Source: Alphaproteobacteria bacterium (GTDB taxonomy: Bacteria; Pseudomonadota; Alphaproteobacteria; ATCC43930; CGMCC-115725). Taken from it: 42,962 nucleotides of DNA. The notes under the pieces are model-generated. The model worked only from the letters and a program-made list of their open reading frames with translations, was not told the origin of the DNA and did not search any database. Every line of letters begins with the position of its first letter. Position 1 is the first letter of the stretch. Where the stretch lies: contig JASHOB010000061.1 of assembly GCA_030041335.1 (NCBI GenBank), positions 1-42,962 of the forward strand, given 5' to 3'. This document shows positions 1 through 42,962 of the stretch, piece by piece. The translations under genes and the position numbers were made by a program.

Positions 1-102
1 CCAAGGCTCTAGCGCCGAGCAATCCTCACCTTCTTGGTCCACGCCGGGACAGCTTTGGTGAAGCTAAAGCACCGATACCCCTATAGTCGGCTCTCTGCAA
101 AC

Positions 103-139
103 AAAAAAGCCCACCGCCAGTTCAGGGCAAGCGGTGGGC
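103..139 (-). terminator. Rho-independent terminator, leftward
   Basis: A perfect 9-bp stem (GCCCACCGC at 109-117 with GCGGTGGGC at 131-139) encloses a 13-nt loop. Read on the minus strand it is followed directly by a run of six T (103-108). It is the second leftward terminator after the small gene ending at 373. No convincing gene lies between the two, so it may be a back-up terminator or the end of a lost gene. Nothing recognisable is seen in 1-102. Confidence 0.75.
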
Positions 140-317
140 CAAGTAAGGAGTAAACGTATGCTTGTCGCAGGCCAGCAACGAACTGCGACAGGACTACGAT
201 ATCGTTGTCGCCGACCATATCAATGCGAATGAATCACCTTTTGTCCGGGAAATAATCGTCGGCGGTTTTCCCATTCTTCCCTGTGGCAGTAAGTGCATGT
301 CGTCTGCGTTCAAGGCA

Positions 318-346
318 TAAAAGCCCCGACCGCGCGGGCCGGGGCT
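318..346 (-). terminator. Rho-independent terminator of the 373-633 gene
   Basis: AGCCCCG (322-328) pairs with CGGGGCT (340-346), with two more G-C pairs inside after one mismatch. On the minus strand the stem runs into TTTTA. It begins 27 bases after the stop codon of the leftward hypothetical gene, which supports that gene being real and transcribed leftward. Confidence 0.75.
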
Positions 347-372
347 CCATGAAGTGCAAATTGCACTCCTTG

Positions 373-633
373 CTATTCGGCGGCCACGGCAAGCCGCTGC
401 ACGTCATCGCGGATCGCCAACACCAGGCGGTCCTCGAGATACTGCAACGCAAGCGGCTGCTTCAGGTAGGTGAAAAACTCGACCTTCCCCAGCACGTCAT
501 AAGCCGACCTGGCCCGGAAGCAGATAATGGCCCTCTTCACCTTGGCGTAGCGCGCGTGCGCTAACGCATAGGCCCGCTCACCACCCTCGCTTGCAGGGCA
601 GAGAGCCTTATCGAATTTCGATTCGGCCGCCAT
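373..633 (-). CDS. Small hypothetical protein
   Basis: An 86-residue reading frame of unrecognised family beginning MAAESKFDK. It is rich in Ala, Arg, Lys and Leu, with a predicted mostly helical character and no signal peptide or membrane segment. The frame stays open upstream to 711, but that stretch (MCPVRTQMPYGG) is the transposon-end sequence that follows the IS481-like remnant, so the internal ATG at 631-633 is the more sensible start. A strong leftward terminator follows 27 bases after the stop. The protein may be truncated at its N-terminus by insertion of the IS element immediately upstream. The terminator and ordinary codon use argue that it is a gene; no function can be assigned. 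Confidence 0.5.
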   Translation of the reverse strand: MAAESKFDKALCPASEGGERAYALAHARYAKVKRAIICFRARSAYDVLGKVEFFTYLKQPLALQYLEDRLVLAIRDDVQRLAVAAE

Positions 634-691
634 CAGTTCCGCGAGGCGCGGAGATAGTTTCGGCGTCGGCGCCGATCCGCCATATGGCATC

Positions 692-743
692 TGTGTCCGG
701 ACCGGACACATAGGTAACGAAACGTACCGGAGACATAGGTTAT
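692..743. repeat. Nested repeats at the IS-remnant end
   Basis: A 19-bp inverted repeat (TGTGTCCGG-A-CCGGACACA, 692-710) overlaps a direct repeat: ACCGGACACATAGGTA at 701-716 and ACCGGAGACATAGGTT at 726-741, spaced 25 bases apart. They abut the transposase stop codon at 740-742, so this is best read as the terminal region of the IS481-like element. Confidence 0.6.
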
Positions 744-1328
744 AACCCGGCGCCGAACGGGTTGTCCGTGGGTTGCAAGGTATTCTGCTCCAGATCGATG
801 AAGCCGAGATCGTAGCTCATGAAGCTGACGATCCAAATACCGAGCCGCTGCCCTGCCAGGGCGGTCGAGATATTGACGCGCTTGCGGTAGATGCAGATGC
901 GGCCACACTGAGTGACCAAGACCTCGCGATCATGGGGGGATAGGTCAACTCGGGCAGCCCGGAATAAGGTTTTGACGATGGCGCATAGACCTCGGCGGGG
1001 CATTTCATGTCGAGCGCTTCATGAGGCCGCGCGGTATTGAATTCGGCGATGAAGTCGCGCCGAAGCGAGCCTGCTGCTGCAGGAAGTTCATGCCCGCCGG
1101 CCTGGTCGCCTCCTTCTTCAGGGTCAGATGCATCCGCTCATGGCGTCCATTCTGCTGAGGATGGCCGGGCTTGATGCGTTCGATCTCGATGCCGAGCCGG
1201 AGCCACCAGACGGAAAGCTTGGAAAGATTGAAGAGACCATTGGGGCTGGCGAACGGGACACCATTGTCGGAGCGGATCGCGCCCGGCAGGCCCCGTTCGC
1301 GGAAGAGCTGCTCGAAGGTGGTCATAGG
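740..1328 (-). pseudogene. IS481-like transposase remnant, frameshifted
   Basis: This encodes the C-terminal half of an integrase-core (DDE) transposase, broken into at least two frames. The right piece (1005-1325) carries the second catalytic Asp in RSDNGVPFASPNG and the catalytic Glu region in HPQQNGRHERMHLTLKKEA, both hallmarks of the IS481 family. The left piece (740-1003) carries the family C-terminus, including VTQCGRICIYRKRVNIS and IVSFMSYDLGFID. The frame is lost near 1070 and again near 1000, and a few residues seem deleted before WIVSFMSYDLG. The N-terminal helix-turn-helix part and the first catalytic Asp are absent. The element cannot be active. It sits directly downstream of the histidine kinase gene, where a response regulator gene would be expected. 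Confidence 0.85.
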
Positions 1329-1399
1329 TCAGCTCGGGTGCTTCGTCACGATCAATCACCAGAGCGCTCTTGCAGAAGGCCGCTGTGCTGAACGTTGGC

Positions 1400-3322
1400 T
1401 TAAGTAGGAGCTTCATTGGGGACATCTGTCGGGTCGCGCGAAGCAACTGCGTGCGGTGAATGCTCATCAATTGGCAATGCTACCGAGAATGTGGCCCCTC
1501 GATCTGAATTGTTGGATGCCGATAGGCGGCCACCATGGGCGTCGATGATGGATCGGGAAATCGACAGGCCTAGTCCAATGCCGGTCGATTTGGTGGTGAC
1601 GAAGGGTTGGAACAAGCGCTCCGCCACACCGGTGGCAATGCCGCTGCCGCGGTCGCTCACCGTGACCTGCGCGAACCGTTTGTCATCACAAGAGGTCGCA
1701 ATGGTCAGACCGCGATCACTGAGCTTGTTGTCCGCCATCGCGTCGCAGGCATTGACGACCAAGTTCAAGAGCACCTGTTTCAACTGAACCGGATCGGCTC
1801 GCACGGCAGGCAGGTTGGTCGCGAGCTTGGTCGCGACGCTCACATTGTCTTCGAACAGCCTGCGGTCCGCCAACTCCAAGACATCGGCGACGATGCCGTT
1901 GAGGTCGACCGGCTCGAGATGTGCGTCCGCCTTCTTATAGAGTTCCCGCAAGCGCTTGATCACGTTACCCGCGCGCTTGCTGTCAGCAGCTATGTCGTCG
2001 AAGATTTCATCAACTTGGACGGTGTCACTCGGCTCCCGTCGAAGAAAGCGCTTTCCTGCCTGCGCGTTACTGAGTATCGCCGTCAGCGGGTTACTGATCT
2101 CGTGGGCGATGGCGCCAGAGAGTTCGCCCAGGAGCGAGACGCGGCCTAAATGCGCCAATTCTCGCCGCTGTAGTTCGAGCGCCGCCTGCGCCCGCCGCCG
2201 CCGCCGCGCCTGGACAATCAACGCGGCGATGAGAAACGCTTGCAGCGCCAAAGCCGCCGCCGCGCCCGTCACCACCCATTTATGCTCATCCCACAGCGAC
2301 GGCTGCCGAAACCGAACGATGGTGCCGGGCGGCAGGTTGGCTTCGCTCAGACCCCAGCGCTGCAGTTGTCGCCAGTCAACGATGGTGCTGGTGGCCGCAA
2401 CTATTCGTAGGCCGACCACATGTTCATTAAGTAATCGGACAGCCAGCCTGCCCGTTTGCCGGCCTTCAGTCTCGAAGTCTTCGACATTGCCGCCAACATT
2501 TCCGTGCCCGATGAGGAGCTCAAACGGGCTGTATACTGGGACGCTCGCTGCCGCCGTTACCTTTTCGTCTACCTGCCACCCTACCAAGCGCTGGCCAGCA
2601 CCATCGCGGATGATGCCCCTATCCACCAAAAAAGTTCCCCGAGGCAGTTTGCCGACGGCGCGTAAGAGGTCAGCCATGACGAAGTTGGACCAATAGAGGA
2701 TCTTCAGCCGGTGCGCGAACGCCTTCAGTCGCTCCGGCTCAAGGGCCAGGTCGTGCCGGTCGGTATCGGTGGTGCCACTTAACATGATCATCGTGGTGGC
2801 GTCCGGCTGCAGGTGGAGTGCCAGATCGACTGTCGGCGCTGGATTGAAACGGGTGACAATCCCGGACACGTTTGATGGGACCCGGAAGGCTGTTAGCTGG
2901 TCCTGGGGCACCCAAGCGAACATAAACTGGCTATCGGCAAACAAATAATCTCGTCGTTGCAAGAGAAAATCGAGCGCTTCGGGAGAGATCGCAATGACGA
3001 CATCCATGTGTCGACCGGCGTATTTGTCGTGAAGAAACGAAGCCACTCGAGCGGCGTACTCGGCACTCGGAAACTGCCCGAGATCAAGAAACTCGGCATA
3101 GATCTCGACACGGGAGGACAGCTCCGATTGCATTTCCCGGCGAATGCCGGATTCAAGCTGATTGAATGGGATAATGCTGTCGTCGAACGGACTAACAATC
3201 AATGCTCTTCGCGGTTCATCTGCGAAGACCGGACCAGCCGCCATAATTGAGAGGACTCCAAGGACGCAGTACGCTTGGTGGGAGCGTCCTCGGTGCGTCG
3301 ACCTTGCGTTGCGTCCAGCCAT
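1400..3322 (-). CDS. Sensor histidine kinase with periplasmic binding-protein-like sensor
   Basis: A membrane histidine kinase of about 640 residues. It has an N-terminal signal or anchor segment (about residues 15-34), a long periplasmic domain (about 38-340) resembling ABC-transporter substrate-binding proteins, a transmembrane helix (about 349-371), then the kinase core. The phospho-acceptor box is GELSGAIAHEISNPLTAI with His at about 407, followed by the N box VVNACDAM, the G1 box DRGSG and the G2 box GIGLGLS, so the ATP-binding domain is complete. The C-terminal tail is about 30 residues long and unstructured. Kinases of this architecture normally pair with a LuxR/FixJ-type response regulator, but none is adjacent. 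The frame is open to 3370; the ATG at 3320-3322 was chosen because it gives a sensible signal sequence, although its Shine-Dalgarno (GGAG, one base away) is poor. The ligand is unknown. Confidence 0.85.
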   Translation of the reverse strand: MAGRNARSTHRGRSHQAYCVLGVLSIMAAGPVFADEPRRALIVSPFDDSIIPFNQLESGIRREMQSELSSRVEIYAEFLDLGQFPSAEYAARVASFLHDKYAGRHMDVVIAISPEALDFLLQRRDYLFADSQFMFAWVPQDQLTAFRVPSNVSGIVTRFNPAPTVDLALHLQPDATTMIMLSGTTDTDRHDLALEPERLKAFAHRLKILYWSNFVMADLLRAVGKLPRGTFLVDRGIIRDGAGQRLVGWQVDEKVTAAASVPVYSPFELLIGHGNVGGNVEDFETEGRQTGRLAVRLLNEHVVGLRIVAATSTIVDWRQLQRWGLSEANLPPGTIVRFRQPSLWDEHKWVVTGAAAALALQAFLIAALIVQARRRRRAQAALELQRRELAHLGRVSLLGELSGAIAHEISNPLTAILSNAQAGKRFLRREPSDTVQVDEIFDDIAADSKRAGNVIKRLRELYKKADAHLEPVDLNGIVADVLELADRRLFEDNVSVATKLATNLPAVRADPVQLKQVLLNLVVNACDAMADNKLSDRGLTIATSCDDKRFAQVTVSDRGSGIATGVAERLFQPFVTTKSTGIGLGLSISRSIIDAHGGRLSASNNSDRGATFSVALPIDEHSPHAVASRDPTDVPNEAPT

Positions 3323-3383
3323 TCTCCATGTCAGTACTATTTGAATTCGGGGGTTGTATATTAGACACATTCCCCTCTAGCCA

Positions 3384-3416
3384 TAAGGGAAATCCCTTAG
3401 GGTCGGAAACCTAAGG
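3384..3416. promoter_or_regulatory. Overlapping inverted repeats upstream of the kinase
   Basis: Two overlapping dyads lie 62-94 bases upstream of the kinase start. The first is TAAGGG (3384-3389) with CCCTTA (3394-3399). The second is CCTTAGG (3395-3401) with CCTAAGG (3410-3416). The shared middle arm gives three related half-sites in alternating orientation, as expected for a dimeric regulator. A LuxR-type regulator is a plausible binder, but that is inference. Confidence 0.5.
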
Positions 3417-3435
3417 TCATAAGCCGGCTTGGCGG

Positions 3436-3835
3436 TTACTTTGAGCTGTGGGGTACGCGCTCGCCGGTAGGCAGGATAATCTTGAACAACTCATGTGCGC
3501 TTGCAGGCTCTTCGAGGGAGCGACGCCACCCCCATGCCACTGGCGTGAAGCCCATCTCGCCCGCCAGCTTCATGATCAACGGCGTCGCTCGATTTCATGA
3601 TCGACAAATAAGGCGACTGGTTGCCGTGATCGTCCACCAACGGCTGATTGGCTTGCGCTTCCCCCGCCATGGCGTAGAGGTCAACCAGTTCGCAATAGGT
3701 CGAGGTGCTTTGGTCAATAGGTGACCGGACCAGAGTAGCACGCGTGACGCGGGAAGCGACCCGAGGTGCGCTAAGCGAGTCAGGTGGAGAGAACGAGAGA
3801 ACGGAGGGCCCTTTGTCCCGATATTCAGTGCGCAT
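3436..3835 (-). pseudogene. Phage terminase small subunit (P27-like) relic
   Basis: Two leftward frames together resemble the small terminase subunit of the P27 family. The upstream frame includes TYCELVDLYAMAGEAQANQPLV, resembling the helix region of those proteins (shown here only as a short motif). After a frame change near 3590 the downstream frame reads MKLAGEMGFTPVAWGWR and ends at the TAA at 3436-3438, matching the family's G-F-T-P-x-A C-terminal signature. The N-terminal third is not convincing. No large terminase, portal or other phage gene is nearby, so this is an isolated prophage relic. The call rests on motif resemblance only. Confidence 0.45.
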
Positions 3836-4096
3836 TCTTCCCTCCCCGCCCAGCTAGCCCCTCCCCTCTGCCACTAGACTAGCTGCTCGGTTGAAGGAAC
3901 TTCGGCTCAATGCCTCCAATTTCCGCTGCGCGGTTGGAAAGCGCTCGTTCGGCCAGTTGCAAACAGGTCAGATCAGACGGCCGTTGCATAGTTCAAGAGA
4001 TTCGTACCACCTTGCCAATATTTTGAGGGATGCATCCCTGCTTTGGGATACTCGCCTTTCACTTGGCCCGAGCTGTCATAGCAGAAGCTCGTGCGA
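3836..4096. other. Intergenic, no gene seen
   Basis: No supported gene in this stretch. It contains one perfect 14-bp palindrome, AGGGATGCATCCCT at 4026-4039, of unknown role. Confidence 0.5.
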
Positions 4097-4122
4097 CTGC
4101 CGCCCGGACTACCGGGCGGCAG
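4097..4122. terminator. Strong hairpin downstream of the arylsulfatase
   Basis: CTGCCGCCCGG (4097-4107) and CCGGGCGGCAG (4112-4122) form a perfect 11-bp stem with a 4-nt loop, 30 bases past the leftward sulfatase stop. There is no T-tract on the exit side, so it is either a weak or Rho-assisted terminator or an mRNA 3'-end stabiliser. Confidence 0.5.
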
Positions 4123-4152
4123 CACAAAAAGCGACTTCGGCCCAATCTGCGA

Positions 4153-5670
4153 CTACCTTATCCCGCCGCCGTGCGCGGTCTCCAGCGCCTTTCTCTTTTG
4201 CTCCAGCTTGTCGAGCACGTCTCCGACACTCCAATGGTCGGGCCGTTGTCGTGGTGGAAATTCAGCCAGGGTCTGGAGCCACTCCGCCACCAGCGCTCCG
4301 GCTGGCAGCAGCATAAAGAAGCGCTCTCCACGCCATCGGTCGTAACCCATACTGAAACTTGAGTCAGCGCTTTCGAACGGGTCGCTCCGGAGATTAAAGA
4401 GCTTCGGGAGCCTCAATGGCACGAACGGCTCCTGCCACCCTAAGAATCCTTCCCCGCGTTGTTCCACGAAATGCACCTTCCAGTCGCCGTAGCGGATTGC
4501 CATCAGGTCGCCTTCGTCACTCCAATACAGGAATCCTGAGCGCGGACCTTCCTTCACCTCGCCTTTGAAGAACGGCAAAAGGTTCACGCCGTCGAGATGG
4601 ACCTTGAAGGTCTTGGCACCAGCCCGATGGCCTTTCTTTACCTTCTCGACGATTTCCGGCTCGCCCGCGGCTGCCAGCAGGGTCGGCAGCATATCTTGAT
4701 GTGAGAAGATTTCATTATATTCCGTGCCTGGCTTGATTACGCCCGGCCACCTGATTGCACAGGGCACGCGCCAGCCGCCTTCCCAGTTGGTGTCCTTTTC
4801 GCCGCGGAACGGTGTGGCTCCGCCGTCGGGCCAAGTAAACTCCTCCGCACCGTTGTCCGTCGAATACATTACGATTGTATTGTCCGCGATCCCTAATTCA
4901 TCGAGCTTATTCAGGAGCAGTCCAACGTGGCCGTCGTGCTCGACCATGCCGTCCGGGTAAAGACCCCGTCCAGTCTTTCCTTCGGATTCCTTTTTCAGGT
5001 GCGTAAAAGCATGCATCCTGGTTGAATTCCACCAGCAGAAGAACGGCCTGCCCGCCTTGTGCTGCCGTTCGATGAAATCGAAGCAAGCGGCATTGACTTC
5101 CTCGTCGATGGTCTCCATTCGCTTCTTGGTGAGTGGGCCGGTATCTTCGACCTTTTGCGTCCCGTCCGGCTGTGCGTAGGCGCGGAGAACGCCGCGCGGC
5201 CCAAACCTCTTCTTGAATTCGGGGTTCTTCGGATAGTCGGCGTTTTCCGGCTCTTCCTCGGCATTCAGATGGTAGAGGTTGCCGAAGAACTCGTCGAAAC
5301 CGTGCACTGTCGGCAAGAACTCGTCCCGATCGCCGAGATGGTTTTTGCCGAACTGTCCGCACGCGTAACCCAACGGTTTTAACAAGTCCGCGATTGTTGG
5401 GTCTTCCGGTTGGAGGCCGAGTTTCGAGCCGGGCATACCGACTTTGGTCAAACCGGTCCGTATCGGAGACTGTCCCGTGATGAAGGCGGCACGACCGGCT
5501 GTGCAACTCTGCTGTCCATACCAGTCAGTGAATATCGCACCTTCTTTGACTATGCGATCGATATTCGGCGTGCGATAGCCCATGACGCCACGATTGTAGG
5601 CGCTGATATTGAACCAGCCGATATCATCACCCCAGATGATGAGAATATTCGGTTTGTCCGCCTTTGCCAT
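4153..5670 (-). CDS. Arylsulfatase family protein
   Basis: A 505-residue sulfatase (alkaline-phosphatase superfamily hydrolase), predicted to hydrolyse sulfate esters. The N-terminus has the metal-binding pair in ILIIWGDDIGW (Asp 15 and 16). The formylglycine motif is SCTAGRAAFITGQ with Cys 56, a C-x-A-x-R form instead of the commoner C-x-P-S-R. GKNHLGD (near residue 109) and STDNGAE supply the other active-site Lys/His and the second Asp-Asn metal pair. Length is normal for the family. The ATG at 5668-5670 was preferred over the longer frame to 5691 because AGGAG sits 7-8 bases before it. No signal peptide is visible, so it may be cytoplasmic. Activity would need a formylglycine-generating enzyme, which is not in this window. 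It diverges from the PQQ-type dehydrogenase. Confidence 0.88.
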   Translation of the reverse strand: MAKADKPNILIIWGDDIGWFNISAYNRGVMGYRTPNIDRIVKEGAIFTDWYGQQSCTAGRAAFITGQSPIRTGLTKVGMPGSKLGLQPEDPTIADLLKPLGYACGQFGKNHLGDRDEFLPTVHGFDEFFGNLYHLNAEEEPENADYPKNPEFKKRFGPRGVLRAYAQPDGTQKVEDTGPLTKKRMETIDEEVNAACFDFIERQHKAGRPFFCWWNSTRMHAFTHLKKESEGKTGRGLYPDGMVEHDGHVGLLLNKLDELGIADNTIVMYSTDNGAEEFTWPDGGATPFRGEKDTNWEGGWRVPCAIRWPGVIKPGTEYNEIFSHQDMLPTLLAAAGEPEIVEKVKKGHRAGAKTFKVHLDGVNLLPFFKGEVKEGPRSGFLYWSDEGDLMAIRYGDWKVHFVEQRGEGFLGWQEPFVPLRLPKLFNLRSDPFESADSSFSMGYDRWRGERFFMLLPAGALVAEWLQTLAEFPPRQRPDHWSVGDVLDKLEQKRKALETAHGGGIR

Positions 5671-5990
5671 TGTCGATCTCCTGCCGTTCAAGGGTAGGCG
5701 CGTTGACCTTCAGCCTCGTCGCGCGGGCACCTTCGATGCCTTCTTGCGCTCTCACCCTTGCTCAGGTGAGCCCACCAATCTCGAAAGCTGCACCGACGAT
5801 CGTGGCAACTGGCCTTTGGGAGTGCCTATCCAGGTCGTGCCGCTTGATCTGCTGCAGCAAAAAAAGGGTGCGCCGGTTGATGTATGAACATCTGCCGATG
5901 TCTTTGGCGCGCCACTAAAAATCGGTGTCACGCGCGTGGTCCCTCGGACTTCCCCACAAGAACTCTGACCCAGGTTCTACGTGTCTGTGT
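5671..5990. other. Divergent promoter region, left half
   Basis: Intergenic sequence between the leftward arylsulfatase and the rightward PQQ-type gene. No convincing gene, repeat or recognised operator was found here. It must contain the sulfatase promoter. Confidence 0.4.
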
Positions 5991-6284
5991 TCACGATGCA
6001 TATCGGGGGAAACCCTCAAGCCCATCGATCTTTTTCATTATCTCGCTCGATTCGTACCTTGTCCCTCGGGCAATTACGTCTTTATCGCTCTCTGAACCGC
6101 ACCGCAGCGTCACGAAATCCGCGATGCGATAATTCGCACCGACTTTGTCCAACAGCACATCGAAATTGGTACCGCTCGTGCTGTTTCGGATGGCTGCAAT
6201 TACGTCGAGTCTTGCCGGGAGCGCTACTCCAAGAAAGCTCTGCCGCTCGGGGTTTACTCGGATTGCACGGTAAAGACATGACAA
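5991..6284 (-). CDS. Unrecognised small protein, possibly a fragment
   Basis: A 97-residue leftward frame whose middle and end look protein-like: balanced acidic and basic residues, LPARLDVIAAIRNSTSG followed by NFDVLLDKVG, and few of the Arg/Pro/Ser runs that mark antisense shadows here. The first 15-20 residues are less convincing and no Shine-Dalgarno precedes the ATG at 6284, so it could be the remnant of a longer gene. No family is recognised. It lies in the divergent region between sulfatase and PQQ-type gene, in the sulfatase direction. Confidence 0.35.
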   Translation of the reverse strand: MSCLYRAIRVNPERQSFLGVALPARLDVIAAIRNSTSGTNFDVLLDKVGANYRIADFVTLRCGSESDKDVIARGTRYESSEIMKKIDGLEGFPRYAS

Positions 6285-6360
6285 CCACTGTAGTGCCAGG
6301 CTTCACGATCAGGCGCTCGCTTCTTACCGGCCTTGCATTGGCTAGCTGCTCGCCTCCGTA
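6278..6360 (+). other. Short ORF resembling a lipoprotein leader
   Basis: A 27-residue frame with an Arg-containing start, a hydrophobic core (SLLTGLALASCSPP) and a Cys in lipobox context, ending in TAG 57 bases before the PQQ-type gene. It may be a broken lipoprotein or chance. The Shine-Dalgarno (GGTAAAG) is weak. Confidence 0.25.
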
Positions 6361-6417
6361 GTTGCGAGAGCAATAGAGCTGCTGAAAACGAACTACCGAG
6401 GAAGGGTGAGGAGACAC

Positions 6418-8223
6418 ATGAATCGCAGGGTCGAATACATTCTCGTCGCGGTTCTGATCCTCGGAGCCGCGGCCTTAGGTGCGGGCGCCGCCCTCTATTT
6501 TGCCTACCCGGTGCAGGTCGGCGCGGTCGCCGGTGCGGCGCGCAGCACCCTTTTGTCGTTTAACGAACCTCCAGGCGCAGTGAGGACGGAAGCAAACTCG
6601 GACTACAAGGCGCCTGTCGCGCCGCCCCAACCACCCTCACGCCCGGCGCCGAGCGGCGCCGCGGGCGACTGGCCAAGCTACAACAAGACCCTCACTACGG
6701 AACGGTACTCGGAGCTCAGCCAGATCAACACGAAGAACGTCAGCGAACTGAAGGTTCAGTGCACCTACGACACCAAGCAGTACGCGGCCTTCGAATCTGG
6801 TCTGATCATGGTCGAAGGTGCGCTGATCGGGACGACCGAGTTCGACATCTTCTCGATCGACCCGGCGACCTGCAAGGAGAACTGGCGCACGCACGAGGAC
6901 TATCCTCCCGCCATGCTCTCCGCCAATCGAGGGGCGGCCTACCTCGACGGCTTCTTGTTTCGCGGGACCAACGATGGTCGGGTCCTGGCCTACGATTTCA
7001 AGACGGGCAAAAAGGTCTGGGAGAGAACGATCGCTGATATCAACAAAGGGGAGACCGTCCCGGCCGCGCCGATCGCCTGGAACGGCGTCGTCTTCATTGG
7101 CAACGCGGGAGGCGACTTCAAGGGCGGCAAGGGGCACGTGTTCGCGCTCGACGCCAAGACCGGCAAGATTGTCTGGGAGTTCTTTGTCGTCCCCAAAGCG
7201 GACGGCGACAATGTCCGCGGACCGCTGGCGGCCTCGGCGCCCGACACGTCGACCTGGAAAAATGCGCCCGGGTTCCCCATCAGCGGTGGCGGCCTCTGGA
7301 CCTCGTTTAGCCTCGACCCCGAAAGCGGTCTCCTATACGTCCCGGTCGGCAACCCGGCGCCCGACCTCGCCATCGACGTGCGCGAGGGCGAAAATTTCTA
7401 CACCGACTCGGTCGTCGTGCTGGACGCCAGGACCGGTGCCTACAAGACGCACTTCAAGCTCGTGCCCAGGGATTGGCACGACTGGGACGCCTCGAACCCC
7501 CCGGCGCTCATCCACACGATGGGGGGCAAGAAGCTAATGGCGGTGGCGCCGAAGGACGGACATCTGTATGCCTTCGATCTTGCCGACAATCATCTGCTCT
7601 ATCGCGTTCCCGTCACCACGATCGACAACGCCGAGGAGCCTTTTTCGCCGGAGAAGGACGTCCATTTCTGCCCAGGCGCTGCCGGCGGCACGGAGTGGAA
7701 CAGCCCGGCCTACGATCCGCGAACCAATCTGATCATCGTCGGCGACGTCGATTGGTGCGATACGGTGAGAATCCAGACCAAGGAAGAGCTCCAGGGCGTC
7801 GCCGTCGGACAACCGTGGTTCGGAAACGGGATGCTCAATCCGTTCGATATCGCGGGCAAGTTCTCGCGGCCGGACAAGGATTGGGCCGGATGGATTCACG
7901 CTATCGACGTCGACACGGGTACGTGGAAGTGGCGCCTGAAGTCGGATTATCCGATCGTGGCCGCCGTAACGCCAACTGCCGGAGGCCTCTTGTTCTTCGG
8001 CGACGTCGGCGGAGACCTCTACGCCGTCAACGCCGAGACGGGCGAAAAGCTCTGGGGCCGGAAACTCGGCGGTCCGCTGGCTGGCGGCGTCATCACCTAT
8101 GCGGTGAATGGCGTGCAAAAACTCGCGGTTGCGACCGGCCTCGTCAATCCCCTCTGGCCCGTTCCGGTCAGGACCGCGAGGATCACCATCCTTGGCCTCG
8201 CGAGCGAACCGGGAAGCCAATGA
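6418..8223 (+). CDS. Membrane-anchored PQQ-type beta-propeller dehydrogenase
   Basis: A 601-residue protein with an N-terminal transmembrane anchor (about residues 5-28), a Pro-rich linker (about 55-80) and a propeller built of repeated W-docking motifs (for example KTGKKVWE, KTGKIVWEF, ETGEKLWGRKL). This is the fold of quinoprotein alcohol dehydrogenases that oxidise periplasmic alcohols with pyrroloquinoline quinone. HDWDASNPP at residues 354-362 occupies the place of the family's catalytic Asp loop. The adjacent Cys-Cys pair of methanol dehydrogenases and a C-terminal cytochrome c domain are both absent; the residue two after the Asp is Ser, not the Asp typical of lanthanide enzymes. The ATG at 6418 was chosen over the GTG at 6406 because GAGGAG lies just before it. 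The substrate is unknown, and a non-enzymatic PQQ-like propeller is possible. Confidence 0.82.
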   Translation: MNRRVEYILVAVLILGAAALGAGAALYFAYPVQVGAVAGAARSTLLSFNEPPGAVRTEANSDYKAPVAPPQPPSRPAPSGAAGDWPSYNKTLTTERYSELSQINTKNVSELKVQCTYDTKQYAAFESGLIMVEGALIGTTEFDIFSIDPATCKENWRTHEDYPPAMLSANRGAAYLDGFLFRGTNDGRVLAYDFKTGKKVWERTIADINKGETVPAAPIAWNGVVFIGNAGGDFKGGKGHVFALDAKTGKIVWEFFVVPKADGDNVRGPLAASAPDTSTWKNAPGFPISGGGLWTSFSLDPESGLLYVPVGNPAPDLAIDVREGENFYTDSVVVLDARTGAYKTHFKLVPRDWHDWDASNPPALIHTMGGKKLMAVAPKDGHLYAFDLADNHLLYRVPVTTIDNAEEPFSPEKDVHFCPGAAGGTEWNSPAYDPRTNLIIVGDVDWCDTVRIQTKEELQGVAVGQPWFGNGMLNPFDIAGKFSRPDKDWAGWIHAIDVDTGTWKWRLKSDYPIVAAVTPTAGGLLFFGDVGGDLYAVNAETGEKLWGRKLGGPLAGGVITYAVNGVQKLAVATGLVNPLWPVPVRTARITILGLASEPGSQ

Positions 8224-8240
8224 GGACCCGTCGTAGAGGT

Positions 8241-8282
8241 TCGCCCAATCGGGCGAGGTGCCGGCTGCGGTCGAACGACCGC
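8241..8282. terminator. Tandem hairpins after the PQQ-type gene
   Basis: Two hairpins follow the stop codon by 17 bases: TCGCCC/GGGCGA (8241-8246, 8251-8256) and GCGGTCG/CGACCGC (8267-8273, 8276-8282). Neither is followed by a T-run, so termination is possible but not proven. Confidence 0.4.
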
Positions 8283-8379
8283 TACGCGTTGGTTGACGTC
8301 AGGTTTCTGACTCCTCCTCGCCAGGGCATCACCCAGGCCAGGCGCGGCAAAGTGATAACATGAGCGATCACGATCCAGC

Positions 8380-8809
8380 GCAGCTGAAGTTGCTGCCGAC
8401 ATTCGTGGATTGCGCTGCTTATCATTCTGATCATTGCTGGGGCTGTGTGGCACGGGATCACGGTCGACGCCACAGACCGGCTGCGGCGCGACCTCATCGA
8501 ACGACCAACCATTACCATGAGGTTTCGCTTCGTCTTACAGCCATTAATGGCTGCGATTGCGCGTTCCGAGTTGGCACCAGGGGACGCGCGCACCTTGTCC
8601 GTCAGATTGTTGTGTAATCGCCGGGAACGCTTCGGGCGGATCATCCTTCTCGGTGTCGTGATGGACGTAATTTACCAAGCTCTGGTACTTAAGGCATTCT
8701 ACCCAACGATGCGGTCGTGGTAGCCCGATGCTCACATTTGATTCTTCACGGCTTGGGCTTGGTGTTGCGTCTATGGCGCGCTCGTGCATCGGCGCGCCCC
8801 GCGCCCTGA
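8380..8809 (+). pseudogene. Small membrane protein relic, frameshifted
   Basis: Three short segments in successive frames resemble a roughly 115-residue two-to-three-helix membrane protein common in Hyphomicrobiales. They are a hydrophobic helix (WIALLIILIIAGAVWHG, from about 8410), then MRFRFVLQPLMAAIA, then ERFGRIILLGVVMDVIYQAL with KAFYP. After a frameshift near 8705 the frame resumes with DAVVVARC and GLVLRLWRARASARPAP, ending at the TGA at 8807-8809. The region between the second and third segments has diverged or been partly lost. No function is known for the intact family. The pieces together argue for a decayed gene and not for the intact short ORFs. Confidence 0.6.
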
Positions 8810-8944
8810 CCGCCCCCATGGTGGTCGTTCCAGGCCGCCTCGCCGTCATTCGAATGCGGACGTTTGCCCGAGCATGGCAGTCGCTGCCCAGAAGTGTGCA
8901 GCGGGTGATCGATAGGAGACATTCGCACCGGATTTCTGCCCGAT

Positions 8945-9469
8945 CTAAGTAATGGTTCCGCCGCCCCCGTGCGCGGATCCCTTCGCTGGCGTTAAGAATA
9001 GGGAACGTAATTCACGTTCCCCGAACACTCGGCCAATTACTCTAAACGAAAAGAATGGAATCAAACCGATAGACAGGACAATGGTAGCGAAAAGCCAGTC
9101 CCTCAGGCTCCCGTCACCGATACGCGGGAAACTCCCACTGATCGTCTTTCCCTTGAATTTCCCAACCACTACTTCTTCGACTATATAGAATACCAGCAAT
9201 AAAAGTGTGAACGCGACCGATTTGGCTAAGATCGTATAGATGGGTCTTTGTTCTCTAGACCACTCTGCAAAGCTAAAGTCTTCGGCAATTAGTATCACTT
9301 TTCCAAAAATTAGGGCATTGACGATGGCAAAGCCATAAAAATGGAATTGTATACCATCTTTCGCGGCAACCACCGCTTCATGGAGGGCGAGTATTCCGAA
9401 AAACAAAAGAAGATAAACGCCAATTTCAACGAAGCTTATGATCTGGTGGTAGAGTCCCTGTCTGGTCAT
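8945..9469 (-). CDS. Hypothetical four-helix membrane protein
   Basis: A 174-residue protein with four predicted transmembrane helices: about residues 10-30 (FVEIGVYLLLFFGILAL), 45-63, 80-102 (AKSAVAFTLLLLVFYI-like stretch) and 128-148. A charged segment lies between helices three and four, and the tail is Gly-rich. No family is recognised. Base composition is noticeably more AT-rich than its neighbours, with many AAA, ATT and TTT codons, which hints at horizontal acquisition. Its start codon overlaps by one base the stop of an upstream leftward frame (TGATG at 9467-9471), suggesting translational coupling. Confidence 0.7.
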   Translation of the reverse strand: MTRQGLYHQIISFVEIGVYLLLFFGILALHEAVVAAKDGIQFHFYGFAIVNALIFGKVILIAEDFSFAEWSREQRPIYTILAKSVAFTLLLLVFYIVEEVVVGKFKGKTISGSFPRIGDGSLRDWLFATIVLSIGLIPFFSFRVIGRVFGERELRSLFLTPAKGSAHGGGGTIT

Positions 9470-9678
9470 CAGAATTCAATTCCGGAAAGATAGCGTCTAG
9501 CGGCCGTCATGAGACGGCATCGTCTGAACAACCTGTTCCTCGACGGCGTCGGCATTGAAGCTCGCAGACCGTCAATCTCCAGCTTCGCTGGTTCACTCGC
9601 CTCGGAAGCTGCCCGTTCAGGAGTCAACGGAGTCTCCGCTCTGTCAGCCTTTTTTGGTGCACTGACCTCTCTCGCGTC
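9469..9678 (-). CDS. Possible coupled small ORF, or frameshifted 3' end
   Basis: A 69-codon leftward open stretch lies between the periplasmic small protein and the membrane protein. It has an Ala/Glu/Pro-rich middle (RAASEASEPAKLEIDGLRA) and a basic end (SRNRLFRRCRLMTAARRYL), and its TGA overlaps the next ATG by one base. It has no ATG near its beginning, only a possible TTG at residue 18 or an internal ATG at residue 42. It begins exactly where the preceding gene stops, in another frame, so it may be the 3' part of that gene after a frameshift. No family is recognised. Confidence 0.35.
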   Translation of the reverse strand, partial: DAREVSAPKKADRAETPLTPERAASEASEPAKLEIDGLRASMPTPSRNRLFRRCRLMTAARRYLSGIEF

Positions 9679-9976
9679 ATGGGATCATGCCGCACTCGAA
9701 CATCTTTGTAACAATCGGGGCGGACACCCTCCTGAAGAATTCAGCCCGCATTCCGGGATCTTCGCGAAGCAACTGAATAAGGCGTTCTTCTGCCGCGCTC
9801 CTTGGTTGGTTCTGTTTAGCAGCTCGCTGCTCCCACAACTGCTCGCAGCTGGCACTCTTGTACTTTTGCACAACCCGGTTAGCGATCCGGTCCAGCATTG
9901 GATATTGCTGCGCCACCGCAACTCCCCCGATCAGAGATACGGAAAGCACGCCCAAAATCCAGAAATACTTCTTCAT
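9677..9976 (-). CDS. Small exported hypothetical protein
   Basis: A 99-residue protein with a clear Sec signal peptide: MKKYFWILGVLSVSLIGG, ending near AVAQQ (cleavage after about residue 22). The mature part is helical and charged, with two Cys residues (SCEQLWEQR and FECGMIP) that could form a disulfide in the periplasm. The frame opens at 9991, but MKKYF is the natural signal-peptide start and GGGAGG-like sequence (TTTTGGGAGGTAGAATC) precedes it. Similar small proteins of unknown function occur in Bradyrhizobium-like genomes. It leads a possible leftward operon with the coupled ORF and the four-helix membrane protein. Confidence 0.75.
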   Translation of the reverse strand: MKKYFWILGVLSVSLIGGVAVAQQYPMLDRIANRVVQKYKSASCEQLWEQRAAKQNQPRSAAEERLIQLLREDPGMRAEFFRRVSAPIVTKMFECGMIP

Positions 9977-10533
9977 GATTCTACCTCCCAAAATTTCGAA
10001 CAGAGTTGCTTCAATCTTCTGATCAATGTCTCATACGCCTCCGCTAAGGCGGAGCTGCAAAGGACGCAGCCAACCCTTCAGACAATCTAAACCCAATAAA
10101 AGCAATGCGGTGTGTTCGCCGGATGCGGACGGAAAGCACGATCAAGAGAGGACATCACCCAATGTCTAGCACTAGCCTGGCCGGTCCACCATCAGTACAA
10201 ACACTGATTCGACGTTTGGAATTGGTGGATTACCTCAGCGGCCCACCATGGCACGTCCCACTGCTATGACGCTGTCACGTACGGCCGCTTTGGGTCGGTT
10301 CCTGCCGAGCCTGTCCGACCTCAACGGATGCCCGCTTTCTTCCACTCTTAAGCCGAGAAGCAGGCCGACTTTGGCCAAATTCGGACATCAAAAAATAGCG
10401 GATTGGCGATCCGGCTCTGACCCGCTCAGTGGAAATTAGCGCATGTTTATCCCTGTCCGCTCTCTAGCGGTTATGAGTGCACGCCCAGCGAAAATGTTGA
10501 AACACACTTTCGGACACAGCTGCGAACGCCGAT
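9977..10533. other. Intergenic, no gene seen
   Basis: No supported gene in about 550 bases. Short open frames (10248-10439, 10443-10676) lack start signals and protein-like composition. Confidence 0.45.
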
Positions 10534-10833
10534 TTATTCCTCGGCGTCGCCTAAACGCCGGCGACACCCAAACCCGCCTTCGCAGAAATTGGTTTTCTTA
10601 TAATGCCACGGCCTACAGAATGGCTGCAGATTGGTCGGGTCGAGCCGGCGCTCAGGAGCGCCGCGGATCGGAATGATGTAATCGAGAGTTTGGGCGGGAT
10701 GCTCGACTCCGATCCGCTCGCGCTCGCGGGAACTGTTCATCGGCTCCACAGATCGCTCCGCCGTTGCACGTTCAGCCAGAAGTCGGGACTGTTCCCGAAT
10801 ACGCAGGAGGGTGAGCGCCGTGGCTGTGGTCAT
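10534..10833 (-). pseudogene. HNH endonuclease-like relic
   Basis: The leftward frame ends with a recognisable HNH core: PAQTLDYIIPIRG, then LDPTNLQPFCRPWHYKKT and EGGFG. In intact phage-type HNH nucleases these read D-H-I-I-P and C-x-x-C-H-x-x-K-T, so the first catalytic His is Tyr and a zinc Cys is Trp. The upstream Cys-x-x-Cys knuckle is missing. Its apparent start overlaps the end of the HigB-like relic. The loss of key residues and the composite N-terminus argue for a dead gene. Confidence 0.55.
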
Positions 10834-10975
10834 TGAGATTGACGCCTTCCGCCTCGCCGCGGCTGCCGTCCCACCGGAACATCAGCCGCCCCTGACCATT
10901 GAAGCGGATCGATTGGAATCCTGCCAGATTGGCGCGCAGCTTCTCGAAGTGATTGCTGGGCGGCACGCGCAAGTC
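10817..10975 (-). pseudogene. HigB-type toxin C-terminal relic
   Basis: About 53 residues match the C-terminal half of HigB/RelE-superfamily mRNA interferases: DLRVPPSNHFEKLRANLAG, then FQSIRFNGQGRLMFRWDG and EGVNLNDHS. In the family this is the strand-rich end with S-I-R-x-N-x-Q-W-R-x-x-F-R-W and D-x-H. Here the conserved Trp of QWR is Gly. The N-terminal half is absent, and the usual higA antitoxin gene does not follow; an HNH-like relic does. This is a decayed toxin-antitoxin module. Confidence 0.65.
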
Positions 10976-10988
10976 CTGATTGGGGACG

Positions 10989-11651
10989 TCATGGCAGGAT
11001 ACCGATGACGGCAGTAATGATGGCCGTGCGACGATCATATTGTGCCTGTTCCAGTTTACCAATTTCCGCAGCAACCTGATCACCACGCGCAATGAGATCG
11101 GCACGCATTTTTGTTGAGTTGCTCTTTAGACTGATGACGGCCTCGCCCCATGTCACTTGCCGATGCGCCAACTTCACAAATACCGCGGTGTCACTATTCC
11201 ATGACGCTTCAATGATGGGCCCGACGCTGGGGATAGTCACATTGGCCTCCCGCAACAGGGGCTCCAAGCATCTATTCACGTCACCGGTCCAGGAACCAAG
11301 AGCCGCTATCTCACTATTTGTTGCCAATTTTTTGTCGACCATCTGCGTCAGCGTTGCGTTGTCCAGGTCTGTTAATGGCATATGCTCGTTGAGGACTTGG
11401 TTGCTTGGCTTCCGCGCCGCTGCTGCACGGCACTGAACGGCGTGCTGCGCGGCCGCGCGAAATCGCCGCAAATTGTTCTGGGCGTTCATCTGCGACCGGG
11501 GTAATGACTCGCAAGCGCTGAGCAGCGCCACCACAACCGCGCAAGCGGCAACACACCATAATTTTGCGGGAGCTAGGTACCCGCTGATGTCCCGTCGCCT
11601 TCTCGGTGCAATCAGTGAGCACGAGGCGGTGAAGGATTGATAGTCGGGCAT
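10989..11651 (-). CDS. Hypothetical lipoprotein
   Basis: A 220-residue protein with a lipobox (VVVALLSAC, Cys 47) after a hydrophobic stretch and an Arg cluster (RRRRD, about 17-21), so it should be a membrane-anchored lipoprotein. The start at 11649-11651 has AAAGGAA just upstream; the N-region before the hydrophobic core is unusually long, so a later start is possible. The mature part is helical and ends in a second hydrophobic patch (TAIITAVIGIL). Two Cys residues (VQCRAAAA and NRCLEPLL) may pair. No family is recognised. It lies beside HigB and HNH relics and has no obvious operon partner. Confidence 0.65.
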   Translation of the reverse strand: MPDYQSFTASCSLIAPRRRRDISGYLAPAKLWCVAACAVVVALLSACESLPRSQMNAQNNLRRFRAAAQHAVQCRAAAARKPSNQVLNEHMPLTDLDNATLTQMVDKKLATNSEIAALGSWTGDVNRCLEPLLREANVTIPSVGPIIEASWNSDTAVFVKLAHRQVTWGEAVISLKSNSTKMRADLIARGDQVAAEIGKLEQAQYDRRTAIITAVIGILP

Positions 11652-11978
11652 TGCTTCCTTTCGTGCCGCCGCTGAGAGCATGCTCCTGTTCGCCAGACGT
11701 TGCCAAGCCACCTAATAGGCGAGGAATTTAGCGCATCATGTTTCGACACGTAACACGACCGCCCCGCCCGGCCGAATCAAAATGCGCGAGGTAAAGACTT
11801 AGCGACTATCGTTGCACTTTGCGCGAAAGCGCGATCCGCCTTGTGGACGTCCAATATTGAACCGAAGATAATTCAACCGCCGCGCATGACCGGCAGACCG
11901 GACGCCACCTCGTCAGAACACTCGACGCCCGGCTCGGCGGCGGCACCAAGCTGTCTTCAGAAGGCTCCAGCTGCGATT
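11652..11978. other. Intergenic, no gene seen
   Basis: No supported gene or terminator was recognised between the lipoprotein and the bestrophin-like gene. Confidence 0.45.
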
Positions 11979-12743
11979 TTATCGGCCGAGACGAGCAAGC
12001 GCCTCGCGGAGCGGATCGCCGGAGACTTGCAGCAAGCCCCCGATCGAGCGGTCCAATTCGAGGATCAGGAAGATCGCGACGGAAGCCGACAACGCACAAA
12101 GACCAAGAACGCCTACCACCGTCGCATTGCGCGGAGCGAAAAGCCCGTAACTTGCAAAGATGATGCAGAGCCAAAACACGAGCGCGACCAGGAATGGGGT
12201 CGGGATCGCTGTTTGCAAATTGCCGAACAGCAACGCAACGCGCCGCCCAATATCGAACGTTTCTGTTAACGCCTTGTCGCGGAAGAGGCTTTGCGCGGCG
12301 TTGCCCGGTGGTAACGCTTCGATCTTTTCGTATAGCTCTTCGATCGGCGAGCCGGACGGCTCCATGGTTTGCTGCCGAGCACCGCCGGCTGGCCAATACC
12401 GTTGGAGCGTGGCAGCAATCGCGCTGCGAAGCAGCGATCGGGATTCCTTCGTCTCTGGGCCGTAGAGCGCAAGTTGTCGGTCAAGCAGGACCGCGTCCGC
12501 CGACATCTGCACGAGATGGTCTCGGCGCGCGTCGTTCGCGTCTTTGGCAGAGGCGATCAAAAGGCTCAGGACTAATGCCACCATGGTTGCGATCAACGAC
12601 ACGCCGAGCCGGGCGGCGTCTTTGGAATCCGTGCTGAGATGATGGTCGGGCAGCAGGTCGCGCAGGAACATCGCCGCGGCCGCGCTGCCGAACACAAGTG
12701 CGAACGCAAGCGCAGCGACGATTATGGAGTTCACAGGTTTCAT
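11979..12743 (-). CDS. DUF4239 (bestrophin-like) membrane protein
   Basis: A 254-residue protein with the layout of DUF4239 proteins: two N-terminal helices (about residues 5-27 and 45-68, the latter LGVSLIATMVALVLSLLIAS), a long soluble helical region (70-180), and two C-terminal helices (about 185-205 FLVALVFWLCIIFASYGLF and 213-233). The family is related to bestrophin-like channels, but no substrate is established. The ATG at 12741-12743 was used; a TTG two codons upstream is possible, and the Shine-Dalgarno (GGAG) abuts the ATG. It is downstream of, and in the same direction as, the DyP operon, 96 bases after it, but may be separately expressed. Confidence 0.75.
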   Translation of the reverse strand: MKPVNSIIVAALAFALVFGSAAAAMFLRDLLPDHHLSTDSKDAARLGVSLIATMVALVLSLLIASAKDANDARRDHLVQMSADAVLLDRQLALYGPETKESRSLLRSAIAATLQRYWPAGGARQQTMEPSGSPIEELYEKIEALPPGNAAQSLFRDKALTETFDIGRRVALLFGNLQTAIPTPFLVALVFWLCIIFASYGLFAPRNATVVGVLGLCALSASVAIFLILELDRSIGGLLQVSGDPLREALARLGR

Positions 12744-12839
12744 CTCCAAGGCTTGAATGTACGAGGTGGGTTGCCGCCGATAGGCTAGCGCTGATGCCGA
12801 AGAGTGCAGTGCACCGGGCCTAAAAGCATTCAGGCCCTA

Positions 12840-14174
12840 CTAGGCATCGAGCTCCGATAGCCAACGCAGCGCGCGCAGGCCAGGCGCGAAGAAGTACTCG
12901 CCTCCACGCGTCACCACGAAACGCGGCAGACCCTGCAGGCGCCGGCGAATGGGCGCCTTGGGAATCGTGAACGCTCCCGCCCCATCATTTGCGCCGGCAA
13001 TCGGGTCCTTGTTACCGCCCCCTCCGAAGAAGTCGCCATCATTCATCCACTCTCGCTGGACGAACTCGAACTGCCGATCCAAACGCGAGCCAACAAAGAC
13101 GAACGCCAATCCGCGATCGGCGCCGTCATCCTCTGAGATTCCCTCCGGAAGTAACGGGCCGTAACTGGTGCCGCGGCGGATCATTCGATGCAGCCGCGGA
13201 GTGCCGCTCACATTGGCGTCGCGTGGATTTGCTCGCCGAATGTGCGATCCCGGCGGCGTCTTGAGCCCCTTCGGGTCGTCGTCCTCATACATGAAGGCGT
13301 TGTTTCGCTTGGGATCGGCGCCTAATTCCGGATCATCGCGCATCGGGCTGAGTGCCAGCGGCGCGCCACTTTGCCAACGCCCCATCATCTTTGCTCCGAG
13401 GTATGCTTCTTCTTCTAGACTCGATGCGTTCGCCTTCAGGTACTGGCGGAATTTTGCGACGCGCTGGTGCAGCTTTCGAAAGACGACGTACGTGCCGTTG
13501 CGTCCGAGAATCTCCGGCTGCGGCATGGGCGGATACTCGTTGGTCTCGTCGCGATACCCGAGAAAGAATTCGCCGGCTCGCAGCGGTGGTTCCGAAGGAT
13601 TGCTTCCAGGAATGCCGCTCCCCTCGACCGCTGGATGACTGATGCCGTCCCTGAATCCAAAATGCTCTTTTTCGGAAGCAAGCGCGTAACAATCGAGGCG
13701 CCAAATGAGGCTGATCCCCGACATCGCCTCGTACGTTTTGTGGGCGCGCTCGAGAATCGCTTCGAGCCGCGACTTGTCGGGCGAGAGCGCCGATATTCCA
13801 AGGTGGACATCCGGGCTGCCGAGCGGCTTTTCCCAATTTTCAGGAGCGCTTTCGCCGACGTCGCCTAGCATCGCGGCACGCGCCGCCATCCCCTGTTTGA
13901 ATGGGAGCGGAAATGTGTCGAGCGCATCCTGAGGCAGACCGAGCGCCTTCAGGCCTTGGAAGGTCAGCGCGGCGCTTACCCAGGCCTCTCGATCGACGTG
14001 CGCCGGATCCGTTGCGGGCATGAGAACGGGGATAAGTCGCCGCAGAACTTCGCGACCGGCGTGCTTATCGTCAATACGCAGCACGATATAGGTACCGGCA
14101 TACGGCGAGGGCCGCGGATGAAGGGCTCCGCTTTGGATGTCCGCCAACTCAAGCTCCATGGGAGCCATTTCCAT
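12840..14174 (-). CDS. DyP-type haem peroxidase
   Basis: A 444-residue dye-decolorising peroxidase, which uses H2O2 to oxidise bulky substrates. Diagnostic motifs are all present: HFGFRDGISHP with catalytic Asp at about 176, the proximal haem ligand His at about 311 in GSHIRRANPRD, and the distal Arg in MIRRGTSYG (333/334). No signal peptide or Tat motif is visible at the chosen start, so it is probably cytoplasmic. Its ATG (14172-14174) overlaps the TAA of the preceding gene by one base (TAATG), strong evidence of translational coupling; the frame remains open to 14300 inside that gene, but the longer N-terminus is a shadow. It is the last gene of the six-gene run from the epoxide-hydrolase-like gene. 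No encapsulin gene is present. Confidence 0.92.
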   Translation of the reverse strand: MEMAPMELELADIQSGALHPRPSPYAGTYIVLRIDDKHAGREVLRRLIPVLMPATDPAHVDREAWVSAALTFQGLKALGLPQDALDTFPLPFKQGMAARAAMLGDVGESAPENWEKPLGSPDVHLGISALSPDKSRLEAILERAHKTYEAMSGISLIWRLDCYALASEKEHFGFRDGISHPAVEGSGIPGSNPSEPPLRAGEFFLGYRDETNEYPPMPQPEILGRNGTYVVFRKLHQRVAKFRQYLKANASSLEEEAYLGAKMMGRWQSGAPLALSPMRDDPELGADPKRNNAFMYEDDDPKGLKTPPGSHIRRANPRDANVSGTPRLHRMIRRGTSYGPLLPEGISEDDGADRGLAFVFVGSRLDRQFEFVQREWMNDGDFFGGGGNKDPIAGANDGAGAFTIPKAPIRRRLQGLPRFVVTRGGEYFFAPGLRALRWLSELDA

Positions 14175-14785
14175 TATTCGGATGCCAGATCGAGCAGCGG
14201 CTTCAACGCCGGATGTTTGAGCGCCTCCTCGGCCTGAGGGTGCTCGAGCACTTTCTCGAACGCTTTCCGAAGCTGTTCGCCTTTCTGTACGTCGCGACAC
14301 GTTACGTTCGGGAAAGTCGGGAAAAAGCCGGCGGCGAGCACACGATTAGCGTTGAAAACGTCCTTGACGGCGCGGCTGTTCTGTTGGAGCGGGTGATCGG
14401 GGTTGGCGATGTCGCCCTCCGGCACCTCGTTCGTGTGCTGCAGGATCTTAGCGTACTCGACCCAATTGTTTCGAACGGCGAAGGTGTCGTCAATGTACGG
14501 ATCCCAATCCGTATCGAAGGAGGTCAGCCAGCAGAGCCGGGTGTCGTTGTCGAACAGCACGTGCCTGACATCGTGCACCCCGATCTTGACATTGACCGCG
14601 ACGACTCTGGGGTCCTCGAACTGTTTTCGAAATGGTGTCTCATAGAAGTTTCGGATCGCTTCCCGGATCAGCTTCTCGTGGCCCGGTTTCACCGTGTAGA
14701 ACATGGTGACTTCGCCGCGCTTTCCGGTCTTCGTCCCCATGTAGCTGGTGGCCGCTAGAGCCGCTTCAACGTCTTTCGTTGCCAC
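14174..14785 (-). CDS. DyP-coupled conserved hypothetical protein
   Basis: A 203-residue soluble protein with a GTG start preceded by GAGGAGG six bases away. The first half (GEVTMFYTVKPGHEKLIREA, then DVRHVLFDNDTRLCWLTSFD and WDPYID) resembles the ferredoxin-like (antibiotic-monooxygenase-like) domains that occur next to or fused with peroxidases in proteobacteria. The second half is helical, with PNVTCRDVQKGEQLRKAFEKV. That fold call is by resemblance only. Its stop overlaps the DyP start, so the two products are probably made in fixed ratio and may interact. It could be a haem-handling or substrate-binding partner, which is inference. Confidence 0.75.
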   Translation of the reverse strand: MATKDVEAALAATSYMGTKTGKRGEVTMFYTVKPGHEKLIREAIRNFYETPFRKQFEDPRVVAVNVKIGVHDVRHVLFDNDTRLCWLTSFDTDWDPYIDDTFAVRNNWVEYAKILQHTNEVPEGDIANPDHPLQQNSRAVKDVFNANRVLAAGFFPTFPNVTCRDVQKGEQLRKAFEKVLEHPQAEEALKHPALKPLLDLASE

Positions 14786-14823
14786 GGGTTACCTCCTCGA
14801 TCGTCTTTAAGGATCGGACATCA

Positions 14824-16227
14824 TCAGTACGTTGTCTCTATCGCGGCTCCTTTGAGTCGCAAGAGTCCGTCAAACGTCGCGTATTTGTAGGCGTAGGAAT
14901 AGGTGGGGGTATTCAGCGTGACCGCGTTGAGGTCGTCGAGCCCGCCGCCAAAATGGATCACCATCTGCCCGATTCCTACGAGCTCGGAAGCGATGTCCCC
15001 AAGACAATGGACGCCGAGAACGCGCCGATCGTCCTTTCGGAAGAGCAGCTTCAACAGCCCCCCGTGACCGGTGATCGCCCCTCGCGCTGTGATGGCGAGC
15101 TCGCTTCGGCCGACCTCATACTCGATCTTCGCAGCCCGACACTGCTCTTCGGTGAAACCAGCGCCTGCAACTTCCGGCATCCCATAGACCGCCGAAACGG
15201 GGAGCGGATCCACGACCTTTTTGAACGGGATGTCGAAGGCATGGCACGCCGCACAGCGACCCTGTTCCATAGCGATCGACGCCAATGACGGCGCGATCAC
15301 GTCTCCCACGGCATAGATCCCATCGGCCGTCGTGCGAAACTGCTCGTCGACGACGATCCGGCCGCGGCCGTCGAGCTGCACGCCGACCTCTTCCAAGCCT
15401 AGGCCCTCAGTATTGGCGACGCGGCCGGCCGCGAAGAGCACCGCGCCGGTCTCGAACGTCGCGCCTGTGGAGAGGGTTACTGCGAGTTTGCCGTTCCCGC
15501 GATCGATCGCGTCGGCGCCCGCGCCCAAGAAGAGCTCGACATCCCACTGTTCAAACAGCTGCGCCAAACGACCGGCCACCTCGCTATCCATCATCGGAAG
15601 GAGCCGGTCTTCTCTGTTGCAAAGCTTCACCTTCACGCCAAGGGCATTAAAGATCGTTGTAAACTCTACACCCACCGGACCACCGCCGACGATGAGAAGA
15701 TCGGTGGGCAGACGGCCGATCGTGAAGATGTTGTCGGTGTCGAATACCGCCGGATCCTCAAACGGGAAATTCGCAGGCCGAAGAGGCCGGGACCCCGTCG
15801 CAACGATGATGGTCTTCGCGAACAGCGTTCGCTCGGCGCCATCGGGCAAGGTAACAACCACGCTTCGCCTCGGGCCGATGCGAGCCGCGCCTTCAAGGTA
15901 TTCGATCCCCCAGTCGGCTATCTGTCCTCGGATGACGCGCTGCAGCTGTTCGGAGACGAATCGAGCGCGTTCGCGGATCTTCGCGGGTGCGACGTCCGGC
16001 GGTGCGGACATCGAGACGCCGTAAATGTCGCGTTCGTGGAAACCGGTGAAGTAGAGCGCGGCCTCACGGAGCGTTTTCGTCGGAGCACCTCCGGTCGTCG
16101 TCACAGCGCCGCCGGGCTTCTGCCCCTCCACGACAATCGAGCGATGACCGAACGCCGATGCCACGCTCGCCGAGCTTTGGCCCGCCGGACCGCTGCCGAT
16201 CACGACGAGATCGTAGGATTCACTCAT
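14824..16227 (-). CDS. Pyridine-nucleotide flavoprotein, SthA-like, non-disulfide
   Basis: A 467-residue two-dinucleotide-binding flavoprotein with FAD motif GSGPAG (11-16), NAD(P)-binding GGGPVG, and the second FAD motif YAVGDVIAP. Its overall length and C-terminal dimerisation domain match the disulfide-reductase family and most resemble soluble pyridine nucleotide transhydrogenase. The active-site stretch reads GGAVTTTGGAPTKTLRE where reductases have C-x4-C, so both redox cysteines are gone. The C-terminal His-Glu pair is also replaced (NTPTYSYAYKYA). It should therefore transfer hydride between nucleotides or to another acceptor and not reduce disulfides. Its ATG overlaps the TPR stop by four bases (ATGA, 16224-16227). 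It may supply reducing equivalents or peroxide to the DyP enzyme downstream, which is inference. Confidence 0.85.
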   Translation of the reverse strand: MSESYDLVVIGSGPAGQSSASVASAFGHRSIVVEGQKPGGAVTTTGGAPTKTLREAALYFTGFHERDIYGVSMSAPPDVAPAKIRERARFVSEQLQRVIRGQIADWGIEYLEGAARIGPRRSVVVTLPDGAERTLFAKTIIVATGSRPLRPANFPFEDPAVFDTDNIFTIGRLPTDLLIVGGGPVGVEFTTIFNALGVKVKLCNREDRLLPMMDSEVAGRLAQLFEQWDVELFLGAGADAIDRGNGKLAVTLSTGATFETGAVLFAAGRVANTEGLGLEEVGVQLDGRGRIVVDEQFRTTADGIYAVGDVIAPSLASIAMEQGRCAACHAFDIPFKKVVDPLPVSAVYGMPEVAGAGFTEEQCRAAKIEYEVGRSELAITARGAITGHGGLLKLLFRKDDRRVLGVHCLGDIASELVGIGQMVIHFGGGLDDLNAVTLNTPTYSYAYKYATFDGLLRLKGAAIETTY

Positions 16228-17216
16228 TTCGCGCAGGCTCGAGCGAATAAGTGTTGAGCCCGGCGCGTCTTGCGAAGCTCGAGATTCATTGTGGCTAAGC
16301 GTAACGCCCGATCGCGGTCACCATCCGCCTCGAGCCAAAACTCAGCCGCGTGATCGGCAAAGGCCTCGGGGTGACGCGTCATGAGTTCATCGTAGCGCGC
16401 CGCGGCCGCGCTGCGCCACTCGCGGGCTTCCTCCTCGTGCCCAGCTTCCTTCAGAATGCGAGCCAGCGAGGCTGAGTAATCGGGATCGTCGGACGACGTC
16501 GCGAGTGTAAGCAATCGAGCAACCGCACCTTCAGGTGCGCCTAGCGCCGCCTCGATCTCGGCCAGATGACCGTCCGCCGCAGCGTACGCAGGCAAAGAAC
16601 GAAGCGCCGATTCGAACCAAATGCGAGCCTGATGGAGATCCCCCTCCTCCAACCACATGTGGCCGCGCTGGAAGTCGAGCAACGCTGGCGGAAATGGCGA
16701 TACGTTGCGGTAGCAAGCGCGGCTCTCGTCGAACAACTGCTCGGCTATCTCGATCTCCCCGCAATCCGCGTGCAGCGTAGCCAGGGCTCCGAGCGAATCG
16801 AATTCGGCTCGGCGCGTCGCGACCTTGTCGTAGATCGCGATGGCGTCGTCGTAACGTCCGACCGCCTGGAAAATGCTTGCGCGCTCCGCGTCGATGTCGG
16901 CGCGATCCGCGCCGAGGTCGTGCGCGGTGTCGAGGTCTGAAAGCGCTTCGGAGAAGCGATGGAATCCGATTCTCACCCGAGCGCGCGCAACAAAAGCCGC
17001 CGGGTCAGTAGGCGCATCGCGGGCCAGCTTCTCCGCTGCCGCTTCAGCCCACTCGTAATCGCTAATTCTACTGCGGACTTGACCCCGCAGCGCAATCAGC
17101 TCGATGAGCGTGGTCTTGTCGGCGATCCCGGTCCAACCGGCCTCGATCCGCCGTTCAAGGCTTTCGATTTGCGCCTGAAGATTGATCATGGCGAGGGTGC
17201 CGGCCGTCAGATGCAT
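16224..17216 (-). CDS. Tetratricopeptide-repeat protein
   Basis: A 330-residue all-helical protein with several degenerate TPR units, for example RFSEALSDLDTAHDLGADRA, RYDDAIAIYDKVATRRAEF and GDLHQARIWFESALRSLP. No signal peptide or membrane segment, so it should be cytoplasmic. TPRs mediate protein-protein contacts, so it may scaffold the products of this operon. It starts 12 bases after the DUF4331 stop and ends in a 4-base overlap with the flavoprotein gene. The start at 17216 lacks a clear Shine-Dalgarno; an internal ATG at 17189 (MINLQAQIESLE) is an alternative, and either could rely on coupling. Confidence 0.85.
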   Translation of the reverse strand: MHLTAGTLAMINLQAQIESLERRIEAGWTGIADKTTLIELIALRGQVRSRISDYEWAEAAAEKLARDAPTDPAAFVARARVRIGFHRFSEALSDLDTAHDLGADRADIDAERASIFQAVGRYDDAIAIYDKVATRRAEFDSLGALATLHADCGEIEIAEQLFDESRACYRNVSPFPPALLDFQRGHMWLEEGDLHQARIWFESALRSLPAYAAADGHLAEIEAALGAPEGAVARLLTLATSSDDPDYSASLARILKEAGHEEEAREWRSAAAARYDELMTRHPEAFADHAAEFWLEADGDRDRALRLATMNLELRKTRRAQHLFARACAK

Positions 17217-17228
17217 CTTGCTATCGGC

Positions 17229-18374
17229 TCAGTTTGATACGATCTCGGGAGCTTTTGGTACCGGTGGGTTCGGCTCCGGCGGCGCGAGGTATGGGAACGT
17301 TGGTGACGCGCGGACCGTTGCCTGGTCCACGCCGTCGCTAATTCGCGGCCCGTTGCCGCCGTTGACCATGATCGTGAGGAACGTGTCGATTGCATCGTCG
17401 TTGAGCGATCGGCCACCACACGTCTGATGTGGTATGCGTTTCAGAGCGCTTTGCTCAATCTCGAAGTAACTATCCGGGGCGTACGGCTTTGAGAGGTCGA
17501 TCACCATGAAATCGGACAAGAAGAGCGCCAACAAGGGGTGAGCGCTGCCAGAGTCGAGCGGCCAATCGACCTTTCCATCGAGGCTATCCCAGAACGCAAG
17601 ATTGGAGTTCATTCGGGTACGAAGGGCCCCGCCATAGGCGGGGCCGAGCTTGAACGCATCCTCCTGGTTATAGAGATCGCGAAGCTCGATGTCGCGATTA
17701 ACGGTGTCAAAGTCCTTGGGGAATACGAGCAGATTCTTGACGTCCGGACGACCGTAGCGTTCCAAGCGAATTTCCATCGGACCGGTCGTGACCGTTTCGC
17801 CGACGACGGCAAAAAGCGGCCCATCGCCCGGATCGAATGTTCTCGCAATATCGAGTTCGATGACGATGCTCAGTACGTTCTGGCGGAACATCGTCGAGTT
17901 TCCTTGTGCGGCAAAGGCGAGCTTCCGTGTGACGATGGTCTCGAGGGCTTTCCTTCCATCGAAAAAAAACGGGTCCATCCGAACTCCCGCAAAGACACGC
18001 AATCCCCGACTCTCTGAGCCCAGTTCGTCATTCACGTTGAAGCGCACCGTTGCTCCGGCCGAAGTTGTGCAACTCCCTTTCTGCACGAGCGAATCGCCGT
18101 CGCCCGATGGGAGCGCAAAACGACATCCAATCGTGTACTCTTTCCTTCCGACCGCGAACAACGATCCTGGATGATTCGGAGCAATTGTCGCGGGTCGCAG
18201 ACGCAATCGATACTCGACCGCATCCGAGAAGAGCGCCGCGGTTCCGGCGAACGGAAAGACATTGAGCACCAAGACGAGCGTGCCGGACTGTTGCGGACTC
18301 GGGAAGGCATACATATCGGTGATGTCCACAACGGGATCCGCGAAGGCTCGGGGCCCAGAAGCATGGTCCGACAT
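17229..18374 (-). CDS. DUF4331 family protein
   Basis: A 381-residue protein that begins with the DUF4331 signature: DITDMYAFPSPQQSGTLVLV, followed by beta-strand-rich segments (VEYRLRLRPATI, GLRVFAGVRMDPFFFDG) and the family C-terminus RIPHQTCGGRSLNDDAIDT. Some family members are secreted, but no signal peptide is seen here, so this one is predicted cytoplasmic. The function of the family is not established; the R-x-D-P-F-F-x-D motif and the conserved Asp residues suggest a metal- or ligand-binding beta structure. A Shine-Dalgarno (AGGT) lies upstream, and the gene follows the hydrolase gene by 49 bases in the six-gene run. Confidence 0.82.
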   Translation of the reverse strand: MSDHASGPRAFADPVVDITDMYAFPSPQQSGTLVLVLNVFPFAGTAALFSDAVEYRLRLRPATIAPNHPGSLFAVGRKEYTIGCRFALPSGDGDSLVQKGSCTTSAGATVRFNVNDELGSESRGLRVFAGVRMDPFFFDGRKALETIVTRKLAFAAQGNSTMFRQNVLSIVIELDIARTFDPGDGPLFAVVGETVTTGPMEIRLERYGRPDVKNLLVFPKDFDTVNRDIELRDLYNQEDAFKLGPAYGGALRTRMNSNLAFWDSLDGKVDWPLDSGSAHPLLALFLSDFMVIDLSKPYAPDSYFEIEQSALKRIPHQTCGGRSLNDDAIDTFLTIMVNGGNGPRISDGVDQATVRASPTFPYLAPPEPNPPVPKAPEIVSN

Positions 18375-18423
18375 TTCTCGCTACCTATACACTCGATTAG
18401 GGCTGTCGCAGTGGCGCAGGGCG

Positions 18424-19449
18424 CTAGTATCCAATCTCCTTGAGGAAGTTGATAACGATGGCGTTGACCTCGTCAGGCGCCTCTTCCGGCGGCATATGAC
18501 CGACGCCCGGCATCATGATGATTTCACGCATGTCCCCGAAGTTCGTCTTCAGGGATCTGAGGGCTGGCCCCTGCCGGTCGACCCCGAACAGGGTCGCAAG
18601 GGACGGGTCGCGGTCGCCGCCTACGAACAATGCAGGTTGCCGGACAGTCGCTCCGGTAAGAAACGAGGTGTTCTCCCAACCGTTGTCGATGGCCGCATAC
18701 CAGTTGTTTGCAGGTTGGATGCCGGTCCGGGTGAATTCGCTGAGATAGTAATCGAATGCCTGGTGGCTAAGATGCGGCGGTAGCTCTGTCGGCACTGTAT
18801 AGGTATCGGAAAAGGTCTCAGGCGGCTTCCAGGCCCAACGCCACTGTTTGTCGACTGGGCAAGATCCCGAAGTTGAATAGAAAACGCCCAGTAGGAACCG
18901 ACGTAGATCTCCCATAATCTCCATAGCGGCCTCTGGTTGCGCGAGGCACGACTGATAGAAAATTATACCTTGATCCTTGGAAGCCTTCTGCATGGCGGCA
19001 ACAGGGGGAACCACACCACGAGCGGAAGGCGGACTGCACATCATGACCACACCACGAACGACGTCCGGTCGCATAAGCGCGGCGTTGTACACGACAGGCG
19101 AACCCCAATCTTGACCAACAAGCACCGCTGATTTCGCGTCGAGTGCCTTTAAAAGACCAACGACATCTCCGACCAGGTGCGTAATGTTATAAGAGCTCGC
19201 GTCATGAGGGCAATCGGTTTGGCCGTACCCTCGCTGATCCACGGCGACGACGCGATAGCCCGCTGCCGCCACGGCTTTGATCTGATGACGCCACAGATAC
19301 CAAAGGAAGGGGTAGCCGTGGAGCAATATCACGAGCGGCCCTTGGCCTTCCTCAACGTAGTGCATGCGAATGCCGTTGACGGTGGCAAAACGATGGCTGA
19401 ACGTTTGAGGGTCATCGATACCGTATGCGGCGCCAAGTGAAGCTGTCAT
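18424..19449 (-). CDS. Alpha/beta hydrolase, epoxide-hydrolase type
   Basis: A 341-residue alpha/beta hydrolase of the epoxide hydrolase/haloalkane dehalogenase group. Visible are the oxyanion motif HGYP (44-47), the nucleophile elbow GQDWGSPV with Asp 114, the acid region GGDRDPS and the base His at about 318 in VGHMPPEE. An Asp nucleophile and HGYP fit epoxide hydrolysis; the Trp after the Asp is also used by dehalogenases, so substrate class is open. No signal peptide. The start has an ideal AGGAGG eight bases upstream. It is the first gene of the leftward run leading to the DyP peroxidase, so its promoter lies in 19450-19650. Confidence 0.88.
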   Translation of the reverse strand: MTASLGAAYGIDDPQTFSHRFATVNGIRMHYVEEGQGPLVILLHGYPFLWYLWRHQIKAVAAAGYRVVAVDQRGYGQTDCPHDASSYNITHLVGDVVGLLKALDAKSAVLVGQDWGSPVVYNAALMRPDVVRGVVMMCSPPSARGVVPPVAAMQKASKDQGIIFYQSCLAQPEAAMEIMGDLRRFLLGVFYSTSGSCPVDKQWRWAWKPPETFSDTYTVPTELPPHLSHQAFDYYLSEFTRTGIQPANNWYAAIDNGWENTSFLTGATVRQPALFVGGDRDPSLATLFGVDRQGPALRSLKTNFGDMREIIMMPGVGHMPPEEAPDEVNAIVINFLKEIGY

Positions 19450-19545
19450 CCCTCGAACCTCCTAGGCGATCTTTCCCTAGTGCCGCCGCCCAAGATTGGC
19501 CCTGACAGCTATCTCGGACAAGGGTGCTCAATGAGCCGATGATCA

Positions 19546-19579
19546 GTGCAGTCCGGAAGATAGCATTTCAGCACTGCAC
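19546..19579. promoter_or_regulatory. Inverted repeat upstream of the six-gene operon
   Basis: GTGCAGT (19546-19552) and ACTGCAC (19573-19579) form a 7-bp dyad with a 20-base spacer, about 100-130 bases upstream of the hydrolase start. The spacing fits a dimeric repressor or activator site, but this short dyad could be chance. No sigma-factor promoter could be assigned with confidence. Confidence 0.35.
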
Positions 19580-19652
19580 ACCAAAGGGGACGCATTTTTC
19601 CAACCCAGTACCTGCAACGCACTCTAAAGCGGACCCTTTTCGATGATCGAAC

Positions 19653-19841
19653 TCATCTAATGATCCAGTCGTCCCGCCACTCGGCATAAGCAATTCGCTT
19701 GCCGCTCGGCACGATCACATAAAAAGACAATTCGTGCTCGCTTGATGCGCCCATCGCGTCCGCGCCCGACAGAATCACCATGTTGCCGACCGCAAGTGTT
19801 GCGTGGAAAGTCTTTTTGCCAGGCGGGAGGACAACGTACTG
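19653..19841 (-). CDS. Unrecognised coding-like segment (C-terminal fragment)
   Basis: Leftward frame of 62 codons, open upstream but without an ATG until residue 21. It reads like a compact beta-rich protein: QYVVLPPGKKTFHATLAVGN, MVILSGADAMGASSEHELSF and YVIVPSGKRIAYAEWRDDW. It overlaps, on the opposite strand, the beginning of the nickel-transporter relic. Either it is a decayed gene joined to the transporter relic by rearrangement or a very protein-like shadow. No family recognised. Confidence 0.35.
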   Translation of the reverse strand, partial: QYVVLPPGKKTFHATLAVGNMVILSGADAMGASSEHELSFYVIVPSGKRIAYAEWRDDWIIR

Positions 19842-20083
19842 ATGCTGGGGGTGTATGGCTGGCCCTTCGTTCGTCCATCCGCAAGCTCTACTACAATCGC
19901 GGCTCTCGGTCTTATCGGCGATCGGCTATCGCTTGGTGGACCGATCCGGGACTTTATCGGCAGCCTGAACGACAATTCGGCAATATCGGCTTCGTGATCG
20001 TCGGGCTATTCATCCTCGGCTGGATCGGATCGTGGGCGATCTACCACGCTCGCGGCTTCGATCGTCTGGACGCTGGTCCTTAG
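19803..20083 (+). pseudogene. Nickel/cobalt transporter (NiCoT) C-terminal relic
   Basis: The C-terminal third of a HoxN/NixA-type Ni/Co permease, spread over at least three frame pieces. The first piece gives MESLFARREDNVLMLGVYGW, matching the family's D-T-T-D-G-x-L-M-L-G-A-Y-G-W segment. IRKLYYN appears in the next frame, GDRLSLGGPIRDFIGSLNDN back in the first, and NIGFVIVGLFILGWIGSW with GFDRLD in the last, ending at TAG 20081-20083. The seven N-terminal helices are absent. It cannot make a working transporter. Confidence 0.75.
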
Positions 20084-20187
20084 CCGAGTCTCAAGCCGAA
20101 CACATAAAGACGGCAGACGATTGGGCAGAGCTATTGCCGGCCGTCGAGCGGACCAAGGCTGGGATCAAGGAGAAGAGCAATGGGTAG
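20084..20187 (+). other. Coding-like tail after the transporter relic
   Basis: A rightward frame open from about 20098 gives AEHIKTADDWAELLPAVERT followed by a Lys-rich end and TAG at 20185-20187. It looks like the C-terminus of a small protein but has no start. Probably another gene fragment; not recognised. Confidence 0.25.
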
Positions 20188-20246
20188 ACACGCCGTGCCG
20201 CAAAGGATGGTCAGTAGAACAAGAGCGCTGAGGGCCAACGATGGAC

Positions 20247-21215
20247 CTATTCACCTACGGGCTCAGCCTCGGGGAATTTCCAAGTGCCATTTAATATTTC
20301 GGGGCGCGGACGATAAAGTCGCACGGTGTAGTTCCAGCCCGGCGTGATTGGCAGGCAATTCGGAATCTTCCCGTCGCAGCCACCGAATTGAATAGTGACA
20401 GTACCATTTGAATCTTTTTCCGCCGTGATGTTGTTCACCGAATAGGCGTTCTCGGCATTCTTCTCAAAATAGCCTGCTGCATTGTAGACACTGATCGACC
20501 AGAAAGCGTCAACCGGCACGTCCTTGACGCTGAGCCTGTAAACGGTCCTGCCGTCGTTCTTGGCCGGTACACCCCCGACATAGGTCGCATCCTTATCGGG
20601 ATTGCCACCCCATCCGGCGGCGGTCCCGATTAAATGGGTTATCGGGTCGACTTGGTCCTTAGTACCGAACGCGTGCTTGAAGCCCGTCGAGTGCCCGGCG
20701 AGCATCAACAAAGCTTTCCGAATTTCGCTCAAACTTGCCTGATCCCAATTCGGCAGTTCGAGCTTTCCGACCTCCTTCTGGTCGACTTTGATCGCATCCT
20801 GAAGCTTGTGAACCGCATCGAGGTCCCTTGGATCATTGGGATCGACCAATGTGCGGATCGCCACCATGACATAGCGGGTGCCGACATTCTGCTCGGTGAG
20901 CGTGTGCGTCCCAGCGTCGTAAGCGACGAAGGGCACGTAATGGTCCTCGTTGATGATCTGCAATGACATGAAGCGCTTGCCGGTGTCTGGCAGGGTGATC
21001 GTGACCGGCGCCGCGGCGAGATCGAACACGCCGAAGGAATAGAGCGTGTCGCGGTTCAACCGAATGATCGTCTGATGATCGATTGAAGCAGGCTCACGGT
21101 TATGAGCGAGCCTCCCAAGGCCGGCCTCCTTCACGTTGGTGGTCAGATAGTGGTCAGACTCAGCCCGCGCAAAGTTTTGAACCGTGACCGGTACGGTGGC
21201 GTCGGCAGCGCTCAT
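20247..21215 (-). CDS. DUF1254/DUF1214 domain protein
   Basis: A 322-residue protein with the N-terminal DUF1254-like part (VQNFARAESDHYLTTNV, then INRDTLYSFGVFDL-type segment: IRLNRDTLYSFGVFDLAA) and C-terminal DUF1214 part (VDAFWSISVYNAAGYFEKN and NYTVRLYRPRPEILNGTW). Family members are usually exported and of unknown function, sometimes found with detoxification genes. This copy has no signal peptide at the chosen start MSAADATVP; an extended start at 21269 adds only a basic stretch. AGGAGG lies 12 bases before the chosen ATG, rather far. The two halves are shorter than in many two-domain members, so it may be a compact variant. Confidence 0.8.
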   Translation of the reverse strand: MSAADATVPVTVQNFARAESDHYLTTNVKEAGLGRLAHNREPASIDHQTIIRLNRDTLYSFGVFDLAAAPVTITLPDTGKRFMSLQIINEDHYVPFVAYDAGTHTLTEQNVGTRYVMVAIRTLVDPNDPRDLDAVHKLQDAIKVDQKEVGKLELPNWDQASLSEIRKALLMLAGHSTGFKHAFGTKDQVDPITHLIGTAAGWGGNPDKDATYVGGVPAKNDGRTVYRLSVKDVPVDAFWSISVYNAAGYFEKNAENAYSVNNITAEKDSNGTVTIQFGGCDGKIPNCLPITPGWNYTVRLYRPRPEILNGTWKFPEAEPVGE

Positions 21216-21628
21216 CAGGGTCTTACTCCTCCTGTGCCACTGCATGAGCCTATGCCCACGATATGGCACGTCAACGTCGACGATTGATCTCGTTCAAGCA
21301 TCGGCAATGTCGTCTTGTTTCCTCTATGTTCTCACGGTTCGGCGGGCGGCGACCCTTCGTCATCATCTTGCAGAAGCTCGTCGAGGACCTCCCAATGCTC
21401 ATGGAGCCGGCATCCTGGATAATTGCATTTTTGGATATAGTCCGAACTGTGCAGCTCTCGCCGCGCGAGGCGCTTGTCGCCGGGATGGCGGAATTTTGGG
21501 GATGAGCGGAAGGCAGCCTGCCAATCATTTCATAGGCGTTTTTTGGCCCGTCCAACAGGTGCGGCGCGCGATGGCAAAGGGCAAGCCATGCCCGCCAATT
21601 GAAAGGGCTTGTTGAGGAGTGAGAGATA

Positions 21629-21814
21629 ATGACGGACATCCGCTTCAGAGCTGACAAAAAGGCTGAATTCGAAAATTTGCACGTGGAATGGGAGATCGCG
21701 AGGAGAAAGGGAATAGTCTGGAAAACGAGTTCCGGGCCAACGGCGACGGCGTGGGTCGATGAGGAATTTGTGGATTTCCTGGAAAGATGTGGATTTCCGT
21801 TTGCGGTAATTTGA
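21629..21814 (+). CDS. Small hypothetical protein (61 aa)
   Basis: A 61-residue soluble protein, acidic and aromatic-rich: RFRADKKAEFENLHVEWEIA at the N-terminus, then a VWKTSSGPTATAWVDEEFVD middle and FLERCGFPFAVI end. It has a good Shine-Dalgarno (GAGGAG, nine bases before the ATG). Its composition is unlike the Arg/Pro-rich shadows around it, and the opposite-strand frame (21271-22107) is the poorer candidate. No family is recognised; size and charge would suit a small regulator or antitoxin-like partner, but nothing shows this. Confidence 0.65.
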   Translation: MTDIRFRADKKAEFENLHVEWEIARRKGIVWKTSSGPTATAWVDEEFVDFLERCGFPFAVI

Positions 21815-22084
21815 GTTTGCATGTTGCCTCGAGGCCGAGATAGGCATGCTACCCCAGCGCCATCAAGGAAAATGTCCGCCTTGGTCTGCGCCGTGAAAAG
21901 CCAGTAGGTGCAAGGCCCACCCGACACACCGCTCCAGCCGGCAGCAATCGGGGCAGTCATGGAGGTAACGAAATGGCTGAAGCCGGACCCTGTTTCGACC
22001 GCAGCAAAAACCGGGCAGGCGCCGCCGCGCCGGAACCAAGGGCCCGCTCTTACGAACGGCCCCATCTGGTATCGATCCCGAATG

Positions 22085-23152
22085 CTAGTGCATCTCGATC
22101 TCAACACGGCGGTTCTGCGGCTCGCGCACGCCGTCCGGGGTTGGAACCCGTGGATTTTCTTTGCCGAACCACTTCACATCCATCACGTTGCGAGGCACAC
22201 CCTCCTTCGCCAGGTAAGCCGCCACCGTATCGGCGCGGCGCCGCGACAGGCGCAGGTTGTAGGCTTGCGTGCCGGCGAGGTCGGTGTAGCCCGAGACGTC
22301 GATCCGTGCGCTGCCGCTGGTCTTGAAGGCTGCCGCGGCGGCTTCGATCACCCGGCGCGCGTCAGGCGTCAGGTTGTAGCGATCGAAGTCGAAGAACACG
22401 AGGAAGGTCCGCGGCGGTGGCGGCGGCGGCGGTGCCGGAGCAGCAACCGGCATTGGTGCCGGCGGCGGGGGCGGAGGCGGCGCAAAGCGGTAGGTCACCC
22501 CGAGGCGGATCATATTATAGTGGAAAATATTGTTGTCGCTGATCCCGATTGGCAGGGATTGGGAGTGCGAACCAAGATCTGTATAGCGATACTCGATATT
22601 GGTTTCCCAATTCCCCGTCCACGCATAGGCCAGGCCGACCCCGGCGGTCCAACCGACGCGGTTTTCGGAGCTGCCGGCCAGCCGGAAGCCAATCGGATCA
22701 TTGAAGTGGGTGGTAACGTCACCGAAGGCGACACCGCCTGTGCCGTAGAGCAAGGTCTGCGGACCGAAGGTCCAGCCAACTCTGCCTCGGAACGATGCGT
22801 CGAAATCCATCGACGAGCCAACCGAGGCGTCTCGGGCGAAGTCGCGCAAACGCCCACCGATGTCGCCACCCTCGATGTCGCCCTCAAGGCCGACCACCAC
22901 GCCGGGGGGAAACTCCCAATCATAGCCAAAATGGCCACCGCCCATCCCACCATTAGTGCTGAAGCTATAGTGCGGGAGACCTGAGAACGGGCCGACGAGG
23001 TTACCGGAGGATGTGCCCCAGCCGTATCCTCCCTGAACGCCGACTTCGAATCCGCTGAACCGTGTAGACCCGTCCCACCACCCTTGTGCAAAGGCGCTTG
23101 TCGAGAAGGCGGCGGCCACGGCGACAATTGCAGCAATAAGAACCCGTTTCAT
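22085..23152 (-). CDS. OmpA-family outer-membrane protein with Omp25-type barrel
   Basis: A 355-residue protein: signal peptide (about 1-22, cleaved after AFAQ), an eight-stranded beta-barrel with Gly/aromatic alternation (GVQGGYGWGTSSG, HFGYDWEFPPGVVVGLEGDI, NWETNIEYRYTDLG), a Pro-rich hinge at about 227-248 with runs of seven or eight Pro, and an OmpA C-terminal peptidoglycan-binding domain. That domain shows FFDFDRYNLTPDA, SGYTDLAGTQAYN and RRADTVAAYLAK, and ends with RVEIEMH. It should tether the outer membrane to peptidoglycan. The start has GGGGGAG six bases upstream. The Pro-rich hinge is simple-sequence DNA (CGG/CCG repeats near 22410-22490), a likely site of length variation. Confidence 0.92.
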   Translation of the reverse strand: MKRVLIAAIVAVAAAFSTSAFAQGWWDGSTRFSGFEVGVQGGYGWGTSSGNLVGPFSGLPHYSFSTNGGMGGGHFGYDWEFPPGVVVGLEGDIEGGDIGGRLRDFARDASVGSSMDFDASFRGRVGWTFGPQTLLYGTGGVAFGDVTTHFNDPIGFRLAGSSENRVGWTAGVGLAYAWTGNWETNIEYRYTDLGSHSQSLPIGISDNNIFHYNMIRLGVTYRFAPPPPPPPAPMPVAAPAPPPPPPPRTFLVFFDFDRYNLTPDARRVIEAAAAAFKTSGSARIDVSGYTDLAGTQAYNLRLSRRRADTVAAYLAKEGVPRNVMDVKWFGKENPRVPTPDGVREPQNRRVEIEMH

Positions 23153-23725
23153 TTGGCTCCCCCAATGGAGTTCGCGGATTATTCAACGCCGCGGTTGGCA
23201 ATCAGTGCTTTGGGCGCGAGCGGAACGAAGGAGCACCGCCTCCTGTTGCCATTCGATCGACCGGCTCCCCTGGAGGCCGGTTTTTTATCGCACCTATCTA
23301 ATGTAACTTATTAGCACAGGTTGCATCACCGTTGAATGATCGACTGACCTTCTGCAACGAAGTTTACCCACGCAAAAGGAAATACGCCATAGTACGGGCA
23401 ATACTCATTCGCCTGCTTTCTAATCCCGGGCGCGCTCAATCCCCAACGAGAAATGGTTGCCGGGGGTCGTGGTCTGTCGGTGGCAAGATGAGTGTTAGGT
23501 GTCCTCTCCGAGATTATTGCGGAGTCGCGACTTGGCTCGGAGTCGTTGCGGAGACTTGTGGATCGGACTGCCTACCCCTCGAGGACACGCCGCGGAATAA
23601 CGGACTGCCCGTCGGCACCAGCGCGTCAGCCATAGCGGTCGGTCAGAATATTGCCACGAAGCCGAACGATGCCTATCGTTCTAACCAAGGCCGCCGAAAC
23701 CGACGGCCATCCGGAGGATGTCGGT
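23153..23725. other. Intergenic, no gene seen apart from the terminator
   Basis: Contains the ompA-like promoter and the rightward terminator at 23260-23286. The rightward open frame at 23332-23814 has a poor composition and no good start, so it is not called. Confidence 0.45.
23260..23286 (+). terminator. Orphan rightward Rho-independent terminator
   Basis: ACCGG (23260-23264) pairs with CCGGT (23277-23281), extended by CTCC/GGAG with one bulged G, and is followed by TTTTTT (23281-23286). It points rightward, yet no rightward gene lies upstream: the region is the 5' leader of the leftward OmpA gene. It may end an unannotated small RNA or an antisense transcript. Confidence 0.7.
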
Positions 23726-24217
23726 ATGAATGTGCCACGGATGATCGCCGCCGCGACCGCGCTCGCCGCCGGCCTTGCCACGCCGGCGCAGGCGCAGCTT
23801 CTCACGCACCGTGACCTCTCCTATCCGATGGCACGCACGATTGCCGAGGTGGCAATCGAAACCTGTGGCGCCAAAGGCTATTCAGTCTCCGCCGTCGTGG
23901 TAGATCGGGCCGGCGAAGTGATCGTGGCAATGCGCGCCGATGGGGCGGCTCCGCACACCATGGAGAACGCGCGCCGCAAGGCTTACACGGCGCTGAGCTT
24001 CCGTATGCCGACTTCGGATTACGCGAAGCGATACGCCGACAATAATCCCGTCGTGCACCAGCAGGTGACGCTGCCGAATGTGATCGCGATTCCTGGTGGT
24101 CTGCCGGTGAAGGTGGGTACGGACGTGATAGCCGGAGTGGGCGTATCTGGCTCGCCCGGTGTCGACGAGCCTTGTGTGCAGGCAGGTATCGACAAGGTGG
24201 CGGCTCAGCTGAAGTAA
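23726..24217 (+). CDS. GlcG/HbpS-like (DUF336) haem-binding family protein, exported
   Basis: A 163-residue protein of the GlcG/HbpS family (formerly DUF336). It has a signal peptide (about 1-23, ending PAQAQ), then the family fold: MARTIAEVAIETCGAKGYSV, VVVDRAGEVIVAMRADGA, HTMENARRKAYTALSF, IAIPGGLPVKVGTDVIAGVG and the SGSPGVDEPCVQAGIDKV ending. Members bind haem or small redox ligands, and some act extracellularly. The start at 23726 was chosen because GGAGG lies about nine bases upstream and the N-terminus is a proper signal peptide. It stands alone, without the two-component partners seen with Streptomyces HbpS. Confidence 0.88.
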   Translation: MNVPRMIAAATALAAGLATPAQAQLLTHRDLSYPMARTIAEVAIETCGAKGYSVSAVVVDRAGEVIVAMRADGAAPHTMENARRKAYTALSFRMPTSDYAKRYADNNPVVHQQVTLPNVIAIPGGLPVKVGTDVIAGVGVSGSPGVDEPCVQAGIDKVAAQLK

Positions 24218-24560
24218 GCTGGTGTCGCCCTTTCAAAGTGTTTGCACGGCGTCGGTGCACCCGCGATCTTGCCGCGTTGTCCGCACGCCGCCGATCCTAT
24301 TCTATTCTGCAGCTGGGTTGTGGGCTACGTCGTGAAGCCTCACCGGCAAAAATGACGCGTTATTCTTTTTTGACAAATCGCCTAGTGGCATGCATCCCCG
24401 GTCGACGCCAGCGACGAGCGGCCCTTTGCTAGGCTTGTGAAGCTGCCGCTGTGCCAAGAGTTGGTCATGCGCCGGATCCGCAATAACTTGAGCCGCAAGG
24501 CTTCGCGCATTTGCGAGGTCCGCCATGAGGATGATTATAAAGCTCAAAGGGAGGTTCGAT
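24218..24560. other. Intergenic, no gene seen
   Basis: No supported gene between the GlcG-like and DUF3551 genes. It ends with the DUF3551 Shine-Dalgarno (GGGAGG). Confidence 0.45.
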
Positions 24561-24776
24561 ATGTCGACTTCAAAGTTAGCGCTTATCGCTACGATGATGT
24601 TCGTCTCGATGGGCATCGTTGTTTACCCTCAAGGTTCTGCAAACGCTGCCAAGTACTGCGCCCAGTTGAGAGGGACAGCAGCCACAAGACGCGCTAACTG
24701 CACATTCTCGACACTGCATGCGTGTCACGTGCACGTAAGGCAAAGGGGTGGTGGGCGCTGCTACAGATCGCAGTGA
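24561..24776 (+). CDS. DUF3551-like small exported protein
   Basis: A 71-residue protein with a signal peptide (MSTSKLALIATMMFVSMGIV, cleaved near ANA-AK) and a short mature part with the four-Cys pattern of DUF3551: YCAQLRG, then NCTFSTLHACHVHVR and GGRCYRSQ. The family is abundant in Bradyrhizobium-like genomes and of unknown function; the cysteines probably form two disulfides in the periplasm. The start at 24561 has GGGAGG six bases upstream and is preferred to the ATG at 24525. Confidence 0.78.
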   Translation: MSTSKLALIATMMFVSMGIVVYPQGSANAAKYCAQLRGTAATRRANCTFSTLHACHVHVRQRGGGRCYRSQ

Positions 24777-25198
24777 CGGCACTCGTTCGACTGTATCGCG
24801 GCCCGATCGGCAAGTTCGATGGCGGATAAGGCGCTCTCCCTCAACCTCGCGGCCACCTTACGAGCTGAAGGACGGCTCCAGCCTTGTGTTCGTCGGCGGG
24901 CGGCGGCGCGGCAAGCTAATCATCGAGCTCTCAAGAAGCGACGCAGGTTTCTCAGACTTCCGTATCAATACGAGGGGCTCGCCTCTGCGGCAGCCCGTAC
25001 GAAGGGATCGGATCGAATCCAACTGACGCGCGGTGCCGGTGGTGCAGGCTGGGCTGATGTTGATATTCGTGGTCCCCGGGCTCGTCTGCTACGCCGAGTG
25101 TTATTCGGCATACACTTGAACCCAAGGGAATTGTCGGCCGTGATGCCGACGCGAGTTTGAGGCCCCGCGTGGCTGTGGCTGACGTGATACCAACATGG
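24777..25198. other. Intergenic, no clear gene
   Basis: One rightward frame contains a short protein-like stretch (YELKDGSSLVFVGGRRRGK, about 24860-24915) but its surroundings are not coding-like. No gene is called. Confidence 0.4.
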
Positions 25199-26281
25199 CT
25201 ACGATATGAGCAATGCACGCGCGCCGTCCCAAAGACTATGGATCACCTCGCCCGCCGGTTTCGCTTGGGCAAAGGCGGCGGCTTGGCCCGCCCATGCCTG
25301 GATGCGATTGATATCGTTCGCTTTAGCGCCGGCCGCTCGCATCGCGGCGGTCAGGCCGCGCTGTACCGGATAAGGTGCAGGCGGGGGCGCCTCCGGCCCG
25401 GCTGCGGCACGGACGTAGGCGGTGGCAATGCCGCGCGCAGCCCGCCCGGAAAAGGCACGCGTCATTAAGGTCTGTTCCGGCAGGGTACGCCCGATCGCGT
25501 CGGCCCAGGCTGGCGCGATCTGGGCTTCGGGGCAACGTAGGAGCGCCGTGCCGATTTGCACCGCAGACGCGCCAAGAAGCAGTGCCGCTGCGACGCCGCG
25601 CGCATCTGCAATGCCGCCCGTCGCAATTACCGGCACGCGCACGGCGTCGGCGACCGCCGGCACCAGTGCGAACAGTCCCACTTGATGTGTCTCCGCTTGC
25701 GCAGCGTCGAATGCGCCGCGATGGCCGCCTGCTTCCATGCCTTGCGCGATAATCGCGTCGGCACCCGCGGCCTCGGCCGCGCGCGCCTCGGTCACGGTGG
25801 TCGCGGTAGCGAACCATTTGATGCCGCGCGCCTTCAACTGCGCCACGAACTCGGGCGGATAGAGGCCCATGATCGATGACACGATCGCCGGCCCAGCCTC
25901 TAGCATCGCCTCGCATTGCCCGGCGAAGTCAGGTGGCTTCGCGTCGCCGGCCTGAGGCGCGACTTCCGGTCCCCACGCTGCGAGGAACGCGCGTACCGCA
26001 TTCTCGGCGATACCGTCGCGTCGCGGCGGCGGATCTGGGATCCACAGATTGAATTGGAACGCGCCATTGCTGCCGGAACGCATTTCGGCGGCCCAGCCCG
26101 CGATCGCCGCGGGCTCCATCAGTAGAGCGCCGCAGCCGCCCAGTCCACCGGCATTGGCGACCGCTATCGCGAGCGACGCCGGACACGCACCGGCCATTGG
26201 CGCTTGCAGTATCGGGATGCGTAGATTGTAAGCCTGGCAAAACGCTTCGGCGCGCGCCAGCGCGGGACTAACGGCAGGCAT
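25199..26281 (-). CDS. Nitronate monooxygenase (2-nitropropane dioxygenase family)
   Basis: A 360-residue TIM-barrel FMN enzyme that oxidises nitronates to carbonyl plus nitrite. Visible are the N-terminal PILQAPMAGACPA substrate-loop segment, VSSIMGLYPPE, the DAIIAQGMEAGGHRG motif with the active-site His after G-G (typical of class I nitronate monooxygenases), VPVIATGGIADARGVAAALL and GASAVQIGTALLRCPEA for FMN phosphate binding. Length is normal. The ATG at 26279-26281 follows GAGAGG and starts the conserved region sensibly; the frame is open to 26314. It is monocistronic as far as can be seen. Confidence 0.9.
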   Translation of the reverse strand: MPAVSPALARAEAFCQAYNLRIPILQAPMAGACPASLAIAVANAGGLGGCGALLMEPAAIAGWAAEMRSGSNGAFQFNLWIPDPPPRRDGIAENAVRAFLAAWGPEVAPQAGDAKPPDFAGQCEAMLEAGPAIVSSIMGLYPPEFVAQLKARGIKWFATATTVTEARAAEAAGADAIIAQGMEAGGHRGAFDAAQAETHQVGLFALVPAVADAVRVPVIATGGIADARGVAAALLLGASAVQIGTALLRCPEAQIAPAWADAIGRTLPEQTLMTRAFSGRAARGIATAYVRAAAGPEAPPPAPYPVQRGLTAAMRAAGAKANDINRIQAWAGQAAAFAQAKPAGEVIHSLWDGARALLIS

Positions 26282-26742
26282 AACGGTGACCTCTCGCATA
26301 TTGGTTGCGCGCAATCTTGGCTACCATGTCCACGGATCCAAACGTGGGTCACTACCGCAGAATAATTGGATGTCAGACGCGGTCGGCAGGTGGGGTTCGT
26401 GTGGGCTCATGTCAGTATCTCTTGTGACGGACCCCTCCGTTCAATTGTGCGCCTGCAATGATGGTGGTGGGGCAGTTTGTGTGAGAGTCGATGCTGCGGC
26501 GACCGGCATTCTGGCGACCTCATCAAGTCACGGCATGATGATCGCGCCCCGCGCCGCCGAGCCTTTCAATGGGCACAGTTCACGCGAGCGCGACCTTTTT
26601 GCTGTGCAGACCCGACGTCAATGACCTCCTTATGATTCACTAGGGCACCGCTAGCATGGGAACGCTGCCACACCTAGCGGCGGCCGGCATGCGAGGCAGA
26701 CATTGACCCGATGGCGCCCCCTGCTCTTCGGTCTGTTGCTGG
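26282..26742. other. Intergenic, no gene seen
   Basis: A rightward frame at 26286-26624 exists but has no Shine-Dalgarno and an unprotein-like composition. No repeat or terminator is recognised. Confidence 0.45.
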
Positions 26743-28257
26743 CTACACGCGCTCCATTCCAACCTCCGCCTCGAGGCTAGCGAGATCTCGATAAATCGAT
26801 GCGCACGCGACCACGCGCTCCTTGCGCTTATAGGAGACGAGGCAATCCTTCGCTACAACATTACCGTCGACCGTGATCTCGTCCCAGCGCTCGGCATGGC
26901 CGACATAATTGATCGGTACGTCGTAGTGCTGACTCCAGAAGAATGGCACAGCGTCGAACCGCTTGCGGAGGCCCAACATGTTAAGCGCGGCGGTCTGGCC
27001 TTGACGTTGTGCAACAACCCAATGCTCAACGCGGATCATCTCTCCGGAACGAGGGTCGGGCCACCGCGCGATGTCACCGGCGGCATAGATGCCGTTGACG
27101 CTTGTCTCGAGGAACTCGTTCACAAGTACGCCCCGATCGATGGCGAGTCCAGCCTGTTCGGCTAATTGCAGGCGTGGCCGCACGCCGATGCCGACCACAA
27201 CGAGGTCGGCATCGATCGTGCCGCCGCCGCTCAAAGTCGCACGCAAGCCGTCGAACCTTGTTACCCTGTTCTCTAGATGAAAAACGACGCCGTGTTCCTC
27301 GTGCAAAGCGCGAATGAAATCGCCCATCTGGCTCCCCATGATCCGTTCCATGGGGCGCTTATCGGGTGCAACCACATGGACTTCGATCTCGCGCGCTCGC
27401 AGCGCCGCTGCCGCCTCGAGCCCGATGAAGCTCGCGCCGATCACCAGTGCGCAACGCGCGCCTTTGGTCGCGGCGATGATCGAGCGGCAATCTGCGATCG
27501 AGCGTAGCGTGTGAACATGCGGCTGCTCGGAACCTGGGATCGATAGGCGCACGGGTTCGGCGCCAGTGGCGAGCAAGAGCCGATCATAGGCTAGTTTGCG
27601 GCCGGCAGCGCTCAGCACGCATGCTTTGGTATCGATGTCGGTGACCTCGCTACCCAGATGCAATTCGATCCCCGCCTCGACGTAGAAGCTGGGGGGTCGT
27701 AGCGGGATCCAGTCTTCGGGCGCGGCGCCGGCGAGATAGTCCTTGGAAAGGTTCGGCCGATCGACTGGTCCCTCGGGATCGCTGCTCAGCAAGAGGATGC
27801 TGCCGCGAAAATCCACCCGGCGAAGCATCTCCGCCGCGGCAAAGCCCGCAGCGCCTCCACCGACGATTACGATCCTTCCCGGAACATCCGCGGGGAGTTT
27901 AACGCGAGGCTTCAACTTCTCCAGCTTCTCATGCACGAAGACTCGGCCATCGCGTTGCTCGACCCGCCAGCATGTGAGCGCGGAGAGGGCCGGAGCACGA
28001 ATGGCCTCGCCGGTGCGCATATCGAAGACCGCGTGATGCCAGGGGCATCGGATCGAGCCATTATCAACCAGCCCCTCGGCAAGCGGCCCGTGGTAATGGC
28101 TGCAGTGCGCGGCGATAGCACAAATCTCTCCGCCGGCTCGGACGATCAGGACTTCTTCCTCACCAACATGACCCACGAGCATGCCGCCGGCCAAGTCCGT
28201 GAGCGGGACGCCAGCCGCGAGATCGGGACCATTTGGTAATGATTGGTCTTGTGTCAT
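26743..28257 (-). CDS. Rieske-ferredoxin reductase fusion (AIF-like)
   Basis: A 504-residue fusion. Residues about 10-110 form a Rieske [2Fe-2S] domain with cluster ligands C-x-H in HCSHYHGPL and C-x-x-H in CPWHHAVFD. The rest is a ferredoxin/rubredoxin-type NAD(P)H reductase with FAD motif IVIVGGGAAGFAAAEML, the NAD-binding segment ALVIGASFIGLEAAAALRA, the YAAGDIARWPDP motif and the C-terminal reductase domain. This is the layout of Nfrl/AIFL proteins and some oxygenase reductases. It should move electrons from NAD(P)H through FAD to the Rieske centre or to a separate partner. No oxygenase is adjacent. The start has GAGAGG six bases upstream. Confidence 0.92.
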   Translation of the reverse strand: MTQDQSLPNGPDLAAGVPLTDLAGGMLVGHVGEEEVLIVRAGGEICAIAAHCSHYHGPLAEGLVDNGSIRCPWHHAVFDMRTGEAIRAPALSALTCWRVEQRDGRVFVHEKLEKLKPRVKLPADVPGRIVIVGGGAAGFAAAEMLRRVDFRGSILLLSSDPEGPVDRPNLSKDYLAGAAPEDWIPLRPPSFYVEAGIELHLGSEVTDIDTKACVLSAAGRKLAYDRLLLATGAEPVRLSIPGSEQPHVHTLRSIADCRSIIAATKGARCALVIGASFIGLEAAAALRAREIEVHVVAPDKRPMERIMGSQMGDFIRALHEEHGVVFHLENRVTRFDGLRATLSGGGTIDADLVVVGIGVRPRLQLAEQAGLAIDRGVLVNEFLETSVNGIYAAGDIARWPDPRSGEMIRVEHWVVAQRQGQTAALNMLGLRKRFDAVPFFWSQHYDVPINYVGHAERWDEITVDGNVVAKDCLVSYKRKERVVACASIYRDLASLEAEVGMERV

Positions 28258-28768
28258 TCTTGCCTCTCTGGCGCCCGTTTAATGGCCTGTGTACAGGAAC
28301 GCTTCGCACAGAAAGTCACTGGCTGCCTCGGGTATTATAATTCATCCGCCTGGCAAAGTGGCCCGCAACCACAACAACGATAGAACATCACATCGCCTGG
28401 GTTGCCATTCACAAAGATGTTCCGCACTTCCCACGTTGCGTCGGACGAATATCTTTCCCCGGTGGTGGGCGTGGTGGCGTGGTGGCAAATTTGCTCTATA
28501 GACGCGAGCGGAATGGCGGTTAAGGCGATCGAATGGGCGAAACCGGATGTCGGAGTTGGCGTAAGAAGCCGCACTTCGGCTCGTACAGCAAATCGGGTGG
28601 CCAACCTGGCGACGCTGCGGACGAGGCATGATGATACCTTGATCCGCTGCTCCGTCGAGACCCGACCAATTGATGATCTTTAGGGATCCAATCAAGCTCG
28701 TGCGAGCAAGCGCTCGGACGCGGTGACCGGTGAGCAACGTAACCCTTAAGCGAACGGCATGCTCCCAA
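28258..28768. other. Intergenic, possible decayed gene
   Basis: The leftward frame ending near 28335 has one protein-like stretch (TWEVRNIFVNGNPGDVMF, then a Cys-rich end CCGCGPLC). The upstream part is not coding-like. It may be a gene relic; none is recognised. Confidence 0.3.
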
Positions 28769-30652
28769 TCAAATGGAAATCACGCGTCCGATCTCCACGA
28801 CCTGGTCGATCGGCAGGCTGAAAAAATCGCTGACATGCGTCGCATTGCGTTCCATCATGGCGAATATTCTCTCTTGCCAGCCGGGCAGGCCCTTAAGGTC
28901 CTTCCGTCCGACCACTGTTTCGTGACCGACATAATAGGTCACCTCGTTGAGGTCGACCGAACATCCACTTCCTTTGCAGGCGAGCAAGAGCGCGGGGATA
29001 TCCGGCCGCTCCATAAATCCATAGTGCGCGTCGCCTCGCCAGAAATTGGGCGCAATTTCAGTCACCGAAATTCGATCCACGGTGGTCAGCCACGGGACCG
29101 CAAGTATTTCCACCCTCAAGACAATGAGCTGCTTGTGCAGCGCTCGATTCTGTTTGACATGCCAGACCATGACCGGCGGTGTATCGCGCGCCGTTCGGCT
29201 GAGAAACACGGCCGTGCCCGGCACGCGCGGAATCTTCTGAGCCTCTATTTGGACCAGGAATTGCGGAATCGGGATTAAAGTCTCATGGATCCGTGCCGTC
29301 ACGGCCGCGGCGCCGCGATGCCAAATCCACATGATGGTGTAGACGGCTGCCGCCAGCAGGAGCGGCACATATCCACCGTCCGCTACTTTGCTGAGATTCG
29401 ACAGGCAAAACGCACTGTCGATGACAATGAAGAATGCGGCAACCAAGCCCGCCGCTGCGAGGTTCCATCGCCAAATATCGCGCATCGCGATGAACAAAAG
29501 TACCGATGTCATCAACATCGTCATTGATACCGCGATCCCATAGGCAGCAGCCAAATTGTCAGACTTGCCGAAACCGATCGTTAATCCGAGTGTCGCGATC
29601 ATCAGCAGAAAGTTCACTATGCCGACGTAGATCTGGCCATAACCCTCAGAAGAGGTCTGTTTGATGCGCAGCCTCGGCAGCCATCCGAGTTGAATTGCCT
29701 GCCGGGTCATCGAAAACGCCCCGGTAATGATCGACTGGCTTGCGATGATGGTTGCCAGGGTCGCGAGCACGATGAGGGGGAGCAACAGCGGTTGAGGACA
29801 AAGGCGATAAAAGATATTGCCCTCGGTCGGAGCGCCGTCGAGCAGCAGCCCCGCCTGCCCGGCGTAGTTTAGGATTAGGCTCGGAAACACGACCATATAC
29901 CAAGACACACGTATCGGTCGCCGTCCGAAGTGCCCCATGTCGGCGTAAAGCGCTTCCGCGCCGGTGACGCAGAGAAAGACGCCACCAAGCACGAGAAATC
30001 CGCGGAAGCCACCCGAAGAGAGGTAGGCCAGCCCATAACGCGGGTCGAGCGCTGCGATCACGCCGGGATGCTTCGCAATTCCCCAAAGCCCCATGAGGGC
30101 CATGACAAAGAACCAGAGCAACATCACCGGTCCGAATGCCCGGCCTATTTTCGCGGTGCCCCGTGACTGAATGGCAAACAGCGCAAGAAGGATGATCACC
30201 GATGCCGGCAAAATGTAGGGCTGGAACGCATCCGTCGCCATGTTCAAGCCTTCGAGCGCGGAGAGTACCGATATGGCAGGGGTAATCGCTCCATCTCCAT
30301 AAATCAGCGCAGCTCCAAAAAGACCGATGGCAACGATGCTCGCGTGCCGTTTCTTGCCTCCCAACAAGGACATGAGCGCGAGAATGCCGCCCTCGCCGTC
30401 GTTGTCGGCGCGCATCGCCAGAGCGACGTACTTTACCGAGGTGATGAGAATGAGAGTCCAGAGGACGAGCGATACCGCGCCCAAAATGACGCTTGGATCC
30501 GGCGTCCTCCCGGTCATATCGATGATGGTCTTAAAGGTGTATAGCGGGCTTGTGCCGATATCGCCAAAGACGACGCCTAATGCCGCAAGGCTCAGCATCG
30601 GCAGGCCGGTCCGGGCTAGTTGATGTCGATGCCGTTCAATTCCTGAAATCAT
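28769..30652 (-). CDS. kup: Kup family potassium uptake protein
   Basis: A 627-residue Kup/HAK/KT potassium transporter with about 12 transmembrane helices over residues 15-440 and a C-terminal cytoplasmic domain. Signature motifs: ALGVVFGDIGTSPLYTFKT in the first helix, DNDGEGGILALMSLL after the second, LIYGDGAITPAISVLSALEG in the third, and SIITGAFSMTRQAIQLGWLP. Motifs and length are complete, so it should be functional as a proton-coupled K+ importer. The C-terminal domain ends DFFSLPIDQVVEIGRVISI. The start follows GAGGGATCG. It diverges from the basic amino-acid decarboxylase with about 210 bases between them. Confidence 0.95.
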   Translation of the reverse strand: MISGIERHRHQLARTGLPMLSLAALGVVFGDIGTSPLYTFKTIIDMTGRTPDPSVILGAVSLVLWTLILITSVKYVALAMRADNDGEGGILALMSLLGGKKRHASIVAIGLFGAALIYGDGAITPAISVLSALEGLNMATDAFQPYILPASVIILLALFAIQSRGTAKIGRAFGPVMLLWFFVMALMGLWGIAKHPGVIAALDPRYGLAYLSSGGFRGFLVLGGVFLCVTGAEALYADMGHFGRRPIRVSWYMVVFPSLILNYAGQAGLLLDGAPTEGNIFYRLCPQPLLLPLIVLATLATIIASQSIITGAFSMTRQAIQLGWLPRLRIKQTSSEGYGQIYVGIVNFLLMIATLGLTIGFGKSDNLAAAYGIAVSMTMLMTSVLLFIAMRDIWRWNLAAAGLVAAFFIVIDSAFCLSNLSKVADGGYVPLLLAAAVYTIMWIWHRGAAAVTARIHETLIPIPQFLVQIEAQKIPRVPGTAVFLSRTARDTPPVMVWHVKQNRALHKQLIVLRVEILAVPWLTTVDRISVTEIAPNFWRGDAHYGFMERPDIPALLLACKGSGCSVDLNEVTYYVGHETVVGRKDLKGLPGWQERIFAMMERNATHVSDFFSLPIDQVVEIGRVISI

Positions 30653-30863
30653 CGATCCCTCTACTGTCGCCCGTTCCTTCAGGGAATCGCTTCAACTCAA
30701 TACGAATAATTTGTTGCAGAACGGCGACCTGAGCTCAAATCGTGAGGCTATTTGCGCGGCGGACCTAACTCTTTGCGCGCGCGGTTCCACCGGCGACGCG
30801 GAATTGACATGAGGTTTATGGCAGAATTCCTACGACAAGTCCCACGATCACGAGAATCCGACC
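30653..30863. promoter_or_regulatory. Divergent promoter region, kup and decarboxylase
   Basis: 211 bases separate the two start codons. No clear operator was recognised. The decarboxylase start (ATG at 30864) has only a weak GAGAA signal. Confidence 0.5.
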
Positions 30864-33242
30864 ATGGAGTATGAACGTCGATTTAAGTTCCTGGTCTGTG
30901 CCCCTGTATTCAATGCCGATGATTTGGAGGGGCAGCGTTTGGGCCAAATCGTTAGCGAGATCGAGCGCATCGGTTTCTCTGTTATTAAAGCCCCTAAGCC
31001 CGATGATGCCGAGCTTGTTATCCGGACCGATGCCGCGGTGGGATCGGTATTGCTGGATTGGGGCAAACGCGGACCGCAGGGTAAAATGGCGGCCCTGGTT
31101 AGGTTCATTCGCAGCCGCGGGCTTGACACGCCAATCTATATCCTGGTGCGTCACCACCGCCTCGAAGACATCCCGACCGAAGTGATGCACGAGGCGGACG
31201 GTTACGTATTCCTTGCGGAGGAGACCCCAGAATACATCGCTAAAATGCTGGCCGGTCGGTTGCGGCAGTATGCCGACACCCTGAAGACGCCTTTCTTTGG
31301 CGCCTTGCTCGACTACGCCGAAGAGGGGAATCAGCTTTGGACCTGTCCCGGCCATAACGGTGGTGCGTTCTACGCGCGAAGTCCAATCGGCCGCATTTTT
31401 GTCGATCACCTCGGCGAGGGAATCTTCCGGAATGACCTCGACAATTCGATCATTGAACTGGGCGACCTGCTAATACACGAAGGGCCGGCATTGGCGGCGC
31501 AACGCGAAGCGGCTGAGATCTTCGGCGCTGAGAGAACTTGGTTTGTCCTCAACGGCACGTCGACGTCGAATAAAGTGGTGCTCCAAGCTCTTGTGGCGCC
31601 CGGCGATCTCGTGCTGTTCGATCGCAATAATCACAAGGCAGCCCATTACGGCGCTCTTTTCCTCGGGGGTGGCATACCCATCTGCCTGCCGACTGATCGT
31701 AACGCTTACGGGCTGATCGGGCCCCTCGATCCCGAGGTGGTTAACGAACAGACCATCCGGGAATTGATCCGAAACCACCCTTTGGTGACCGATCCGAACG
31801 CTTGGCGGCGCGAGCGCCCATTCCGCGTCGCCGTCATCGAGCAGTGCACCTATGACGGAACGATTCACGCGGCCGATGAAATCGTGCGCCGCATCGGATC
31901 ACTCTGCGATTACGTGATGTTCGACGAGGCCTGGGCGGGTTTCATGAAGTTTCATCCGATTTATCGCGGCCGTTTCGCCATGGGCTTGACAGGCCTCGAC
32001 GACACCGCTCCCGGTATCTTCGCCACCCAATCGACCCATAAGCAGCTCGCGAGCTTCAGCCAGGCGAGCCAGATTCATGTGCGCGATTCACACCTGCGCG
32101 GGCAACGGCGCCGGGTCGAGCCGAGGCGACTGAACGAAATCTTCATGCTGCATGCGAGCACCTCGCCATTCTACCCGTTGTTTGCCAGCCTTGACGTTGG
32201 CGCGCAGATGATGAAGGGCCGCAGCGGCGAGGTGCTGTGGGACGACACGATCCGGCTTGGCATCGAATTGCGCAAAAAAATCCGGGCCATTGGCCATGAA
32301 TTCGCCGCCGATCCCAACCCGGAACGACGATGGTTTTTTGAGCCTTTCGTTCCCGAGGTTGTGATGGCCACCAGTGAAGAGGGACAGCGCTGCCTGCCCT
32401 GGGAAGAGGCTTCGACCGATGCGCTGGCGGCCGATCCCCGGCTCTGGGCGCTGGCGCCAGGCGAGGCGTGGCACGGTTTCCGCCATGTGGTTGAAGGGTG
32501 GGCGATGACGGATCCAAACAAGCTGACGCTGCTAACGCCGGGCTTTGATCGCAGCGGTGGTTATGCAGAGCACGGTGTGCCGGCCCCGGTAGTCGCCACG
32601 TGGTTGCGGGAGAACCGCATTGTGCCCGAGAAGAATGACCTCAATTCGCTTCTGTTCCTCTTGACCCCAGGGGTCGAAAGCAGCAAAGCCGGCAATCTCA
32701 TTAATGCGCTCGTGTTCTTCAAGCGCCAGTACGATGACAATGTGCTGCTTGATGAAGCCATGCCGGAATTCGTTCGTGACCGGCCGTCGCGCTACCGGGG
32801 CGTGCGGCTTCGTGACCTGTGTCGGGAGATGTTCAGCTTTTATCGTGACGCCGACATCTCGCGACTGCAGCGCGCCCAGTTCGAGGCCGCGCATTTTCCT
32901 AGGCCAGCGCTGACGCCGCTCGACGCGACCCAACGGCTGGTGCGCAACACCGTGGATTACGTTCCGATTAATGAGACAGCGGGCCGGATCGCGACGACCT
33001 TATGGGTCGTCTATCCACCTGGAATCGCCGCGGTTATTCCCGGCGAGCGGCTCGACGCATCGGCCCCTGCGATTGAGTATCTCCTGGCGTTTGAGCGTGC
33101 CGCCAACCTGTTTCCAGGGTTTGAAACAGAAATTCAGGGTCTCTACCGGGAAACCACCCCAGACGGCAAAATCGAGTTCTGGACTTACGTCGCCCAGGAA
33201 CCCGAAGCCTCGGTCGGGACCAAGGCGGCCCGGGCGTTGTAA
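30864..33242 (+). CDS. Orn/Lys/Arg decarboxylase, group III type
   Basis: A 792-residue PLP enzyme of the large bacterial basic amino-acid decarboxylase family, which yields polyamines and consumes a proton. It has the N-terminal wing domain (about 1-135, flavodoxin-like), a core with WTCPGHNGGAFYARSPIG and FGAERTWFVLNGTSTSNKVV, the PLP Asp in YVMFDEAWAGF, and the PLP lysine K393 in STHKQLASFSQ. The C-terminal domain ends with FLLTPGVESSK and the ELD-like region ERLDASAPAIEYL. Length matches ornithine or lysine decarboxylases. Ornithine is the most likely substrate, but lysine or arginine cannot be excluded. The pairing with kup suggests a role in acid or osmotic stress. Confidence 0.92.
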   Translation: MEYERRFKFLVCAPVFNADDLEGQRLGQIVSEIERIGFSVIKAPKPDDAELVIRTDAAVGSVLLDWGKRGPQGKMAALVRFIRSRGLDTPIYILVRHHRLEDIPTEVMHEADGYVFLAEETPEYIAKMLAGRLRQYADTLKTPFFGALLDYAEEGNQLWTCPGHNGGAFYARSPIGRIFVDHLGEGIFRNDLDNSIIELGDLLIHEGPALAAQREAAEIFGAERTWFVLNGTSTSNKVVLQALVAPGDLVLFDRNNHKAAHYGALFLGGGIPICLPTDRNAYGLIGPLDPEVVNEQTIRELIRNHPLVTDPNAWRRERPFRVAVIEQCTYDGTIHAADEIVRRIGSLCDYVMFDEAWAGFMKFHPIYRGRFAMGLTGLDDTAPGIFATQSTHKQLASFSQASQIHVRDSHLRGQRRRVEPRRLNEIFMLHASTSPFYPLFASLDVGAQMMKGRSGEVLWDDTIRLGIELRKKIRAIGHEFAADPNPERRWFFEPFVPEVVMATSEEGQRCLPWEEASTDALAADPRLWALAPGEAWHGFRHVVEGWAMTDPNKLTLLTPGFDRSGGYAEHGVPAPVVATWLRENRIVPEKNDLNSLLFLLTPGVESSKAGNLINALVFFKRQYDDNVLLDEAMPEFVRDRPSRYRGVRLRDLCREMFSFYRDADISRLQRAQFEAAHFPRPALTPLDATQRLVRNTVDYVPINETAGRIATTLWVVYPPGIAAVIPGERLDASAPAIEYLLAFERAANLFPGFETEIQGLYRETTPDGKIEFWTYVAQEPEASVGTKAARAL

Positions 33243-33258
33243 TTCAACTGCGGAGAAG

Positions 33259-33296
33259 GCCACGCTCCCCCGAACCCTTCACGGCGTGGCGAAGGG
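33259..33296. terminator. Alternative hairpins after the decarboxylase
   Basis: GCCACGC (33259-33265) can pair with GCGTGGC (33284-33290), while CCCTTC (33275-33280) can pair with GAAGGG (33291-33296). The two are mutually exclusive because the second stem's loop contains the first stem's right arm. There is no T-run. Confidence 0.4.
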
Positions 33297-33318
33297 ATCG
33301 GGCAGAGGCGCTACCTCA

Positions 33319-33345
33319 GAACGGGCCCTAGATAAATGCCCGTTC
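33319..33345. terminator. Hairpin between convergent genes
   Basis: GAACGGGC (33319-33326) pairs with GCCCGTTC (33338-33345), loop 11 nt. It overlaps the stop codon of the leftward histidine-rich gene. No T-run on either side, so it may act as a weak bidirectional terminator. Confidence 0.4.
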
Positions 33346-33568
33346 AATCAGCGTCGTGGCCGCCATGATGTTCGGCATGAAGTTTGCTCGCCTCCGCGGC
33401 ATGATGGGTGGCATGCGCGTGGTGGCCGTGTGCCACATGAGCGTGATGGCCGGCCTCCTCGACATTGTCGTCGCGATGGTGTTCGGCGGCATGACGATGG
33501 TGCGCCGCAGCCTTCTCGTGGTGATGAGCGGCCTGCGTATGGTGTTCGATCATTTTGTCTTTAGACAT
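33344..33568 (-). CDS. Histidine-rich small protein
   Basis: A 74-residue protein with about 23 His residues (roughly 31%), mixed with Ala, Glu and Asp, for example HHTQAAHHHEKAAAHHRHAA and HHAHVAHGHHAHATHHAAEA. The pattern is helical and highly charged, with no signal peptide. Such proteins can bind Ni, Zn, Cu or Co, or buffer protons; this is inference. The start at 33566-33568 has GAGAGG about ten bases upstream; the longer frame to 33856 is a shadow. Similar proteins are found in Hyphomicrobiales. A nickel/cobalt transporter relic sits 13 kb away, but no functional link is shown. Confidence 0.75.
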   Translation of the reverse strand: MSKDKMIEHHTQAAHHHEKAAAHHRHAAEHHRDDNVEEAGHHAHVAHGHHAHATHHAAEASKLHAEHHGGHDAD

Positions 33569-33807
33569 CGGTTCGCGTCCTCTCTCGAGCTCGGGTGCCA
33601 TCCCGGGCGATGCGGTAAGGGTTAAAACCGCCGCGTTGCACCCCGAGGACAATTGATTGACCGAAGCATGACGCGCGCGGTTCGTGCCAAATCCGACGTA
33701 AAGCGGCGCGGCCGCCGGCGATTGCGGCTCATTCCGTTCCGAGCCTGAATCCAACTCCGGATTCGTTTTGTGATCCGGATGAGGAGCCAACGCCATCAAA
33801 ACGTAAC

Positions 33808-34179
33808 ATGTTCTGGGTAGGGAGGGCGAAACCCCAGCTCGATCGCGGGCGGGCATCTAGTGGAAAATTCGTGGTGCCATCGGCGGCAACGGTCAGCGCT
33901 GGCGCTTCCGTGCTCGATCCCTGCACACCACCGGTCGAGCGGCTGAGTCCGGTTTTCGCCCCTGGAGACAATTCCTACCCGCTTATCAACTACGAGTACG
34001 CTCTTGTCTCCAAGCGTCAGGCCGACCCTGACAAGGCCGCGGCACTTCCTCAGCCTTTACCGTGGGCCGTTTCACTTGAGGGCGGCAACGCTCCCACATG
34101 TCTCGATGCTGTTGGCTTCATTCCACTACCAGACGTTATTCGCGCGCTTAGTGAGAACCAAATCAACTCGATCGAGTAA
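33808..34179 (+). pseudogene. PstS-type phosphate-binding protein, C-terminal relic
   Basis: The frame from about 33850 gives the C-terminal fifth of a PstS-like phosphate ABC-transporter binding protein: SGKFVVPSAATVSAGASVLD, FAPGDNSYPLINYEYALVSK, WAVSLEGGNAPTCLDAVGFI and PLPDVIRALSENQINSIE, ending in TAA. The family consensus there is Y-P-I-x-x-Y-E-Y and L-D-x-V-x-F-x-P-L-P. The first 14 residues of the open frame are unrelated, and the N-terminal signal and phosphate-binding lobes are absent. No pstCAB genes follow. It is a truncated remnant. Confidence 0.8.
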
Positions 34180-34507
34180 AATAACGGCCGAGGTACGATT
34201 GTGCTGTCGCAATCACCCACCCGTTCGATCCTTTCCGTGCCACGCCGGGAAGCCGGTGACGGTGCACGCGCCTCGTTACCGTGCACCGGCGAGGAGCCGT
34301 TGACTCTCTTTCCATCAATCGGTGACGGTCACGGTGATCGCCGTGCCAAGCCCCTGCCCCGATCTTCCGAGCAAAGCCTTGCTACCTTGTCAGTACATAT
34401 CAGATCACGTCTCCTGGGTAGCTCGATCGATACGATTGCGACTTTGGACGTGCCCGGACAAGCCCGCCTTCCCTTGATCTTCGCGCCACGATTTTCTTTG
34501 GCGACTG
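34180..34507. other. Intergenic with one hairpin
   Basis: Contains a 9-bp inverted repeat, CGGTGCACG (34260-34268) with CGTGCACCG (34280-34288) and an 11-nt loop, and no T-run. No gene is supported; the rightward frame at 34201-34530 is not protein-like. Confidence 0.4.
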
Positions 34508-36184
34508 CTACGCTGGCGCTTGGTAAATGATGCGTCCTCCGACAATGGTCATTGCGGGACGAACCCTGCGAATTGCTTCATCCGGTACAGCGACCGGATC
34601 GAATAGGTCACGGTCCAGCACGACAAGGTCACCAAGCTTGCCCGGTTCGATTGAACCGAGCCGGTCTTCTTCGCGCAGGAACCATCCGTTGGCGGCTGTA
34701 TAGAGCTGAACCGCTTGCTCGCGGGCGATGGTCTGGCCGTCGTTCACGAGAACGCCGGCGGCATTTTTGCCGGTGACCATGTAATAAATCATGTTCCAGG
34801 GATCGAGTGTCGAGATTTGCGCCGAATCTGAACCGGCACCGGCCTTGATGCCACTCTCGACAATCATGCGATAAGGCGGACCACCGCGCTTTGAACCGGA
34901 GAGATAACGAAAACCATGTAATGCCAGACCGACACCGAGCGCCTTGGCCGCCGCCAGATTCTCGGCGGTAAGTTCGGGTACATGCGCGATCGACCAGCGC
35001 AGGTCGGCAATCGGGGTGGTCTCGTTGATCTTGCGAAAGCTTTCTATGGTGAAGGCATCCTCTCGTGCCGAGAGCGTATGCTGCTGGAACGGCCAACCAT
35101 GCCGCGCCACCAGCGTCAATGCCGCCTGATAGTTCGCCGGGAATTCGCCCTTGAAGAGCGGCCATTGCGTCACAAATTCGCCAATACCGCTGATGCGAAC
35201 CAGATCATCGCCGAAGCCCGGGTAGGAATTAAGCACGCGCTGTGCGATCAGCGATACTTGCGGTTCCTTATCCATACTAAGGTAAAAGATACGGAGCCGC
35301 GTCGAGACCTTGCCTTCGCGATGGAGCTCCAATAGCGCGTCATGCATGGTAAAGGGATCATCGCTCGCAAGGGTGTCCATCTGCGCCGAAGCATCCGTGT
35401 TCGGCGTACCCGGGATCACGAACGCGCCCATGTCGACATTGGTGGTGACACCCATGCTCGCCGAATATGCCATCGCATCGAGCGCGCCCTGCTTCCTGTC
35501 GGCAAGAGTCTGGATGGCGCGCAGCGCGTTGAGCGCGCGCAGCGCCGCTGGGCCCATCGCGACAAGGCCTGCATCGTTGACCGCTATGTTCTTTGCCGCG
35601 AAGAATTGCCGCGCCCGGGTGTTGACCACAGCAGGACCGACAAAGGTCTGGAAGAGGATGACCGGGTTGTTCACCGCGGCGGCATCGAGCTCCTGCCGGG
35701 TCGGTAGACGCCGTTCCGCAAACTGCTCGGGAACCCAGCCGCCCATCGCGGTGATCCACGCGCCCGGAGGAACGGTCTTCGTCCGTGCCGCGACCGCGCT
35801 TTGCACATCCGGGATCGAAGCCGCACTTTCGAGCCTGGTGTCATGCCCGGGGCGCTGGCTCAACAGAACGAAATGATTGTGATTGTCGACGAGACCGGGA
35901 ATGACAGTGCGGCCTTTGAGATCGACCACGCGTGCCGAGGCTGGCACCGTCTGGCCGACCGCCACGAATTTGCCGTTGCGGATGGCGACGGATGACACGA
36001 CCGAGTTTTTGCTGTCGATGGTATGGATCTTGCCGTTGACCAAGGTCAAGTCGGTCGCGCCGCGATCGCTCGCGCCGCCGCCTTTCATGGGTTGGTCCGC
36101 CGCCTGTGCGCTTGCCGCCGGCATAGTGCCAAGCGCAAGCGCGGTCGCCATCAATGCCTTCAAGCCGTCGCGCCGATCGAGCAT
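34508..36184 (-). CDS. YtcJ-type amidohydrolase, Tat-exported
   Basis: A 558-residue metal-dependent amidohydrolase (amidohydrolase_3/YtcJ group). It has a twin-arginine leader (LDRRDGLKALMATALALGTM, cleavage near ASAQA) and then the composite N-terminal strand domain (LTLVNGKIHTIDSKNSVV, VIPGLVDNHNHF). HNH in that motif supplies the first metal His pair; further ligands are in WPFQQHTLSAR, SIAHVPEL and GAGSDSA. The C-terminus carries SIEPGKLGDLVVLDRDLFD. The start at 36184 has GGGAGG five bases before it and exposes the Tat motif. It is probably a periplasmic hydrolase of a cyclic amide or N-acyl compound; substrate unknown. Confidence 0.88.
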   Translation of the reverse strand: MLDRRDGLKALMATALALGTMPAASAQAADQPMKGGGASDRGATDLTLVNGKIHTIDSKNSVVSSVAIRNGKFVAVGQTVPASARVVDLKGRTVIPGLVDNHNHFVLLSQRPGHDTRLESAASIPDVQSAVAARTKTVPPGAWITAMGGWVPEQFAERRLPTRQELDAAAVNNPVILFQTFVGPAVVNTRARQFFAAKNIAVNDAGLVAMGPAALRALNALRAIQTLADRKQGALDAMAYSASMGVTTNVDMGAFVIPGTPNTDASAQMDTLASDDPFTMHDALLELHREGKVSTRLRIFYLSMDKEPQVSLIAQRVLNSYPGFGDDLVRISGIGEFVTQWPLFKGEFPANYQAALTLVARHGWPFQQHTLSAREDAFTIESFRKINETTPIADLRWSIAHVPELTAENLAAAKALGVGLALHGFRYLSGSKRGGPPYRMIVESGIKAGAGSDSAQISTLDPWNMIYYMVTGKNAAGVLVNDGQTIAREQAVQLYTAANGWFLREEDRLGSIEPGKLGDLVVLDRDLFDPVAVPDEAIRRVRPAMTIVGGRIIYQAPA

Positions 36185-36699
36185 GCCATCCTCCCATTTT
36201 TTGATAACGGCCATTATAGCCGCGCGGTATGCGCAAGGCCCGTCTTTCGCTAATGAATTTTCGAGAGGCGCGGGGCCAAGGCGTGGGCATCAATGCTGTT
36301 TTGCCGCCGATTGTGCGGGGGGGTGCCGGCAATCTCGGCGTTTTCGCGGGCGGCCAACGCGACAGCGTGGCATCGCCCGCGCCGGGGGCCCGAATTGCGG
36401 TGGCGCCGCGATCGTCACATTGGCCATTTGCGCCGGCGCTTGGCGACACGATCACCGCGGGATTGGGCCGGACCCAGGTTTGAAGGCAACCACCGCATCG
36501 CTCGACGCGCCGCTTGCACCCAAACCATACGGGTCTAACCAGTCGCGACAGATGCGACTGTCGCTAACTGCGGCGAGGCGGTTGGTGATGGTCTTGGGAT
36601 TGCCTCTCCGCTCGATCACGGGCGCGCGGTCTCGACATCAAAGCCAGGCTTCGCTTGCGGCGTCGCCAATTCTCTGAACAAGGCAATGTCATGGGCGTG
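36185..36699. other. Intergenic, possible small decayed gene
   Basis: Two leftward frames near 36490-36680 contain short protein-like stretches (ALFRELATPQAKPGFDVETA, then RGNPKTITNRLAAVSDSR) that would join after a frame change. They may be a small gene relic downstream of the SDR. No family recognised; not called as a gene. Confidence 0.35.
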
Positions 36700-37533
36700 C
36701 TATTGCGACTTGCCCGCCTCTTCGGCGAGCAGGCGAGCCGCATTGGCATTGAAATTGGCGGAACCAGAGAGGCCCGAGCCGCCATCGACGTTGAGCACGA
36801 CGCCAGTGATCCAGTCGGCGACCGGCGAGCACAGGAACAGTGCTGCGTGAGCGATGTCCTCAACGGTGCCCATGCGGCCAAGCGGCACATCCGAGCCCCG
36901 TCTCTCATGGTCGACGCCGCCGAGCCGCTTCATGCCCTCGGTGCCTGCGATCGGGCCGGGCACGATGCTGTTGACGCGGATGCCGTGCCGGCCCCATTCG
37001 AGCGCCAGGTTTTGCATCATGCGGTCGATGCCTGCCTTCGCGGCGCCGACATGCAGCTGATAGGCGTACGGCATGTGTGCCATGCCCGCAGAAATGAAAA
37101 TGATGGTCCCGCGGGTCTCAACAAGTTGATCGAAGGCGAGCCGCGAGGCGTTGAAGGATCCGAGCAGATCGATGTCGATGACCGTCTTGAACCCGTTAGG
37201 CGACAGCCGTTCGGCGGGTACCAGGAAGTTCCCGGCGGCGCCGCAGATCAACACATCGATTGGGCCGAGCGTCTCGCGACACGTCGTCAACGCGGCGGCG
37301 AGCTCCTCCGGTTTGCGCACGTCCGCCGCATGCGCCGAAACCCTGGCGCCGAGCGCTTCGAGTTCTTTTGCTGCACCGTCGAGCTTCGATTGGGTGCGGC
37401 CGCAGATCGCGAGATTGGCACCTAAAGCAGCAAAACCTCTGGCGATGCCAAGATTGATGCCGCTTCCGCCGCCGGTCACGAACACCGTCTTGCCTCGGTA
37501 GAGACCGGCAGGAAAAAATCCATGGGTTTCCAT
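36700..37533 (-). CDS. SDR, 2,4-dienoyl-CoA reductase-like
   Basis: A 277-residue short-chain dehydrogenase with NADP-binding GGGSGINLGIARGFA and NLAICGRTQSKLD, then ICGAAGNFLVPAERLSPNGF and VIDIDLLGSFNASRLAFDQL. That segment, together with VGAAKAGIDRMMQNLALEWG, is close to peroxisomal-type 2,4-dienoyl-CoA reductases. The classical Y-x-x-x-K Tyr is absent at its usual place, as in that subfamily. It should reduce dienoyl-CoA intermediates of unsaturated fatty-acid oxidation. The start at 37533 was chosen because it begins the conserved N-terminus; the open frame extends to 37707 but overlaps the divergent gene. It diverges from the acyl-CoA synthetase by about 165 bases, and all three genes fit one catabolic unit. 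Confidence 0.85.
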   Translation of the reverse strand: METHGFFPAGLYRGKTVFVTGGGSGINLGIARGFAALGANLAICGRTQSKLDGAAKELEALGARVSAHAADVRKPEELAAALTTCRETLGPIDVLICGAAGNFLVPAERLSPNGFKTVIDIDLLGSFNASRLAFDQLVETRGTIIFISAGMAHMPYAYQLHVGAAKAGIDRMMQNLALEWGRHGIRVNSIVPGPIAGTEGMKRLGGVDHERRGSDVPLGRMGTVEDIAHAALFLCSPVADWITGVVLNVDGGSGLSGSANFNANAARLLAEEAGKSQ

Positions 37534-37697
37534 CGTCGCCCCCAACTGCCCTTGGTCAATGTTATCATGCCGCCGGTCGGCGCTCTCGGATTTGTTTGCC
37601 ACCCTAACGCGCAAGTCTGAAAGTGTTGGCGCCGGCCGCCTTGAGTTATAATGAACTAAAAGCGGTGCCAAAACTGCATCGATGGTTGGGGAGGAGC

Positions 37698-39233
37698 ATG
37701 CACCCATCGCATTTCGCGGCGACCACGCCGTCCAAGCCGGCTGTTGTGATGGCCACGACCGGCGAGATTCTGACTTATCGCGACCTCAACCGGCACGCGA
37801 ACCAGGGTGCGCAGATGCTGCGCGGCCTCGGCCTCAAGACCGGAGAACATATCGCCTACATGCTAGAGAACCGAGCGACGTTTTATGAAGTGTTCTGGGC
37901 GGCACAGCGGGCCGGTCTCTATATCACGCCGATCAGCACACGCCTCACGACCGGAGAGATCGACTACATCCTTCGCGACAGCGGCGCCAAGCTGTTCATC
38001 ACATCGCTCGGGATGAGAGATGTGGTGGTGAAACTGTCACTGCCGCCGGGCATACCATGTCTGATGATCGACGGCGTTGCTCCGGGTTTCGACTCCTATG
38101 AACGCAGCGTGGCGCGCTATCCGGCGGAACCCATTGCCGATTTGGCGGGCGGCACGCAAATGCTTTACTCGTCGGGTACCACGGGACGGCCCAAGGGGAT
38201 CAAACGCCAGCTCGCCGGCGACGCGTTCGACACCCCCAACCGCTATTACCAGCTGACACGGAAGCTCTATGGCTTTGATGCCGACACCGTCTACCTGTCG
38301 CCCGCCCCGCTTTACCATGCGGCGCCATTGATGTTTTCGACCAGCGTGCAAAGCTGGGGCGGGACGGTCATCGTCATGGAGAAGTTCGACGCCGAACATG
38401 CGCTCATGCTGATCGAGCGCCACCGTGTCACGCACAGCCAGTGGGTTCCCACCATGTTCGTGCGGTTGTTGCGGTTGCCCGAGCCGATAAGACGCCGATA
38501 CCAGCTGGCAACGCATCGCTGCGCGATCCATGCGGCCGCGCCCTGTCCTGTCGACATCAAGAAGCAAATGATCGAATGGTGGGGCCCAATCGTCCACGAA
38601 TATTACGCAGGCAGCGAAGGCAATGGTTTCGTCGTGATCGATTCACCGGATTGGCTGAAGCACCCGGGCTCGGTCGGCCGCGCGATCCTCGGCGACCTCC
38701 ACATCCTCGACGAACACGGCCTGGAGCAGCCGCCAGGCGTCACCGGCGGCATTTATTTCGCCAACGGGCCGGCGTTTGAATATCACAACGACCCCGCCAA
38801 AACGCAAAGCGCCTATAGTGCCAAGGGCTGGTCGACGCTCGGCGATGTCGGCTATGTCGACGACGCGGGCTACCTCTATCTCACCGACCGAAAGGCCTAC
38901 ATGATTATTTCCGGCGGGGTGAACATTTATCCGCAAGAAGTCGAGAATGTGCTGACCGCTCATCCGCAGATTGTCGACGTTGCCGTCTTTGGCGTGCCCA
39001 ATGAGGAGTTCGGCGAAGAAGTGAAAGCGGTCGTACAGCCCATCGATATGGCGCTGGCGACGGCAGACTTTGCCTCCGAGCTTATGGCGTATTGCCGCGA
39101 GCGGCTCGCGGATTTCAAGTGCCCGCGCTCCATCGACTTCGATCCCGAGCTGCCGCGGCACGCTAACGGCAAACTCTATAAGCGCATCCTACGCGATCGC
39201 TATTGGCAGAACCGAGATTCAAGGATCATTTGA
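37698..39233 (+). CDS. AMP-forming acyl-CoA synthetase
   Basis: A 511-residue adenylate-forming ligase activating a carboxylic acid to its CoA thioester. It carries the P-loop YSSGTTGRPKGIKRQ, the AMP-binding YYAGSEGNG, GWSTLGDVGYVDDAGYLYLTDR, and the hinge plus C-terminal lysine region SGGVNIYPQEVENVL and HANGKLYKRILR. It is shorter than long-chain FadD and closer to broad medium-chain or aromatic acyl ligases. The ATG at 37698 has GGGGAGGAG just upstream; the frame is open to 37623. The thiolase gene starts 11 bases after its stop, so the two are an operon. Confidence 0.9.
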   Translation: MHPSHFAATTPSKPAVVMATTGEILTYRDLNRHANQGAQMLRGLGLKTGEHIAYMLENRATFYEVFWAAQRAGLYITPISTRLTTGEIDYILRDSGAKLFITSLGMRDVVVKLSLPPGIPCLMIDGVAPGFDSYERSVARYPAEPIADLAGGTQMLYSSGTTGRPKGIKRQLAGDAFDTPNRYYQLTRKLYGFDADTVYLSPAPLYHAAPLMFSTSVQSWGGTVIVMEKFDAEHALMLIERHRVTHSQWVPTMFVRLLRLPEPIRRRYQLATHRCAIHAAAPCPVDIKKQMIEWWGPIVHEYYAGSEGNGFVVIDSPDWLKHPGSVGRAILGDLHILDEHGLEQPPGVTGGIYFANGPAFEYHNDPAKTQSAYSAKGWSTLGDVGYVDDAGYLYLTDRKAYMIISGGVNIYPQEVENVLTAHPQIVDVAVFGVPNEEFGEEVKAVVQPIDMALATADFASELMAYCRERLADFKCPRSIDFDPELPRHANGKLYKRILRDRYWQNRDSRII

Positions 39234-39244
39234 AAGGAAGCACC

Positions 39245-40411
39245 ATGGGCGAAGCATATATCGTGGCGGCGACACGGACGGCGGGCGGCAAGCGCGGCGG
39301 TCTCGTCTCGGGCTGGCATCCGGCGGACCTGGCTGGCGAGGTGCTGAACGGTGTGCTCGATCGCGCCGGCGCCGATCCCGCACTGATCGAAGACGTAATC
39401 ATGGGCTGCGTCATTCAGGCCGGAGAGCAATCGCTCAATGTCGCGCGCGGCGCGGTGATGTCGTCGAAGCTGCCGCTGAGTGTCCCTGGAACATCGGTCG
39501 ACCGGCAATGTGGCTCCTCCCAGCAGGCACTGCACTTCGCGGCGGCGACGGTGATGTCGGGTGCGATGGACGTTGTGATCGCAGCCGGGGTCGAAAGCAT
39601 GAGCCGGGTGCCGATGGGCCTGTCGTCCGAGGCGCTCAAGGCGCATGGGATCGCCAAGGGTCCGCGCCAGGAGGAGCGCTGGCCCGGCATCGTGTTTAGT
39701 CAATTCACGGGTGCCGAAATGATGGCCGAGAAGCACCAACTGACCAAAGATGAGCTTGACCAATACGCTTACGACAGCCATCGCAAAGCGGCGGCAGCGA
39801 CCAAGAGCGGCGCATTTGAGGCAGAGATTTTGCCGATCGAGGTGACCTTGCCCGACGGCACCCGCAAAATGCACAAGATTGATGAGGGCATCCGCTTCGA
39901 CGCGAGTCTCGAAGCGATCAAGGGCGTCAAGCTCCTCAAGGAGGGTGGCCGGATCACCGCTGCAACCTCAAGTCAAATCTGTGACGGTGCCGCGGCGCTG
40001 CTGATCGCCAACGAGCGCGGCGTAAAGGCGCTCGGTGCCGAGCCGCTCGCGCGCATCCATCACATGACGGTCACGGGCGGCGACCCGGTCATCATGCTGG
40101 AGGAGCCGCTATTTGCCACCGACCGCGCGCTCAAGAAAAGCGGTATGAAGATCAACGACATCGACCTCTATGAAGTGAACGAGGCATTCGCCCCCGTGCC
40201 GATCGCCTGGCTACGCCACACCGGCGCCGATCCATCGCGGCTCAACATCCGAGGAGGCGCCATCGCTCTGGGCCATCCGCTCGGCGGCACGGGTGCCAAG
40301 TTGATGACGACGCTGATCCACGCGCTCAAGGATCGCGGCAAGCGTTATGGCCTCCAAACAATGTGCGAAGGTGGCGGGCTCGCTAACGTCACCATCGTCG
40401 AGCGGCTCTAG
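39245..40411 (+). CDS. Thiolase (acetyl-CoA acetyltransferase family)
   Basis: A 388-residue thiolase with the nucleophile C89 in VDRQCGSSQQALHFAA, the NEAFAPVPIAWLRHTG motif, the acid/base His in GGAIALGHPLGGTGAK, and the second Cys in MCEGGGLANVTIVERL. All catalytic residues are present. It could cleave 3-ketoacyl-CoA or condense acetyl-CoA; its place after the acyl-CoA synthetase suggests beta-oxidation. AAGGAAG precedes the ATG by about five bases. Its stop codon overlaps that of der on the other strand. Confidence 0.92.
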   Translation: MGEAYIVAATRTAGGKRGGLVSGWHPADLAGEVLNGVLDRAGADPALIEDVIMGCVIQAGEQSLNVARGAVMSSKLPLSVPGTSVDRQCGSSQQALHFAAATVMSGAMDVVIAAGVESMSRVPMGLSSEALKAHGIAKGPRQEERWPGIVFSQFTGAEMMAEKHQLTKDELDQYAYDSHRKAAAATKSGAFEAEILPIEVTLPDGTRKMHKIDEGIRFDASLEAIKGVKLLKEGGRITAATSSQICDGAAALLIANERGVKALGAEPLARIHHMTVTGGDPVIMLEEPLFATDRALKKSGMKINDIDLYEVNEAFAPVPIAWLRHTGADPSRLNIRGGAIALGHPLGGTGAKLMTTLIHALKDRGKRYGLQTMCEGGGLANVTIVERL

Positions 40412-41748
40412 TCCTTCTCGGCATACGGGTTGTCGCCTTTGCGCAACATCATACGGATCGGTACGGCAGGCAGGTCGAACGTCTCCCGCAACAAATTGAC
40501 CAGATAGCGCCGATAAGAGTCCGGCAGCTCGCCTGGTTTCGATGCAAACAACGCAAAGGTCGGCGGATGGATGTTCGCCTGTGCGATATAGCGCAACTTC
40601 AGTCGCCGGCCCGCGACGAGGGGCGGCGGGTGACGTTCCTGCACCGACGCCAGCCAGCGGTTGAGCGCGGGCGTCGGCACGTGTTTGCTCCAGGCCTGAT
40701 GCGTCGCCCAGACGGCCGGCATCAGCTTCTCCAAGCCCATCCCGCTCAGGCCCGACAGTGTTACGATGCGCAAGCCCTTCAACTGTGGCAACGAGACTTC
40801 GATGCGCTCACGCAATTGCTCCAGCGTAGCGCGGCGATCCGTCACCAAATCCCATTTGTTGACGGCAAGCACCAGCCCTCGGCCTTCTCTTTCCACGAGT
40901 TCGGCGATCAGGAGGTCCTGTTTTCCCAGAGGCTCGGTGGCGTCGACAACCAGCACGACGATCTCGGCGAAACGGATCGTACTCAGGGTTTCTGCAATTG
41001 ATAATTTCTCGATTCTTGCCTCAATCCGGCTTCGCCGCCGCATGCCGGCGGTATCGACAAGACGCACCGGACGGCCGCGCCAGGACCATCTGACGGAAAT
41101 CGCGTCCCGTGTAATGCCGGGTTCCGGCCCTGTCACCAGTCGCTCGGTTCCGATCAGCCGATTGAGCAGTGTCGATTTGCCCACATTTGGTCGGCCGACG
41201 ATCGCCAGACGCAACGGCGTCGGACCTTCGTCCAAGCGATCACCGTGGTTTTCGGCTGCCATCAAGGGTGCGATCGCGTCGAACAAGTCGGCCATGCCCT
41301 CGCCATGTTCCGCGGCAATCATTACCGGCTCGCCGAGGCCGAGCGCGAAGGCGTCACCCAGCTCGGCCGCACTGCGCAAATTCTCCGCCTTGTTAGCGAC
41401 CAGAACGACCGGACGTTTGGCACGTCGGATCTGGTCGGCGAAATGGCGGTCGAGCGGAGTGACGCCGGCGCGGCCGTCGATCAGAAAAAGAATCGCGTCG
41501 GCACCCTCGAGCGCGCGCGTCGTCTGATCCTGCATGCGCTGCTCGGTGGTGCCGGGGACAGCTTGGTCCAAGCCGGCCGTGTCGATGACGCGAAAATGGA
41601 GATCGCCAAGCTTGGCTTCACCCTCGCGCCGATCACGGGTGGAACCCGGGGCGTCATCGACAAGGGCCAGCGAGCGGCCTACGAGCCGGTTGAAAAGCGT
41701 CGATTTTCCCACATTGGGCCGGCCGACGATCGCGACGGTGAAAGCCAT
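40408..41748 (-). CDS. der: Ribosome-biogenesis GTPase Der (EngA)
   Basis: A 446-residue essential GTPase with two tandem G domains: GRPNVGKSTLFNRLVGRS near residues 8-25, with VIDTAGLD and VANKAEN, and again GRPNVGKSTLLNRLIGTE near 190, with LVDTAGMRRRSRIEARIEKL and AVNKWDLV. The C-terminal KH-like domain ends with LRETFDLPAVPIRMMLRKGD. It acts in 50S ribosome subunit assembly. It starts 11 bases after the stop of the BamB-like gene, so the two form an operon, the usual order in alphaproteobacteria. Confidence 0.97.
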   Translation of the reverse strand: MAFTVAIVGRPNVGKSTLFNRLVGRSLALVDDAPGSTRDRREGEAKLGDLHFRVIDTAGLDQAVPGTTEQRMQDQTTRALEGADAILFLIDGRAGVTPLDRHFADQIRRAKRPVVLVANKAENLRSAAELGDAFALGLGEPVMIAAEHGEGMADLFDAIAPLMAAENHGDRLDEGPTPLRLAIVGRPNVGKSTLLNRLIGTERLVTGPEPGITRDAISVRWSWRGRPVRLVDTAGMRRRSRIEARIEKLSIAETLSTIRFAEIVVLVVDATEPLGKQDLLIAELVEREGRGLVLAVNKWDLVTDRRATLEQLRERIEVSLPQLKGLRIVTLSGLSGMGLEKLMPAVWATHQAWSKHVPTPALNRWLASVQERHPPPLVAGRRLKLRYIAQANIHPPTFALFASKPGELPDSYRRYLVNLLRETFDLPAVPIRMMLRKGDNPYAEKD

Positions 41749-41759
41749 GCCGCATTGCG

Positions 41760-42962
41760 TCAGCGAAACGCGATCAGCCGCGCGTTGTCGGTCAGGACGT
41801 AGAGTGTGTTGTTAGCGACCACCGGGTCGACGAACACACCGTCGGGAAAATCAACCGTGCCGAGAGCCTTGCCGGTATAGGGCGATACCGAGAAGCCGAT
41901 GCCGGTCGACGAGACCACGATCAAGCGGTCGCCGGCTAACACCGGACCGACCCACCGGATGGGATCGCGCTTCTTTTCCGGATTGTCGAAGCGTGGCAGC
42001 GTCGTGCTCCAGCGGACGCGGCCGTCTTTCCAGGTCAGGCACAACAAGGTGACATCGTTGCTCAACACATAAACATAGTCGCCCGCCACCCACGGACCCT
42101 GGGTGCCGCCGATATCTTGCTCCCAGACACGGTCGCCGGTACGAAGGTCGATCGCCACCATCCGGCCGCTATGACTCACGGCGAAGACCCGGCCACGGTC
42201 GATCACCGGGCGGCCGTGTATGTCCGCGAGCGAGCTCAAAGCGCCCATGGGCTGCGCTGTTGCGAGATTGTCGGTCCATTCGGCATTACCGTTCTCAAGG
42301 CGCAAAGCGAAGAGCTCACCCGATGAATACGCGACCACGACGGTATCGCCCTGAACCGCCGGTGCCGGCGTGCCAAGAATATCGGCGCCTTCCGGCAGGC
42401 CGGTATGGATCCAAAGCTGATGTCCGTCGGCGGCGTCGAGCGCGACCAGTTGATTATTAACGTTGACCGCCAAGACGCGGCTGTCGATCACCGTTGGCGG
42501 GCCGTGGAAGGGTATTTCGGTGGCGTGCTTCCAGATCTGATGTCCTGTCCTGGCATCGAGCGCGTAAATGACGCCATAACCGGTTGAAACGAAAAGCCGG
42601 CCGTCGTAGAGGGCGACACCGCCACCGAAAGTATCGTCGGCATCGTCGTTGGGCTTGGTCTCAAACCTCCACAGCCGGTCGCCCGTGGCCGCGTCGAGCG
42701 CGAACACGACGTCTTCGCCATCGAGGCCGTAGATCCGGCCGGCGCCGACCACCGGCTGCGCCGTAATTCGGGTGTAGCGCGATGAGCCCTCGCCAATGTC
42801 GGCGCTCCACAACCGGTCTAACCGACCCGACAGGGCCAAGTGCTGCATGGCGTGGTCGGGGAAGCCGCCAGCGTCCGGCCATTCGCTGTTGGCAGCCGGC
42901 CGTGGCAGCTTGACCGCCTGAGTGCGCAAGGTGGGATCGGGTTCGACCTGCTTGTCCGCCAC
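41760..42962 (-). CDS. BamB-like PQQ beta-propeller protein, 5' end cut
   Basis: At least 400 residues of an eight-bladed propeller with repeated motifs such as ALDAATGDRLWRFETK, ALDARTGHQIWKHATE and AIDLRTGDRVWEQDIGG. This matches the BamB component of the outer-membrane beta-barrel assembly machine, and the location directly upstream of der supports that. The frame is still open at the window edge, where it begins GTG, so the signal peptide and lipobox cannot be seen. The visible start is not claimed as the true start. Confidence 0.85.
   Translation of the reverse strand: MADKQVEPDPTLRTQAVKLPRPAANSEWPDAGGFPDHAMQHLALSGRLDRLWSADIGEGSSRYTRITAQPVVGAGRIYGLDGEDVVFALDAATGDRLWRFETKPNDDADDTFGGGVALYDGRLFVSTGYGVIYALDARTGHQIWKHATEIPFHGPPTVIDSRVLAVNVNNQLVALDAADGHQLWIHTGLPEGADILGTPAPAVQGDTVVVAYSSGELFALRLENGNAEWTDNLATAQPMGALSSLADIHGRPVIDRGRVFAVSHSGRMVAIDLRTGDRVWEQDIGGTQGPWVAGDYVYVLSNDVTLLCLTWKDGRVRWSTTLPRFDNPEKKRDPIRWVGPVLAGDRLIVVSSTGIGFSVSPYTGKALGTVDFPDGVFVDPVVANNTLYVLTDNARLIAFR

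Follow-up and report, generated by a model that had tools for sequence, protein, structure and literature searches.

A gene cluster around a DyP-type peroxidase and a DUF4331 protein suggests a possible undescribed oxidation system

Results

Arrangement of the cluster

Within the window (the whole stretch of 42,962 nucleotides that was analysed), six genes follow each other closely on the minus strand. Read leftwards, they encode an alpha/beta hydrolase resembling the epoxide hydrolase EphA (18424..19449; Abhydrolase_1, 83 bits), a DUF4331 protein of 381 aa (17229..18374), a TPR protein of 330 aa (16224..17216; TPR_19, 34.5 bits), a flavoprotein of the transhydrogenase/disulfide-reductase fold devoid of the cysteine motif (14824..16227; Pyr_redox_2, 179 bits), a DyP partner protein of 203 aa with a predicted ferredoxin-like alpha+beta barrel (14174..14785) and a peroxidase of the Deinococcus radiodurans DyP type (12840..14174). 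A check of the sequence reproduced exactly the leftward direction, the gaps of 49, 12 and 38 bases and the ATGA and TAATG overlaps given in the initial annotation. The start of DyP was placed at the ATG at 14174, with a longer GTG frame from 14300 as the alternative.

3' of DyP on the minus strand, within the gap 12750..12839, the sequence shows an inverted repeat, GGGCCT...AGGCCC, that has no T run; it is possibly the end of the operon, and the terminator scan made no call for it. The scan returned 2 promoters and 7 terminators, compared to 2.1 and 6.7 expected from shuffles, and since it thus performed at shuffle level, the operon is neither proven nor broken by it. No terminator-like site was predicted in the gaps between the six genes; a terminator separating DyP from the hydrolase, named beforehand as evidence against the grouping, was accordingly absent, which is a weak test. 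No structured RNA was detected at gathering scores within positions 11500-22000.

DyP peroxidase and its partner protein

The peroxidase scored 128.7 bits with the family model TIGR01413 (cut-off 100.5). Its nearest solved chains are 8re3 and 8re2 (E ~1e-127), representing DrDyP of D. radiodurans (PMC10820274), which is of the same DyP type at ~47% identity. The motif GFRDG is present and D176, R233, H311, R333 and R334 were found in 61/61 aligned rows; judged from this alignment, the window DyP keeps the catalytic residues. R233, R333 and R334 are candidates for the distal arginine, for which the DrDyP paper gives Arg248 in the text and Arg348 in a legend (PMC10820274).

In the D. radiodurans record, a partner-family gene lies immediately upstream of the DrDyP gene, as it does in the window. 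Unlike in the window, the next neighbour is a catalase-family gene, and DUF4331 or TPR matches were absent from the 17 kb searched. A search seeded with the partner revealed DyP adjoining the partner gene in 4/4 other genomes, and this adjacency strongly supports the pairing of DyP with a partner.

The partner itself matched no Pfam or NCBIfam family. For its structure model (pLDDT 88), dimeric alpha+beta barrels were the top-ranked solved chains and the highest rows were ferredoxin-like in both lists, but Z did not exceed 7.3 and the Foldseek E was at best 0.0025. The predicted fold resembles the antibiotic-biosynthesis-monooxygenase and NIPSNAP barrels (best Z 7.3, rmsd 3.0, 95 aligned), from which the partner differs by additional C-terminal helices and with which it shares no above-chance sequence match; its profile gave chance-level rows only against solved structures (best E 0.079). 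Tyr97, Asp100 and Arg74 are near-invariant, and the best His column reaches 40/58 rows. With no conserved His as haem ligand, a His-ligated haem is unlikely and was rejected, so that the suggested haem binding by the 203-residue protein was not borne out for this type of ligation.

Flavoprotein

The flavoprotein is built from Pyr_redox_2 and Pyr_redox_dim domains. Its closest named family, of the same fold class, is that of E. coli SthA (PRK05249; PMC9460512), with a score of 424 bits that stays below the NCBIfam cut-off of 465. SthA carries the CXXXXT and YXXXXE signatures of STH; the window flavoprotein is without both. In place of CXXXXT (SXXXXT has been reported once), V or P stands first and G second in 8/8 cluster rows, and the end motif reads TPTYSYAY or TPTYNYAY in the same eight. 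The motif Thr is kept in 12/12 STH-like rows, with an end motif of NYPT followed by E or D in 12 rows. The disulfide-reductase signatures (CXXXXC plus the His-Glu pair) are likewise absent from the window protein. The eight flavoproteins of the cluster group in a single clade, in which active-site cysteines, transhydrogenase threonine and Tyr/His-Glu pair are all missing; by these alignments the clade has lost the sequence features that mark disulfide reductases as well as those of transhydrogenases.

Flavoproteins of >50% identity occurred 5 times in 19 genomes drawn from cluster loci, 5/5 at the cluster. In 43 other genomes, the best match to the clade was 41%, and it was found in 0/397 other genomes of the phylum at E 1e-100 (up to 4 candidates scored per genome).

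SthA C45A, which has lost its one motif cysteine, directs 37% of electrons to H2O2 (PMC9460512), and Irc15p, which is without the Cys pair, yields H2O2 with NADH (PMC6296175). M. tuberculosis LpdA, in which one Cys and the His-Glu pair are missing, acts as a quinone reductase (PMC6296175). The oxidase rates published there are slow, with a kcat of 0.1 per s for SthA (PMC9460512) and Irc15p being termed sluggish (PMC6296175). Irc15p and LpdA share the fold and the disulfide loss with the cluster flavoprotein, but their motif changes differ from those seen here, and the comparison covers the proteins themselves. Because cysteine loss in SthA diverts electrons to H2O2, supply of peroxide is the best reading of the flavoprotein by analogy. 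The role as peroxide source envisaged in the initial annotation is thereby supported indirectly: the disulfide and transhydrogenase motifs are lost throughout the clade, and the published C45A result points the same way.

Hydrolase and DUF4331 protein

EphA is the best solved relative of the hydrolase (5cw2; 219 bits, E 6e-64), and no NCBIfam haloalkane dehalogenase model reached its cut-off, the best scoring 95.3 bits where 241 are required. The stretches GQDWG, HGYP and NWY were read by eye, and we take them to be marks of a putative alpha/beta epoxide hydrolase. By relatedness, the protein would be of the EphA-like alpha/beta epoxide hydrolase type, with putative activity.

The DUF4331 protein belongs to its family with 95 bits for PF14224 (cut-off 27) and has, by eye, no signal peptide. 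A clear solved relative is absent for its structure model (pLDDT 90): Foldseek gave none at E <0.001 among the PDB and viral models, and the profile search none at E up to 1. Assignment to a known fold was rejected; VIA-align listed antibody-type sandwiches at Z ~6, a common arrangement. A search of the open literature found no DUF4331 papers. A fusion to Polyketide_cyc2 was found in 3/3 scanned variants of ~500 aa (one DyP locus and two RoxA-like loci); the window protein is without this domain.

Recurrence of the neighbourhood

A scan seeded with two DUF4331 peptide patterns, and covering the DUF4331 types that match them, led to 79 loci from many phyla. DyP was found within 8 kb of DUF4331 in 50/79, on the same strand in 44 of these 50, and TPR within 8 kb in 67/79. 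From 3 DyP genes in 5.17 Mb (genome G000, a single genome), any one gene would be expected to have DyP within 8 kb in ~1% of cases. The 50 DyP loci include a partner gene (of the 203-aa type or a second partner family) in 48 and a TPR gene in 43; the two without partner are L066 and L023, whose contig starts inside DyP. The flavoprotein clade (>500 bits; scores of 150-500 were called 'like') is present in 7/50 and hydrolase relatives (>500 bits) in 2/50 (L026, 58%; L037, 73%). Among the loci examined, the complete six-gene set was seen in the window only. The recurrent core hence consists of DyP, partner, DUF4331 and TPR, to which flavoprotein and hydrolase are minor additions. The genes stand together in other phyla rather than scattered, in agreement with the co-occurrence proposed initially.

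As to sampling, Streptomyces accounts for 20/79 loci, and some genomes contribute more than one, with four coming from a single Streptomyces and three from a single Bradyrhizobium. When the loci were pooled into taxon groups named from record titles, DyP occurred in 24/43 groups and RoxA-like proteins in 20/43. A flank was shorter than 7 kb in 29/79 loci, and the 50 with both flanks longer divide into 37 with DyP, 10 with a RoxA-like gene and 3 with neither (L043, L057, L097). A DUF4331-seeded plasmid search gave 10 records: the 6 at >=34% identity all have nearby DyP and TPR, and the single one read of the 4 weaker records shows no DyP. Rhizobial clusters repeatedly include genes of the ADC family (7 loci) and of the SDR family (9 loci).

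Pairwise identities correlated with r 0.96 for DUF4331-TPR (66 loci), 0.76 for DyP-TPR (42 loci), 0.70 for DyP-DUF4331 (50 loci), 0.64 for DyP-partner (37 loci) and, weakly, 0.44 for DUF4331-partner (36 loci); permutation maxima were 0.11-0.19, the species tree being ignored and the loci chosen by DUF4331 motifs. Rows with <70% query coverage were left out, after which 53/57 partner rows and 54/78 DUF4331 rows were used.

In 26 loci, DUF4331 adjoins a relative of the RoxA-type di-haem proteins (PF21419, 4b2n; >90 bits with a one-sequence profile); TPR is present in 23 of these, and DyP and the partner in none. Two CXXCH motifs were found in 7/7 RoxA-like proteins examined, and the likeness is based on one representative (L085, Pfam scan) and the haem-motif region only (39-aa model, 40 aa of 4b2n). 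By eye, RoxA-like proteins have signal-like N-termini and DUF4331 has none, which makes it hardly plausible that DUF4331 docks on both kinds of haem enzyme.

The source genome has a single DUF4331 gene, that of the cluster, and its close relatives are without the set. DUF4331 was found in 1/397 other genomes of the phylum, the set being sporadic. We conclude that the cluster is a real, rare and scattered module, the function of which we infer. A described system with the six-gene set was not among the matches listed from the open literature, most subscription papers being outside this scope.

Discussion

The cluster points to an undescribed oxidation system. Our preferred reading, held at somewhat less than even confidence, is a cytosolic, peroxide-driven haem-oxidation module. 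The flavoprotein would oxidise NAD(P)H and, without an onward thiol or nicotinamide route, pass electrons to O2, forming H2O2 beside DyP. The partner would dock on DyP and tune or open its haem pocket or bring substrate, while DyP may oxidise a hydrophobic small molecule, a type of substrate suggested by the Polyketide_cyc2 fusions of DUF4331 and the rhizobial ADC and SDR families. DUF4331 and TPR could carry or position substrate or product, and the hydrolase would open an epoxide where one is formed. Given the presence of the flavoprotein in only 7/50 and of the hydrolase in only 2/50 DyP loci, neither the peroxide step nor the epoxide step is a general feature. The fuller proposal, a self-peroxide-making intracellular oxidation machine in which a new flavoprotein class supplies DyP with H2O2, the barrel partner activates DyP, and DUF4331-TPR is a general handling unit working with DyP or RoxA-like enzymes, we regard as rather doubtful.

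In this cluster, DyP comes with a named partner and a candidate source of its peroxide, and there is a hint at the substrate, all of which bear on what bacterial DyPs do in nature and where they obtain H2O2. The DUF4331 family gains a first functional setting and a lead on its role. DrDyP is inactive at pH 7.5 (PMC10820274), a puzzle that the cluster makes directly testable.

The set might instead serve peroxide defence, with the flavoprotein channelling electrons from NAD(P)H into DyP or partner so that H2O2 is removed, not made. A catalase-family gene does adjoin the partner-DyP pair in L011, L015, L016 and L106 and lies one gene away in L018, DUF4331 not being found in these loci; but the DUF4331, TPR, hydrolase, ADC and SDR neighbours suit metabolism better, and so sporadic an occurrence argues against defence, which we consider unlikely. 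A quinone or redox-mediator cycle, in which an LpdA-like quinone reductase regenerates a mediator oxidised by DyP, would fit the quinone reduction ascribed to LpdA (PMC6296175) and the other pyridine-nucleotide flavoproteins of rhizobial clusters. The nearest named relatives of the flavoprotein are, however, transhydrogenases, and such a cycle appears unlikely, too.

Action of DyP and partner on haem or porphyrin is improbable. It is suggested by 5-aminolevulinate synthase genes on the flanks of the Sinorhizobium cluster and by the haem-degrading MhuD among the partner fold matches (Z 5.3), but hemA is annotated in 1/9 annotated loci read (L014), the partner has no conserved His and DyP reaches 34.8 bits with the deferrochelatase/peroxidase model, whose cut-off is 428. 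That the genes are chance neighbours without shared function, as the absence of the set from relatives of the source genome might suggest, can practically be dismissed: chance grouping is refuted for the four-gene core by DyP standing beside DUF4331 in 50/79 loci against ~1% expected, though not for the hydrolase, which recurs in no more than 2 further loci.

Composition of the Gene Cluster

The limits, gaps and overlaps of the six leftward genes all matched the initial annotation. Profile searches assigned an alpha/beta hydrolase (18424-19449), DUF4331 (17229-18374), a TPR protein (16224-17216), a pyridine-nucleotide flavoprotein (14824-16227) and a DyP peroxidase (12840-14174), all on the minus strand; family searches assigned no family to the 203-residue protein encoded directly upstream of DyP (the partner; 14174-14785). 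The closest solved structures were epoxide hydrolase EphA for the hydrolase, soluble transhydrogenase for the flavoprotein and Deinococcus radiodurans DyP (DrDyP) for the peroxidase. DUF4331, modelled with a pLDDT of 90, revealed no clear solved relative by profile or structure search.

Some 800 bases upstream of the hydrolase, and on its strand, lies a DUF1254/DUF1214 gene (20247-21269), and a Rieske domain is joined to a pyridine-nucleotide reductase in one protein (26743-28257). Two further DyP genes of the same genome, on other contigs (C233:59906-60979 and C124:9123-10007), score about 290 bits on TIGR01413, far above the window DyP.

Conservation of a Four-Gene Core

Scanning a six-row DUF4331 alignment over genome contigs yielded 79 distinct loci, by title from actinobacteria, Chloroflexi, a cyanobacterium, proteobacteria, Eremiobacterota and others, over whose open frames per-gene profiles were run, with genes counted if within 8 kb. 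DyP was found in 50 loci and a RoxA-like di-haem protein in 26; none had both and three had neither. The chance of DyP within 8 kb is about 1%, as estimated from one genome, the window's own (3 DyP genes in 5.17 Mb). The 50 DyP loci carry a partner gene in 48 cases (37 of the window family, 11 of a second, mostly rhizobial family) and TPR in 43, with DyP and DUF4331 on the same strand in 44. The recurrent core is DyP, DUF4331, partner and TPR, with the flavoprotein (window clade in 7/50, a more distant one in 7/50) and the hydrolase (2/50) as minor accessories; the complete set was seen in the window alone. Glaciihabitans locus L026 has the window order without the flavoprotein (hydrolase-DUF4331-TPR-partner-DyP), and a short Eremiobacterota contig (L037) reads DUF4331-TPR-partner-DyP-hydrolase at 68-87% identity.

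Searches seeded otherwise agreed with the contig scan. Among plasmids, a DUF4331 tblastn search yielded 10 records, of which the six at ≥34% identity have DyP and TPR close by; the one read of the four weaker matches, Rhizobium leguminosarum L021:7947-9616, encodes a more distant DUF4331, then HupE/UreJ, with no DyP nearby. The partner matched in five of 398 phylum genomes including its own, directly adjoining DyP in the other four. Identity matrices correlated most strongly for DUF4331-TPR (r 0.96, 66 loci; maximum of 2000 permutations 0.11), a value inflated by the DyP/RoxA split of loci, and most weakly for DUF4331-partner (r 0.44, 36 loci); the permutations take no account of the species tree. 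The four-gene core is almost certainly a conserved functional unit; no description of it was found in the literature searched.

The set is rare among close relatives: across 43 genomes of the order the partner was found solely in its own, a single one of 397 other genomes of the phylum has DUF4331, and the flavoprotein clade was absent from the near-home genomes examined. Since the nearest relatives lie on Eremiobacterota- and Acidimicrobiales-labelled contigs (one each, both metagenome bins, possibly mislabelled), horizontal spread would be the simplest account.

RoxA-Like Loci and DUF4331 Variants

Where the RoxA-like protein replaces DyP beside DUF4331 (26 loci, L063-L101; e.g., L085:7839-10001), TPR is present in 23 and the partner in none. 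The seven examined have 595-765 codons and two CXXCH motifs each. As judged by eye, several have signal-like N-terminal stretches and neither DUF4331 nor the other window proteins do, which makes a pathway shared with DUF4331 likelier than a shared complex. DUF4331 variants of about 500 residues bear a C-terminal Polyketide_cyc2 domain in all three scanned (L017:11326-12831, L085:10001-11494, L068:10001-11506); the family search found none in the window DUF4331. This domain is known for hydrophobic ligands.

The Flavoprotein as a Candidate Peroxide Source

Eight cluster flavoproteins form one clade (support 100/100, with a tool warning that long branches meet), separate from transhydrogenase-like proteins, whether these come from the same genomes or from others. 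In all eight, GG(A/T/V)(V/P)TT(T/R)GGAPTK replaces the CXXXXT/CXXXXC motif and TPTYSYAY or TPTYNYAY the YPT..E/HPT..E end motif; judged from these replacements, an active-site disulfide is excluded and transhydrogenation is doubtful. In PMC9460512, the conserved motif of E. coli transhydrogenase SthA is tied to lower ROS release, and the C45A variant, lacking the motif cysteine, directs 62% of NADH reducing equivalents to transhydrogenation and 37% to H2O2. The yeast homologue Irc15p, without the cysteine pair, slowly produces H2O2 with NADH (PMC6296175). By analogy with these two proteins, the leading hypothesis is that the flavoprotein supplies peroxide to the neighbouring DyP. Next would come reduction of a quinone or mediator, as described for LpdA in PMC6296175. 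The detailed mechanism of the module, peroxide supply included, is offered tentatively.

The Partner Protein

Modelled from 43 rows (pLDDT 88), the partner has a predicted fold similar to that of dimeric alpha+beta barrels such as antibiotic monooxygenases, mutarotases and NIPSNAP proteins; its best match (Z 7.3, rmsd 3.0 over 95 residues) is at a level that common arrangements also reach. Of 58 rows, all have Tyr97 and 57 each have Asp100 and Arg74; no histidine of the window protein exceeds 40/58. In D. radiodurans (L106:7148-9302), a partner-family gene is followed directly by the structurally studied DyP gene and then by a catalase-family gene. In PMC10820274, DrDyP showed no activity at pH 7.5, with six-coordinate low-spin haem, and interactions with other proteins, e.g., encapsulin, were raised; we read it as describing assays without the partner-family protein.

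Two Streptomyces loci have two equal-scoring partner genes 6.6 kb apart (L012, 5510-6223 and 12145-12858; L035, 1181-1894 and 7804-8517); the L012 interval holds genes that look MFS-like and TetR-like by eye. The Sinorhizobium cluster (L014) is flanked (6920-8149; 15057-21329) by genes annotated as 5-aminolevulinate synthase, cytochrome c, 2Fe-2S protein and molybdopterin oxidoreductase.
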